DNA of 64,000 nt, taken from Liopterus haemorrhoidalis (taxonomy: Eukaryota > Arthropoda > Insecta > Coleoptera > Dytiscidae). A program made the translations under genes and the position numbers. The stretch is taken from assembly GCA_963971575.1 (NCBI GenBank), contig OZ020611.1:227966260-228030259 (forward strand). The letters are read 5' to 3'. The first letter of the stretch is position 1, and every line of letters begins with the position of its first letter. A model generated the notes under the pieces. The model saw only the letters and a program-made list of their open reading frames with translations. It had not been told where the DNA came from and did no database searches. Positions 1 through 64,000 of this stretch are shown in pieces.

Positions 1-229
1 TGTTTAAGGAAAAGTTGTTGAAAAGCTCCATCCAAAGATATCCAATATGATATACGTTCCCATTTAAAAATTCGAAATTGTCCTTGATATCCTGTAATTC
101 CGGTTTTTTCCGGAAATTTTCAATACTACCATTCAATTTTGTGGATAAATTTTAGTTCAAAATTTTTGACGTGTGAGCAACGTCGCCTTTTCGAAAAAAC
201 TCGTGTTCCCATTATCTTGATATATATAT

Positions 230-298
230 ATAGGGGGGCCGCAGACAATATTTATATAATTTGGGGGGTCCCAGGCCATAAAAGGTTGAGAAGCACTG
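230..298. mobile_element. Terminal fragment of a hAT element
   Basis: The sequence ends GGTTGAGAAGCACTG. Read on the other strand it starts CAGTGCTTCTCAACC, the usual hAT terminus. The other end is not in the window. Confidence 0.4.
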
Positions 299-582
299 GT
301 CTAGTGAATTAGTATCCGTATCTGTATCCGCTGATCGGACTTTTATGTGATTCGGCACATTACTATATAGTTATAAAGCGAGTTTGTGGGAGGATTCAAC
401 CCGCATTAAAAGTAAACTGTACTATAGGTAAACCGTTTTTACAGTCGCCGTATTAGAACAACCTGGCCTTACATATGTCTACTATATGTTTAAATATAAA
501 ATACCAAATAAATGACCCAGGGCTACCATTGACACCGTTGTGATAATTTGAATTTGTTCATTGTTTATTTATTAATTTCCAG

Positions 583-831
583 GTATCATCAGTAATTCTA
601 GCCTTTCTCGTTTTTCAATTATTCGCCCAAGATGTAATGATGGAGGAAGAAGAAGATAACGAGCAAAACGGAGAGCCATCCTACCTTAAAACTATTCTCA
701 GTGCATTGTTAAACTTGGATACCCCCTTCAAGGACTGGCAACCAAATGTCGAAGAATCCTGGCCTCCAGAGGATGCCTATGAAGATGAAGATGAAGATGA
801 AGATTCTCGATTCTCCAGAAATTTAGATATG
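583..831 (+). CDS. Exon of the secreted-ligand gene (signal-peptide end and acidic propeptide)
   Basis: The acceptor is a pyrimidine-rich tract ending TTTCCAG at 582 and the donor is GTATGA at 832. The exon encodes 83 residues in phase 0: VSSVILAFLVF, an alanine-glutamine-aspartate cleavage-like stretch, then an acidic domain with runs of E and of ED repeats (about residues 65-75). The ATG at 637 is internal. The reading frame is open upstream to the acceptor, so the true start is in an earlier exon outside the window. Confidence 0.7.
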
Positions 832-3800
832 GTATGAAATTGAAATGTTATTATGAATATGGCCTCAATATATTTCGTTTTGAGATATTATTTCTTCTTT
901 TTGTGTGCTTTAAAAATATTTTCTTTTACAATCTACTCTGCGATTTAAATATTTAACTATATTAAATAGGTTATATTAGCGATTCCCACACTGTGCGCCA
1001 CAGATTGGTTACAGGGGCGTCGCGAAAATATTTAATTATTCCTACAACTGCGTTAGTTAGACCAGTTTTTACTTGGGACACCGCGGAAAAACTCTAATAA
1101 ATTAAGGTCGCCGATAAAGTTTGGGCACCACTGGGTTATAGGCATCTAAAAATATCCGTAGTTTATTTAGTACAAAAAAAATTTGGGGCTTTAATCGTTT
1201 AACACGTTTTGAGATTATTTTAATAGTATAATTTACATTATTTGTGAAAATTGTGAATTAAAAAAAGCACAACTTAAAAACGGTTTGAGACAGCTAGCTC
1301 CGACTAAAATTTTTGGATTCTCCGTAGTTTATTTAATCTGGAAATAATTTGGGGCTTTAATCTTTTAATGCGGTATGAGATTATTTATGACTAATATTTT
1401 GAATGGCATACTTTACATTATTTGTGAAAATTGTGAATTAATAAAAATTACAACTCAAACGGTTAGAGAAAATGACCTGAGGTTAGAATTTTTGGATTCC
1501 TCGTAATTTATTTAGACTAAAAAAATTGTGAGGCTTAATTTGTTTAACTTATTTTAAAATTATGACGCATTTTAATATGGCGTGATTTATAGAAATTTAC
1601 ATCTTCGCATGGACGTATCTCCAAAACGAAATGCGATAAAGACCTGCGGTTGAAATTTTTAAAATCTTGAGGTCCTAATTGACTTGTAACCATATTTTGA
1701 AAGAAACAAAAATTTTGAAAAATTTTCATTTTTAATTTTATAAATCCTTATAGGACTGAAAAATGGTTAGGGATAGAAATCTGCAGTTTGATTTTTTAAA
1801 ATCCATATAGATTATTTAGTCTAAAAAAAATGGGCTTTAATAAACTGTTTATTAAGTTTTGTATGGACAGTAATCCAAAACCCTGGAAAATGACCAAAAA
1901 TCGAACAAATCGTAAAGGGTAGACCTTTAAAAAATCGTGAATTTTAAGCAAAACATTTTTGTCTCCGATTTTTTTGAAAATTGGTACAAATATGTATTTT
2001 TGGTCATAGATCAACAAAATTTGGTCCATTTTGAAGATTGGGCAAAAATTTTGGAATTATTGGCAAAAAACTGATTCAAATCAGCTCTAACTCAAAAACT
2101 AAGAAAGCATGATTTTTAAAATATTTTTTTCATAATCCTCACCCCAAAATTAGCTTAAAACGATATTTTGGCTAAAATTGGAATCAAAAAAATTTTGACC
2201 AAATTTCAAAGTTTTAGTGGAAAATAAAATTTTGAATTTTGTTGTTAAATTGGTATACTTATATATTTTTAGCTTCAGATCACAAATATATGGTCATTTT
2301 TGAGTTAAGGTCTAAAATTTTGACATTTGCAGCCAAAAAAATTAAACAAAGACAGTCCACAATAAATCTCAGAGCCGATGAAATGTTAGCCTGCCTCCTT
2401 TTTTTAAATATCTTTATAAACTAATACTTACTTCTTATCTATATCAGCAATTCCCAAACTGTGCCCCGCAGAAATATTCCAATATTCCTCCAATTGCGTT
2501 AGTTAAGGCAATGTTTTGACTTGGGGCGCCGCAGAAAAATTCTGATACATTAAGGGCGCCGGGAACCGAGAAGTTTGGGAACAACTGGGTTATATCTTTG
2601 AACAGTTTGTTGGCTGACCCTTGATGGTGAAGCTTGTTTACTCATTATGATCAGTAATGCACGCTCTTAAAATTTCCGATCACCTTTTCTTGACACCTTG
2701 TATACAATGTAATTTATAAATTTTGAAACGCAGAACAAAAGAAGAAGAGTTTGCGAAGTAATCCGAACTCCGGTGACGATGCCAGATGACGGTTACATCT
2801 ATCGACCCAGCCACTATTACGAAGAACATTGCAACAGTGTCATGCACACTTTCAACCATTTTGGACATCTCATTTCCAACACCAGACCAAAAACAAAGGT
2901 AATGAAAATTATCAAAATGTGTATGTATATAATAGTTTTTTATGCAAGAAATACATAATTTAAGACTGTTTACGGGAACAGTTTAAACAGTTAAAATGTT
3001 TATAGCTATGTGAGAAACTTCAGGGTATTCTGCATGAATCTGCAACCAAAAATTTAGGAACTGCTCTGGTCTAAATTTAGATTTTAATGTTGAATCTGTT
3101 GATATGTCGATAAGTTGTTCCCTCTCCTTCATTGGCAAGCCTTCTGATTTATCATAGTATTATCTGTCTCATTTTGTAATACGAAACTAAGACGGAAATT
3201 TAATTTTTTATGTTGTATATTTAAAATATCATCTTAGGGTGGTAATTCTGAAGTGGCACCTTTCAAAATATTTGACACGTCTATCACAATTTTGACATGT
3301 CAATCGCAATTTTAACATGTCAATAGCAATTTTGACATACATAGTTTTTGAGTGAATATAACCTCGATATAATAAAATTTAACCAAATATTTAAAAGCCA
3401 GGTTTACAAGTTCACATGTTTCCATAAAAGTCTATTTACACCACAACAGTCACCAAAGTAACCAGATCTAGTTTCGTATTACAAAATGAGACAGATTATA
3501 CTCGAACGGATTTTTTATGCAGTTCTACTTAGTTTCCTCTTTTGAGAAATAATCTCTTATAGTTTTCTTCAGTTGAAAAAGGTGTTCGATTATATAATTT
3601 TTTACACTGTCGTTCAAATTCAATTAATTTTCCATTAGAAAACTGTTTAGTTTTGCAAAGCATTGCACGTCATTCTCTTTGACATATAATGACCACATGT
3701 TTAGTTTTAAAACCAATGCATTAATTTTTTCTTTAATTTTTATAATATATACATTCACTCCTTGAAGGGATATGTTTACTTCATTTAGAATGACAAACAT

Positions 3801-6590
3801 GTCTGCTAAATAGGATAAACATTGCAGCCATATTTCATCACATAATTTTGGAGAATAGTCATGACTTCGTTCATTTAAAAAAATTCTGACTTCATCTTTT
3901 AACTAAAAAAATGAAATATTTTTCCTTTCGAAAACCATCTGATTTCTGAATGTAAAAGCAGGGTTATATGGTTGTTGGATAATTCTTTGCATAATAAAGC
4001 AAATAATCTTGAATTTAGTTCTCTGAATTTTATAAAATTTATCAGTTTTAAACGTCCTTTAATGCATTCGGTATTCGTTTTACCACAAGCGCTTAGCGAT
4101 GAAGACAGCAATGAGAATGTTTAATAGGTGGAGCAATTGTAATTATTCGTGATATTGCTTCTTTGTTAGAGCCCAATAACGATTTTGCTCCATCTGTACA
4201 AATATGCGAACATAAATGCCTACGTAGTTCGTGTTCATTCATATAATTGTTAATAAGTTCAAATATTTTTTCCCCGATAGTTCTTTCTGGAAGAGATTTG
4301 CATATCAACATATCTTCTTGGACTGAAGAATTCGAAACATAGCGAACCAAGACTAACAAAATGGCCAAACCAGCAACATCCGTCGATTCATCGAACTGCA
4401 TGGTAAAATGATGAGGTGAAGATATTAAACGAAATATTAATTCTTCTTCACAAAATTGCGCCATTGTCTCAATTCGTCGCGCAACGGTGGTATCAGAGAT
4501 ATGCAAACTATCAATTTCATTCAGATATTTCTTACCAAATTTGCAAGATATTACATTAAATCTTTAATACACGATTTTATAAACTTTTCAGCAATTGTAA
4601 ATGCCTCACCTTCTTTGGCAATTCGATGCATTCAAACGCCATCTACTCAGCTTTGAAAGAACTATTTTGTTTTTTTTTTTTTAGCGTGACGAAAAATTTG
4701 TATTTAAGTGATACGGGCGTGGTTTATGTGTTATTTCCGATACAAATTTTTATTTTACTCGCGGAACCCCCAGAGAGGTGCCACGGAACCCCGGGGTTCC
4801 GTGAAACACAATTTGAAGATCACTGTTCTAGTCCAATAAAACGCCGTGCATGGACGCCAAACAATGTCATATGCCAAGTAGGTATGATACAGTCGAACAT
4901 AAAATTTGTATCTGGACAACTATTCTGCTGCAATTTCTATTTTAGTTCAATTAATTATATTCAAATAAATGCATTTCCGGTTGCTGGAATCTGAATTAAT
5001 TTAATCTTTGTTAACTGTATTATTATTTGCTTGTCAAGGCCGTACACATTCGAAGGTTTCACACGCAATATTATGTTAGACCCTTATATTTGTCATTTTT
5101 AGGACTTTGTAGGTACGACCACTAAAAAACCCTTATAACGTCATGTGTCTGTCTGTCTGTCTGGCTGTAAGGTAGAAATTGTAGCCAGACGGCTGAACAT
5201 AGAAAGTTGAAATTTGGCATGTTTGTACAACTCTTTGACCCACATAGTAGTAAAAATATAGAAAGTTTAAAAAAACACATCGCGAAATAAATATAAACAA
5301 ATACGTATTTAACGAAATAATAAATATTTTTTAAATTTTTTAATGGTGTATCAAATGAAACCTCCTAATGCGTGGATAGACAATTAACATTTTATTTTTG
5401 AAAAATATTTTTTTTAATGGGATTTTTTCCAAAAATATACTAAAAAACTTTTGTCCTCCAGAGGGATAGATCTAAAATTTTGAAAAAGATCTCAGTAATG
5501 TATTCAAGGTCGTCAAGGATGAAATTTGTAGAAAAAATTTATGTGAAGTGTGAATTTTCACACATTTCAGGATTTCGTAGGTATTTAGTAAGTGAATGAT
5601 GATTATTTGGGATGCCAAAACAAATTTTATGTCAAAATATTTTTTTATGAATTTTAATTCGAATGCCTAATACCATTATTTAAGTTTCTAAATATCAGAG
5701 CCGGCGCTAACGGGCATGCGGGTGTCATTGCGAGGGGGGCGCTGACGTGAGATTCGAAAGGGCGTTAAATGGTCAAATGAATATAAAAGTAAGGTAGTGA
5801 AATGTAATTTTAGAAGTGAGGACCTTGTTTTTGTCTTCACTTGAAATTTAGAAGCGAGGACCTTTTTTTTTTGTTGCTCTTCATTTGAAATTTAAAAGTG
5901 AGAAGGACCTTTTTGTTTTAGATATTCACTTCAAATTTAGAAGATCTCGAAAAAAGCGAATTGCGCCGTATTTTGGGGCGCTCAATTAAATTTTGCCTAC
6001 GGGCGCCACAGACCCTCGCGCTGGCTCTGCTAAATATGTGAAGTATTTTTTTTTTATATAGCAAGGTTCTTTAAGATTTTGAAAATTGCGCCTATGGCTT
6101 CCATTGGTTGCTTAAATCATAAGCTCCGCCCCTCTGATTTTCTATACATTCAAACATAGAATTAAATTATAATTTCAACATTTCCCACAGGTTTTAAATT
6201 TATGCTTTTAAAAATTAAATGCAACATTTACCAAAATATGACTAGAAATTTGACAAAATAATTTAAACAAAATAAAAATGTTTTGACATTTTTTGAAATG
6301 TCATGACAATTTTTTTTTTCACAATTTTGGCAAAAATCGCTTCAAAATAATTTATTTTGCAAAAATAAAATTTAGATCGTTAATCCACGTACTAAGGGCT
6401 TTCATTTGATACCGTACTCCGAATTAAATAAAATAAAAAGAATTCCGATGAGCACATATTTGTTTATATTTTTAGGGGGATATGTTTTTTAGATGTTTTA
6501 GTATTTTTCCTATGTGCGGGTCAAAGAAATGTATAAGCATGCCAAATTTAAACACTCTAGGTTTAGCCGTTTGGCTACAATTTTTACAGA

Positions 6591-6624
<34 letters not shown>

Positions 6625-7236
6625 GACAAAATGACGGTATAAGGGTTTTTTGGTCATACCTACAAAACCCTAAAAAAAGCAAAGTTGGCTGATGGTGCAT
6701 TTGTAAAAAGTCACATAAATGAATTTATTCCATATAGTTCGAAAAAACAGAGGTCACAACATTCGTTATGCATTAATTTTCCGAGCTGTAAACGCTTTCG
6801 TTAAACGTTACAACTATCTACTTATTTTATCCACCATGCTAAGTCTATAGTCAACTAATTTAAGAGCTGTGAACATAGCTTTAGATCCTTATGATACATT
6901 TTTTTATTTTATTTGCAAGAAAAAAATCGAGGAATGATTGTATCCTATCTTATAACACTTAGGTACATCTGGCTAGATTTGTAGCATAACAGGAAATTAA
7001 TAATTTAAATTTTATTATTTACTAATTATATCATCAATTAATTTAGAGTTTTTAACCTGTTGCAGATGTGTTCTCCTACCAAACATGGCTGTCGAAACAT
7101 AACGCATGAGATAACCTTATTCCGACGAAGACTGCAAAGTAATTGTTGGGAACCATACCCTCGACAAATATCTATGGGCTGTACCTGTAATTTTGCAGAA
7201 AAACGATTGAATAGTGTCAGTTACACTCCTCAGTAA
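583..7236 (+). CDS. Secreted cysteine-rich ligand, Torso-ligand (PTTH/Trunk)-like candidate; last three exons, 5' partial
   Basis: Seen: three exons, 583-831, 2734-2898 and 7066-7236, each bounded by AG and GT and all in phase 0, join to give 194 residues and a TAA stop. Exon 1 opens with a hydrophobic run (VILAFLVFQLFA), probably the end of a signal peptide whose start lies upstream of the window, followed by acidic sequence. Exon 2 begins NKRRRV, a likely prohormone-processing site. The part after it has seven cysteines: VC, HC, MC, GC, NC and a terminal GC-T-C. It also has an ITLFRRR stretch before a W-rich segment. Known: Torso ligands (PTTH/Trunk) are secreted cystine-knot proteins with a similar C-terminal order (C-x5-C, then an I-T-x-x-K/R-R-R strand, then a C-x-C end). 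Inferred: this is such a ligand, or another cystine-knot cytokine with IL-17-like topology. I am confident it is a gene and only moderately confident of the family. Confidence 0.7.
984..1134. mobile_element. Short hAT-like MITE, copy 1
   Basis: It runs from a CACTGTGCGCC-like start to a TTGGGCACCACTG end and has near-complementary termini. A diverged second copy lies at 2449-2589 in the same orientation, sharing the GCGTTAGTTA and ATTAAGG blocks. Confidence 0.4.
1145..1700. repeat. Diverged tandem repeats, about 175 bp, about 3 units
   Basis: The block TCCGTAGTTTATTTAG, then TTGGGGCTTTAAT, then a GAGATTATTT segment recurs at about 1158, 1322 and 1500 with growing divergence. No coding potential or terminal signals were seen. 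The sequence that follows, to about 2450, is AT-rich intron with nothing I can name. Confidence 0.45.
2449..2589. mobile_element. Short hAT-like MITE, copy 2
   Basis: Diverged copy of the element at 984-1134, with CCAAACTGTGCCCCGC at one end and a TTTGGGAACAACTG end. Both copies are in introns of the secreted-ligand gene. Confidence 0.4.
2734..2898 (+). CDS. Exon of the secreted-ligand gene (dibasic site and first two cysteines)
   Basis: The acceptor ends ACGCAG at 2733 and the donor is GTAATG at 2899. It encodes 55 residues in phase 0: NKRRRVCEV, then a proline- and tyrosine-rich loop (YIYRPSHYYEEHC), ending PKTK. The basic cluster just before the first cysteine is where a proprotein convertase would be expected to free the C-terminal domain. 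Confidence 0.72.
3172..3495. mobile_element. MITE family A, copy 1
   Basis: Terminal inverted repeats of about 28 bp: ATCTGTCTCATTTTGTAATA at the left, its complement ending GAGACAGAT at the right. Shorter family members lie at 55385-55562 and 56559-56734. The inner part shares an AGATCTGGTTACTTTGG-like block with MITE family Q. Confidence 0.75.
3530..4825 (-). pseudogene. hAT transposase relic (ZBED5/SCAND3-like, Buster group)
   Basis: On the minus strand, 4506-4093 reads ARRIETMAQ, then FTMQFDESTDVAG, LLVLVRYV and HICTDGAKSLLG, typical of hAT/ZBED-type transposase cores where the DEST acidic residue is catalytic. A frameshift near 4100 joins it to 4111-3899 (LLHSEIRWFSKGK). After a stop near 3899 the frame continues to about 3540 (LKDEVRIFLNE, LSYLADMFVILNEVN). 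The end nearest the N-terminus carries a hAT-type terminus at 4825 (complement starts CAGTGATCTTCAAA). The C-terminal dimerisation domain is missing, so this is a dead, truncated copy inside an intron of the secreted-ligand gene. Confidence 0.75.
4826..5097. other. Unannotated intron sequence
   Basis: AT-rich sequence between the hAT terminus and the first foldback element. No open frame of note, repeat or RNA signal was seen. Confidence 0.4.
5098..6674. mobile_element. Foldback-type element F, copy 1
   Basis: The left end reads AGGACTTTGTAGGTACGACC and the right end is the complement of AGGGTTTTGTAGGTATGACC. The inverted arms continue inward through CCCTTATA-CGTCAT and a CTGT/ACAG microsatellite, then TAGCC-GTTTGGCTACAA, for about 200 bases or more. 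The core contains the palindrome GTGTGAATTTTCACAC near 5550. There is no transposase. Related copies lie at 7974-9930, 35320-36652 and 53396-54497. Confidence 0.7.
6592..6624. repeat. (ACAG)n microsatellite in element F arm
   Basis: About eight uninterrupted ACAG units. The same microsatellite sits at the same place in the other F copies (36573-36597, 54407-54446), so it is part of the element. Confidence 0.9.
7066..7236 (+). CDS. Terminal exon of the secreted-ligand gene (cystine-knot C-terminus)
   Basis: The acceptor ends TTGCAG at 7065 and the stop TAA is at 7234-7236. It encodes 56 residues: MCSPTKHGC, then HEITLFRRR, CWEPYPRQISMGCTC, and a short basic tail. Five of the seven cysteines lie here, including the C-x-C pair near the C-terminus that is typical of secreted cystine-knot hormones. 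Confidence 0.75.
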   Translation: MCSPTKHGCRNITHEITLFRRRLQSNCWEPYPRQISMGCTCNFAEKRLNSVSYTPQ

Positions 7237-7349
7237 AAAAATAATTCATCTTTACAGAATTCTTTGCAACGGAATTAACGACATTAATATATATTTAACT
7301 ATTTTAAGAAGAAATATTATAGTGTATTATTAATTATGTATAAATATTC

Positions 7350-7355
7350 AATAAA
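7350..7355 (+). promoter_or_regulatory. Candidate polyadenylation signal AATAAA
   Basis: A canonical AATAAA lies 114 bases after the stop codon of the secreted-ligand gene, in AT-rich 3' UTR-like sequence. It is the first exact hexamer I see after the stop. Confidence 0.5.
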
Positions 7356-7973
7356 AATCAATTCGGACTTAATATTTCTATGTTACTTCTTCTTCTTCGT
7401 TACTCGTATACTGGCTGCTCTTTATTAGAATTGGCTACAAAGTCAGTGTGTGGATTCAGTGAATCAAATTAATGAGTGGATGAATCAATTGATTGTAATC
7501 ATCAGTACATTGAATAAAAATACTAAAGAAAGTATTAAGATGGTCTTTCAAAATGGCGGACGATAGTTTCCGGCTGTACAGTGGCGTAGGGCCATTTATT
7601 AAAAGAATTGTTATCGGTAAAAAAAAAGAAAATATACCAACCTGATATTTTTAAAAGACGCTAAAGATAGGAGATACAAACAATCAATAAAACCCTATTG
7701 TACATCTGTAATTTATTATTATAAACCTAATGTAGTAAGTAAATAAATACATACAGAACGTATAGTAGAAAATTATGACACTACGCCATTGTCCATAAGT
7801 AACGTGTGTGTTGAGATTTATCAAAATCTGATTAATTCAACTACATAATATGAATGGAAAATACTTACGAATGAAAAGTAATTCCTATAGTCTTTGTAGT
7901 TTGTGTTTTTGCTCTTCCGCAATTGATTATAAACCAATATTGTTTACATAGGTTGAAAGATAACTATCCTTTT
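7356..7973. other. Intergenic sequence, nothing recognised
   Basis: AT-rich sequence downstream of the ligand gene, with only short open frames and no inverted or tandem repeat that I can see. Confidence 0.4.
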
Positions 7974-8240
7974 TTAGGGTTTTGTATGTATGACCACCAA
8001 AAAACCCTTATAACGTCACTCATGTGTTTGTCTGACGGTCCGTTTGTCTGTCTGTATGGTAGAAATTGTAGCCAAACGGCTGAACATAGAAAGTTGCAAG
8101 AGTTCAAAAAAAAAAAAAAATAAAAATAATAATAATACAGCGCGGGATAAATATAAACAAATATGTATTTAATTGAAAATTAATATATGTTTTTAAATTT
8201 TGAGTGGGATATCAAATGAAACCTCTTATTGCGTGGATGC

Positions 8241-8243
<3 letters not shown>

Positions 8244-8306
<63 letters not shown>
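8244..8306. repeat. (TA)n microsatellite
   Basis: Uninterrupted TA run of about 31 units. It provides the TA target of the MITE that follows directly. Open frames through it are artefacts. Confidence 0.95.
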
Positions 8307-8309
<3 letters not shown>

Positions 8310-8724
8310 TCTGTTCCAAACGGTTAAGCGGAACTAAATGGGAATTTAGTTCTTTTAGGTTGTCACGAGAAGGGACCTTGCTTGGGTTATTTCATTTTTC
8401 ATGTTGGGATGTCAAAATTTAAAATTCCAACAATGAAACCAATGAAACCATGGACATGAATGACATATGTCAAAATGAAATATTTTTTTTTTTTATATTT
8501 TAATGACAAAAAAATAAATAAATGGGAAATTTGTGTTAAGAATGACACAAAAAATCAAAATATAAAGAAAATAACATTTTAAAATGATATTAACCTTAAC
8601 CAAAAAATGTTCATTGTAAGTATGATTTACAAAGCTTAAACAAAACGGCCGAAAGGCACGATTTAAACGATGAAAGTAACTAGATTGCAAAATCTAGTTC
8701 CGCTTAACCGTTTGGAACAGACTG
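8307..8724. mobile_element. MITE family D (Tc1/mariner type), copy 1
   Basis: Terminal inverted repeat CAGTCTGTTCCAAACGGTTA at both ends, extending further through GCGGAACTA, flanked by TA on each side (8305-8306, 8725-8726). There is no transposase. The 60-75 residue open frames shared between D copies are conserved only because the repeats are similar. Other copies: 13391-14590 (diverged), 34316-34722, 40086-40488, 45549-45955 and 53142-54650. Confidence 0.9.
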
Positions 8725-9338
8725 TATATTATGTGGTTTTTGGCAATATAATATATAATGGCAAAAACTTTTGTCCCCCACCTTATCTACCAGAGGGGTT
8801 GAACTAAAAATCTGAAAAAAACCTCAATAATGTACATTGGTGGGAACCGGAATAGTTCAGCAGGAAATTTTAATCAGATTGGTTTTTCGCAAAATATTAA
8901 TTTTTGTCGTAGAAAAAAAAAAATATATATGTTTATCGTGTGGTTTAAAAAGAAAGCTCTTAAGACGTAGATAAAGGAACGGGAAGTAGTTTGTTATTTT
9001 TTTATATTAATACGATTATTTCCATAAAAGTACTAAAAAATCAGTGTCCCGCACCCTTTAGCCCTAAGGGGTTAAATTAAAAATCTGAAAAAATTCCAAG
9101 CAATATATATTACTATGAACCGGAAACGTACGAGAGAAAATATTGATCGGATTTCGTTTTTGGAAAATATTACAGATTTTGTGTTATTGAAAAAAAGTCT
9201 TTTATTTAAATTTTGTTGTGGGGATATTAAATGGAAGCTATTTAAGTGCAGATTAAGGAACGGCAATTGATTTTTGAAATACATTTCATTTTGACTAAAT
9301 TTTGCCAACATTAAGATTTTCGTTTAATATCTTAGCTA

Positions 9339-9442
<104 letters not shown>

Positions 9443-10126
9443 ACATGGATACATTTTGTTATGAGTAGAGAAGAGGTACGTAAATTTATTTTCCAAATAT
9501 CGAGTAGGATAATAAATAAATAATTGGCCGGTAGCTGGGATTCAATTTCTAGTAGAGAATCTGTTAGTTTTTCATAAAGTCGCAATATAAACAATGTCTC
9601 TGTTGGCGTTATTCTCTTACGTGACAAAATATCGCCCGCAGTGTTGCCGGGTCTGGATTTGGACATTTTTACAATTTTACAAAAATAAAAAAAATTCGTT
9701 AGAATATATATTATGGTATTATTAGAGATATAGGACCACCAAATTAGAGAAGTTCTAGTGTAATTAATACACAGTAGAAAAAACCTAACTGCAACCTTCT
9801 TGTTGTGCCTATTGATTTAAAGGATTTAAAACCAACACTTATAATTGTGTTACGTAGTGACAGGCATTCTTCGTTTGGCCTTCTAATAATCATTATTCAC
9901 TGACTAAATGCCTACAAAACCCTGAAATGGGTGAAGATTCACACTTCACATCAATTTTCTTGTCAAAAGTTCAGAAGCCGATAGTGGCGCCGTTTCGGAA
10001 ATTATAATCGCGAATAACAAAGAAACGTCACAGTTTAAAACATCAACTTAAATTTATATAAAATCTCAAAATACACAACATACGACTTAAAATTTACAAA
10101 AAAATATTTTCCAAATAAAACAATTT

Positions 10127-10312
10127 TTAAGTTTCTGGCGCCTTTTCAGCCGCTTTTTCCTTTTCCTTATCCTTCTTTCCTGTTTTCTTGAAACTGTTAA
10201 CAACATCTTCAATTGGTCTGTTCTTCGTTTCTGGCACAACGAAGAGAATGAAGACGAATGAGAGAATCTGACATACGATGTACATCAAAAATACGTAGCC
10301 GCCCAATACATT
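10127..10312 (-). CDS. Sugar transporter terminal exon with TM12 and C-tail
   Basis: Acceptor TCTGTGCAG at 10313, stop TAA at 10129-10127. It encodes NVLGGYVFLMYIVCQILSF, VPETKNRPIEDV and a strongly basic tail. No canonical AATAAA was seen close downstream on the minus strand; TATAAA-like variants occur. Confidence 0.93.
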   Translation of the reverse strand, partial: NVLGGYVFLMYIVCQILSFVFILFVVPETKNRPIEDVVNSFKKTGKKDKEKEKAAEKAPET

Positions 10313-13300
10313 CTGCACAGAAAATACAATACATATAAACAAGACATACAATATCTAACACAAAAAAAGTTAGGTTATAGAAGTAAGTAGCCGTTTTTCG
10401 GATAGTGCTGTATGTCCTACATCATGCCCGGGTAACTCTTATAGCCCGTTTGAGCATAGGGTTTTAGTTTGTGATTCGCTCACATAGCGTTGCCGTAGTG
10501 ACTTGGTCGGATGGGGAAAAACACGTTATTACCGATAAATACTTTTACCTGTTTTAAATTCATTCGCTTTAGCTCTATTCATTTTGTTTGCGATCGAACA
10601 CATGAGGTGCATTCGGCATAAGCTAATAATCTACACATTTTGATTAATTTACACAAGAAACGTTCGGCATAAAGTTTCTGTGTGCTCTGAGCTACACGAA
10701 GATCGTTCGGCAAATATCGTGCAGTGCAGTTTATGTTGCACAGTCGTCACAAGTTCAGATCGTACAGCAATCTGTGCAGTAGTGTTTTTCACGGTAAAAA
10801 TACAAGTTATTATTTCTACAGAACAATATGAGTGAAAACATACATGATATCATTGTTTATGCCTGCAGCATTTGCAAATAAATAGTACAGACATGAACCT
10901 CATGATGGAACATGTAAATACACTCAAAAAGACTAAAAATTTTCTGGATACAAGCGGAAATGTACTTTAAATTGATTTGTAGTCATGTTTGGAACAGTAC
11001 TCTCTGCATATTCAAACACTTTTTTCCAAAATATAGTGTGGTTTGGAACATTCTTCTGAATTGTCTTCCTCATCAAAAAAATTTCTTTTATATTACTTAA
11101 AAGCATCCTAAAACCTTCATGCGACATTTTTATATTATCGTACAAAACAAGAAGCATGACAGACTTCATTTAATCAAAAACACATAATTAATTTGTTTAC
11201 AAAAAAAAGGTTAGAATAACAAGAATAACTGCACAATCTGAACAAAGCGTTCGTCTTTAACTTTCTTGCACAGTGTGCACATTGGTCACGTGACAAAAAA
11301 ACTTGCACGACACAGTGTTAACACTGCACAGTTATGCCGAACGCACCTATAGGGCGAACTTTTTAAGATCGTAGCGCCATACGCGGCAAAGCTGAAGCAT
11401 TCGAAAGTGATATTAAACTGTTACTCGTGTATTTGTTTACATGGTGAAAATAAACACGAGTTGTATTTTTCCTGTTGTGAACGTAAATAGTACAGACATG
11501 AACCTCATGATGCAACATGTAAATACACTCAAAAAGACTAAAAATTTTCTGGATACAAGCGGAAATGTACTTTAAATTGATTTGTAGTCATGTTTGGAAC
11601 AGTACTCTCTGCATATTCAAACACTTTTTTCCAAAATATAGTCTGGTTTGGAAAATTCTTCTGAATTGTCTTCCTCATCAAAAAAATTTCTTTTATATTA
11701 CTTAAAAGCATCCTAAAACCTTCATGCGAGTTTTTCCGAGTTTTTTTTTTTTTCAATTTAGAGGTAATCTACGATTTACAAGACATGTATAGCGCGTTCA
11801 AAGGTGAGTTTGCAGTATAGCTCTTATGGCAAATGGGAGCGGTGTTGCCAAATGTTGTAAAAGTGTCAAACGTGTCAATTATAATAATATGAAAAACTCG
11901 TATGATTTACAAAAATCACCTCTTATAAAACTCAAAATAACACTCAACAAAAACAAATTGCCATTTGTAGAATACTGCGTCTTCACAAATCAGCGCGTTT
12001 TAGAGCTGGCAACGTCGAGAAGCAAGAAAAGGATAGCGTCATTGTGTAAACCCATTAGAGAGTATGAAAAAGAACTACTCCATATGCCCTGTACTGCAAA
12101 CTCACCTTTGAACGCACTATAATAATATACTATTCTAAAGAAATTTCAATGAAATTTTTAGTTTTTCATTGTATTTTTAATTGTTTTGACTGTCTTGAAG
12201 TAGAAGGGACTTTTAGTATATCAACTGATGATTTAGGCAAATTTTGGGTGGGATAAATGCTTTTTTTTCAGTCTTTTCTTGGACGTAAAAAATCACTTTC
12301 CATAAAATGCAACGAGCAAACATGCATGCATGGGATTGAATTTTGCCCAGTTTTAGCTTTTGGATCCATAAAAACTCTCTCTGCCTCCAAACATCGTTAC
12401 AATTGATATTTTTTTCGATTTAGGTAAATTATGGAATGTTTAAGAAGGATTCTTTCTTATTCACGATTTACATTGCGGCACACAATAAAATTGATTGCTT
12501 TTTTCCGTGATTCACAAAAATAAAACACAAACAACAAAAAAACACGTATTTGTCGACTGAACAAAACAAAACAATGTCACTTTCGTATCTTCTGTAAATT
12601 GCCACCAGATGTCAGGGCGCTTAGGAAGTTTCTCCTACGGTATATATCCCTGACATTTCAGAACGTAGGCAACCCACCAGCTTAGTTTTGACGGTTCGTA
12701 CTAGGGATGGGAAAAAAACATCGATGTATCGAAAACATCGATGTTTGTTTTAAAAACATCGATGTTTTTACCATCGATGGTCAGCTAGCGATAGTATCGA
12801 TAAAACATCGATGTCTACTACCGATGTCGATGTTTAAACTTTGAAATTCAGAAACTACCGCTAGAGGCGCTGGAATCTTAAAAATTTAATTTTTATTAAA
12901 ATTAGTACTCAAAATATAAGTGCCATCTATTGTGATATAACAATACTAATAGTGTTAGTTCTTATTCTTCATAGCAGTTAGCAGAATACGAAAAAATAAG
13001 AAGAAACTTCTAGTTTTTGCAAACAATGCGAACGACCAAAAACGCCAACAAACTTTTTCTTTTTCAGTCTTGTTGACACTTTCCCAGTTGTTATTCCTCC
13101 AATCCCTGGATTTTTGTAAGTTGTCATTAGCTATTTTTTATATATTGAAGTTGGCTTTTCCTGAACAAAATGATCAAAAGCTTCAATTAATCGGTAAAAG
13201 TAACTAGAAGTGAAAATCTAGTTCCGACTAAACCAAAGGAACATACTTTATTTCAACATAAAAAAGTATAAAAATAATTGTGTATGACAGTGTTATTTTT

Positions 13301-16300
13301 ATGTTAAATAATATAAAATTAACATTAAGATTACTATATTAGTATTGTAATAAAATCCAATATTTCATTTTAGAAATGTAAAAATAGTAAGGTCTGTTCC
13401 TTTGGTTTAAGCGGAACTAGATTTTCAATTCTAGTTACTTTTACCGATTGATTGAAGCGTTTGATCATTTTGTTCAGGAAAAGTCAACTTCAATATATAA
13501 AAAAATATCTAATGACAAATTACAAAAATGAAAATTGCGGTTAGTTCCGCCTAGAGATGGGTCGTTCATGAACGAACCGGCTCACTGAGCCGGCTCAGTA
13601 CACTGACCGAAGTGACACGGTTCACCAAATTGAAATGAGCCGGCTCACGGCTCACTGTATAGTTTCAAGTTTCAAGGATACGATTGGTCGGGCGATTGTG
13701 AACAGTGACCGGAGTGATCCGGATCTGGATCGATGTCATGTTGAACTTCGCGAGAACTTGGCTTGTAATGTATTATCATAAAGTGTATTTTGTCATCAAT
13801 TTGTAGGGCAGTTTATTTGAAACTAATAGGGTTAGTCTGTATTTTCTTACAACCATACTATATAAAAATATTAAAAATATTGCCCAAATCCCAGATGTCC
13901 GATTTATAAGGGCAATAAACATCGCCATAAACTTAACACATCTGGTTTAAAATACAGTAGCTACATAAAGTGAATTGCTTGTTTCAAAAATGTTAGATAA
14001 GAGTCGGGGCTAAGCGACGTTCTACCTACGACCGGACGACCGGCAACTGACTGACCTGTGTCTCGGGATCATGTTTAAAGAACCGGCTCTAAGCAAGAGT
14101 CGGCTCTAAGCGACGTTCTACCTCTAAGCTCTAAGCGACGTTCTACCGAACGACCGACCGACCTGTGTCTAGGGATCATGTTTACAAGAACCGGCTCTGA
14201 GCAAGAGTCGGTTCTAAGCGACGTTCTACCTACGACCGAACGACCGACCGACCTGCGTCTCGGGATCATGTTTACAGTTCATATATTGCAAGAATCGGCT
14301 CTAAGCAAGAGCCGGCTGTAAACAAGGTTCTACCTACGACCGAACAACCGACCGACCTGTGTCTCGGGATCATATTTACAGTTTATATATTGCAAGAACC
14401 GGCTCTAAGCGACTTTCTACCTACGAACTAACGACCGTCCTGTGTTTCGGAGACATGTTTACTTAACCGGATCACTGAGCCGGATCAATGAACCGGCTCA
14501 ACAAACTGAACGACCTCTACTGATCCGGTTCCGCAAACTGAGCCGAAATTCCCATCTCTAGTTCCGCCTAATCGTTTGGAATAGACCGTAGGCACAAATT
14601 AGGATTATTATATTGGGTATAATAATATTAATGTGAAATTAATTACTATTAAAAAGGAATATTTCTATTTCAAAATCTAATAAATGCTTTTTGTGTATTA
14701 TGTGTTACTTTTTTCGTATTTTATCCTTACATTATTAAATAAAACCTACATAATATAAATAAATAGATTTTTTTAATATTAATAAAATATTGATGTTTCC
14801 GATACATCGATGTTTTTCCTTCGATGGTTTTTCAACAACGATAGTAAGCGCCGATGTTAACATCGATGTTAAACATCGATGTTTTGCCTTCGATGTACAA
14901 TCCTAGTTTGTACTGTCCCAGGACGCTCGTAGTATAGGTACCCATTACCTAGTACTTACTTCTATAGGTTCAAAAGAAACTCCAACACAGAAATTCGCCA
15001 GCCAGTTTAGAGCTACGGCAATAGATGTGGCAATGGGTCTAGCGTTGATTTCAAACATTTCACTGACAAGAAACCAGGGAATCGCTGCTCCAATAGCGAA
15101 AAGCACGATGTACAAATAGATGCATACTGTACATATCCAAGCTAAGAAATGAGCTTTATCCTAAAAATAATCAAATAATATTACACAGGTACATAGACCA
15201 TTTTAATGTGACGTCACATCTGTCAAACGAGCTGTAGCGACACACACTTACTGCATAAATAATTGGCACTATTCTACTTTAGCAAACCCACTAGACAATG
15301 TTGCCAACTATAGTAAAATTAAAACAAGTAAATTTAAACTAATATCAAAATAGAATTAAAATTATTTGTATAATAATGCTTAACTTTCAGTTAAATAAAT
15401 CTTATTAAATTAATATTCCGGTATTTTATAATAAGAATAAATAATAATATTACATTCACAGCCGATTAAAGATTAAAAAAGGGGGAACATAATTTAGTGC
15501 ACCTAAAAACTGAGTGATTAGGTTAGGTTTAGTTAGTAAAAGTCTACGACAGCAGAAGCCGAAAAGCTCAAAGTAAGCTTAAAAAAGTTTGTGTAAAAAA
15601 CGTTTGTGCAGTGTAGGATGTAATTCAGTAGTTATACCTTTATCTTGTTGTTGTTATATTTTGTAAAGTGTATACATTCTTTATATATATATATATCTAT
15701 ATATATAAAAGGCAGTGTCCTGACTGACTGACTCACTCATCACCGCCCAGCCCAAACCCCTGGGCCTAGAAACTTGAAATTCGGAGAGTACATTCCCTTC
15801 ATGATGTAAGCACCCAATAAGAAGGGATTTTTCGAAATTCCACTCCTAAGGGATGAAAAGGGGTGAAATGTGATTTCACGAATTACTTAATATCTCTTAG
15901 GGCCGATGGGATATCGACTTAGTTTTTGCTTACAAGTATTACCCATACAAATGCCGAAAAACCAATTTCGGGATATTGCCCTAATCAACCCCTAAAGGGG
16001 TGAACCTACAATCGGGGTGGATTATACATCCCGTTGTATTTCCTGTGTTCGTTTAGTTGCAAGATTACTTTTTGGCACATAGGTGTCTTTTTAAAATATC
16101 TCGAAATGGTATTGACAGTTTTTTGAAATTTCACCCCTAAAGGGTGAAAAGGGGTGAATTGTGATTTTAAGGATTCTTTAATATCTCTTAGGACCAATAA
16201 GATATCGACTTGCTTTTTGCTTACAAAAATTACCTATACAAATACCGAATCACCAATTTCAGGATTTTGTCCTAATCAACCCCTAAAGGGGTGGATCTAC

Positions 16301-19300
16301 AATCAGGGTGAATTATACATCCCGTCGTAATTCCTGTTTTCGTTTCGTTGCAACATTACTTTTTGGCACATATGTGTCTTTTTAAAATATCTCGAAATCG
16401 GTTTGACAGTTTTTTAAAATTCCATCCCTAAGGGTTGAAAAGGGGTGAATTGTGATTTCAAGGATGCCTTAATATCTCTTAGGATCAATAAGATATCGAT
16501 TTACTGTTTGCTTGCAAAAATTATCCATACAATTACCGAAAAAATTATTTCATGAATTTGTTCTAATCATCCCCTAAAGGGGTGGATGTACAATCGGGGT
16601 GAGTTATACATTCCGTCATATTTCCTGTGTTCGTTTAGTTGCAAGATTACTTTTTGGCACATAGGTGTCTTTTTAAAATATCTCGAAATGGTATTGACAG
16701 TTTTTTGAAATTTCACCCCTAAAGGGTGAAACGGGGTGAATTGTGATTTTAAGGATTCTTTAATATCTCTTAGGACCAATAAGATATCGACTTGCTTTTT
16801 GCTTACAAATATTACCCATACAAATACCGAATCAACAATTTCAGGATTTTGTTCTAATCAACCCCTAAAGAAGTGGATCTACAATCGTGGAGAATTATAT
16901 ATCCCGCCGTAATTCCTGTGTTCGTTTAGTTGCAACATTACTTTTTGGCACATAGGTGTCTTTTTAAAATATCTCGAAATGGGTTTGACAGTTTTTTAAA
17001 ATTCCATCCCTAAGGGTTGAAAAGGGGTGAATTGTGATTTCAAGGATTCCTTAATATCTTTTAGGATCAATAAGATATCGACTTACTGTTTGCTTGCAAA
17101 GATTATCCATACAATTACCGAAAAACTTATTTCAGCAGTTTGTCCTAATCAACCCCTAAAGGGGTGGATCTACAATCGGGGTGAGTTATACATTCCGTCG
17201 TATTTCCTGTGTTCGTTTAGTTGCAACATTACTTTTTAGCCCATAGGAGTATTTTTAGAATATCTCGGAAAGGTATTGGTAGTTTTTTTAAATTTCACCC
17301 CTATAGGGTGAAAAGGGGTGAATTATGATTTCAAGTATTCCTTAATATCTTTTAGAACAAATAAGATATCGACTTGCTTTTTGCTTACAAAGATTACCCA
17401 TACAAATACCGAAAAACGTATTTCAGGGTTTTGTCGTAATCAACCCCTAAAGGGGTGGATCTACAATCGGGGTGAATTATACATCCCGTCGTATTTCCTG
17501 TGTTCATTAGTTGTAGCATTACTTTTTGGCACATAGGTGTCTTTTTAAAATATCTCGAAATGAGTTTGGTAGTTTTTTAAAATTTCACCCCTAAGGGTGA
17601 AAAGGGGTGAATTGTGATTTCAAGGATTCCTTAATATCTCTTAGGACCAATAAGATATGGACTTGCTTTTTGCTTACAAAGATTACCCATGCAAATACCG
17701 AAAAACATGTTTCAGGTTTTTGTCCTAATCAACCCCTAAAGGGGTGGATCTACAATCGGGGTGAATTATACATCCCGTCGTAATTCCTGTGTTCGTTTAG
17801 TTGCAACATTACTTTTCGGCACATAAGAGTCTTTTTAAAATATCTCAAAATGGATATTGATAGTTTTTTGAAATTTCACCCCTAAAGGGTGAAAAGGGTT
17901 AAATTGTGATTTTAAGGATTCTTTAATATCTCTTAGGATCAATAAGATATCGACTTGCTTCTTGCTTACAAAGATTACCCATACAAATACCGAATCATCA
18001 ATTTCAGGATTTTGTCCTAATGAACCCCTAAAGGGGTCGATCTACAATCGGGGTGAATTATACATCCCGTCGTAATTCCTGTGTTCCTTTAGTTGCAACA
18101 TTACTTTTTGGCACATAAGTGTCTTTTTAAAATATCTCGAAATAGGTTTGACAGTTTTTTAAAATTCCACCCCTAAGGGTTGAAAAGGGGTGAATTGTGA
18201 TGTCAAGGATTCCTTAATATCTCTTAGGATCAATAAGATATCGACTTACTGTTTGCTTGCAAAGATTATCCATACAATTACCGAAAAACTTATTTCAGGA
18301 ATTTGTCCTAATCAACCCCTAAAGGGGTGGATCTACAATCGGGGTGAATTAAACATCCCGTCGTAATTCCTGTGTTCCTTTAGTTGCAACATTACTTTTT
18401 GGCACATAAGAGTCTTTGTAAAATATCTCAAAATGGTATTGACAGTTTTTTTAAATTTCACCCCTAAAGGGTGAAAAGGGTTAAATTGTGATTTTAAGGA
18501 TTCTTTAATATCTCTTAGGATCAATAAGATATCGACTTGCTTCTTGCTTACAAAGATTACCCATACAAATACCGAATCATCAATTTCAGGATTTTGTCCT
18601 AATCAACCCCTAAAGGGGTGGATCTACAATCGGGGTGAATTATACATCCCGTCGTAATTCCTGTGTTCCTTTAGTTGCAACATTACTTTTTGGCACATAA
18701 GTGTCTTTTTAAAATATCTCGAAATGGGTTTGACCGTTTTTTAAAATTCCACCCCTAAGGGTTGAAAAGGGGTGAATTGTGATTTCAAGGATTCCTTAAT
18801 ATCTCTTAGGATCAATAAGATATCGACTTACTGTTTGCTTGCAAAGATTATCCATACAATTACCGAAAAACTTATTTCAGGAATTTGTCCTAATCAACCC
18901 CTAAAGGGGTGGATCTACAATCGGGGTGAGTTATACATTCCGTCGTATTTCCTGTGTTCGTTTAGTTGCAACATTACTTTTTAGCACATAGGAGTCTTTT
19001 TAAAATATCTCGAAAAGGTTTTGGTAGTTTTTTAAAATTTCACCCCTATAGGGTGAAAAGGGGTGAATTATGATTTCAAGTATTCCTTAATATCTCTTAG
19101 AACCAATAAGATATCGACTTGCTTTTTGCTTACAAAGATTACCCATGCAAATACCGAAAAACATATTTCAGGTTTTTGTCCCAATCAACCCCTAAAGGGG
19201 TGGATCTACAATCGGGGTGAGTTATACATTCCATCGTATTTCCTGTGTTCGTTTAGTTGCAACATTACGTTTTACGCACATAGGTGTCTTTTTAAAATAT

Positions 19301-22300
19301 CTCGAAAAGGTTTTGGTAGTTTTTTAAAATTTCACCCCTAACGGGTGAAAAGGGGTGAATTGTGATTTCAAGGATTCCTTAAATCTCTTAGGGCCAATAA
19401 GATATTGACTCGCTTTTTGCTTACAAAGATTACCCATACAAATACCGAAAAATATATTTCAGGATTTTGTCCTAATCAACCCCTAAAGGATGGATCTACA
19501 ATCGGGGTGAATTATACATCCCGTCGTATTTCCTCTGTTCGTTTAGTTGCAACATTAATTTTTGGCACATAGGTATCTTTTTAAAATATCTCGAAATAGT
19601 TTTGACAGTTTTTTAAAATTACTCCCTAAAGGGTGAAAAGAGGTGAATTGTGATTTCAAGGATTCCTTAATATATCTTAGGACCAATAAGATATCGACTT
19701 GCTTTTTGCTTACGAAGATTACCCATACAAATACCGAAAAACTTATTTCAGAATTTAATCCTAATCAACCCCTAAACGGATGAACCTACACCCATTGTAT
19801 TTCCTGTGTTCGTTTAGTTGCAACATTAATTTTTGGCACATAGGTGTCCTTTTAAAATATCTCGAAATGGTATTGACAGTTTTTTTAAATTTCACCCCTA
19901 AAGGGTGAAAAGGGGTGAATTGTAATATCAAGGTTCCTTAATATCTCTTAGGACCAATAAGATAACGACTTGCTTTTTGCTTACAAAGATTACCAATACA
20001 AATACGGAAAAATATATTACAGGATTTTGTCCTAATCAACCCCTAAAGGGTGAATCTACAATTGGGGTGAATTATACATCCCGTCGTATTCCCTGTGTTT
20101 GTTGAGTTATAAGGTTTCTTTTTGGCACATAGGCGTATTTTTAAAATATCTCGAAATGGTTTTGACAATTTTTTTAAATTTAACCCCTAAAGGGTGAAAA
20201 GGGGTAAAATGTGATTTCAAGGATTGTTAAACATTTTTAAGGACCAATAAGATATTGACTTGGTTTTTGCTTACAAAAACTACCCATGCAAATACCGAAA
20301 AACTAAATTTTTGATTTTGTCCTAATCAACCCCTTAAGGGGTGGATCTACAATCGGGATGAATTATACATCCCGTCGTATTTCCTGTGTTCGTTTAGTTG
20401 CAACATTACTTTTTGGCACATAGGTATTTTTTTTTAAATATCTCGAAATGATTTTGCTATTTTTTTTAATTTCACCCCTTAAGGTTGAAAAGGGGTGAAA
20501 TGTGATTTCAATAATACCTTAATTCTTTTAGGACCAATAAGATATCGACTTGGTGTTTGCTTATAAAAATTATCCATACAAATGCCGAAAAACTTATTTC
20601 AGGATTTCGTCATAATCAACCCTTAAAGGGGTGATTCTACAAACGGGGTAGATTATAAATCGCGTCGTATTTCCTGTGTTTGTGGAGTTATAACGTTTCT
20701 TTTTGGCACATAGGTGTCTTTTTAAAATATCTCGAAATGGTTTTAACAGTTTTTTACCTTTAACAAATATCACCCCTAAAGGGTGAAAAGAGGGAATTGT
20801 GATTTCAAGGACTCCTTAATATCTTCTAGGATCAATAAGATATAGACTTGGTTTTTGCTTATAAAGATTACCCATAGAAATGCCGAAAAATGTATTTCAG
20901 GATTTTATCTTAATCAACCCCTAAAGGGGTGAATCTACATTCGGGGTGAATTATAGAACCCTTTGTATATCCAGCGGTTGTTGAGTTATAACATTCCATT
21001 TTGGCATATATGTGTTTTGACAGTTTTCTTTCACTCCTAAAGGGTAAATTAGTATTTTTTTGTTAGAAATAAAAAATTACGGGAGTACATTTTTAAAATA
21101 AAAATATATAAAAATAAAATTAAAATAAAAAATTATAGGAGAGTACATTTTTCAGTATGACGTAAGAACCCACTAAGAAAGGATTTTTTCAAGTTCGACC
21201 CCTATCTGGTGAAAAGAGTAAACTGTTTTTTCACGGATACCTCAATATCTCTTAGGACAGATGAGATATCGACTAGATTTTTTTTTACAAAGGTTACCCA
21301 TACACAAGTTTAAAAACAAACTGCGGATTTTATGCCAATGAGACCATCAATATACCGTAGCGAAGCACGGGTTTTCAGCTAGTATATATATATATTTCAC
21401 ACGAACTCCTTTAAGTTTACTTTGTGTTTTTCGGCTTCTGTTGTCCTAGATTTTTACTAACTAAACCTAACCTAATTACCTTGTTTTTAGGTGCACAGTA
21501 CTTAATTTTCCCCCCATATTAGCCTAATTAAAATTGTGTATCATTGTGCATACATTTATAAAATGGTGGTTCAGAGGGCCAGTTCATTGTCCACCTGAAT
21601 TAAAATTATTTTAAATATCGATTCAATGCATAATAAATAACTACAACTGAAAAAAGTGAAAATAAATAATATTAAATTAAATTTAAACTACATTTATATA
21701 TTAAAACTCTAATCACAGTAGAAATTAAGGGAATATTACTTATTTCTATATTTCTTATAAATAAACTCATTTAATAAATTGATATTAAATTTAAATTATT
21801 TAAATTGATATATTACATTTTACTATTGCCAACACTGCACGCATACGCAGTAAGGTGGGTTTGCTAAAGTAGAATAGTACCAAATAATTAAAATAGTATA
21901 TTAAAACACGAGTTTCATAAGGCATGATTTTGCGGCACGCGTGTCGATTAGTCACGAGTTTTCTAATAGACAAGTGTGGCAAAACGCCTTATGAAACGAG
22001 TTTTTTATATTATTTTTTCTACTTTGCCATTTATTCTTAAATTTGATAAATTTTTATTAATAAAATCGGTTCACTTTTGTAAGAACACACTAGATCTGGT
22101 TATTTTGGTTACTTTTATGTTGTGTTACTGACTTTAAATGTCAATTAAAAATATTCCTTACGCTGTAAAACCGACTTTAGGTTGATAAGGTTATGATCAT
22201 TATAATTAAGATATCATTTTCATTATGACATATGTCAAATGGATCGACATTTTAAAAAAGTGACATTTTTTAATACCAACATGACATACAGCTTCAAAGG

Positions 22301-25300
22301 TGCAAACTATTCAAAACAAAATTCCCTCTTAGTTTGTTCTTACAAAAGTGAACAGATTATATATGCTGTTCGGTTTTACAGCATAAGGAATATTTTTAAT
22401 TGACATTTAAAGTCAGTAACACACCATAAAAGTAACCAAAATAACCAGATCTAGTGTGTTCTTACAAAAGTGAACAGCTTATAGCAAACCGTATCATTTT
22501 ATGCAATATTTGTTATATGTTGGTATCACTGATTTGTTGTTTTGAAATATGCTGTCAGCTGTCAGTACCCCACCCGTATTACGGGAAATTTTAGATTGCA
22601 GTATATACCTTGCAAAATTTACTTTCCCGGAAGGTAAGAGAGGCATACGGCAGAGAATATAACTTATTTGAAGGTTCATTGAACAACACTATAATATTGG
22701 GGGGGTGGGGTAACCTCATACACCAAAAAAGGAAAAGAAGGGACGTCCTCCTGGCGTTGAAGGATCTACGACCCTATTTCAGAAGGAATTTCCGCAAGAT
22801 GGATAGTTTAAAAACGAATCATAAATATGAGTTGGGGGGGGGGGGGGTTACACACCGCAAAATATGCGGAGTATTGTATTGAAGGCGGTTTTCATAAAGG
22901 GGGTGAAAACAACACGTTAACCCTTTACCGCATCGTGTGCCATATATGGCACATTCCGATTTTTATTTTTTATTTTACTTTTAAAACTGAATCAGAACAT
23001 TACTTCATGAATGTTCATATATGCCAGATACACAGCGATGGATCCTGCAGTATCTCAAGTAATGGGCTGCAATAGGTTTGAGGATATCAAGCGAATTTTG
23101 CACTTCAACGATAACTCTGAATTTATTTATTGATAAGTATTATACGACCTTTTCTTTAAAAAATTCGAGGGCGACTGCTTTTAATCCCTAATGAAGAACA
23201 CCTAGCAATTGACGAGCAAATAATACGGAATCATTTTCTTTTGTAAAATAATGTAGAATCATAATGTTCCATGTATGGCACAAACCCTAAATTATTATTT
23301 TATCATAAAAATTATAATTAATATTTTAAATATATTTTTTTAATTAATTTTTTTATCAATAAGAACCAATTCCTAATGCTCATGAATTATTTTAGCCAAA
23401 AATAAAAATTCATGCAGTAAAGGGTTAAAAACCACGAAATTGGGGGAACGAAGAATGGTCCCGAATCCAGTTTACTGACGAGTCGAGATTTTATCGACGA
23501 TCTGAGGAAAGAGTGTGACGTAAAGCTGGAGAGAGATATTCCTAATGCAACATTGTTCCAGCACTTAATTATTGTGGTGGCACTACCATGGTATGGGGAG
23601 ACATTAGTATGAAAACCCGCACAGAGTTAGTGGCTGTTAAAGGGGGGATAATGACTGCTGCCGGATTCATTAAAGATATTCTGGAACCACATGTGATCCC
23701 TTTTGGAAAAATTAAAAAAAGTCGGCAGTTTTCAAAATTTGGGGCATCTTTTTGTTTGTTTATTTTTGGACAAAATTCACATTTTAGATCAAATTGGCAA
23801 AGGAAAAATCGATTGCATTCTACGTCACCATGCTGTCTTTTAAATTGTGCCGAACATTTACATAACATCCTGTATATGTATCTGGGAAATTCGCCGCCCA
23901 TGGCTACAGCTGACGAGCCGATGGTCACGCGACGTAAGCGAAGCAGACCGAAGTAGTGTGTATGCGAAGTATGATGGCGTAAGAGTTTACGCGAAGACGT
24001 GCTATTTTTATGTTCTAATATTTGAGTTGTGTATTAATTTATTCATTAATTAAATACTTTTATACTAAACTGAATGTTATTTAACATATCCCACATGTAT
24101 GTATATCAAAAAAATATGGATCGAATTTTTTGTCCGCGAGTGTATTTACAAGGTGTTAATTTTATTTAATTGTGTAATATTTTACCTTCAATAAAACACA
24201 AAGCATAACTACTATTGTCACAATTATCATTCCCCCGAAAGATGCCAAAAGCAGTGTTTTTCTTCCAGCACGATCGATAAGAAAGAGTGACAAAATAGTG
24301 GCTAACAAATTAGTCACGCCAACACCAATAGTACAATAGGTAGCTTCGTCAGGGCCAAGTCCTGCAAGTTTGAACATTGCCGTCGAGAAAAACATAACCT
24401 GAAAACAGATTAGATATTAAGCTTGGTCCAAATTAGCGATGAAAATGTTCCTAAATCATTACTACACCAATGAATGTATCTCTAAAAGAAATTTCCCTAC
24501 CGCATTTATGCCAGAGAATTGTTGTGCCAGCATCATTACAAGAGCAATCATAAAAGGTTTCTTCAAATAATCAACAGTGAAAAAATCAGAAAATTTAATA
24601 GGTGGTAACGCGTTCATTTCTGCTGTTTGTTCTTTCATTTTATTTAAATTTGTTGTAGCATCTCCTTCGTCAAATCCAAACCACCTTAAGGCTAAAAAAG
24701 AAAAAACAAATAAAAATAAGGAGCCCATTAGCAAAAGTTAAATCCATTCGATATTTGGGATGGGGGCATAATTTGAACATGAATTTTTGTTTATATAATT
24801 TATTACATTGGACGCCTTTCTTCAATTTTCTATTTTATTGCATTCAATCAAGAATTAACAGCTAAATATATCAATTAAAAAAATTTCGTACAGGTAAATA
24901 AAAATTCTCCTTTTAGCGTCAGTATCTAAAAGCTGTTTTTGTGAGAATAAACTAAGAGGAAATTTTGTTTTCACTAGTTTGCACCTGTAAAACTGTATGT
25001 CATGTTGGCATTAAAAAAATAGAAAAAATGTCACTTTATTAATAATGATCTTAACCTAATAAATCTTAAGTCGGTTTTACAGCGTAAGGAATATTTTTAA
25101 TTGATATTTAAAGTCAGTAATACACTATAAATGTAACCAAAATAACTAGATCTGGTTTGTCCTTACAAAAGTTAACAGCATATATTTATCTAGCATAATC
25201 TCTCCAACACGAATAAAAATCTCATTTGCCACTTTAGTTTAAAATGAATTATACACATGTTACGATTTATTTTGTGTCCTAAATTAATTACGGTTTTCAC

Positions 25301-26271
25301 ATGTCCACAAGATTATTTAATTTCTCACTTTTCTCGAAACAGGTACTGTAATGAATCGGTTAGAGCGTCGGCACATGAACCAAACTTTCACAAATCATCC
25401 ATCGCGAGAATATCTTTGAAAGGCATTTTTTGGGATTTTTAAAGGGTACATATTTTTTAGAATTCAGATAGTAAAATAAAATTAGAAAATTTAGAAGACC
25501 AAGAAAAACTCCGCTGTTAAACAAGAGACAACGGTAAAATAGAATTCAATTTGCCAAAGAACACCAACTTTAACCGGGTCAAAAAGATGCAATATTCTTT
25601 GGTCTGATGAAACAAAAATTGTTTTATTTAATCCTGGTATCTGCCAAAAGCAAGTACGCAGGCCTTCATGCACGAGGTACAATCCTAAGTACACTACAAA
25701 GACAATAAAACATGGCGGTTGTAGTGTTATGGCATGCGGATATTTTTCTTGAAACAGAATAGGCCCTATTTTCTGGATTAAAGATATAATGGAAGCGAAT
25801 GTTTATGTCAGTATCTTGCAGTATGTCATGCTTCCCTTTGCAGAGAAGGAAATGCCTTTAAAATGGATATTTATGCAATATAATGACCTAAAGCACACCT
25901 TGCTCAAAGCAAAAAATAGGTTTAATGAAAATAGGGTTACTATTATGGATTGACCAGCTCAATCTCTGGACTTAAATCCAATAGTGAACTTGTGGGCTGA
26001 TGTAAAAATTAAAATATCTTCTTCAAAACCTGCTTACAAAGAAGAATTATGGAGAGATATTGAAACAGCTTGGAAATCTGTTCCCTTGGAGAAATGCCGG
26101 TAGCTATTTTGGTTCTATGCCGAGAAGAAGTGTAGAAGTAATACGAAAAAAATGTCATGGAACCAAATATTACAAATTAATAAAGAATATTTAATATTAA
26201 AATGAATTTCATTTGTTTTATGAAGTGTACTGCTAAATTTATGAACAGCGTAATGAGCATATTTTTACAAA

Positions 26272-26311
<40 letters not shown>

Positions 26312-29300
26312 GAAGCGACAAAAATACTTTCTTTTTATCAAAATAATAAAGTTGTTCTTAAAATATAATATATCAGTAAAATTTTGGCTTTGTTATTACT
26401 TAAACCAAGTTTTTTTTTTGTATTTATACTAATATCTTTCTGATACTGCTATTTTTTACGCACTTGACTGTATGTTCATCAGTCAGGGATGTAGCCAGGG
26501 GGGAGGCATAGGGGGCATAAAATATAATTTAGGTTGTTAAGGTTTAGGTTGTTGTAAATATAAATTTACCAGACTTTTATTATTTAATATACTACAAAAG
26601 ACCTAGAACAGGGGTCGGCAACCTGCGGCTCTTTTAGAAAATTTTGTGGCTATTTGAAAATTGGCTGGTTTTTATTTTAATATAATCTATTTTTTAATTT
26701 TCAACTTTCTGCCTGTACTATACAGGTTTTGTATTTTTCAGAATGTTTTACGGTGCAATTCACGCCCGGTAATTCCCCGAGCTACTGCATATTTCCTTTT
26801 AGAAGAAGTTATTTGTTTCGAAAAAAAGTTATCTGTATTTGTGAATGATTTACGTGCAAAAACATTTTTACATTTTATTAATTTACAAAAACATGTTATT
26901 ACTGCAATTATTTTTTTTTGCACAAACTATTGTTAACATGCAAGAAGCTTATCGAGATAGATTTAAAGAGTTTAGAAAATATAAAGCTACACTAGCTTTT
27001 TTGACCAAACCAATTGAAGTAGATATGTAGCAATTACATTTATCACCTTCAATTAGTGGATTTGAAATCCAAAGGTTTATAGAATTACATATTCTTAAAA
27101 CTTAATTCTGTACTGGAAAATTTAGAAAGAAAAAAGTGAATTTTATCTTTCCAGCATAAGTGGACCGAAATTCGCAATCTTCAAAATGTATATAAAGTTC
27201 TTTTCGAAGCTTGGAACAGTCTTCCAGAATCGTTCAATTTTTTAAAAAATTATGCTTTTGGGCTTAATGACAATTTTCGGATCCACATATTACTGTAAGC
27301 AAATCTTTTCACATATGAAATTAACAAAGCGTTATTTAAGAAGTAATCTTACTGAGCTGAAACTAGAGTGCTGCCTTAAATTAAATATTACTGAATATTC
27401 ACCAAATATTGAAGTCTTATAGAACACTATACAGGAGCAATCGTCCCATTAAAAACATTATTATATTGTAATATACTGGCAACTACAATAGGTATCACAA
27501 ACTAAATGTATAAGTAAATATTAATTTATTGTAATACTTGATTATTTTAAAACAAATAAACAATTTTTACGCTTTTTTCTTAAATATAGCATATATTTTT
27601 TAGCGGCTCTTCCATGTTATTGTGTTTTTTTTTTCAATAGATTTGGCTCTTTGTCACTGAAAGGTTGCCGACCCCTGACCTAGAACGCTATTATTTTCTA
27701 CCCAAACCATGTAATTAAGGTCGTACCGACTAATTTAGAATATTTTGTTATTTTTGCCCCCCCTCCCCAAGCTGAAATCCTGGCTACGTCCCTGACATCA
27801 GTCGCTATGATAATATGGCGCAGTGTTCATTTGTCGTGTGTTAAAATGTGTCTATGTTCATCTGTCGCATGTTAATCTGTCGTATGTTCAAATGTCGACA
27901 CACCATACACCCATACTTAAAAATATTACCTTCATAAGCCTTGGTTTCATTTCCTTGATTTACAAGAATAAATCTTGGAGATTCTTTACAAATAAAGAAA
28001 AGTATGGATTGAATAAGAGCCGGAACCAATACCAACCACCATAAAACAGGCCATATGTTCCCTTGACCTAACAGATATTTCAGGCCCAAAATTTGAGAGA
28101 TGAGGATTGAAATCACTATATTGAATTGGTACATGGAACTGATCTAACAAAAAAGACAAGACTGTTATATACACCTCTAAACGGGTTTAAATCAGAGAGT
28201 CGAACCGGAACCGAACCGAAAACCGAAACTAACCGAAATTTTAACAGAACCGGAACCCGAACGTAAAATTGCTTAATTTAAAAACCGAAACCGAAACCGG
28301 AACGAAATGTTAATAACGGTTAATTTCAGTTCAATTTTTTTTTTTTTTTCATTAAATTAATTTATTAATCTCTTTTTTACTACTAAAACTTATATTCAGA
28401 CCAATTCTGTAACTCAGTTACTATGATCATAGTAACTAAATTTGTCACTATGAGCAAGGTCAGTTACTATCATAGTAACTTTGGGGTATTTCGTATTCCG
28501 TAAGACAAAAATTACTACAATATTTAGTAATATGTTATTGTAAAAGTCCCTAATGCTGGTGTTTATAAGTAATATCTTAGTTCTTATGAAGATAAAAATG
28601 GCGGACATTTGATTTTAAGTGTAATTTTTAGATATAATAGAAAATGAAGAAGATTAATAAAGAAAATTATTTAAATTAAATATACAGGGTGTTTGTTTGA
28701 AACGGGGCACCCCGAAAATCTCTTTTATTTGTAAAGATACAAAAAATATTCGGAACAAAAGTTAAACTAGACAAAAAGGCCCGTCTAAAGGTTACTATAA
28801 GAATTCTGAGGCACTTCCGGTTTCACCGGAAATTATGTCAACTTTTGATCTAGCATAGGGAATCGATAATTTTATATTTTTTTCCTAAAAGTACATTAAA
28901 TTAGCTTTACAATGACACCAAAAAATCATATTTTTATGTTAACCATTTAAAAATCTGCACGATCGCCGGATCTCACGCCATGCAGGAATATGCATCGAAG
29001 TATAAAAAAATCCAGCTTCATGGGAGGTTATAACCCTCAAATCCCACCCGCCTGCGCCACTGGTTCTACATCGAGAATTTGTCTTTGCATTCCGTTTTTT
29101 TTTTAATCTTCACTCATTTTGCTTATTTTAAATATTTTATAAATGTATATACCATGATATATATATAACAACAAAATAATGTAAGCCATACAATATTTTG
29201 ACATTTTTAAACACGCTGATTCATGTGCGATTTGATTTAAATTAATGTCAATTTAATATGCATTTTTCTCAAAATTTTTATGATGTAAGGGTACTATACT

Positions 29301-32300
29301 GTGTATTCGTTGAATTCAGAATAAAATTTCTTTCCGAACAAAAATATAAAAAATATATCTTCTCATTAAAAATAAGAAAGTTGGGTTCCATATTTGGAGA
29401 ACCACTGACCATAAAAATTTTTTGTGTATAGTTTTGTAATAGACTTGCAAAATGGTATTTCTTTGCTAGTTTAACCAACCTCGTAGCTCTTATAGTTCTC
29501 GAGATAGCAATGGTGGCACACTTAGATTGAACACTGTATATATATATTTTGTATTTTCATTTTTATGTTCCTAAATTGTATTTTGTTTTCGTTTTTGACA
29601 ATACAATTTTTAATTAAATTTCATTTGTATTTTCAATTTTATAATTTGGTAAATAAAATTAAACCAAAATTTATACCGGTAGATATTTGATGTTAGACTT
29701 GATTTTACCTTGTTATTCGAACCGAAACCGAACCGGAACTGAACCGAAATTTTTACGAACCAAAACCGAAACTAGAACGAAAAACATTTACTTTGAACGT
29801 AACCGTAAACCAGAACGAAATAAATTTTGGTTCGACTCTCTGATTTAAATCGATTTGCAAAAACTTATATAAATATTTCAAACTTACGGCTCCTCTTAAA
29901 TTGTCTGGAGATATTTCTACTAAGTACATAATACAAACTCCAGCATTTATTCCGGAATTAACACCCATGAAAAATCGACCAGCCAATAGGGGCGCCACAT
30001 GGTTAACTGCAATTTTACACACCCCTTCCAAGACAGCTCCAACTAATACAAATATATTGTTGTACACCAAACCATTTCGTCTTCCAAGTCTAAAGAAATA
30101 ATAATAATAGGTAAAATGTTTATCTACAAGGTGTCTCAAAAGAAATTTTATATTTATTTAGCTTACTGCGTGAACGCAACGTATCCGACGGGCGCAGGGG
30201 TTATGTCAATCGGTAGCCTGGCTCTTGGGAATTTAGTCGCTATGGAGCGCTTCTCGGGAGCAGACCGCGCGTTATGCGTGCGAGAGTTTTACAAAAACGG
30301 TGATTCGGCGACTGTAGCGCGTAGAAAATTCTGCAGTATTCGAGGTTTTCGCCACTTAAATGATGCGCCAAGCATTCCTCTCATTCGACATTGGGTTAAA
30401 AAGTTTGAAGAGACTGGTACAACGCTGGATAAATCAAAATCCGGGCGACCTAGGTCATCAAGAACGGTAGAAAACGTGGAGAATGTTAATCAGTCTGTTC
30501 GTGACGACCCGAACCTTTCAATTCGGAAGCGCGCATGTGCTTTAAATGTGCATAGATCATCATTACATCGCATTATGCACAAAGACCTAAAGCTGCACCC
30601 CTACAAAATTCAATTGGTGCAAGAATTAAAGCCCCAAGATGCCAGTCAGAGGCTTAATTTCGTAAATCAGGTGATTGAGCGATTTTCAACGTTTACCAAC
30701 ATTTTGTTTTCGGATGAAGCTCATTTTCATCTTAATGGCCACGTAAATAAGGAGAACTGCCGGCTACTGGAGTGCAACGAATCCGAAACGCAAACATCAG
30801 AAACCCCTACATTCGCCTAAAGTGACCATGTATGGGCTGCGATGTCGGCGCGAGGAATTATCGGCCCTTACTTTTTTGAAGACGAAAGGGGGCGTGCAGT
30901 TACAGTGAATTCAGAGCGTTATGTGGAGATGTTAGACAACTTCTTGGTACCTGAACTGCAAAACTTTCCTGGCTATAACCAAAGAACATGGTTCCAACAG
31001 GACGGAGCAACTTCACACACGTCCAATATGTCTCTGCCACGTGTTCGTGAAATTTTCTCAGGCAAATTGATCTCCCGGAGAGGTGACATAAATTGGCCTC
31101 CACGCAGTCCAGATTTAACCCCTATGGACTTTTTCCTATGGGGTTATCTTAAATCTAAAGTTTACGCCAATAAACCGACTTCACTGGCGCATTTGAAAGA
31201 AAATATCCGTCACGAAATAGCAGCCATCTCTGAGTCCACCTGCCGAGACGTCATAAGTAATTTTACTGTTCGATTAAATGAGTGCCGAGAACGCGAGGGT
31301 CTACATTTAGACGATATTATTTTTAAGAAATAAATCCCCAAAAAGTGTATTTTGGTAATTAATAAACATTTTTTCTATATACGGCTTACTTTTTTTTTAA
31401 TCGATCCACTAAATATAAAATTTCTTTTGAGACACCTTGTATATCAGAGTTTTCCAAACGTCTACTGGTGCTCCGTGAGCAGATTAGACATAAAAGTAAA
31501 TAAAATAAATGGGATCAGATGTGAAAATAGTGTTTTTTATTTTTCAAAACACAGAAATGATACGCTACTGAAGATAACAAAAGCTAGTACAGACGATTCC
31601 GCTTAATTGGGTCACCGCTTAATTGGGGCAGCCGCTTATTTGGGCCAAATCTCAAAGAACAGAAACCAAACCAAGGAACAAACAGTATATTTACATGTTT
31701 AATTGGGACAACATTCCGCTTAATTGGGACAGTAAATTTAAGATCACAGTACATATTATGTTACACATATTCTCAAGAAAAAATATGTACAAACAATTTA
31801 ATATTACAGCGTTATTTTATGCAGAAAGGAAATGAAGGGAGCTCTACATCCGCACTGAATACCTGTACTGCTTTTGTAGAAGTGAAATGTTACAAAAACA
31901 ATAGACAGAGTACACTTGACGCATTTTTGCATTGAATTAAATTGTATATACCTATTTATTATTTTATTTTGGAATTTATTATTATTTTTTCTTAAAAGTT
32001 TATATTTTTTGGTTGTATGTAATTTATAGTTTTGTCCAAGAGTTTATAAAATAAAATTATTGAAAGAAAAATATGCATAGTTTAATTTTATGTGAAATTC
32101 GCTTAATTGGGGCAGCCGCTTAATTGGGCCAAAATGTCTAAGTCCCGATGTGTTCCAATTAAGCGGAATCGACTGTACTAAATATTTTCTACCCCCAATA
32201 AATGTAAATAAAGACGCTCGAATCTCAATAGTTCAACTGGTCATTGAAAAGTTTTAACCTTTATAAAATACAAATATACAACTGAGTGACTGTTCTATTA

Positions 32301-35300
32301 TAGGACTAATATATTACAGCAGCCAGGGCCGCGCTAAGCGGGGGTCCAAGGGGTGCATGGCACCCGGGCGGCACGTTTTGGGGGCGGCACCAGAGGTGTA
32401 ACTAGGGTATGGCAGACATGGCACGTGCCATGGGCGCCAAAACTGATAGAACGCAAAATTAAAAACAAATTTTACTGCCATTTGAAAAAAATAAAAACTA
32501 ACAATCACATAAAATATTTTTTTCTCAAACATCTGGTGAACACTTGTAATACCCTTATGAACATGAAGTTATTTTCTAAAACATATTTATATCTCCACTC
32601 CCCGGAGGTACGAGACGGTAGTCGTACTAAAAAAATTAAATCATACAAATTTATATGTTCTATACTTATTTGGTATAACATATTATCCAAAGTAAATGTA
32701 GTTAGTAAATTTTTACAAAAAAGCGACTTAGTTTTGCCAACTGCAATTGAGATTAGAGATGGGTCGTTCATGAACGAACCGGCTCACTGAGCCGACTCAG
32801 TACACTGACCGAAGTGACACGGTTCACCAAATTGAAATGAGCCGGCTCACTGCTCACTGTATAGTTTCAAGTTTCAAGGATACGATTGGTCGGGCGATTG
32901 TGAGCAGTGACCGGAGTGATCCGGATCTGGATCGATGTCATGTTGAACTTCGCGAGTACTCGGCTTGTAATGTATTATCATAAAGTGTATTATTTATTGT
33001 CATCAATTTGTAGGGCAGTTTATTTGAAACTAATAGGCTTAGTCTGTATTTTCTTACAACCATACTATATAAAAATATTAATAATATTGCCCAAATCCCA
33101 GATGTCCGATTTATAAGGGCAATAAACATCGCCATAAACTTAACACATCTGGTTTAAAATACAGTAGCTACATAAAGTGAATTGTTTGTTTCAAAAATGT
33201 TAGATAAGAACCGGCGCGTAAGAAAGAGCCGGCTCTAAGCGACGTCTACCTACGAATGAACGACCGACAACTGACCGGGTCTAAGCAAGAGCCGGCTCTA
33301 AGCGACATTCTACCTACGACCGAACGACTGACCGACCTGTGTCTCGGTATCATGTTTACGGTTCATATATTGCAAGAACCGGCTCTAAGCGACGTTCTAC
33401 CTACAAACTAACGACCGACCTGTGTCTCGAAAACATGTTTACTTAACCGGGTCACTGAGCCGTATCAATGAACCGGCTCAACAAACTGAACCACCTCCAC
33501 TGATCCGGTTCCGCAAACTGAGTCGAAATTCCCATCTCTAATTGAGATGTTAAAAGATCTTAATGATTTCTTGCAACAATGTAGGTCCAATGATAATTTT
33601 GAAAATATCTTAAATGAAGCTAGAAAAATTGCACAAGAAATTGATTGTGAAACCGAGTTTCCAGCGATTGTCATTGTCAGACCTCGAAAAAAAAAAAGAG
33701 AATATTTTCTTATGAAAATGTAGATGTAAGTCCTAATCTGCCATTGCAAAATTATGAATTAATTTTTATTTCACTAGATACAGAAATATCGAAAGTAAAA
33801 GAAATATTTGAACTAATGACAGCTCACAATGACACTTTTCAGTTTTTAAACAACATGTATTCGTTGCTGGAATTCAATCGTGACATAAAAATAAAACATT
33901 GTATAGATCTACAAATAAAATTATCTGATAATGCAAAAAATTAATCTGATATAAATGCAATAGATTTATGCGATGAAATCGAAATTCTATTAATTTTCAT
34001 TAAGCCCGACATGAATGCTTTGGCAGTTTTAGAGTATATAGTAACTTATGATCTTAATTTGCCCAAATGTAACAATTACATTCAGAATATTTTTGACCAT
34101 TCCTGTAACAGTGGCATCTAGCGAAAGAAGTTTTTCCAAGCTTAAATTAATAAAAAATTACTTAAGATCTTCCATGTCACAGGATAGGTTAACAAATTTG
34201 GCTTTAATCAGTATAGAAAATAAAATAGCAGTGGATTTAGATTTAACGGAATTAATTAATTAATTTGCGACCCTAAAGGTAAGAAAGGTGAATTTTTAAC
34301 TAAAATATATATGTACAGTCTGTTCCAAACGATTAAGCGGAACTAAATGGGAATTTAGTTCTTTTAGGTTGTCACGAGAAGGGACCTTGCTTGGGTTTTT
34401 TAATTTTTCACGTTGGGATGTCAAAATTTAAAATTCCAACAATGAAACCATGGAAACGAATGACATATGTCAAAATTAAATATTTTTTTTAGATATTTTA
34501 ATAACAAAAAAATAAATAAATGGGAAATTTGTATTAAGAATGACACAAAAAATCAAAATATAAAGAAAATGACACTTTAAAATGATATTAACCTTAACCA
34601 AAAAATTTTTATTGTAAGTATGATTTACAAAGCTTAAACAAAACGGCCGAAAGGCACGATTTAAACGATGAAGGTAACTAGATTGCAAAATCTAGTTCCG
34701 CTTAACCGTTTGGAACAGACTGTACATATAAAGTTTCGTTTTTGTTTTTTTATTTGAAATTAGTGGCACTCGCCTTGTTTTTTTTTTGACAAGCTTTTTT
34801 AATTTTAATTTTTTTGAAAAATGATATATGAAAAAGTTGTTTGTAGTGATGAATTCTATATATAGTTAAATTTTCGAAGATAGGTTAAGAATCACGATAT
34901 AGCAAACTGTGTATGTTTTTTTGTTATACTGCGTAACATAGTTTTTTCGAAAATATATGTATACTTGTTATATTTAAAAAAATTGCATTTAACTTATTAG
35001 GGGCGGCAATTTTTACCTTGCACCCCGGCGCCAACACAACTTGGCGCGGCCCTGACATCAGCGGTTTCCAAACTTTGTTCACTAACGCCCCCTTCATAAA
35101 TAATCCCATCTGTGGCGACCCCCTATTTAGGGGGTCGCCAGATTTACATAAATTTATAAACAATTTGTAAATAATGTCTTTATTGAAATAATAATCACAA
35201 AAGTAGTACAAATATGTAATATAAATAATTTCTCTAATCCCTAAATATTTATTCTTACAACATAAATCACGTAAAATGTATAAAAATAAATTATATTAAT

Positions 35301-38300
35301 ATTAAACGTAATACAATAAAAATTTATGTGAAGTGTGAATTTTCACACATTTCAGGGTTTCGCAGGTATTTAGTAAGTGAATAATGATTATTTGGAATGC
35401 CAAAACAAATTTTAAGTTAAAATATTTTTCTTTTTTGTTAATTTTAATTCGAATGCCTAATACCATGATGTAAGTTTCTAAATATGTGCAGTATTTTTTT
35501 TTTTTATAGCAAGGTTTAATAAAATTTTGAAATAATTCCTCTTAGATAGATATATAATCTAAAAATATTAAGTGAAGGCGGAATGCTGAGTGTGTAGGAC
35601 ATATTTTGCTTTGTAGTATTCACTGTAAAATGAACAATATTTTAAAAATAATTTATCATCTCTTAATCTAAGAGCTTTAAAAACAAATTTTATGTTAAAA
35701 TATTTTTATGTTAATTTTAATTCGAGTGCCTAATACCATTATTTAGGTTTCTTAATATGTGCAGTATTTTTTTTTATATAGCAAGGTTCATTAAGATTTT
35801 AAAAATTGCGCCTATGGCTTCATTGATTGTTTCTAGTCATAGCTCCTCCATTTGATTTCGTGTACATTCAAACAGAATTAAATTATAATTTCAACAATTT
35901 CCACTGGTTATTAAATTTACGCTTTTAAAAATTAAATGCAACATTTGCCAAAATATACCTAGAATTTTGAAAAAATAATTTAAACAAAATATAAATGCAA
36001 AAATAAAAATAAAAATAATATTGTCTCTTCTCGTGGGATTCGAACTCCTTTTCTTGGGCAGAACGCTAGTACCGTAACCATTGCACCAAGATACAAGTTA
36101 CAGTTTAGTGTGTTATATAACTATAAGTTTTCAACATTATTAGCAAAAAAACACAAAAAATGCTTTTTTTCCAAAAACATAATCTGTTTAAAAATTCCTG
36201 TTGTACTATTCCGGTTCACACCAATGTACATTACTTAGAATTTTTTCAGATTTTTAGTATCAATCATCTGGGCTACAGGGTGTGGGACAAAATTTTTTTT
36301 GCACAATTTTGGCAAAAATCGCATCAAAATAATTTATTTTGCAAAAATAAAATTTTGATCGTTAATCCACGTACTAAGGGCTTTCATTTGATACCCTACT
36401 AAGAATTTTAAAAAATTTTTTTTTTTCGATGAGCACATATTTGTTTATATTTTTATAGGGATATGTTTTTTAGATGTTTTAGTATTTTTCCTATGTGCGG
36501 GTCAAAGAGTTGTATAAGCATGCCAAATTTCAACTCTCTAGGTTTAGCCGTTTGGCTACAATTTTTACCGAACAGACAGACAGACAGACAGACAGACGAC
36601 AAAATGACGGTATAAGGGTTTTTTGGTCATACCTACAAAACCCTAAAAATTAGCTGTGGCCACCACAGGACCAACCGCCATCATAAAGTACTTATATAAA
36701 ATAGATTCTAGCAGCAGAGTAGAAATAACTTGGCCTAAAATTTTCTAACAGAGATATTATTTATCATGACCATGAAAACTTTACATATAAGTATGAAAAA
36801 ATTGAGACAAAAAACGTCTCAAATAAAATTTATTAGTTATTGCTTTTATAGCAACTTTTGTTCAATAAATTTTTTCGAAATATTTTTCTGTTATATATTC
36901 ACAAAAATCTTAAAATCGAAACGAGTAAACTCCCATTTTTAGTCAACCGATTTTTACCAAAAGTTGATCAACTCGTGCCATTGATGGCAGAAGTTTAAAT
37001 GTGAAGTTTAATAAAAATCCGTTCAGCCGAATTTGCTCTGCACGTGTACACAGACGGACAGACGGACAGACGGACAGACGGACAGACGGACAGACGGACA
37101 GACGGACAGACGGACAGACAGACAGACGGACGGACAGACAGACCATCAAAACGTTATGTAGTAACCTCAATTCGAGGATATCCATCGAAATCTCGAAATG
37201 TCAAAATCGGTATAATCACAATACCTCCCTTATATATGGTGGCGGTCGGTAAAAAGTGAATATTAGTAGATAGATTCAAGAAATGTTTGAAAGTATATGC
37301 TCTAAATGTAAATACCTATAAGAATTATTGTTCAGCTATGTTCACAGTTCAGAATAAAATTAATAGTTGACAGGACGTCACAATACGTAACAGATATTTT
37401 TTGATATTAACATTACGTTTATTGATATCAGGCCTGGGAAAAAGTTCGTGGCGTTTTTGCCGATAGACGGCGCCAATTGCAAATAACTCAGGAAACACAG
37501 ATCGCAGCGACACCACTAAGCGCTCGTTGGAAAGGTGACAGTTCGAGCGTTACTTTGAGTGTCTAAACATAAAAATTTGTGCAGTGGTTGGAAAGCTGTT
37601 TGCGTTTGAAAATGGAGAAAAGTAATGAAAAATTGTTCTATATTTTGCAATATTATTACGACAAAGGGAAGAACGCTGCGCAGGTTTGTGAAAAAATTTG
37701 TGCTCTGTTCGGTGAAGGTACTTTATCAAAATCTGCTGCGCGGAAATGGTTTGCTCGCTTTCGTTCTGGTAATTTTAATGTGAAAAATGACTCACGCTCG
37801 GGTCGTCCAATCAGTGAAAAAGTTGATGAAATTCTTGAAAAAGTCCAGCAAGATAGGCGTATCAGCAGTGTCGATATTGGTACGGAGCTAGGCATTGACC
37901 ACAAAACTGTTTTGAACCATTTACGGAAAGCTGGCTACAAAAAGAAGCTCGATATATGTGTTCCTAATGAGTTGAGTGCGAAAAACATGATAGACTGAAT
38001 TAACATCTGCGATGCGCTTCTGAAACGCAATGAAATCGAGCCATTCTGAAACGTGTCATAACCGGTGATGAAAAATGATCACATACGACAATCGGAAGCG
38101 TAAAAGTTCGTGGACAAGGGATGGTGAGGCATCACAAGCGTTCGCGAAGCGAGGATTGACACTGAACAAGGTGATGATTTGTGTGTGTGGTGGGACTGGA
38201 AGGGAATCGTCCACTATGAGCTACTTCCAGTTAGTCAGACGATTGATTCTCTACTGTGGACAACTAGAGAGATTACGCCAGGCAATTGAAAGAGAACGGT

Positions 38301-41300
38301 CCGAATTGAATAATAGGAAAGATGTGCACACACTTCTTTGATGACCCGTCAAAAAAGATATCATCTATTGGTTGGGAAATTTTGTTGCATCCACAGTATA
38401 GTCCAGACATAGCACCCTCTGACTATCACCTATTCCGATCTCTGCAAAATTCTCTCAATGTAATTAAGCTGGTTTCAAAAGAAGCCTGTGAAAACCACTT
38501 GACTTAGTTTTTCAACCAGAAACCACAGAAGTTCTTCACCGATGGTATCATGGCTCTACCCGAAATATGGCGAAACGTTGTCGATAATAATGGAGCATAT
38601 TTAGTTTAAATAAATTAATTTCCACACTATAATAAAACCAGTTGAATTTTACTACAAAAACGCCACGAACTATTTCCCATACCGATATTATGATGTGAAT
38701 TTTTCTAGGTCTATGAACATCACATTAACCTTCAAGCAGGCGCGTGGTCATTTGGAACGGCAGTGGTCGCGCATAACCTAAAAGACGTATTGGAGATTTT
38801 AGGGATTTAAAACACCAAATAATTAAATAATCATTTTTTTTATAATTTAAACAATTATCTTTCGGTTAGGAAACTATTTAGTTGGCTTAGATCACAATTT
38901 GACAACATAAATCTTACTTTTTCATTAGGATAAATAACCAATTTAAAAAAAAAACCAACACAAAAACCTTTGGATTATAAAACAATTTGGTAAGATGAAT
39001 CCTTATACCTAATTATAAAACAAAATCAAAATTATAATGTGAGTTAGTTAAAATTTTTTTGGCGCACTGCATCAAAGACTATTTGCACTTAAAATTATAA
39101 AAACAAAAAACTTCTACAATAATTATCTTTGGGTTATAAATCAATTTGGCAAGATAAATCCTTATAATTAGAAATCAAAATTATAAAATCAAAAATCTAG
39201 TTATACTACTTATAGTTTAGCTTTCTTCCTCATCTGTCTCGTTGTCATGGTAACATTCATTGCAAACAAATGTAGTGTGGTCCCTGCAAATATTTCTTAG
39301 CCAAGATGTGCATTGTGTCGTAGATTGTCTCCTTTTTTTAGCTGGACATATTTTGCAGCATCCTATGCTTGCAGTGGAACTTGTGCTTTGTTCATTGCTT
39401 CTGTCTTCAGTACTAAGGTGTGTACTCAGGTAGTTTCTTATATTTCTTTTGAGTTTTCTTGGGAGGTTGACCATTGTAGGTCTTCTCTGTACGTACTCTT
39501 TTGTCAGTTCTATTCCCAATGCTCGTAGGTACATTCGCCTTTTTTTAAACCACCATCTGATAAAGCAGCTTGAATTCGTCCGAACTCGATCTGCTTGCTT
39601 CTTCTACATACTGAATTCCTTCGTTACTTTCTACATTTGAAAGGTGGTCTACATTTGAAACTTCTGAACCTACGTCACTGAGCACTGATTTAAGGATTCC
39701 ACATACCAAAGCGGCCGCGGTGGCGGCCACGGTAGCGATACGGCAGCGGCCTAACGCAACCTATACAATACAATGAGACCACGCACATACAAGCGTTCCG
39801 CTATCTGAGAACGCCACCGAATGCAGCGTTCAGACTAGCGATCACCAAACACTGGCGGCCGAACTCGACAAGTTGCGTTAGGCCGCGCGATATTCATTGT
39901 TTATATACCACAGAGTGAATATATTTAAGAAAATAATGTCGAAAATAGATAATTTAACAAAAAAAATCATAGATCAGTAAAGGATCATTTAATTTTGTAT
40001 GACTTAGCACATCCTGATTACAAGAATATTAGGAAAACAAATAAAGTGTGGAACGAAATAGGAAAAGTTTTGGAAATTGATAGTAAAGTCTGTTCCAAAC
40101 GGTTAGGCGGAACTAGATTTTGCAATCTAGTTACTTTCATCATTTCAATCATGCTTTTCAGCCATTTTGTTTAAGCTTTGTAAATCATACTTGCAACAAA
40201 CATTTTTTGGTTAAGGTTAATATCATTTTAAAATGTCATTTTCTTTATATTTTGATTTTTTGTGTCATTCTTAATACAAATATCCCATTTATTTATTTTT
40301 TGTCATTAAAATATGTAAGAAAATTAATTTAAGTTTGACATATGTCATTCGTTTCCATGGTTTCATTGTTGGAATTTTAAATTTTGACATTCCAACGTGA
40401 AAAATGAAATAACCCAAGCAAGGTCCCTTTTCCAACCTAAAAGAACGAAATTCCCATTTAGTTCCGCCTAACTGTTTGAAACAGACTGTGAGTAGATTAT
40501 TATTTTTCCTCTACATACAATTAATTATTCTATTGTGTTCTCGCAATCAATATTATCATACAACTATATACCGTGATTCACTAACTGATCGCTACCTCTA
40601 CCGCCACTCCCACCGCGTTAGTGTGAGGAGACCTGATCGCTAGTCGTATCGCTACCGTGCCCGCCACCGCGGCCGCTTTGGTGTGTGGAATCCTTTACTC
40701 TCTATATCTTCTTCTTGTATTTGCGAAATTATCTCGGAATCACTAATAGGTCTACGAGCCATTTTTTTTATCAAAAATACAAACTTAGTTGAAAAAGCAA
40801 GAAAAAATATTTTCGTAACAGAGTCGCGCGTAACCTTTTTGACGACGGGCGCGTGAAGTCGTTTCGACGCATACGGTGCGTATGAAACAAAAGATATTTG
40901 GGCAAAACGGGTCGCGCGGGGAAGAGGAGTTTATAGTTGATTTTGTTTGTAGTGAACTACAAACAAAATATCTCGGCTACTGGAGACGAGAAATAATTGT
41001 GGCGGAAATAATCGAAATTATAAACTAAAATGCACCAAGTGTAGTCGATTCGACGCCGCGCGCCTGCTTGAAGGTTAATAATGTCGTTAGTGCAGATTTG
41101 CCTAAAACTGTCCGGCCTCTAGTTTAACATTTCGATTAATCAAATAATCAATTAATCGATTTATTAATTTTTGTCATCTCTAGTCATACCATAGTTACGG
41201 CCTTGGCGCTAAATAAGGTAGCGCTAAACGGGATATTAGTGTAGTGTTAATAAAATACATACTTATTTGCCATTACACCACATATTAATCCACCAACAAC

Positions 41301-44300
41301 ACCTCCAAGACAATATATGGAGACCACGAAAGACCAGATAATTTTCACGTTGAATTCAGTTAAAGTTGGATGACATGTTGCTATCCAAAATTTCATAAGC
41401 TTTAAATAAAAATATGTATATTAGTGATAATCATTGTAATGAGGTCAAAAAGAAATTACATAAGGGTTGGCTATGGAAAATAAAAGTAATGTGAATAAAC
41501 TCCATTCACAATAAATATGAGATAACGTCACACTTGGTTAATTTAAGTACCAACGTTATGATTTGTTTTAATCAACATCAATCCATAATTCAGTTAGTAC
41601 ATTTATTTATTTAATGTTGGTACATTTTTTCAATGTTGTCAGTTTGCAAATGGATTGTTCAATCGTTATTTGTCAGGTTGACATTTAGGTTCTTACAATT
41701 TAGTGAGGTTATATTTTATTTTTTTTTTATTTTATTGTAATAAAAATGCCCAAAGCTCTTAGTAGCCGTGCTCAAAGGATGGTTTTGTCTCTTATTAATT
41801 ATTTTGAAAGAGAGCGAGACAATGGTGGACCTTTAATGGATGTGAAATGCGTCAGAGATGTGAGTAAATATAAAATTTAGTTTATATCTATGGTCTTTTC
41901 ACTTGAATATATTTCTACAAATAATTGTTAATTAACTTTTTAGAGAGTTGCTACTGCTTTAGATGTCAGTATTTCTAAAGTAAATAAAATGGCAGCACAA
42001 CAAGCGAGAGGTGAAACTGTCAGTAGCCCGAAAAAGAAACGAACATGTACTAAATTAAACAATTTTACAACAGTCGGGAAACGTAATGTAATTTATGAAA
42101 TGTACCGTAATAGTAAGCAATAAACTGTTCGACTGGAAATAATATTTGAATATTCATTATTCGAAACAAAATTGTATCTAACATCTGAAATTCAAAAATT
42201 TCTATTCGAATAATAAAAAATTTGACTCTTTATCATTGCTTTCCGATATCATTTAGGGTGCATTCGAGTTGTACAGAGTAGAGCGAGCGCTGAGCGAACA
42301 GTTGATGGTGACGTCATGAATAGAGCACTAACGGAACGAGCGTTCTTGTGACGTAATGTTTATAAAATCTAACCTTACAATTTTAGGCGGCGTTTTTACT
42401 GTCAGCTTAGTTCACGTCAGTCATGAATCAAAATTATATACCTCGGTTTTTCCTTGATTTTTTTTCAATGATGAAGAAATAAAATGAATTAAAAATTAAA
42501 TAATAATTAATGAATTAATTTAATGAATTTTTTCCATTTTAATTTTATGCACGGTGTATTTCAATAATTTGTTTGCTGTTTACAGAACGTCACAAATACA
42601 TAAAATGGCCGTAACTCTGTAGCCATAGACAAATAACAATATTATTTGTCTATTGTTATTTGTCTAAGGCTATTATTTTTATTTTATTTATAATTTAATT
42701 TTAAACTTTTATTTCTTTCCCGCCGTTCCCCCACTTTTTTACGTCATACTCCATATGCTCGGTCTTAAAACCCCGAACACATAGAGCGCACTCTAAATGC
42801 TCGCTCGATCGCAAAACGAATGCAATTGAGTGTACTCCGAGCGTCGAATCGAACACGTTTGAGTGTACAGAACGTGCTCGGAACGCTCGGAGCGTCAAAT
42901 CGAATGTACCCTTAGTGAGTTCAGGAAGCAAACTCGTAGTGTTCGAGAAAAGGTCTGAACGCGTTTATTCGACCGGTCTGGAGTTAAACAGTGTGACTCG
43001 GAACAATCCGCGTTTGCTTCCCGAACCCGCTGTCAATGTGACACCAGGCGAAAAATTAAAGTAAATTGTATATAAAGTATTAAAAGAACACGACTCATTT
43101 CTAAAAACAAATATTTCTGATGATTCTTATACACTGAAATATTTTATTTTTTTTAATAATACGTTACACACTTTATATAATATAAACCTTAAATTTCGAA
43201 ACAAATCAGTTAGAAAGAACTGCTGTGCATCATTAATTTACATTAATTCCTTTGATCCATAGGAAATATAAGTTTTCAATTTATTTTTAGAAGTTGTTCG
43301 ATATAACCTAACTTTTTTTGACAGTTTAGGAATTGGCAACAAGGGAGTACATTCGATTTGACGCTCCGAGCGTTCCGAGCACGTTCTGTACACTCTAACG
43401 TGTTCGATTTGACCCTCGGAGTATACTCAATTGCATTCGTTTTGCGATCGAGCGAGCATTTAGAGTGCGCTCTATGTGTTCGGGGTTTTAAGACCGAGCA
43501 TATGGAGTATGACTTGAAAAAGTGGGGGAACGGCGGGAAAGATATGAAAGTTTAAAATTAAATTATAAATAAAATAAAAATAATAGCCTAATGGCCGGTA
43601 TTATAAAGCAAAATAGTTTGCTACTAAATTTTAGTTAAGAGTTAAACTAATTTAAACCATAGATTTCGGTATTATAAAAGTTAGTTTAAAAAAGTTCCCA
43701 ACTAAATCTACAAACTAAATTAGTTGACAGAATTTCTGGGTACTAAATTATAGTTGGCAACTATATTTGTATTAAATTTAAATAATAAGCATTTTGTTTA
43801 CATTGAAATAACTTGTTTATATTATTTATACTAAAATATATACTTGATAATAATAACTGCAAAGTATGGATAATATTGTACATAAAAAAAATCATATTAG
43901 TAGATTTATATAAATAATCAACATAAATTTACATATTATGTCATCAGTATCATCTGTCAGTAGTGTATCATCTGTCAGTAGTGTTTCATCACCATCCGTT
44001 ATGTTCCATTAATTTAGTTTTTCAATAACACTAACATCAGTTTTTTTGTTTTACCACTACATTTTTATATTTATCTACTATATCAATTAATTGCTCTTTT
44101 TCAATTTCTGTATAGTTTTAACCTCTATCCCGTTCTTTTTTTTTCCATTTGGAAATTATTTTTCACTGTCAAAATTATAGGTAGGCATCTACCGGTCAGT
44201 TGTATAACTAACGTTCGGTCGGTAAATCTTGACACTAAATTGTTTTAGTTGTGAACTAGTTACTTAGTTGGCTGTTCTGATTTATAATACCGAAATTAAA

Positions 44301-46453
44301 TAATTTGTTATATTAGTTATCAACTAAATTTAGTTTGCAACTAGATAGTTGGTCCTTTGGTTAGGTTTTTATAATACCGGCCATTAGACAAATAACAATA
44401 GACAAATAATATTGTTATTTGTCTATAGCTACAGAGTACGGCCATTTTATGTATTTGTGACGTTCTGTAAACAGCATAAACACACCGTGCATAAAATTAA
44501 AAAGGAAAAAATTCGTTAAATTAATTAATTTTTAATTAATTTTATTTCATCATCATTGAAAAAAAAAATCAAGGAAAAACCGAGGTATATAATTTTGATT
44601 CATGACTGACGTGAACTAATCTGACAGTAAAAACGCCGCCTAAAATTGTAGGGTTAGATTTTATAAACATTACGTCACAAGAACGCTCGCTCCGTTAGTG
44701 CTCTATTCATGACGTCACCATCCACTGTTCGCTCAGCGCTCGCTCTACTCTGTACAACTCGAATGCACCCAAGATGAGTTTTTCAACTGTGACGTCATTT
44801 CAAAGTTACGGGAACTGGACTTTAGCAAGCTTTAGAATTAATTAACTGTCATCACTGTTGTTGTTGTCATAAGTTTATCTTGTTATATAAAGCTTGCAAT
44901 AGACATTATTTTATTTTTTCATAGCCAATCCTCATGTAATTTCTTTTTGAACACACGGTATTAGTTAATTATACAAAGAGTGAGAAAAATATCACTTTTG
45001 TATGAATGGGAAGATTAAGAATTAAGAACATTTTTCCTACAACCATTATTCTGTAAACAAAATTCAGAGTACAAAGTTATATTTTTTCAAATAGGTGTAT
45101 ACATATTTTATATACCTATTCCATGGCGTATTTTTTTCTGAATTTAATCATGTATTATTTTAATATCTTCAAATAATAAAAATATTGAAAAAAATGCGAT
45201 TGAAATTTAAATGATTTTTTATTTTTATTTAACAATAAATTAAATAAATAAATAAATAATAGGTTCCCAACGTCTAGATACGCGTATAAGGAACGTGTTC
45301 ATTCAGGGATAATAGGACCAATCGAAACGTCACACTGACCACGTTGTTTTCATATCTATGACCGGCGGTCTAGAAACGGAGAACTTACCTTCTCTGTCCC
45401 TTATACGCCTAACAATAAATTATACTTCTAAAATAATATTTTCACCGATCCGAGTAAAAATTAGTAATTTTAGCTGTACACGTAAAAAAAATGTCATGCC
45501 AAGTTGTTAATTATTATTCTTTGTTGCTGACATATAGTAATGTGTATACAGTCTGTTCCAAACGGTTAAGCGGAACTAGATTTTGCAATCTAGTTACTTT
45601 CATCGTTTAAATCGTGCCTTTCGGCCGTTTTGTTTAACCTTTGTAAATCATACTTACAATAAACATTTTTTGGTTCAGGTTAATATCATTTTAAAATGTC
45701 ATTTTCTTTATATTTTGATTTTTTGTGTCATTCTTAATACAAATTTCCCATTTATTTATTTTTTTGTCATTAAAATATCTAAAAAAAATATTTAATTTTG
45801 ACATATGTCGTTCGTTTCCATGGTTTCATTGTTGGAATTTTAAATTTTGCCATCCCAACGTGAAAAATTAAATAACCCAAGCAAGGTCCCTTCTCGTGAC
45901 AACCTAAAAGAACTAAATTCCCATTTTGTTCCGCTTAACCGTTTGGAACAGACTGTAGCAGTGCGACACTGTTATTAGGAAAAGTTCTTTATGAACTATG
46001 TCCTGTTGTGTAGCCATATTCTAAAAATAAAATAAAATAAAATAAAAATGCCGATCCGTGGTAAGATTTGGGTTGAGAATCACTGTTCTAGAAGGTTGAA
46101 TGGTTGTTTATTCTCCCCCTCCCCCCCATGGGCAAATACAAAATTTTTTGAAGGGAGTATTTAATAGGGGGGATTTAATAATGAACAAAAAATATAAATA
46201 TTTATGACCAATCCCAACCCACGTCTTTTAAATTTTCCACGGGAGGATCAATCATTATGGAAACCGGTTGTTCATAAATTGGGGCGACACCATTACGTCT
46301 AGAAGGGGGGTAACGGATATTAGTTTAGAAAAGACAGTTTTATAAGTAACTTACATCTCCTGGGACATTGACAACGCCAGTGTTGTAGCCATGTTGAAAA
46401 CCAGATCCAATGGAGGCCACAGCTACTGCTAAGATCAAATGGCCAGACGCGCC
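10127..46453 (-). CDS. SLC2-family facilitative sugar transporter (GLUT1-like), 8 exons, start codon exon missing
   Basis: Eight minus-strand exons, 46453-46355, 41399-41263, 30089-29888, 28143-27930, 24691-24501, 24398-24186, 15160-14960 and 10312-10127, all with AG/GT borders, join in consistent phase into about 480 residues. Family motifs appear in order: QHGYNTGVVN in TM1, G-x-MANKLGRRN across the exon 41263/30089 junction, GRFFMGVNSG, KESPRF after TM6, QQFSGINA in TM7, DRAGRK, AIPWF in TM10, and VPETKNR after TM12. The product should be a 12-helix plasma-membrane carrier for hexose or trehalose. The TM7 motif is QFS where mammalian GLUT1 has QLS. Human GLUT1 has 492 residues, so only about 10 N-terminal residues are absent. 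The C-tail is lysine-rich (KKTGKKDKEKEK). I see no frameshift or stop in any exon, so the gene looks functional despite introns of up to about 11 kb filled with transposons. Confidence 0.93.
10607..11347. mobile_element. Inverted-repeat element with PIF/Harbinger-like N-terminal scrap
   Basis: The ends are GGTGCATTCGGCATAA and the complement of GGTGCGTTCGGCATAA. On the minus strand 11169-10933 encodes a short protein with IKEIFLMRK, then TTNQFKVHFRL, which resembles the start of Harbinger-type nucleases (F-x-x-HFRL). The catalytic part is absent. A GT/GC-rich palindromic subterminal region (GTGCAGTGCAG and similar) follows the left end. Confidence 0.45.
11488..11735. repeat. Direct duplicate of 10882-11128
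   Basis: About 247 bases from AGTACAGACATGAACCTCATG onward repeat the 10882-11128 segment with only a few differences. The same minus-strand protein scrap is present in both copies. The second copy has lost the element ends. Confidence 0.85.
11791..12118. mobile_element. MITE with GCGTTCAAAGGTGAG ends
   Basis: The left end GCGCGTTCAAAGGTGAGTTT and the complement of the right end GTGCGTTCAAAGGTGAGTTT form an inverted repeat of about 28 bp, flanked by TAT/ATA. The 98-residue open frame inside shows no recognisable domain and reads into both inverted repeats, so I treat it as non-coding. Confidence 0.7.
12122..12693. other. Intron sequence, nothing recognised
   Basis: No transposon ends or coding signal were identified. 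There is a GCATGCATGC-type purine/pyrimidine stretch near 12325. Confidence 0.35.
13391..14590. mobile_element. Diverged D-family MITE split by an E element
   Basis: The left end is GGTCTGTTCCTTTGGTTTAA; the right end, the complement of GGTCTATTCCAAACGATTAG, follows the inserted E element. An additional inverted half copy lies at about 13080-13255 (AGTTCCGACTAAACC and related). Confidence 0.6.
13552..14560. mobile_element. hAT MITE family E, copy 1
   Basis: Ends TAGAGATGGG and CCCATCTCTA, with a perfect 8-bp target duplication GTTCCGCC (13544-13551 and 14561-14568). Beside the ends are GAACGAACCGGCTCACTGAGC-type palindromes; the core has about 4-5 units of an ACCGGCTCTAAGCGACGTTC tandem repeat at 14000-14450. 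Its insertion split a D-family terminal repeat. Confidence 0.9.
14960..15160 (-). CDS. Sugar transporter exon with TM10-TM11
   Basis: 201 bp, phase 0 at both ends, with acceptor ATTTTTAG and donor GTAAGT. It encodes the helix AWICTVCIYLYIVLFAIG, then AAIPWFLVSEMFEINARP and NWLANFCVG. GPGPIPW of vertebrate GLUTs is replaced by GAAIPW, but the IPWF-x-x-x-E core is kept. Confidence 0.93.
15696..21382 (+). mobile_element. Helitron (non-autonomous) carrying a tandem-repeat array
   Basis: The 5' end is TCTATATATATAAAAGG directly after an A. The 3' end is CTAG followed by T at 21383, preceded by a short hairpin (CCGT-A-GC-GAA-GC-ACGG, 21355-21370) about 8 bases upstream of CTAG. These match the Helitron rules: 5' TC, 3' CTRR with a hairpin, insertion between A and T without target duplication. 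No Rep/helicase frame is present; the interior is about 18 tandem units. It inserted into the TATATA centre of element U. Confidence 0.9.
15830..21060. repeat. Tandem array, about 290-bp unit, about 18 copies
   Basis: Each unit repeats AATCAACCCCTAAAGGGGTG, then ACAATCGGGGTGAATTATAC, CCTGTGTTCGTTTAGTTGCA, CACCCCTAAAGGGTGAAAAG and AGGACCAATAAGATATCGAC. Starts fall at about 15983, 16272, 16568, 16857, 17150, 17440, 17727 and so on. Units near both edges are more diverged than the middle ones. All open frames in the array are 60-92 residues on both strands, with no codon signature, so it is non-coding. Confidence 0.92.
21893..22012. repeat. Palindromic segment
   Basis: Inverted repeat with arms TAAAACACGAGTTTCATAAGGC and a diverged complement GCCTTATGAAACGAG...TTTTATA, spaced by a GC-richer centre. 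It could be a small MITE; no clear target duplication was found. Confidence 0.6.
22067..22478. mobile_element. MITE family Q, copy 1
   Basis: Inverted arms of about 110 bp: GTTCACTTTTGTAAGAACAC and AGATCTGGTTATTTTGGTTA from the left recur in complement at the right end. Related sequence lies at 24950-25190 and 63828-64000. The core contains ATGACATATGTCAAATG. Confidence 0.75.
22834..22847 (+). repeat. Poly-G run of 14
   Basis: Uninterrupted G14; an upstream GGGGGGTGGGG lies at about 22698. Four G-tracts in a row could form a G-quadruplex. Confidence 0.9.
22921..23424 (+). mobile_element. Internally deleted piggyBac-like element
   Basis: Flanked by TTAA (22917-22920, 23425-23428), with inverted ends CCCTTTACCGCAT and ATGCAGTAAAGGG. 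The interior keeps piggyBac transposase scraps in broken frames: PAVSQVMGCNRFEDIKR and HFNDNSEF (23043-23120) and a HLAIDEQII motif near 23205, the region of a conserved acidic residue. Most of the gene is deleted. Confidence 0.85.
23429..23712 (+). pseudogene. Tc1-like transposase fragment
   Basis: One frame from 23432 reads RNWGNEEWSRIQFTDESRF, then, after in-frame stops at about 23517 and 23541, CNIVPALNYCGGTTMVWG and ILEPHVIPFGKI. TDESRF holds the first catalytic Asp of the Tc1 DDE triad. Later catalytic residues are absent because the match stops at about 23712. A CACTCGCGGAC-like motif on the opposite strand near 24140 may be its terminal repeat. Confidence 0.75.
24186..24398 (-). CDS. 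Sugar transporter exon with TM7-TM9
   Basis: 213 bp, phase 0 at both ends, with acceptor TGTTTTCAG and donor GTAAAA. It encodes VMFFSTAMFKLAGLG, then TIGVGVTNLLATILSLFLI and the conserved DRAGRKTLLL loop. Confidence 0.93.
24501..24691 (-). CDS. Sugar transporter exon, cytoplasmic loop and TM7 start
   Basis: 191 bp with acceptor TTTTTTAG and donor GTAGGG. It encodes RWFGFDEGD, a charged loop, DYLKKPFMIALVMMLAQQ and FSGINA. The Q-Q-x-S-G-I-N-A motif lines the sugar path in known SLC2 structures. Confidence 0.92.
24950..25190. mobile_element. MITE family Q, copy 2 (partial)
   Basis: The segment from CAGCGTAAGGAATATTTTTA, then AACTAGATCTGG, to CTTACAAAAGTTAACAGC matches the right arm of 22067-22478, and the region to its left matches that copy's core in the same orientation. 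Confidence 0.65.
25320..26200 (+). pseudogene. Tc1-like transposase pseudogene with mutated catalytic Glu
   Basis: Broken frames read FTNHPSREYL-type sequence, then ILWSDETKI (25600-25625), RRPSCTRYNPKYTTKTIKHG, a DIMEANVYVSILQ helix, MQYNDLKHT (second Asp) and SLDLNPIVNLWADVK at about 25970-26010. Tc1 transposases have IENLW at this point; here the Glu codon has become GTG (Val). With several stops and frameshifts this copy is inactive. Confidence 0.8.
26276..26306. repeat. (TA)n microsatellite
   Basis: TA run of about 15 units just after the Tc1 pseudogene. Confidence 0.9.
26484..27794. mobile_element. hAT-type element hosting a second hAT
   Basis: Ends CAGGGATGTAGCCAGG and complement CAGGGACGTAGCCAGG. 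Flanking 8-mers are TCATCAGT (26476-26483) and ACATCAGT (27795-27802), a 7/8 match. Without the inner element it is about 240 bp. Confidence 0.75.
26609..27677 (+). mobile_element. hAT (Buster-like) with transposase remnants
   Basis: Ends CAGGGGTCGGCAACCTGCGG and its near complement, with a perfect 8-bp duplication ACCTAGAA (26601-26608, 27678-27685). Inside are broken frames similar to the hAT proteins EPM2AIP1/GTF2IRD2: FVNDLRAKTFLHFIN, NMQEAYRDRFKEFRKYK, FLTKPIEVDM, and near 27300 FSHMKLTKRYLRSNLTE, part of the C-terminal dimerisation region. The central catalytic part is deleted. Confidence 0.88.
27930..28143 (-). CDS. Sugar transporter exon with TM5-TM6
   Basis: 214 bp with acceptor TTGTTAG and donor GTAATA. 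It encodes SSMYQFNIVISILISQILGL, the WPVLWWLVLVPALIQ helix and KESPRFILVNQG, the PESPR-like motif at the start of the cytoplasmic loop. Confidence 0.93.
28193..29842. mobile_element. hAT-type element with AACCGAAACCG subterminal repeats
   Basis: Ends CAGAGAGTCGAACC and its complement. Flanking 8-mers are GTTTAAAT (28185-28192) and ATTTAAAT (29843-29850). Both ends carry dense GAACCGAAACCG-like repeats (28200-28320, 29715-29825). Its left flank begins about 40 bases from the transporter exon acceptor at 28143; its right end is about 38 bases from the next exon (29888). Confidence 0.75.
28683..29538. mobile_element. Nested element with ACAGGGTGTT / ACAGTGTTC ends
   Basis: It begins TACAGGGTGTTTG and ends GAACACTGTATA, flanked by TA. 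The interior is AT-rich with no transposase. A short palindrome (GTTACTATGATCATAGTAAC, about 28417) lies just outside it, still within the hAT. Confidence 0.45.
29888..30089 (-). CDS. Sugar transporter exon with TM3-TM4
   Basis: 202 bp between TTTCTTTAG and GTAAGTTT. Its first base completes the lysine codon of the previous exon to give KLGRRNG, the conserved loop 2-3 motif. It continues with IFVLVGAVLEG, LLAGRFFMGVNSGINAG and MYLVEISPDNLRGA, the E-x-SP-x-x-x-RG motif of SLC2 carriers. Confidence 0.93.
30127..31439 (+). mobile_element. Tc1/mariner-superfamily element, nearly complete, two frameshifts
   Basis: Identical terminal repeats of about 30 bp (CAAGGTGTCTCAAAAGAAAT) are flanked by TA on both sides. 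The transposase reads from FSGADRALCVREFYKN through an N-terminal helix-turn-helix (SIRKRACALNVHRSSLHRI), KDLKLHPYKIQLVQEL and FSDEAHFHLNGHV. A +1 shift near 30763 leads to YWSATNP and HSPKVTM. A second shift near 30833 restores the frame for WAAMSARGIIGPYFFEDE, WFQQDGATSHTS and PRSPDLTPMDFFLWG. The acidic triad is D (SDEAH), D (QQDGA) and D (SPDLTPMD), so a DDD rather than DDE type. Only these two small lesions separate it from an intact gene, so it is young. Confidence 0.92.
30242..31333 (+). pseudogene. Transposase gene of the 30127-31439 element
   Basis: Coding region of the element above, from an ATG context at 30242 (MERFSGADRAL) to the TAA at 31331-31333. The uncorrected frame stops at 30818-30820; two compensating shifts (about 30763 and 30833) explain this. 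C-terminal residues RLNECREREGLHLDDIIF match the usual end of these insect transposases. Confidence 0.85.
31590..32175. mobile_element. Pogo/Tigger-like MITE
   Basis: Ends CAGACGATTCCGCTTAATTG and complement CAGTCGATTCCGCTTAATTG, flanked by TA. The repeated CCGCTTAATTGGG blocks inside both ends resemble pogo-type subterminal repeats. There is no transposase; the core is AT-rich. Confidence 0.8.
32754..33540. mobile_element. hAT MITE family E, copy 2
   Basis: Same ends as 13552-14560 (TAGAGATGGG, CCCATCTCTA), with a perfect 8-bp duplication ATTGAGAT (32746-32753, 33541-33548). It has fewer internal ACCGGCTCTAAGC units than copy 1. It sits within the transposase gene of the surrounding hAT. 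Confidence 0.92.
34316..34722. mobile_element. MITE family D, copy 2
   Basis: CAGTCTGTTCCAAACGATTA and its complement at the ends, flanked by TA. Collinear with 8307-8724. Confidence 0.9.
35320..36652. mobile_element. Foldback-type element F, copy 3 with tRNA-like insert
   Basis: The left end is marked by GTGAAGTGTGAATTTTCACA and CAGGGTTTCGCAGGTATTTA, the right end by GGTCATACCTACAAAACCCT. The right arm includes GGTTTAGCCGTTTGGCTACA and the (ACAG)n run. Between them is a segment duplicated within the copy (GCCTAATACCAT, twice, 35455 and 35728) and a tRNA-like sequence at 36023-36095. Confidence 0.7.
36023..36095 (-). tRNA. tRNA-like sequence (pseudo-tRNA or SINE head)
   Basis: On the minus strand TGGTGCAATGG matches the RNA polymerase III A box and, about 40 bases on, AGTTCGAATCCC matches the B box. 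The spacing suits a tRNA, but the acceptor and T stems pair poorly in my hand fold. It is therefore more likely a tRNA-derived relic than a working tRNA. It sits inside a foldback element. Confidence 0.4.
37051..37142. repeat. (GACGGACA)n minisatellite
   Basis: About eleven units of an 8-bp GACGGACA repeat, slightly impure at the right end. Long frames on both strands here are artefacts. Confidence 0.95.
37428..38685 (+). mobile_element. mariner element with decayed transposase
   Basis: Terminal repeats share GGGAAAAAGTTCGTGGCGTT (left) and GGGAAATAGTTCGTGGCGTT (complement of right), flanked by TA. The intact N-terminal half is MEKSNEKLFYILQYYYDKGK from 37612, with the mariner DNA-binding helices (CALFGEGTLSKSAARKWFAR, SGRP linker, GIDHKTVLNHLRKAGY) up to the stop at 37996. 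The catalytic half is broken by stops and shifts: WDWKGIVHYELL near 38195 and YSPDIAPSDYHLFRSL at 38397-38445, the third Asp of the mariner DD34D triad. Confidence 0.9.
39217..39534 (-). pseudogene. piggyBac transposase C-terminal zinc-domain fragment
   Basis: 105-residue frame with the piggyBac C-terminal cross-brace pattern C-x2-C ... C ... C-x4-H ... C-x2-C (CCKIC, QCTSWLRNICRDH, CNEC), ending in an acidic DETDEEES tail. It follows the 61-residue N-terminal remnant after a deletion junction near 39545. Confidence 0.85.
39693..40694. mobile_element. PIF/Harbinger-like MITE L
   Basis: Ends AGGATTCCACATACCAAAGC and complement AGGATTCCACACACCAAAGC, continuing about 30 more bases through GGCCGCGGTGGCGG. 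Flanked by TTA on each side (39690-39692, 40695-40697), as expected for PIF/Harbinger. GC-rich ends surround an AT-rich core, into which a D MITE is inserted. Confidence 0.85.
40086..40488. mobile_element. MITE family D, copy 3
   Basis: AGTCTGTTCCAAACGGTTAG at the left and its near complement at the right. Opposite orientation to the copies at 8307 and 34316. Third level of nesting: D in L in piggyBac in a transporter intron. Confidence 0.85.
41263..41399 (-). CDS. Sugar transporter exon with TM2
   Basis: 137 bp, starting in phase 0 and ending with two bases of a lysine codon. It encodes KFWIATCHP, then the TM2 segment IIWSFVVSIYCLGGVVGG and CGVMAN. The donor is GTATGT at 41262. The acceptor AG at 41401-41400 has a weak pyrimidine tract, so the first one or two codons are less certain. 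Confidence 0.85.
41746..42123 (+). CDS. Small two-exon transposon-derived protein (transposase N-terminal DNA-binding domain)
   Basis: Exon 1, 41746-41859, starts MPKALSSRAQRMVLSLINYF and ends at donor GTGAGT. Exon 2, 41944-42123, starts after TTTTTAG with RVATALDVSISKVNKMAAQQ and ends at TAA. The junction VRD-RVATALDVS is in phase and gives 97 residues without a stop. The second part is a helix-turn-helix (R-V-A-x-A-L-x-V-S-x-S-x-V), as at the N-terminus of certain insect IS630-like transposases. Those proteins continue into a DDE domain, which is absent here; a KKKR basic stretch follows. It lies inside element T. It may be a truncated transposase or a short repressor-like product; I cannot tell which. 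Confidence 0.6.
42256..42911. mobile_element. MITE family B (PIF/Harbinger type), copy 1
   Basis: Ends GGGTGCATTCGAGTTG and complement GGGTACATTCGATTTG, flanked by TTA (42253-42255, 42912-42914). Internal marks are TGACGTCATGAATAGAGC, GACAAATAACAATATTATTT and CATATGCTCGGTC. The right part gives an apparent 76-residue frame that is not a gene. Confidence 0.85.
43343..44770. mobile_element. MITE family B, copy 2 (inverted, split by MITE C)
   Basis: Reverse orientation of copy 1, with the same ends. Its AATAGCC-TTAGAC site is split by the insertion at 43592-44384. The two B copies lie about 430 bp apart as an inverted pair and could form a large hairpin. Confidence 0.85.
43592..44384. mobile_element. 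MITE family C (PIF/Harbinger type)
   Basis: Ends TGGCCGGTATTATAAA and its complement, flanked by TAA (43589-43591) and TTA (44385-44387). The intact B copy at 42256 shows the unoccupied site with a single TTA. Internal blocks of AACTAAATTTAGTT-like palindromes repeat at both ends. Confidence 0.88.
44956..45548. other. Intron sequence, nothing recognised
   Basis: AT-rich, with a short (AAAT)n run near 45238. No transposon ends or coding signals were recognised. Confidence 0.35.
45549..45955. mobile_element. MITE family D, copy 4
   Basis: Perfect CAGTCTGTTCCAAACGGTTA ends with TA on both sides. Inverted with respect to copy 1. Confidence 0.9.
45956..46340. other. Short intergenic/intron stretch with a hAT terminus
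   Basis: At about 46066-46083 the sequence TTGGGTTGAGAATCACTG is a hAT-type end (complement CAGTGATTCTCAACC). There is a C-rich tract near 46108. The matching end was not found. Confidence 0.35.
46355..46453 (-). CDS. Sugar transporter exon with TM1
   Basis: The acceptor CAG is at 46456-46454 and the donor GTAAGT begins at 46354. It encodes 33 residues in phase 0 from GASGHLILAV to NVPGD, including the SLC2 TM1 signature GFQHGYNTGVVN. The open frame continues upstream through the acceptor but without a convincing N-terminus, so a short 5' exon with the ATG is expected further upstream (higher coordinates). Confidence 0.9.
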
Positions 46454-46681
46454 CTGAAAATGATGAATTTTAGCTACAAGGAAAAGCATTATAAAAGTGG
46501 AAAGGAATATGGAAGTAAATGAGAGAAAAGTGGGAAAATTGTTTAGAAAAAGATTGCATTGTTCCAAATTTGCCGCTAAAAGTTTATTGCTCATAGGATC
46601 GGTTTATAATATAAGGCATAATATGGTCATAAAGGTGAGAAGAGTGCCTTTCCCACGAGAACTGGCCAGTAATGTCCATAG

Positions 46682-46789
46682 TACGAGGGCTATTTTTTTT
46701 TTTTCAAGTTCCATTAGGTTGGCAATGGAAACTCAGTTGCCATTGTTAAACGGCATTTGCGCAGTAAAGTTTATAGACCGGGAGCTCAT
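46682..46789. mobile_element. mariner 5' end fragment
   Basis: TACGAGGGCTATTTTTTTTT, then a CAAGTTCCATTAGGTTGGCA segment, is the usual start of mariners with TACGAGGG ends. It stops at the left end of the long inverted-repeat element at 46790. Confidence 0.45.
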
Positions 46790-49195
46790 GACAGTTTTTG
46801 GTCTCCGATTTCATACAGCATGCCTTTTGGAGGAGAAAATATTTACCCTGTGACAACAAAAAAGGGATGGTACTAAACTCCTGCACGCTTTCCGGTCATA
46901 GGGAAAATTTCCACTTGCACAAAAATGTTGTTTTTCTCTGATTTAATATTGCTTGCCCTTTTGTCAAAACAAAGTTAAAACAAATTTAAAGTCTTTTAAT
47001 TATAGGCATGCGATTCGCAAGGTCCCAAAGGGCTCAAACGGTCACGTGATCTTGTAATAATAAAATATGATTTTTCGCGTTTTCATACAGCATGCCGATG
47101 AAAAGAATTAAAGTTTGTGTCATAAAACCTCTATAAAAAAATTGGCATGCAGCCATCGTTGGCCAAGGGTGGAAAATTTCGGAAAATATTTGTGAAAATT
47201 TTAATAGGATTTTACGTGATTTTTAACAACACCAAATAAAGTAAAATGTTAATTTTATAGTGTAAAATGTCCAAAATTTAAATGGCATGCATGCCGAGGA
47301 AGCCCATCACATCATAAAAAATAAGAAAAGTTGCAAAAAAAATTGGAAAATTTAGGTCATATTATTTTGCATGCCTTTTTGCATTTCACTAAATAATGTT
47401 GTTTTTAGCTCAAATACAAAATGGCATGCATTCCGAGGAAGCCCATCACATCATAAATAATAAGAAAAGTTTTTTTTATTTACTTTTCTTTTATTCTTTA
47501 ATTCTTTTCATCGGAATGCTGTATAAAAACGCGGAAAATCATATTTTTTTATTACAAGATTAATTTTATAGTGTAAAATGTCCAAAATTTAAATGGCATG
47601 CATGCCGAGGAAGCCCATCACATCATAAACAATAAGAAAAGTTGCAAAAAAAAAAAAATTGGAAAATTTAGGTCAAATTATTTTGAATGCCTTTTTGCAT
47701 TTCACTAAATAATGTTGTTTTTAGCTCAAATACAAAATGGCATGCATGCCGAGGAAGCCCATCACATCATAAATAATAAGAAAAGTTTTTTTTATTTTAC
47801 TTTTCTTTTATTCTTTAATTCTTTTCATCGGCATGCTGTATAAAAACGCGGAAAATCATATTTTTTTATTACAAGATTAATTTTATAGTGTAAAATGTCC
47901 AAAATTTAAATGGCATGCATGCCGAGGAAGCCCATCACATAATAAACAATAAGAAAAGTTGCAAAAAAAAAAAATGGAAAATTTAGGTCATATTATTTTG
48001 AATGCCTTTTTGCATTTCACTAAATAATGTTGTTTTTAGCTCAAATACAAAATGGCATGCATGCCGAGGAAGCCCATCACATCATAAATAATAAGAAAAG
48101 TTTTTTTTATTTTACTTTTCTTTTATTCTTTAATTCTTTTCATCGGCATGCTGTATAAAAACGCGGAAAATCATATTTTTTTATTACAAGATTAATTTTA
48201 TAGTGTAAAATGTCCAAAATTTAAATGGCATGCATGCCGAGGAAGCCCATCACATAATAAACAATAAGAAAAGTTGCAAAAAAAAAAATTGGAAAATTTA
48301 GGTCATATTATTTTGAATGCCTTTTTGCATTTCACTAAATAATGTTGTTTTTAGCTCAAATAAAAAATGGCATGCATGCCGAGGAAGCCCATCACATCAT
48401 AAACAATAAGAAAAGTTGCAAAAAAAAATTGGAAAATTTAGGTCATATTATTTTGCATGCCTTTTTGCATTTCACTAAATAATGTTGTTTTTAGCTCAAA
48501 TACAAAATGGCATGCATGCCGAGGAAGCCCATCACATCATAAAAAATAAGAAAAGTGGTAAAAAAAAAAAAAATTGAAAATTTAGGCCATATTATTTTGC
48601 ATGCCTTTTTGAATTTCACTAAATAATGTTGTTTTTGGCTCAAATACAAAATGGCATGCATGCCGAGGAAGCCCATCACACCAGAAATAATAAGAAAAGT
48701 TGTAAAAAAAATTGGAAAATTTAGGTCATATTATTTTGCATGCCTTTTTGCATTTAACTAAATAATGTTGGTTTTGGCTCAAATACAAAATGGCATGCAT
48801 GCCGAGGAAGCCCATCACATCATAAATAATAAGACAAGTTTTTTTTTTTTTTCTTTTCTTTTCATTCTTTAATTCTTTTCATCGGCATGCTGTATATAAA
48901 CGCGGAAAATCATATTTTTTTATTACAAGATCACGTGACCGTTTGAGCCCTTTGGGACCCTCCAAGTCGCATGCCTATAATTAAAAGACTTTTGAAAGAA
49001 ATTTGTTCTAACTTTGTTTTGACAAAAGGGCAAGCAATATTAAATCAGAGAAAATTTTTGTGCAAGTGGAAATGCAATTTTCCCTATGACCGAAAAGCGT
49101 GCAGGGATTTAATACCATCCCTTTTTTGTTGTCACAGGGTAAATATTCTCTCCCCCAAAAGGCATGCTGCATGAAATCACAGACTAAAAATGTCT
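46790..49195. mobile_element. Long inverted-repeat element G with satellite core
   Basis: The left arm (46790-47130) and right arm (48857-49195) are inverted copies: TTTCATACAGCATGCCTTTT, CAAGCAATATTAAATCAGAG, CACGTGA-CCGTTTGAGCCC and GGCATGCTGTAT all recur in complement. The core is a satellite array. No protein was found. A microsatellite (CTGT)n follows the right arm. Confidence 0.8.
47240..48857. repeat. Higher-order satellite array, 142/173-bp units
   Basis: The block AATGGCATGCATGCCGAGGA occurs 11 times, at 47281, 47420, 47592, 47736, 47909, 48051, 48224, 48366, 48506, 48650 and 48789. Spacing alternates between about 142 and 173 bp for three higher-order units, then becomes a steady 140-144 bp. 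A second block (CATCGGCATGCTGTATAAAA) occurs only in the longer unit and matches the element's inverted arms. Confidence 0.93.
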
Positions 49196-49556
49196 GTCTG
49201 TCTGTTAGTACCTCACATACGGTTTGGCCAATGAGGTTGTAAACATAGAGACTGAAAGAGGACGAGTTGTTTTGAAGCCAACACTTCTTTAGGCACGGAA
49301 ACAGGGGTTGCCCCGAGGATTTGTACAGTTTGCATACATCAATGTTTTGCCGATAAGAATTGAAAGTAAATCTATATTTTTAATACCGTAAACTGCAAAT
49401 TTTGATAACATAAATTTCATAAATAATATTAATTAACCTGAATTTATTAGTATATATTTAAGATAATTAGTTAGTTAGTTAGCTAAAATTTTTGGCGCAC
49501 AGAAACAAAGGCTATTTGCGCCTAACGCAGCTCATTTAAATGACTACACTACATAT

Positions 49557-49798
49557 TAAAATAAAATAAATAAAATAAATAAAATAAATAAAATAAATAA
49601 AATAAATAAAATAAATAAAATAAATAAAATAAATAAAATAAATAAAATAAATAAAATAAATAAAATAAATAAAATAAATAAAATAAATAAAATAAATAAA
49701 ATAAATAAAATAAATAAAATAAATAAAATAAATAAAATAAATAAAATAAATAAAATAAATAAAATAAATAAAATAAATAAAATAAATAAAATAAATAA
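49557..49798. repeat. (AAATAAAAT)n minisatellite
   Basis: About 27 almost perfect copies of a 9-bp unit. The unit length is a multiple of three, so the minus strand has an 88-residue FYL-repeat frame, which I regard as non-coding. Confidence 0.95.
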
Positions 49799-49895
49799 AA
49801 CAATAAATTAAACAATCAATAAATAGATAAAACCAATAAAATTACGCATACTCAATAAAACAAATCTTGCACAAACACTGATTTTTTAATATGGG

Positions 49896-49965
49896 CCAGG
49901 GCCACGCCAAGTGGCAGTCTTAGGGGGCCAAAAACCCCAGTGGTAGGCCGTGGGGAGCGGCAAAT
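49896..49965. mobile_element. hAT terminal fragment, same family as 32324-35054
   Basis: CAGGGCCACGCCAAGTGGCA followed by a GGGGGCC stretch matches the termini of the ZMYM1-like hAT. Only one end is present. Confidence 0.4.
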
Positions 49966-50117
49966 TAAATAAAATTCTTCCAAGATGAACCGAAACCCAC
50001 AAAAGTTGTTAATTCACGAAGCACTTCCAAGACATTGATCGCTTGTTTCTTCGGTTGTACTGGACATGTCGCAACCATTCCTTTAGAGGATCGGAGTATT
50101 GAGTACAACAATGCCCG

Positions 50118-50775
50118 ATGGCGGCGCTACAAGCGCTGTGAACAGCTGATTGAAACGAGTAATGTGAAAGTTATCCATATTTGTTTACATGTTAAATCAT
50201 CGATTTGCAATGGATAATAAACAGCTATCCTTATTAAATTATTTTAATTTTTTAAATGCAACACCTTCTTCTAGGTGTGTAGTTGAAGGAGAAGAGTTGT
50301 TAAACGCCGGACATCTTATGTTGTGCGGAATTTTGGACAAAAATGATGAGCATGTCGACATATGTGGGTTATGTTTACAAACAAGCAGTTTGAGATCACC
50401 ACCTCTTATTACCACCACCTCTATTTATCTCTTCCACAACACCAAACTTATTTATTATTTTCACAAATTGTTTCTCATTTGGAAAATAGTGGAAGTGAAT
50501 GTTTTTGTTACTTCCTTTTCTAGAATGACAGCCAAACACACAGCAATTTATGTTATGATAAGTCATTATAACATAAAGTTGTATAAAAAAGAATAATAAT
50601 TGCTATCAAAAGTTAATATAACAAACAAACTGCAACACTAATGTTTAAAAGCGATACAAACTACACGAGAAAACACATGTACACCAGATGTAAACAATAA
50701 AACATTACTCGTTTCGCCTAGTTCAGTTTTTGCCCGCTTGGCGTCACTTCAGAGCGCTGTTGAGCCCAATAGTTA
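50118..50775. mobile_element. Unclassified insertion in the mariner relic
   Basis: The mariner frame is interrupted here. GAAACGAGTAATGT occurs at both ends in inverted orientation (50153 and complement near 50715), as does an AGCGCTGT motif. The insert carries the frame described at 50189-50596. Exact ends are uncertain. Confidence 0.5.
50189..50596 (+). CDS. Uncharacterised element-borne open frame
   Basis: 135-residue frame. The first part reads MDNKQLSLLNYFNFLNATPS, then SSRCVVEGEELLNAGHLMLC and HVDICGLCLQTSSLRSPP. I do not recognise the domain; the paired C-x2-C-like arrangement (DICGLC) and the composition suggest a real protein fragment of a transposon. The second half, after about residue 75, is low-complexity and is probably read-through. 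No splice sites were assigned. Confidence 0.35.
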   Translation: MLNHRFAMDNKQLSLLNYFNFLNATPSSRCVVEGEELLNAGHLMLCGILDKNDEHVDICGLCLQTSSLRSPPLITTTSIYLFHNTKLIYYFHKLFLIWKIVEVNVFVTSFSRMTAKHTAIYVMISHYNIKLYKKE

Positions 50776-51311
50776 ATATTGAATGGTATAAAACAATTTG
50801 TTTGCCAGTCGTCAACAAAATCAGGAAAAACAACCAAAAACGTCATGACAATGCAAGCTCTCACAAAGCATGTTCAAACAATTGATTGATATTGATATTA
50901 ATGTCTCATTGCCCGTATTCACCTGATTTATCCCCTAACGACTTTTTTGTTTTGTTCCCAATGTTAAACAAATAATGCGTGGACGGCGATTTTCATCACC
51001 TTAAGATGACGTTGAAGCCTTCGAAAACCATGTTTTTGAGATACCAAGTTCAGAGTGGAAAAAATGTTTCGAGAATTGGTTTGAACGCATGCAAAAGTGT
51101 ATAAATCTTAAAGGCGAATATTTTGAAAAGTAAAAAAAAGTTTGTTCCATAAATTTTTGTTTGTTTTTGTAATAACTTAAAAGGTAGCCCTCGTACATAC
51201 GCAAGTAGCTATAATGTAGACTAGTGTTTCCCAACCGCCGGTCCGTGCACCGGCATCGGTCCGCGAGATTTTTTTTTTTACTATGCAACTATTCGCGTAA
51301 TAAATTATAAC

Positions 51312-51651
51312 TAGAGACCGGTAAAAATATGCAACGGTACTTTTGCCATAGGCGTGCTATTTTAAACTTTATTTTAACAAAAAAATAACAAAAACGAAAA
51401 GAATAAAACACTTGTACCGCAATGAATTCTTATCCTCATTATTTTGGGATTATATCCGAGATAGGTAATTCCGGTCACTCCTTTGCCATTGGTCAGTTTT
51501 TGATAAGATATAAATTTTTTATACGCTACACTACTTGTCAGCAGGGCACATTACAAATATATATATAATTACATTTTATTTCTACAGATAATACATGTGC
51601 CGCTTTTTATCGAAAAACTAAAGTACCGTTGCATATTTTTGCCGGACTCTG
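51312..51651. mobile_element. hAT MITE M
   Basis: Ends TAGAGACCGGTAAAAATATG and complement CAGAGTCCGGCAAAAATATG, continuing CAACGGTACTTT. Flanking 8-mers are ATTATAAC (51304-51311) and GTTATAAC (51652-51659). Confidence 0.85.
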
Positions 51652-51659
51652 GTTATAAC

Positions 51660-51893
51660 TAGGGTGACCATTTTCTTGGAGAGGACAATGCGGGACGGAG
51701 CAAAAAAAAGGTCGTCACTTCCGAAATATAATTGAGGAGCAAACAACAAAAAGGTCCTCACCTCCCAAATATAAGTAAAGAGCAAAAAAAAAGGTCTTCA
51801 CCTCCCAAATATAAGTACAGACAAAATTCGGCCCTGGGGACACCAAATCAAAATGCGGGACGTCCCGCGAAATGCGGGACGAATGTCACCCTA
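51660..51893. mobile_element. hAT MITE O
   Basis: Ends TAGGGTGACC and TGTCACCCTA, with a perfect 8-bp duplication GTTATAAC (51652-51659, 51894-51901). It abuts element M and reuses M's target duplication. The core has three imperfect AAAAAGGTC-TCAC-TCC repeats and CGGGACG palindromes. Confidence 0.88.
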
Positions 51894-52112
51894 GTTATAA
51901 CCCAATTAATTTTGAGCTGAAAATCTCGGTCCTTAATCTGTTAATTGGTTAAGTAATAATTTGTTTCTTTTTTCACTAATTATATTGGATTTTTTATTTG
52001 TAGTTTTTTTTTTATGTGTTTGCAATACACATTACTTTCTAAACTTGCCGGTCCACGAATTTTTTCTAGGTCGCTTGCCGGTCCGCCATGAAAAAAAGGT
52101 TGGGGAACGCTG

Positions 52113-53141
52113 ATGCAGACTCACCAGGCGTCTGAGTAAAAATTATTTTATGTGTGTCCCCACAGCGCGAGCACTAGTGCACAAAGATTAAGACAATAAT
52201 GTCAAAATAAAAAAACAAACTTACTAGAAGGTAATAGCACTCAATGCTATGAAAGGTTCCAGCCTACCTGTTAAGAAGTTATGTAAATTCATTATATCTT
52301 TGGACACTGGAAATCACTGTCACTTTGACAATGGCGAGAGACGAAATTGCAGTCAATATAAACCAATCAATGAATAAATTGTCTGATTTTACATAATTGT
52401 TTCATGTTCTATAATATTTATGTCAGGTATTGGAAGGGAAATTAAATACTTTCTATATTTATTATTTTTGTACCATACTTCCCATGACATTTAATTTCAA
52501 CACTAATTTCTTCTTATTCGTTCTTGACGTGAAATTCTTCTTACTTATATACAATTTAAACACATATCTTTCTTTCGAGTATCTTTTCGTTGCCAGTAAA
52601 ATGTGGTTCTTGAGTTCAGTTGTGAAATACACGTATATTTCGCTTTGCATAGTAAACTTGCAATTCACTTATTGACAAAGTTTTTTGGTGATAATAGTGT
52701 AATAGATAACAGTACTTACCATCTGTAAAAAAAAGTAATCTCACTAATTAATTACTGAAAATTGACACATTTCAAAGACGTAAGTTTTGTTTCAATTGTT
52801 GACACAAGAGTCGCTGCTAAGCAGTGAAATGTGGGATGGCCAAAAGTTAACCATGGGTGCATTCAAGTTGTACAGGGTAAAGTCACTGGATTATAAAAAG
52901 TAGCGCAAGCCTTTAAAAAAGCCGACAGACCCCAGGGTTTGATTGGCAACATTGCTTCCCCTATTAAGCAAACTAAAGCAGCAATTTTTACGTTCTTAAG
53001 TTTGCGTCTGCGCTGTCACATCTCTCTGTCTCGCTCTAATTTAATAACCTTCTTTGTCAGCGGTTTGAATATTTAAGGTTAAGTTTCATTTAAATTTATA
53101 TATTATATCCATTTTATTTATTAAAAATTAAAAAAATGATA
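52113..53141. other. Low-repeat sequence, possible promoter side of the transporter
   Basis: Apart from a roughly 30-bp B-family end (GGGTGCATTCAAGTTGTACA at 52855) I see no transposon. The candidate ATG-donor at 52720-52722 lies here. Open frames at 52430-52675 on both strands overlap and lack a recognisable domain. Confidence 0.35.
52720..52722 (-). other. Candidate start-codon exon end for the sugar transporter
   Basis: On the minus strand a T-rich tract ends ACAG, followed by ATG and at once by GTAAGTACT, a perfect donor. Splicing after this ATG in phase 0 to the acceptor at 46453 would give MGASGHLILAV, an ordinary SLC2 N-terminus. It lies in sequence without recognised transposons. This is inference only; a three-base match to a start codon is weak evidence on its own. 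Confidence 0.3.
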
Positions 53142-53837
53142 CAGTCTGTTCCAAACGGTTAAGCGGAACTAAATGGGAATTTAGTTCTTTCAGGTTGTCA
53201 CGAGAAGGGATCTTTCTTGGGTTATTTCATTTTTCATGTTGGGATGTCAAAATTTAAAATTCCAACAATGAAACCATGGAAACGAATGACATATGTCAAA
53301 ATTAAATATTTTTTTTTAGATATTTTAATGACAAAAAAATAAATAAATGGGAAATTTGTATTAAGAATGACACAAAAAATCAAAATATAAAAAAAATTGA
53401 TGTGAAGTGTGAATTTTCACACATTGCAGGGTTTTGCAGGTATTTAATAACTGAATGATGATTATTTGGGATGCCAAAACAAATTTTATGTCAAAATATT
53501 TTTTTATGAATTTTAATTCGAATGCCTAATACCATTATTTAAGTTTCTAAATATGTGCAGTATTTTTTTTACATAGCAAGGTTCATTAAGATTTTGAAAA
53601 TTGCGCCTATGGCTTCTATTGGTTGCTTAAATCATTAGCCACGCCCTCTGATTTCGTATACATCAAACAGAATTAAATTAGAATTTCAACACTTCCCACT
53701 GGTTATTAAATTTACGCTTTTAAAAATTATATGCAACATTTGCCAAAATATAGCTAGAATTTTTACTGTTAAATTTTTTAATTTTTAATATTAAATAATT
53801 TAAACAAAAGAAAACTGCAAAAAAAAAAAAAATTAAA

Positions 53838-53920
53838 ATTGACAGGATTCGAACTCTAGTTTGCAAGTTAACTGTGTTTAGCAAATTAGAAAACCAATGA
53901 CTAAACACACATCGCTATCA
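53838..53920 (-). tRNA. tRNA-like sequence in element F (degenerate)
   Basis: The minus strand carries GAGTTCGAATCCTG, a good B box, at the position equivalent to the tRNA-like segment of copy 3. The A box is poor and no cloverleaf could be drawn. The body sequence differs clearly from that of copy 3. Confidence 0.3.
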
Positions 53921-54404
53921 GCGCTGACGTCTGAACTTGGTTACATAGCGAATTAAATATTTAACATATTTTGGGTAAAAACACAAAAAATGCATTATTT
54001 TCCGAAAACATAATCTGATCAAAAATTCCTGTTGTACTATTCCGGTTCACACCAATATACATTACTTAGAATTTTTTCACATTTTTAGTTTAAACCATCT
54101 GGGCTACAGGGTGTGGGACAAAAATTTTTTTGCACAATTTTGGCAAAAATCTCGTCAAAATAATTTATTTTGCAAAAATAAAATTTTGATCGTTAATCCA
54201 CGTACTAAGGGCTTTCATTTGATACCCTACTCAGAATTTAAAAAAAATATTTTTTTTTTCGATGAGCACATATTTGTTTATATTTTTAGGGGGATATGTT
54301 TTTTAGATGTTTTAGTATTTTTCCTATGTGCGGGTCAAAAAGTTGTACAATCATGCCAAATATCAACTCTCTAGGTTTAGCCGTTTGGCTACAATTTTTA
54401 CCGA

Positions 54405-54406
<2 letters not shown>

Positions 54407-54446
<40 letters not shown>
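54407..54446. repeat. (ACAG)n microsatellite in element F
   Basis: About ten ACAG units. Confidence 0.9.
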
Positions 54447-54650
54447 GACAAAATGACGGTATAAGGGTTTTTTGGTCATACCTACAAAACCCTAAAAATG
54501 ACATTTTAAAATGATATTAACCTTAACCAAAAATGTTTATTGTAAGTATGATTTACAAAGCTTAAACAAAACGGCCGAAAGGCACGATTTAAACGATGAA
54601 AGTAACTAGATTGCAAAATCTAGTTCCGCTTAACCGTTTGGAACATACTG

Positions 54651-55197
54651 TAAGTGTTTACAACATCCCACTTCACACTTGCGCATACGTCAAACACATG
54701 TCATTTGTTTAATATACAGAGATTCTAAACAAGTGGGACTGTGCAGAACTTTTATTTATGTCCTTAAACTAGAAGACGGGTAGCTCGCTTCGCTCGGCTT
54801 CTTCTAACCAAACACTTACTAACCTAACATAACCTAAGATAGTGTTTTGTCATTAAACTAGAAGATGGTTAAGCTCGCTTCTAGAAACCATTGTTTTAGA
54901 GCCACTGACAATTCTTGAATTATTTAGTGTAGTCGTTATGTGCTGCCATCTGTACAGAGTTTGAAGGGGGATATTGTAAACATTGTCCAAAAAAATAATT
55001 GAAAATGTACCACAATTTTGTTATAATGCACCTTTGATTAAAAAAATCGTGATTACAATGTTTAAAATACAAATTTTGGTAGTACTAGTTTCTTATTTTT
55101 TTACTGTTGGAATCACTGAAAATCATTTGTGCTGGTGACATTTTTAGCCCCAGTATGGTCGCCGTTGTGCTAATTTGTATAATCTAGTGACTCTAGT
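54651..55197. other. Intergenic sequence, nothing recognised
   Basis: A diverged tandem pair (AACTAGAAGACGGGTAGCTC and AACTAGAAGATGGTTAAGCT, about 60-70 bp apart) is the only structure seen. Confidence 0.4.
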
Positions 55198-56000
55198 GGG
55201 TGCATTCGAGTTGTACAGAGTAGAGCGAGCGCTGAGCGAACAGTTGATGGTGACGTCATGAATAGAGCACTAACGTAGCGAGCGTTCTTGTGACGTAATG
55301 TTTGTAAAATCTAACCCTACAATTTTCGGCGGCGTTTTTACTGTCAGATTAGTTCACGTCAGTCATGAATCAAAATTATATATAATCTGTCTCAATTTGT
55401 AATACGAAACTAGATCTGGTTACTTTGGTGACTGTTGTGGTGTAAACAGACTTTGGCGTATCCGTATGAACCAATACTATGACAATATTATAAATGTATT
55501 GTCAATATACAACATAAAAAATGAATTTTCCTGTTAGTTTCGTATTACAAAATGAGACAGATAATACCTCGGTTTTTCCTTGATTTTTTGAAGAAATAAA
55601 ATTAATTAAAAATTAAATAACAATTAATTGATTAATTTAATGAATTTTTTCCATTTTAATTTTATGCACGATGTATTTTCATAATTTTTTTGCTGTTTAC
55701 AGAACGTCACAAATACATAAAATGGCCGTACTCTGTAGCCATAGACAAATAACAATATTATTTGTCTATTGTTATTTGTCTAAGGCTATTATTTTTATTT
55801 TATTTATAATTTAATTTTAAACTTTCATTTCTTTCCCGCCGTTCTCTCACTTTTTTACATCATACTCCATATGCTCGGTCTTAAAACCCCGAACACATAG
55901 AGCGCACTCTAAATGCTCGCTCGATCGCAAAACGAATGCAATTGAGTGTACTCTGAGCGTCAAATCGAACACGTTTGAGTGTACAGAGCGTGCTCGGAAC
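55198..56000. mobile_element. MITE family B, copy 3 (split and truncated)
   Basis: Starts GGGTGCATTCGAGTTG and is collinear with 42256-42911. It is interrupted by an A-family MITE at 55385-55562. It runs to about 56000 (GTGCTCGGAAC), where the last bases are replaced by a LINE fragment. Confidence 0.85.
55385..55562. mobile_element. MITE family A, copy 2
   Basis: ATCTGTCTCAATTTGTAATA and complement GAGACAGAT at the ends. The intact B copy at 42430-42445 (AATTATATACCTCGG) gives the unoccupied site; comparison suggests a short TA-type duplication. Confidence 0.88.
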
Positions 56001-56002
56001 TA

Positions 56003-56190
56003 CTCGGATTAAGGGAGACGTTAAACCATGGGGTTATTCCTGCAGGATTAACCGCAGGGAGGAAACCGCCATCACACGTCTCCGTATAGGTCACTGTTGG
56101 TGGACCTATGGACACCTCCTTCGAGGTGAAGAGTCCCCTATCTGTGAGACGTGTAACACAGATTTGTCTGTGTTACACGTCTGTGTTACA
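56003..56190 (+). pseudogene. Non-LTR retrotransposon RNase H/tail fragment
   Basis: Reads INRREETAITRLRIGH, then WTYGHLLRGEESPICETCNT and DLSVLHV, the conserved segment at the end of many insect R1/jockey-type polymerases (TRLRIGH ... HLL ... C-x2-C ... H). It is cut off before the final Cys. It is followed by an inverted ACACGTCTGTGTTAC repeat. Confidence 0.75.
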
Positions 56191-56558
56191 CCCTAAAAAT
56201 GAAGCTTGCCTCTTAGTTACGTATTACAAATAAAACATATTATTGTTAATTTTGCACTATTCAATCGTTAAAATTTGTGATTTTTAAAATCTAGTGTTCA
56301 AGCAGGTAACATTAAGAAATGAAATTACTATTTAGTTCCGCACGATGCTAAGAAATGAACTATATGCTGTTCACTTTTGTAAGGATAAACTATGCTCTAT
56401 GTCACCTTAGAAAAATGTGTGTAAGATAGGAGCTGTTTGTCCTTGCTTCGGATTGGTTTAGAACGTCATCCCTATCACACTGTTAAAATATTGTTTTTAG
56501 TCCAAGTTGACAGATGTTCAGGGTCGTACATTGGAAATATATAGGTATTATTTATATA

Positions 56559-56734
56559 ATCCGTCTCAATTTGTAATACGAAACTAGTTCTGGTTACTTT
56601 GGTAAACTGTTGTGGTGTAAACAGACTTTGACGTATCCGTGTGAACCAATACTATTTTATTATAAATGTATTGTCAATACGCAACATAAAAAATGAACTT
56701 TCCCTGTTAGTTACGTATTACAAAATGAGACAGG
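56559..56734. mobile_element. MITE family A, copy 3
   Basis: ATCCGTCTCAATTTGTAATA to complement ending GAGACAGGT. Collinear with copy 2. Confidence 0.8.
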
Positions 56735-57035
56735 TAATATTATTTTATTTTTTTCGTATATTTTGTTATTATTTACATATTTAGACTTTTATTTATATTC
56801 TTGGCGTAGATTTTATGGAGAAAATTCTCCATGTAATTTGTTTTTACGCAATTTTATATTTTTTAGGTTCTCTGACATAAATATTTTTTGATACTTGACA
56901 ATTAACAGATCAAGATAGAGGACTAATGTGAGGCAAAAAAACAGCCCAGCTGATAGTGCCCAAAGAAGAAGTTATTGATATAATTTTTAGACCTTCATAT
57001 ATACATATATTTTTAATTTTTATTTACATTAATTA

Positions 57036-57215
57036 TTTAAATAAGAAACTTTAGCTCTGAAGATATATTGTTTGTTTTATTGCTTTATTTAAACTCTTTT
57101 AGCCAAATCTCTATTTTTATATATATAGTACATAATTTTTAAAATAAATATTTTTTTAACTTTTTCAAATTTCTCATTAAACTGAAGTTATGTCGGATAT
57201 ATATTTTAAATTTTT
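57036..57215. repeat. Direct repeat flanking the LINE, left copy
   Basis: ATTTAAATAAGAAACTTTAG through TTAGCCAAATCTC to CATTAAACTGAAGTTATGTC matches 62222-62256 plus 63497-63635 with few differences. It shows the uninterrupted GAAGATATATTG site where the mariner at 62257 inserted in the other copy. Confidence 0.88.
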
Positions 57216-57220
57216 ATTTA

Positions 57221-57979
57221 CGAGGGATGTTTCTTAAATTCTGGGAATTGTGCTATAATTAAATTACGCAGAACTTATAGGCAATGTTATTGGTGCCAGA
57301 CAAGTCTTGACATGTTTATGCAACTATCTAGTGCAATATTGTTCAGTCTGATTTAGGTGTTCGACTGATATAGACGCGTTTTCATAGCACTGTTTTTGTA
57401 ACCATGGAAGACGCAGCAAAGTCTCAAAAAGCAATAATTTTCTTTTTGTGGAAAGAAGGTGTGAAAACATCAGAAATTATTCAGCGTCTGCAAGGAGTAT
57501 TTGGTGAGTCTGCAGAATCCAAAAGTACTGTTTATCGGTGGATCGATCGTTTTAAAACCGGTAGAACATCACTAGAAGACGATCCACGCAGTGGGCGCCC
57601 AAGCACGTTGGTAAATAAAAGAAACATTACTGCCGTCGAAGACCTACTGAAAGCAGACAGGCGAATGACTATTCGTCAAATTAGTGTGTGCCTAGGGATA
57701 GGTACACGACAAGTTCATGACATCTTGCATGATTGTTTGGGCGTTAGCAAGGTTTCGCCGCGCTGGGTGTTAAGGCTGTTGGGCGTGCCATAAATAGGTG
57801 GATTGAGGAGACACTGAAAAAGTTCTTTGAGGACGGCTTAAAAAAATTATTTTATCGTTGGGATAAATGTATTCAGTTAAATGGAGATTATGTTGAAAAA
57901 CTACATTGTAATATTGACGAAAATTGACAAAATAATAAAAATTATAGCTAAATTCCCAGAACTTTGGGAACCTCCTTCG
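57221..57979 (+). mobile_element. mariner with internal deletion
   Basis: Ends CGAGGGATGTTTCTTAAATT and complement CGAAGGAGGTTCCCAAAGTT, flanked by TA. The frame from 57404 reads MEDAAKSQKAIIFFLWKEGV, helix-turn-helix motifs (STVYRWIDRFKTGR, DDPRSGRPS, MTIRQISVCLGIGTRQVHDI) and SKVSPRWV, then leaves the mariner pattern. A C-terminal piece (WIEETLKKFFEDGLKK, DKCIQLNGDYVEK) follows near 57800 in another frame. The whole catalytic domain between them is deleted. Confidence 0.88.
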
Positions 57980-59272
57980 TACAATAAATAAGTACATTTT
58001 GGTTACATGATGGTGTTTATAACAGTGAAATATTTAATGATCAGTATCAAGTTTTTCGACGTGATAGAGATATTCACACTTCAAACAAAAAGGATGGAGG
58101 TGGCAGCTTAATTGCCGTGCGTAATATTTTTCAAGTTATTGAACAGCGTGATTGGAAAACTAAATGCATTGAAGATGTGTGGGTATCTCTTACACTGCCA
58201 GGTCAAAAATCAAAGCTCCATTTATGTTGTGTTTATCTACCTGACTATACTGATCGAGATAAATTTAAAAGTTTTGTTGATAACATTGTATCAATTATGC
58301 ATAATAACGCTGAAGATAGTTTTATTATAGTTGGCGATTTTAATATGCCGAATATCAACTGGTCCTTAAAAAATCATGCAAGTTATGTAATCCCAACTTC
58401 ACCTTCTGATTATAAATCATCCTTGCTCCTAGATAGTTTCTCCATAACAAATCTTATGCAGTTCAACAGTGTTGTCAATAAAAATAACAAAATTTTGGAT
58501 TTAATATTGTGTAACGAGGAAAATATTAAAGTTGAGCCCTGCGAATGCCCGATAATCTGGGAAGATTTGCACCATAAAACGGTGAATTTTGTTTATAACC
58601 TAAAAGGCTCGATTATTTAGCCAAAAGTAAATTTCTCAAAACGAGATTTCTCTAGAACAAATTTTGATGAATTAAACGCTATAATTAAGTCACAAAACTG
58701 GAATGAAATCTTGTCGGTTGGTAGTATAGATAATATTGTTAATAATTTTTACAACCTTATTAACTTAATTATTGATGAAAATGTGCCAGTTAAAATTAAA
58801 AAAGTAAGTAAATTCCCAGTTTGGTATAAAAAAAGTACAATAAAAATTTTCAATGAAAAAAATAAACTTCATAAAAAATGGAAATTATACAAGCAACCTT
58901 CTGACTATATCTCGTTTTCTTTACTGCGCCGTAGATTAAAAAAAGCTATAAATGATGACTACCGTGATTGGATACGATCCACTGAAACTAGTTTAAAAAA
59001 CAATCCCAAAAAATTCTGGAATTATGTGTCTACTAAGAAATGCAGTTCCCGTATTCCTAATGACATGACTTTGGGTAATGAGCACGCTGATAACTATAGC
59101 GATATTTGCAACTTATTTAATGAATTCTTCCGATCAAATTTCGAACCTAGTACTGCAACTGCCACTGTAAATAATGGTCATAACTCACCTCTTTCTGTTA
59201 ATTTACAACATATTTTTAAATGTGATATTTTAGAATTATTAAAGTCTACTGATCTATCTAAAGGTCCTGGGC

Positions 59273-60448
59273 AGGGGGGTTTCACTCTAATAGCCGAAAA
59301 AATACAATATGGCGTCTTGCCCATAGTTCTTAGTACGAACACGAGCTGCACCACCATACAGCGCAACAACGAAGCTCCTCCCACGCTAGAACTTGTTGCG
59401 CCATTTTGAATTCGTTGGTTAATGTAGTCTAACCTATTAAAAATACAGAGCATTTCTTTTTGCTAAAGTTTAAAATTTAAAGAGTGTATAGTATATTATT
59501 AATACTAAAAATGGTTATGTGCTTCGTTTTGGGATGTGATAGTAGTGAACCTACAAGATATCGTTTACCAAACCCGAAGATACGGGAGGCTCCAGGCTTA
59601 TATAAAACGTGGTTAAAGAATATGGGTAATCCTAAATTGGATGGCTTGTCCATCGAAAAACTATAAGTCAAAGTTCGAGTATGTAAAAAACACTTTGCTG
59701 CAGATTGTTTTAGCAACAGGAGAACTTTGAATTTTAAGTCTGTACCAACTCTGCATCTACCAAATTAAGAACGTAAGTATTCTAACAATATTTTTTGTAA
59801 AATTACAATAGGTGTATTGTTATGGGAAAACTTAACTAACATCTTTTATATAATTAATGTTTTACATTTCAGGTTTCGACACAGCATCTGAAAATGTCAA
59901 CGTTAGTCTTAATTCACCGTTAAGTATTACAGTTGATCTTCCTGACGGTACTGGATCACCGTCGAAGATCCGGAAAATAAGCTCATCGGAAGATGATTTG
60001 GCAGTTCCATCTACTTCACATAGTGCCGAGGTAATAATAAAAAAAAAAAAATATGTAATAAATATACATGTAAGTTGTTACAAATAAATAATTATTTCTG
60101 TGAGTAATTGTTGTTTTTTTGTATAATTCCAAACTGTAACATATCTAGTTATAAGGAATTTTTAAATTACTAATTATTAGATGAAACAATTGTTATAATA
60201 CTGTATTTTGTCTGTTTTAAATTCTATTATCGTTAATAGTATTTAAAATAGTCAAAATTTTATAACGATTGTTTTATCTAATAATAGTTTGTAATTTAGA
60301 TATTCCTGAAATCCAATGAAGAATTTGAAATACCCGGATTTTCCCCCCACTCTAAATTATAGTTCTAAGTACGAACACTGCAGTTTAGCGCCGAACGTGG
60401 TTTCAAAATCTAACTAGAGAGTGAGGCATCTATTTCTATTTGATTTGT
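59273..60448 (+). mobile_element. Insertion in the LINE carrying spliced THAP-domain exons
   Basis: The 10-mer GGTCCTGGGC lies on both sides (59263-59272, 60449-60458). Removing the insert restores the LINE frame LSKGPGPDGIS. No clear inverted ends were seen, but AGTTCT-AGTACGAACAC occurs near both ends in direct orientation (59323, 60362). The cargo is a THAP-domain exon and a second exon with splice sites. P elements have THAP-bearing transposases and 8-bp duplications, so a P-like origin is possible. Confidence 0.75.
59511..60030 (+). pseudogene. THAP-domain gene fragment, two exons
   Basis: Exon 1 (59511-59772, donor GTAAGT) reads MVMCFVLGCDS, RYRLPNPKIREAPGLYKTWL, a stop (TAA, 59664-59666), VRVCKKHFAADCFSN and SVPTLHLPN. 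This is the THAP zinc pattern C-x4-C ... C-x2-H with the trailing V-P-T-L-x-x-P block, so a sequence-specific DNA-binding domain. Exon 2 (59873-60030, acceptor TTTCAG, donor GTAATA) is a serine-rich linker (SPLSITVDLPDGTGSP, SSEDDLAVPSTSHSAE). Nothing catalytic follows. The in-frame stop, and a second just before the donor, suggest decay. Confidence 0.75.
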
Positions 60449-61918
60449 GGTCCTGGGCCAGATGGAATTTCACCTCATTTTGTTAAAAATTGTTCTGAGT
60501 CATTATGTGATCCCTTATATATTATATTTAATAAATCTCTAAAAGAAGGTACTGTTCCCGATTTATGGAAACAAGCAATTGTAACACCAGTATTTAAAAA
60601 TGGGTCCAATAATAATATTGAAAACTATCGGCCTATTTCTAAACTAAGTATTTTTGCAAAAATATTTGAAAATATAATAACTAAATTTATATCTAATTCC
60701 ATTACATCAGTCATTATTCCGCAGCAACATGGATTTTGTGCAAAAAGATCAGTTATTTCAAATCTGTTACCTTACGTTGAGTACTTGCACTCAAAGATGG
60801 ACTCATCGGGCCAAGTTGACGTTATATGTACAGACTTTAAAAAAGCATTTGATAAGGTTAACCACAGTTTGCTTATCTCCAAACTAATTTCTATTGGTAT
60901 TCATGGAAACCTGTTACGCTGGATTACGTCTTACATAACAAATAGAATGCAAGCAGTGGCTATTAACAATTTTACATCAAATTTCGTGCACATAACGTCT
61001 GGTGTGCCGCAAGGCTCTCATCTTGGCCCTGTTCTATTTGTCATATTTATTAACGACATAATTTCCTGTTTTAAATATTCTAGATTCCTTCTCTATGCAG
61101 ATGATTTGAAAATTTATAAAAGCATTGAATGCCTTCAAGACTGCTATGAATTAATGTCAGATCTGCATATTTTTTATATATATTGTCAAATTAATAAGCT
61201 CTTCCTAAATTTAGAAAAATGTAATTTCATCTCATTTACGAGAAAACATATTCCAATTCTTTTTAACTATTCAATTGATGGTTCATCCCTTGTTAAATTA
61301 AATGTTGTAAAAGATCTTGGTGTTTATTTTGATAGTAAATTAAAATTCAATGTTCATGTAGATAAAATAGTAACATCCTCATTAAAAACACTCGGCTTCA
61401 TATTACGTTCTTGTAAAGAATTCACTCAACCAGTCAGTCTAATTCATTTATTTAAATCCCTCGTGTTGAGTCGTTTGGAATATGCAAGTATTGTATGGAA
61501 CCCGTATTATAATATTTACAGTGACCGACTTGAATCAGTACAAAAACGATTTACTAAATATATGGATTATAAATTTAATAAAAACAATTTAATATCTTAT
61601 GATGATCGTTTGAAAAGATACAATTTAGTAAGTCTTGTAAATCGACGCAAGCAGATTGATTTGAACAACATTTATAAAATTGTAAACAATATGATGGATT
61701 GTCCAGATATCTTGGAACTTATTAATTTTAACGTACCGTTAGTAAATACTAGGCGAAACAATACTTTTTATTATAATAGCAGAAATACTAACGCGGGTAG
61801 AAACTCACCACTGAACAGAATTATGATTCTTTTTGATAAATATTTTAATAGTAGTGATATTTTTTTCCTATCGTTTTCACGGTTTAAATCTGAAATTAGA
61901 TCCTTACTCCCTCAGTAA
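60440..61918 (+). pseudogene. Reverse transcriptase part of the LINE
   Basis: 492-residue open frame, of which the LINE portion starts at 60449. It carries the reverse transcriptase blocks VTPVFKNGS, NYRPIS, DFKKAFDKVNHSLL (first catalytic Asp), SGVPQGS and LLYADD (catalytic Asp pair), then LEKCNFISF and LVLSRLEYASIVWNP of the thumb region. No stop occurs in this half, so damage is limited to one upstream stop, the insertion and the 5' truncation. Confidence 0.88.
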
Positions 61919-62182
61919 CTGTCACTTGTACATTTCATTTCCTATTGATTTTTGTGAATATATATGTCTATTTTATCTATTACTTTTATATCTGTTTTTT
62001 TTTCTCTCTCTCTCTTTGTATTATGTAATATATATAATATGTAATATATTTGTATTATGGCTTTCTGATGACTCCATGAAGTCAACTTTTGCTTTATATA
62101 AAGATTATATTTTGTATCTTGTACAATTTTGTAATGTGTGGGAATTTGTAGGAGACTTGTCTCTGTTTTATTCCCCGAATAG
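61919..62182 (+). other. 3' UTR of the LINE
   Basis: AT-rich, with pyrimidine runs (CTCTCTCTC near 62007), ending in the (AAAAT)n tail typical of jockey/CR1-type elements. The 121-residue frame over this stretch is a shadow. Confidence 0.6.
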
Positions 62183-62221
62183 AATAAAAATAAAATAAAA
62201 TAAAATAAAATAAAAAAATAA

Positions 62222-63635
62222 ATATTTAAATAAGAAACTTTATCTCTGAAGATATACCAGGTCTACAAGTATGAAATGCGGATTTTTTTTAAACAAAACA
62301 CTTTAAACTCAAAAGAACAGTAAAAGTTTATTTATTCAAAGTATGCTCCATTAGAAGTTATACATTTTTCCCATCTTTCAGGCAATTTGTAAATACCTCG
62401 CCAGTAGAACTCTTCCCCTTTCCCCGCAAATCATTCATCTAGCCATTCTTTCACATTTTGATATGAACAAAAGTGCTGCTCGGCAAGTGCGTTACCCATC
62501 GATGCGAACAAGTGATAATCTGAAGGGGCCAAGTCTGGTGAGTAAGCGGCATGGAGTAGCACTTCCCACTTGAGTGCCTCCAATGTGTTGCAAACTGCTT
62601 TTGCCTTATGTGATGAAGCGTTATCGTGAAGAAAGATGCTACCTTGTGCCGTCTTCTTTCGTATTCTGGTCGTTTTATGAGCAGCGAATGGTTCAATTCG
62701 ATCAGTTGTTGTTGGTAACGTTGGGTATTAACTGTTTCACCAGGTTTTAACAATTCATAATAGACCAAACCCTTTTGGTCCCACCAAGTACAGAGCATTG
62801 TTTTTTGCCAAAGCGATTCGGTCTTGCAGTTGATGTGGATGGTGAGCCTGGATTCAGCCATGATTTTTTGCGTTTGGGATTTTCAAAATAAATCCATTTT
62901 TCATCGCCAGTAATGATACGATGCAAAAAAGACTTTTGACTTCTTTTGTATCGTGCAAGCAAAATTTCACAAGTGTTTTTGCTTTATTCCATCTGCCTCT
63001 CATTCAATGCATGTGGAACCCATGTGCCGATTTTCTGGATCTTACCTATCTCTCGTAGGTGATTGGAAACAGCTTGTTGACTAACGCCTAACTGCTCTGC
63101 TAGTTGTTTTTGTGATTGTCTTCCTGTAGCAATGTTTCCAATTTTGTATCTTCAAATTTTTTTGAAGGTTTTCCATGTTCTTTGTCTGTAAGATCAAAGT
63201 CACCACTTTTGAAACGCCGAAACCATCGTTCATCAGTCGGTATGATTCAGCAGCAGTTTTTTTCAAATGAAAACAAAACGGTAATACTGTCGGCGAATGC
63301 TCTTTATTTGGCACAAAATTTGACATTTTTAACACAATAAAACAAAACTATATGATCACTTTTCAAATTATAACCTATACGCGTTTGACACTTAATGATA
63401 ACTTAACAAAACGCCATATGTGTTGAAACTTTGAACTATACACACTGTTGCGCGGTAAGTTTGAAAAAAATTCGCATTTCATACTTGTAGACCTGGTATT
63501 GTTTGTTTTATTGCTTTATTTAAACTCTTTTAGCCAAATTTCTCTTTTTATATATAGTACATAATTTTTAAAAATTTATATTTTTTTAACTTTTTCAAAT
63601 TTCTCATTAAACTGAATTTATGTCGTATAAATATC
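62222..63635. repeat. Direct repeat flanking the LINE, right copy (split by a mariner)
   Basis: ATATTTAAATAAGAAACTTT continues to the TA at 62256; the rest (ATTGTTTGTTTTATTGCTTT onward) resumes after 63498. Joined, it matches 57036-57215. Confidence 0.88.
62257..63496 (-). mobile_element. mariner element, minus strand, decayed transposase
   Basis: Perfect ends CCAGGTCTACAAGTATGAAA with TA on both sides; the empty site is visible at 57069-57082. The minus-strand transposase starts near 63326 (MSNFVPNKEHSPTVLPFCFH, LKKTAAESYRLM) and continues in several frames: FLHRIITGDEKWIYFENPKR (first Asp, about 62905), WWDQKGLVYYELLKPGETVN and HNASSHKAK-like sequence near 62620. YSPDLAPSDYHLF (third Asp) at about 62545-62505 and LPERWEKC follow. 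Three or more frameshifts make it inactive. Confidence 0.92.
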
Positions 63636-63827
63636 GTAAGTGTATTTTCTGCCTTGTTTATTCCAATATCTTATTAACCTTTTTTATATTAAAAAAATCA
63701 CTTGCTAACCCAGTTACTACGCCCATGCCCTAGTTGCAACTTATTTTAAATTTCCCGCTATACTGTATTTGTCCAGTGTAAATCGTACTCGGTTCACAGC
63801 GCTATCTACTTTTTTCTAATTTGAAAT

Positions 63828-64000
63828 AGACCATAGATCTGGTTATTTTGGTGACTTTTATAGTGTATTACTGACTTTAAATGTCAAAAATATTCCTTAC
63901 GCTGTAAAACCGACTTTAGGTTTCTAGGTTATGATCATTATAATTAAGATATTATTTTTCATTATGACATATGTTAAATGGAAATTAAAAAAAAGGTGAC
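63828..64000. mobile_element. MITE family Q, copy 3 (runs off the window)
   Basis: ATAGATCTGGTTATTTTGGT, then CCTTACGCTGTAAAACCGAC and ATGACATATGTTAAATGG, match the left arm and core of 22067-22478. The right end lies beyond the window. Confidence 0.75.

Follow-up and report, generated by a model that had tools for sequence, protein, structure and literature searches.

The window analysed here is a 64,000-nucleotide stretch of the Liopterus haemorrhoidalis genome (OZ020611.1), in which positions 15696 to 21382 form a Helitron of 5,687 bp whose ends and internal array were analysed. The Helitron lies inside a second transposon, here called U (15265-21881), and the two probably occupy an intron within a sugar-transporter gene.

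Features of U and of the Helitron inserted in it (positions within the window)
Feature	Position	Strand	Remark
Left target-site duplication of U, AAATAATT	15257-15264	.	Repeated at 21882-21889
U left arm and spacer, ending in (TA)n	15265-15695	+	
Helitron 5' leader, TCTATATATATAAAAGGCAGTGTCCTGACTGACTGACTCA...	15696-15827	+	Boundary common to copies at different sites
Array, 18 units of ~291 bp (m01-m18)	15828-21018	+	TRF; monomer identities and tree
Helitron 3' tail: partial older unit copy, terminal hairpin, CTAG	21019-21382	+	
3' hairpin, CCGTAGCGAAGCACGG	21355-21370	+	Ends 12 nt short of the element end
U right arm	21383-21881	+	
Right target-site duplication of U, AAATAATT	21882-21889	.	Repeat of 15257-15264

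U has terminal inverted repeats reading GG(C/T)ACTATTCTAC...; its flanking duplications are those that the initial annotation stated. A search for further copies gave 1194 first-look candidate places, 40 of which were scored; in these best 40 of 1194, the window included, the left arm matches at 98-100%. The target duplication is 8 bp long in the window copy and in six of seven other copies, and 9 bp in the seventh. With its terminal inverted repeats, its duplications of fixed length and its many copies, U is a multi-copy palindromic TIR transposon. When the flanks of U are joined as if the Helitron were absent, they align over the insertion point with all seven other U loci read (L035-L041), near full length and at 96-97% in L035, L037, L038 and L040, and a TA run is found at the insertion point in every one of them. 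With seven empty copies, the insertion site is proven. In the interior of U a strong inverted repeat pairs 15474-15598 with 21395-21521, the spacer measures about 97 bp on the left side and about 12 bp on the right, and the Helitron lies in the (TA)n of this spacer, about 42 bp away from the axis of the palindrome. The initial annotation was thus right to place the Helitron between the arms of U, but not at their exact centre.

The Helitron, a recently active one, consists almost wholly of copies of a 291-bp repeat. TRF reported an array at 15828-21015 with a period of 291, 17.9 copies, 86% matches and a score of 7462, which agrees with the approximately 18 units first proposed and corrects their period from 290. 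Monomer identities and the unit tree revealed a six-unit block, ABABCD, present twice (m02-m07 and m08-m13). Within units 1-13 the mean identity is 92.3% at lag 6, 90.8% at lag 2 and 88.6% between neighbours. Identity to the consensus is 91-95% in m02-m13, 90% in m01 and 76-91% in m14-m18, so that the reported higher divergence of edge units applies mainly to the 3' edge. The units are also related to the leader and tail sequence, positions 15783-15971 matching 21138-21326 in the tail at 75% identity.

Canonical Helitrons, as characterized in PMC4067079, have a 5' TC and a 3' CTRR, insert between A and T without target duplication and carry a palindrome of 16-20 nt about 11 nt from the 3' end. 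The window element shows this combination, with TC at 15696, CTAG at 21379-21382, insertion between A and T without duplication, and a 3' palindrome; its TC/CTAG ends and A|T target set it apart from Helentrons and HINEs, which have subterminal inverted repeats and a T-rich target instead. The 5' TC lies within a TA run, and this boundary is ambiguous from the window alone. In copies with unique flanking DNA, both boundaries fall precisely on the terminal bases of the window element, which confirms the ends and the insertion between A and T first annotated. TC directly preceded by A was found in 23 of the 27 leaders read; the remaining four are L013, where no TC can be made out within a TA run, L014, where the TC is displaced by one base, L017b, which is broken by an insertion, and L029b, which immediately follows a CTAG. 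At the other end, a T follows the CTAG in 26/26 tails, where only the T counts as a test because the tail pattern already demands hairpin and CTAG. The hairpin, of 16 nt with one bulge, is weak by folding energy alone (-3.8 kcal/mol, 19 of 200 shuffles folding as well); its letters are identical in the partner described below and in M-type copies. The window element is best explained as a non-autonomous canonical Helitron, with its own ends and an internal array.

To compare copies, 24 further ones were fetched from the same 1.02-Gb genome as the best matches to the element's initial 505 bp, a choice by 5' end that biases the sample to recent copies with this end. Eight close copies (L012, L016, L017, L020, L024, L026, L029 and L030), 0.11-0.35% diverged, were aligned to the window element and contain 16, 16, 16, 16, 17, 18, 18 and 20 units; in six of them the array is longer or shorter than in the window by 292, 582 or 583 bp. 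Copies with the same ends and varying unit counts, the check initially proposed, were thus found. L017 and L024, on different chromosomes, have in common one 582-bp deletion and four diagnostic substitutions. Because one shortened form, with shared substitutions, is found at two sites, the array travels inside the element; these copies, which share their ends at different sites, show that ends and array are co-mobile, as the initial annotation had held. The two findings that it named as refuting this did not materialize: the ends of other copies do coincide with 15696 and 21382, and the units do not occur solely as a free satellite, although free, unbounded arrays may exist besides, the 24 copies having been chosen by their 5' end. 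The unit search listed other array places as well, and the two read at a junction (C1 and C3) both have Helitron ends.

Taking the 18-unit state (window, L016, L030, L044) as ancestral, the close copies display five distinct unit-number events, four of them two-unit steps and all five within m02-m13. The nine copies have 39 private differences between them, and four or more of these look like a conversion patch. L012 carries a patch of m09/m11 type, with which the four examined of its five private differences agree; because of this patch, its history involves more than one deletion. In the more distant L028 (1.29% diverged) the array shows three deletions; one of these, 870 bp in m14-m17, lies outside the homogeneous core and weighs against the reading as homology-driven change.

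A likely autonomous relative, of about 9.6 kb (9,577 bp in L021, 9,583 bp in L015), has the same 5' end and 3' hairpin and long open frames of 1642 aa (L018), 1619 aa (L021) and 1664 aa (L023). Pfam domains OTU, Helitron_like_N and PIF1 were recognized in the L018 and L021 frames, indicating OTU, Rep and PIF1-like helicase domains, with the OTU near the N-terminus and a 5' repeat array ahead of the frame. The bat Helitron Helraiser follows the TC/CTAG logic. It is the best PDB match of the L018 frame (7lcc, E 1.8e-251), homologous over residues 306-1624. For L018, the 1.1 kb fetched beyond it (L031) did not contain the 3' end. The first ~1.1 kb of the partner is 98-100% identical to the window element; the 3' tails are only 87% identical over the last ~170 bp, which leaves trans-mobilisation no more than probable. 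The likely source of mobility for the window element is this OTU-Rep-helicase Helitron from its own genome. The 291-bp array is not peculiar to the window copy, the partner having 6.7 x 291 bp and 2.4 x 421 bp of units behind the same 5' end.

Taken together, it is highly probable that the feature is a non-autonomous Helitron with an internal array that entered U, is moved by a partner and changes in unit number by homologous exchange. Its insertion point, between A and T, lies in the (TA)n of U's spacer; the Helraiser-like partner would supply protein in trans, and transposition, to judge from the family, would be by rolling circle. Homologous exchange between similar units would then alter their number, which would account for the ABABCD duplication and for the predominance of two-unit steps. 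The block present twice and the prevalence of such steps tip the balance towards exchange rather than a burst of single units made by rolling circle, so that, of the two routes of array growth first suggested, unequal exchange gains and rolling-circle expansion loses ground. It is possible, if doubtful, that unit number changes instead during transposition, by slippage or strand switching in rolling-circle synthesis. Every length form was seen in a separate insertion, the L017/L024 form moved after arising, and rolling-circle models of array growth are published (PMC12628747); against this, the two-unit steps correspond to the spacing at which nearby units are most alike (lag 2), every one of the five close-copy events falls in the homogeneous core, and a whole block is duplicated. 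The core and lag-2 argument is not decisive, because homology would help slippage too. Assemblies can also collapse or expand tandem arrays, and the comparison is one of assembled sequences, but one shortened form at two sites with four linked substitutions, and breakpoints in register, make artefacts very improbable.

The units would derive from 5' sequence of the element itself, of which the partner retains a longer version, a unit of ~421 bp. Capture of an independent satellite as filler DNA, discussed in PMC7492417 as one origin of Helentron arrays, seems improbable here, as the kinship of unit, leader and tail (75%) and the ~421-bp version behind the same 5' end point to an origin within the element. 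A chance TC and CTAG around a locally grown array, with no transposon, could draw on the ambiguous 5' boundary, but is refuted by the copies in unique flanks, which have identical terminal bases, and is contradicted by the empty U copies as well.

Satellite-carrying Helitrons and Helentrons are already known from oyster, Drosophila and Caenorhabditis. Cg_HINE elements of Crassostrea gigas are described in PMC7492417 as non-autonomous Helentrons with satellite-like central arrays; like the window family, they hold tandem units between rolling-circle transposon ends and are dispersed genome-wide. They differ in their subterminal inverted repeats and oligo-T targets (TC/CTAG ends and an A|T target here), in arrays mostly of up to 5 units of 140-180 bp, the longest of 29 (mostly 16-20 x 291 bp in our T18 type), and in that, according to the same account, no autonomous counterpart could be assigned to them, whereas the window family has a candidate partner. 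Helitron-2 of Drosophila virilis likewise has 154-bp tandem units near its 5' end (positions 237-1087 of 9,141 bp), also in many incomplete copies, but is described with four units in the consensus and mainly truncated copies (PMC3833285, PMC12910113), whereas the window family comprises full-ended, nearly identical non-autonomous copies with many more units. In Caenorhabditis elegans some satellites are described as propagated genome-wide by Helitrons; that study covers repeats below 200 bases, as a rule with one or two satellite families per element, sometimes more, and its passages on embedded satellites contain no unit-by-unit comparison of copies (PMC4595182).

The window family is a newly described, well-resolved case of a known route by which satellite-like DNA spreads. 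It bears on how short arrays within transposons turn into satellites, a step caught here in progress, with near-identical copies differing mainly by whole units, a re-mobilised shortened array, a likely autonomous partner with an array of this kind, and entire elements arranged head to tail. It also lets the rate of unit change be set against substitutions. Long arrays in recent copies sit badly with a model, cited in PMC7492417, in which longer arrays lower mobility.

Exact-pattern searches for hairpin and leader in viral_contigs and genome_contigs gave nothing useful; two viral contigs fitting a loose pattern had no BLAST match to leader or tail and were dropped as chance. Within the genome, L029b is ~86% identical to the leader of the neighbouring element, the T18 copy in L017 appears to sit within the 5' TA run of an autonomous copy, and C3 holds three tandem copies with TAA spacers and a right flank starting TATATACA. 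The C3 arrangement fits two close insertions together with unequal exchange, and read-through may also have produced it; read-through as the only source of neighbouring Helitrons was set aside for the cases read, on the evidence of L029b, L017 and C3. We tentatively suggest that the array acts as a recombination platform, by which one 5' end (the leader and first ~3 units, ~1.1 kb) may have been joined via homologous units to at least three bodies, namely array-only elements, a second non-autonomous type (M) and the autonomous element. If so, repeats in Helitrons would drive modular exchange of ends besides making satellites. The three bodies are nearly identical over the first 1.1 kb and only ~75-90% alike further in.

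The window (G000:C1:227966260-228030259, from an assembly of 1.02 Gb in 91 contigs) carries at 15828-21015 a tandem array of 17.9 units with a period of 291 bp. The initial annotation had given about 18 units of 290 bp, of which the number stands and the period does not. The array is bounded by a leader starting with TC at 15696 and by a tail with a hairpin and a CTAG ending at 21382, and no stop-to-stop frame of at least 120 aa was found inside the element. The array was cut into 18 monomers (m01-m18) for pairwise identity. A six-unit block A B A B C D was present twice (m02-m07 and m08-m13), and mean identity within units 1-13 was 88.6% at lag 1, 90.8% at lag 2 and 92.3% at lag 6. The greater divergence of edge units, noticed earlier, was seen for m01 and for the 3'-edge units m14-m18.

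To locate other copies, the same genome was searched with positions 15600-16200 (3616 first-look candidates, 40 scored). The main places listed, 40 including the window, matched the query at 99-100%, and the 39 listed matches outside the window started at window position 15676-15695, the element end or the TA run just 5' of it. From these matches 24 copies were fetched with flanks (20, then four more). With the window and adjacent elements at the fetched loci included, an A preceded the leader start in 23 of 27 cases and a T directly followed the hairpin and CTAG in 26 of 26, a figure that tests the T alone since the tail pattern presupposes hairpin and CTAG. Because many copies have flanks other than TA runs, the boundary is not produced by the window's TA run; the proposed ends, TC at 15696 and CTAG at 21382, recur in copies at other sites. 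Ten of the 24 copies (L012, L016, L017, L020, L024, L026, L028, L029, L030 and L044) were array-only copies resembling the window element (T18 type), three had other array-only forms (L011, L014, L019), six belonged to a second non-autonomous type, M (L013, L022, L025, L027, L043, L045), and five had an autonomous-type 5' structure (L015, L018, L021, L023, L046). L017 held an additional autonomous-type copy downstream of its T18 copy; this copy and L046 were assigned by 5' structure alone.

As anticipated in the initial annotation, copies with the same ends differed in unit number, from 12 to 20 in the T18 type: 18 units in the window, L016, L030 and L044 (the last from unit painting only), 17 in L020, 16 in L012, L017, L024 and L026, 20 in L029 and 12 in L028. 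Divergence from the window element was 0.11-0.35% for the close copies and 1.29% for L028, which had three array deletions; one of these (870 bp) falls in m14-m17, beyond the homogeneous core. Array steps in the close copies were 582 bp (L012), 582 bp (one step common to L017 and L024), 292 bp (L020) and 583 bp (L026), and L029 had gained 582 bp. L017 and L024 lie at different sites and have one deletion and four substitutions in common; the altered array therefore transposed afterwards, which bears out the view that the array moves with the element. Nine copies showed 39 private differences versus five distinct unit events. Four of the five private differences of L012 were checked; all four match units m09/m11 and look like a converted patch.

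A likely autonomous partner carries the same kind of array. Its long frame was intact in L018 (1642 aa), in L021 (1619 aa) and, on the minus strand, in L023 (1664 aa), where it lies within a second, inverted copy interrupting the first; it was broken in L015. OTU, Helitron_like_N and PIF1 domains were detected in the L018 and L021 frames, and the top PDB match of the L018 frame was Helraiser. L021 and L015 gave element lengths of 9,577 and 9,583 bp, respectively; a search of the adjoining sequence (L031) for the 3' end of L018 was negative. Behind the common 5' end, L018 contains 291-bp units (6.7 copies) and 421-bp units (2.4 copies). The 421-bp unit includes a block that the window element retains in its leader and tail, so the element's own repeat was probably shortened to give the 291-bp unit. 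Among the best 120 of 2789 hits to residues 560-1100 of L018 were close relatives from other arthropods; identity was, for example, 77-85% at full coverage in Temnothorax ants, 80% for a Lasioglossum bee protein and 91% at the highest; horizontal spread of the autonomous Helitron is possible.

Autonomous and M copies (four autonomous-type copies, L022 and L025) were 98-100% identical to the window element over the first ~1.1 kb, beyond which identity dropped to 90-97% and then to about 80-90%; that of L027 fell off earlier. Since the copy-selecting query ended 505 bp into the element, selection accounts for identity up to that point, but not for identity that continues to 1.1 kb and drops thereafter. 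This profile suggests that 5' ends may have been exchanged through the array.

Another Helitron end lay within a few bases in at least 8 of 25 copies (L011, L013, L015, L017, L021, L023, L029, L046), a count based on leader or tail sequence, with some copies read on one side. On contig C3, three T18-like elements stand head to tail with TAA spacers, their starts exactly 4,800 bp apart; the third would be about 5.36 kb if uninterrupted, longer than the others. Two such elements on C1 are joined by a TATA spacer, and a diverged element adjoining the T18 copy of L029 contains a separate array (11.3 units, 94% matches). Insertion into the A/T-rich ends of other Helitrons, then unequal exchange, explains these cases; read-through may also be a source of neighbouring Helitrons. 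Other 291-bp arrays, at G000:C8:19555389-19559171 and C16:21454990-21459062, contain near-identical blocks about 2.3-2.6 kb apart.

Satellite-like arrays within rolling-circle transposons have been published from oyster, Drosophila and Caenorhabditis, and the array-carrying Helitron belongs to this known kind. In the literature searched, largely outside subscription journals, no canonical Helitron inserted between A and T was described that combined arrays of this length, a partner carrying that array too, and differences resolved to single units among nearly identical copies.

A search with the left arm of the host transposon U gave 1194 first-look candidates, and scores were computed for 40. 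Identity was 98-100% at the 40 best-listed places, including the window, and in 38 further matches of the same list the inner arm occurred inverted, at about 50 bp or less from a left arm; judged by this arrangement, such pairs are U copies without the Helitron. Seven of them were read as loci. In each, the window flanks, once joined, aligned through the point of insertion; the alignment is nearly full-length in L035, L037, L038 and L040 (96-97%), and L036, L039 and L041 carry right-arm deletions or insertions. Target duplications of U were 8 bp in six loci and 9 bp in L040. These empty loci confirm insertion into U; the point is a TA run of the U spacer about 42 bp off the palindrome axis, and not the exact centre previously claimed. 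U and its Helitron would be intronic, about 100 bp from the first exon-like piece, if both sugar transporter pieces form one gene.

Coordinates of the Helitron frame, the tandem elements and features of the window
Feature	Position	Strand	Remarks
Autonomous Helitron frame	L018:4540-9465		
Three T18-like Helitrons	G000:C3:57392932-57407891		left and right flanks not Helitron
Exon-like piece, sugar transporter	window 14948-15160	-	Pfam Sugar_tr, profile 349-409
Exon-like piece, sugar transporter	window 29753-30157	-	Pfam Sugar_tr, profile 66-140
Mariner-like transposase pieces	window 30047-31333, 37573-37998, 57374-57793		HTH domains in 3 of 4 frames scanned
Non-LTR retrotransposon pieces	window 57988-61918		endonuclease and reverse transcriptase domains, separate frames
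Second tandem array	window 47249-48840		periods 315 bp and 140/284 bp, 92-97% matches

The transposase pieces are presumably of mariner type.
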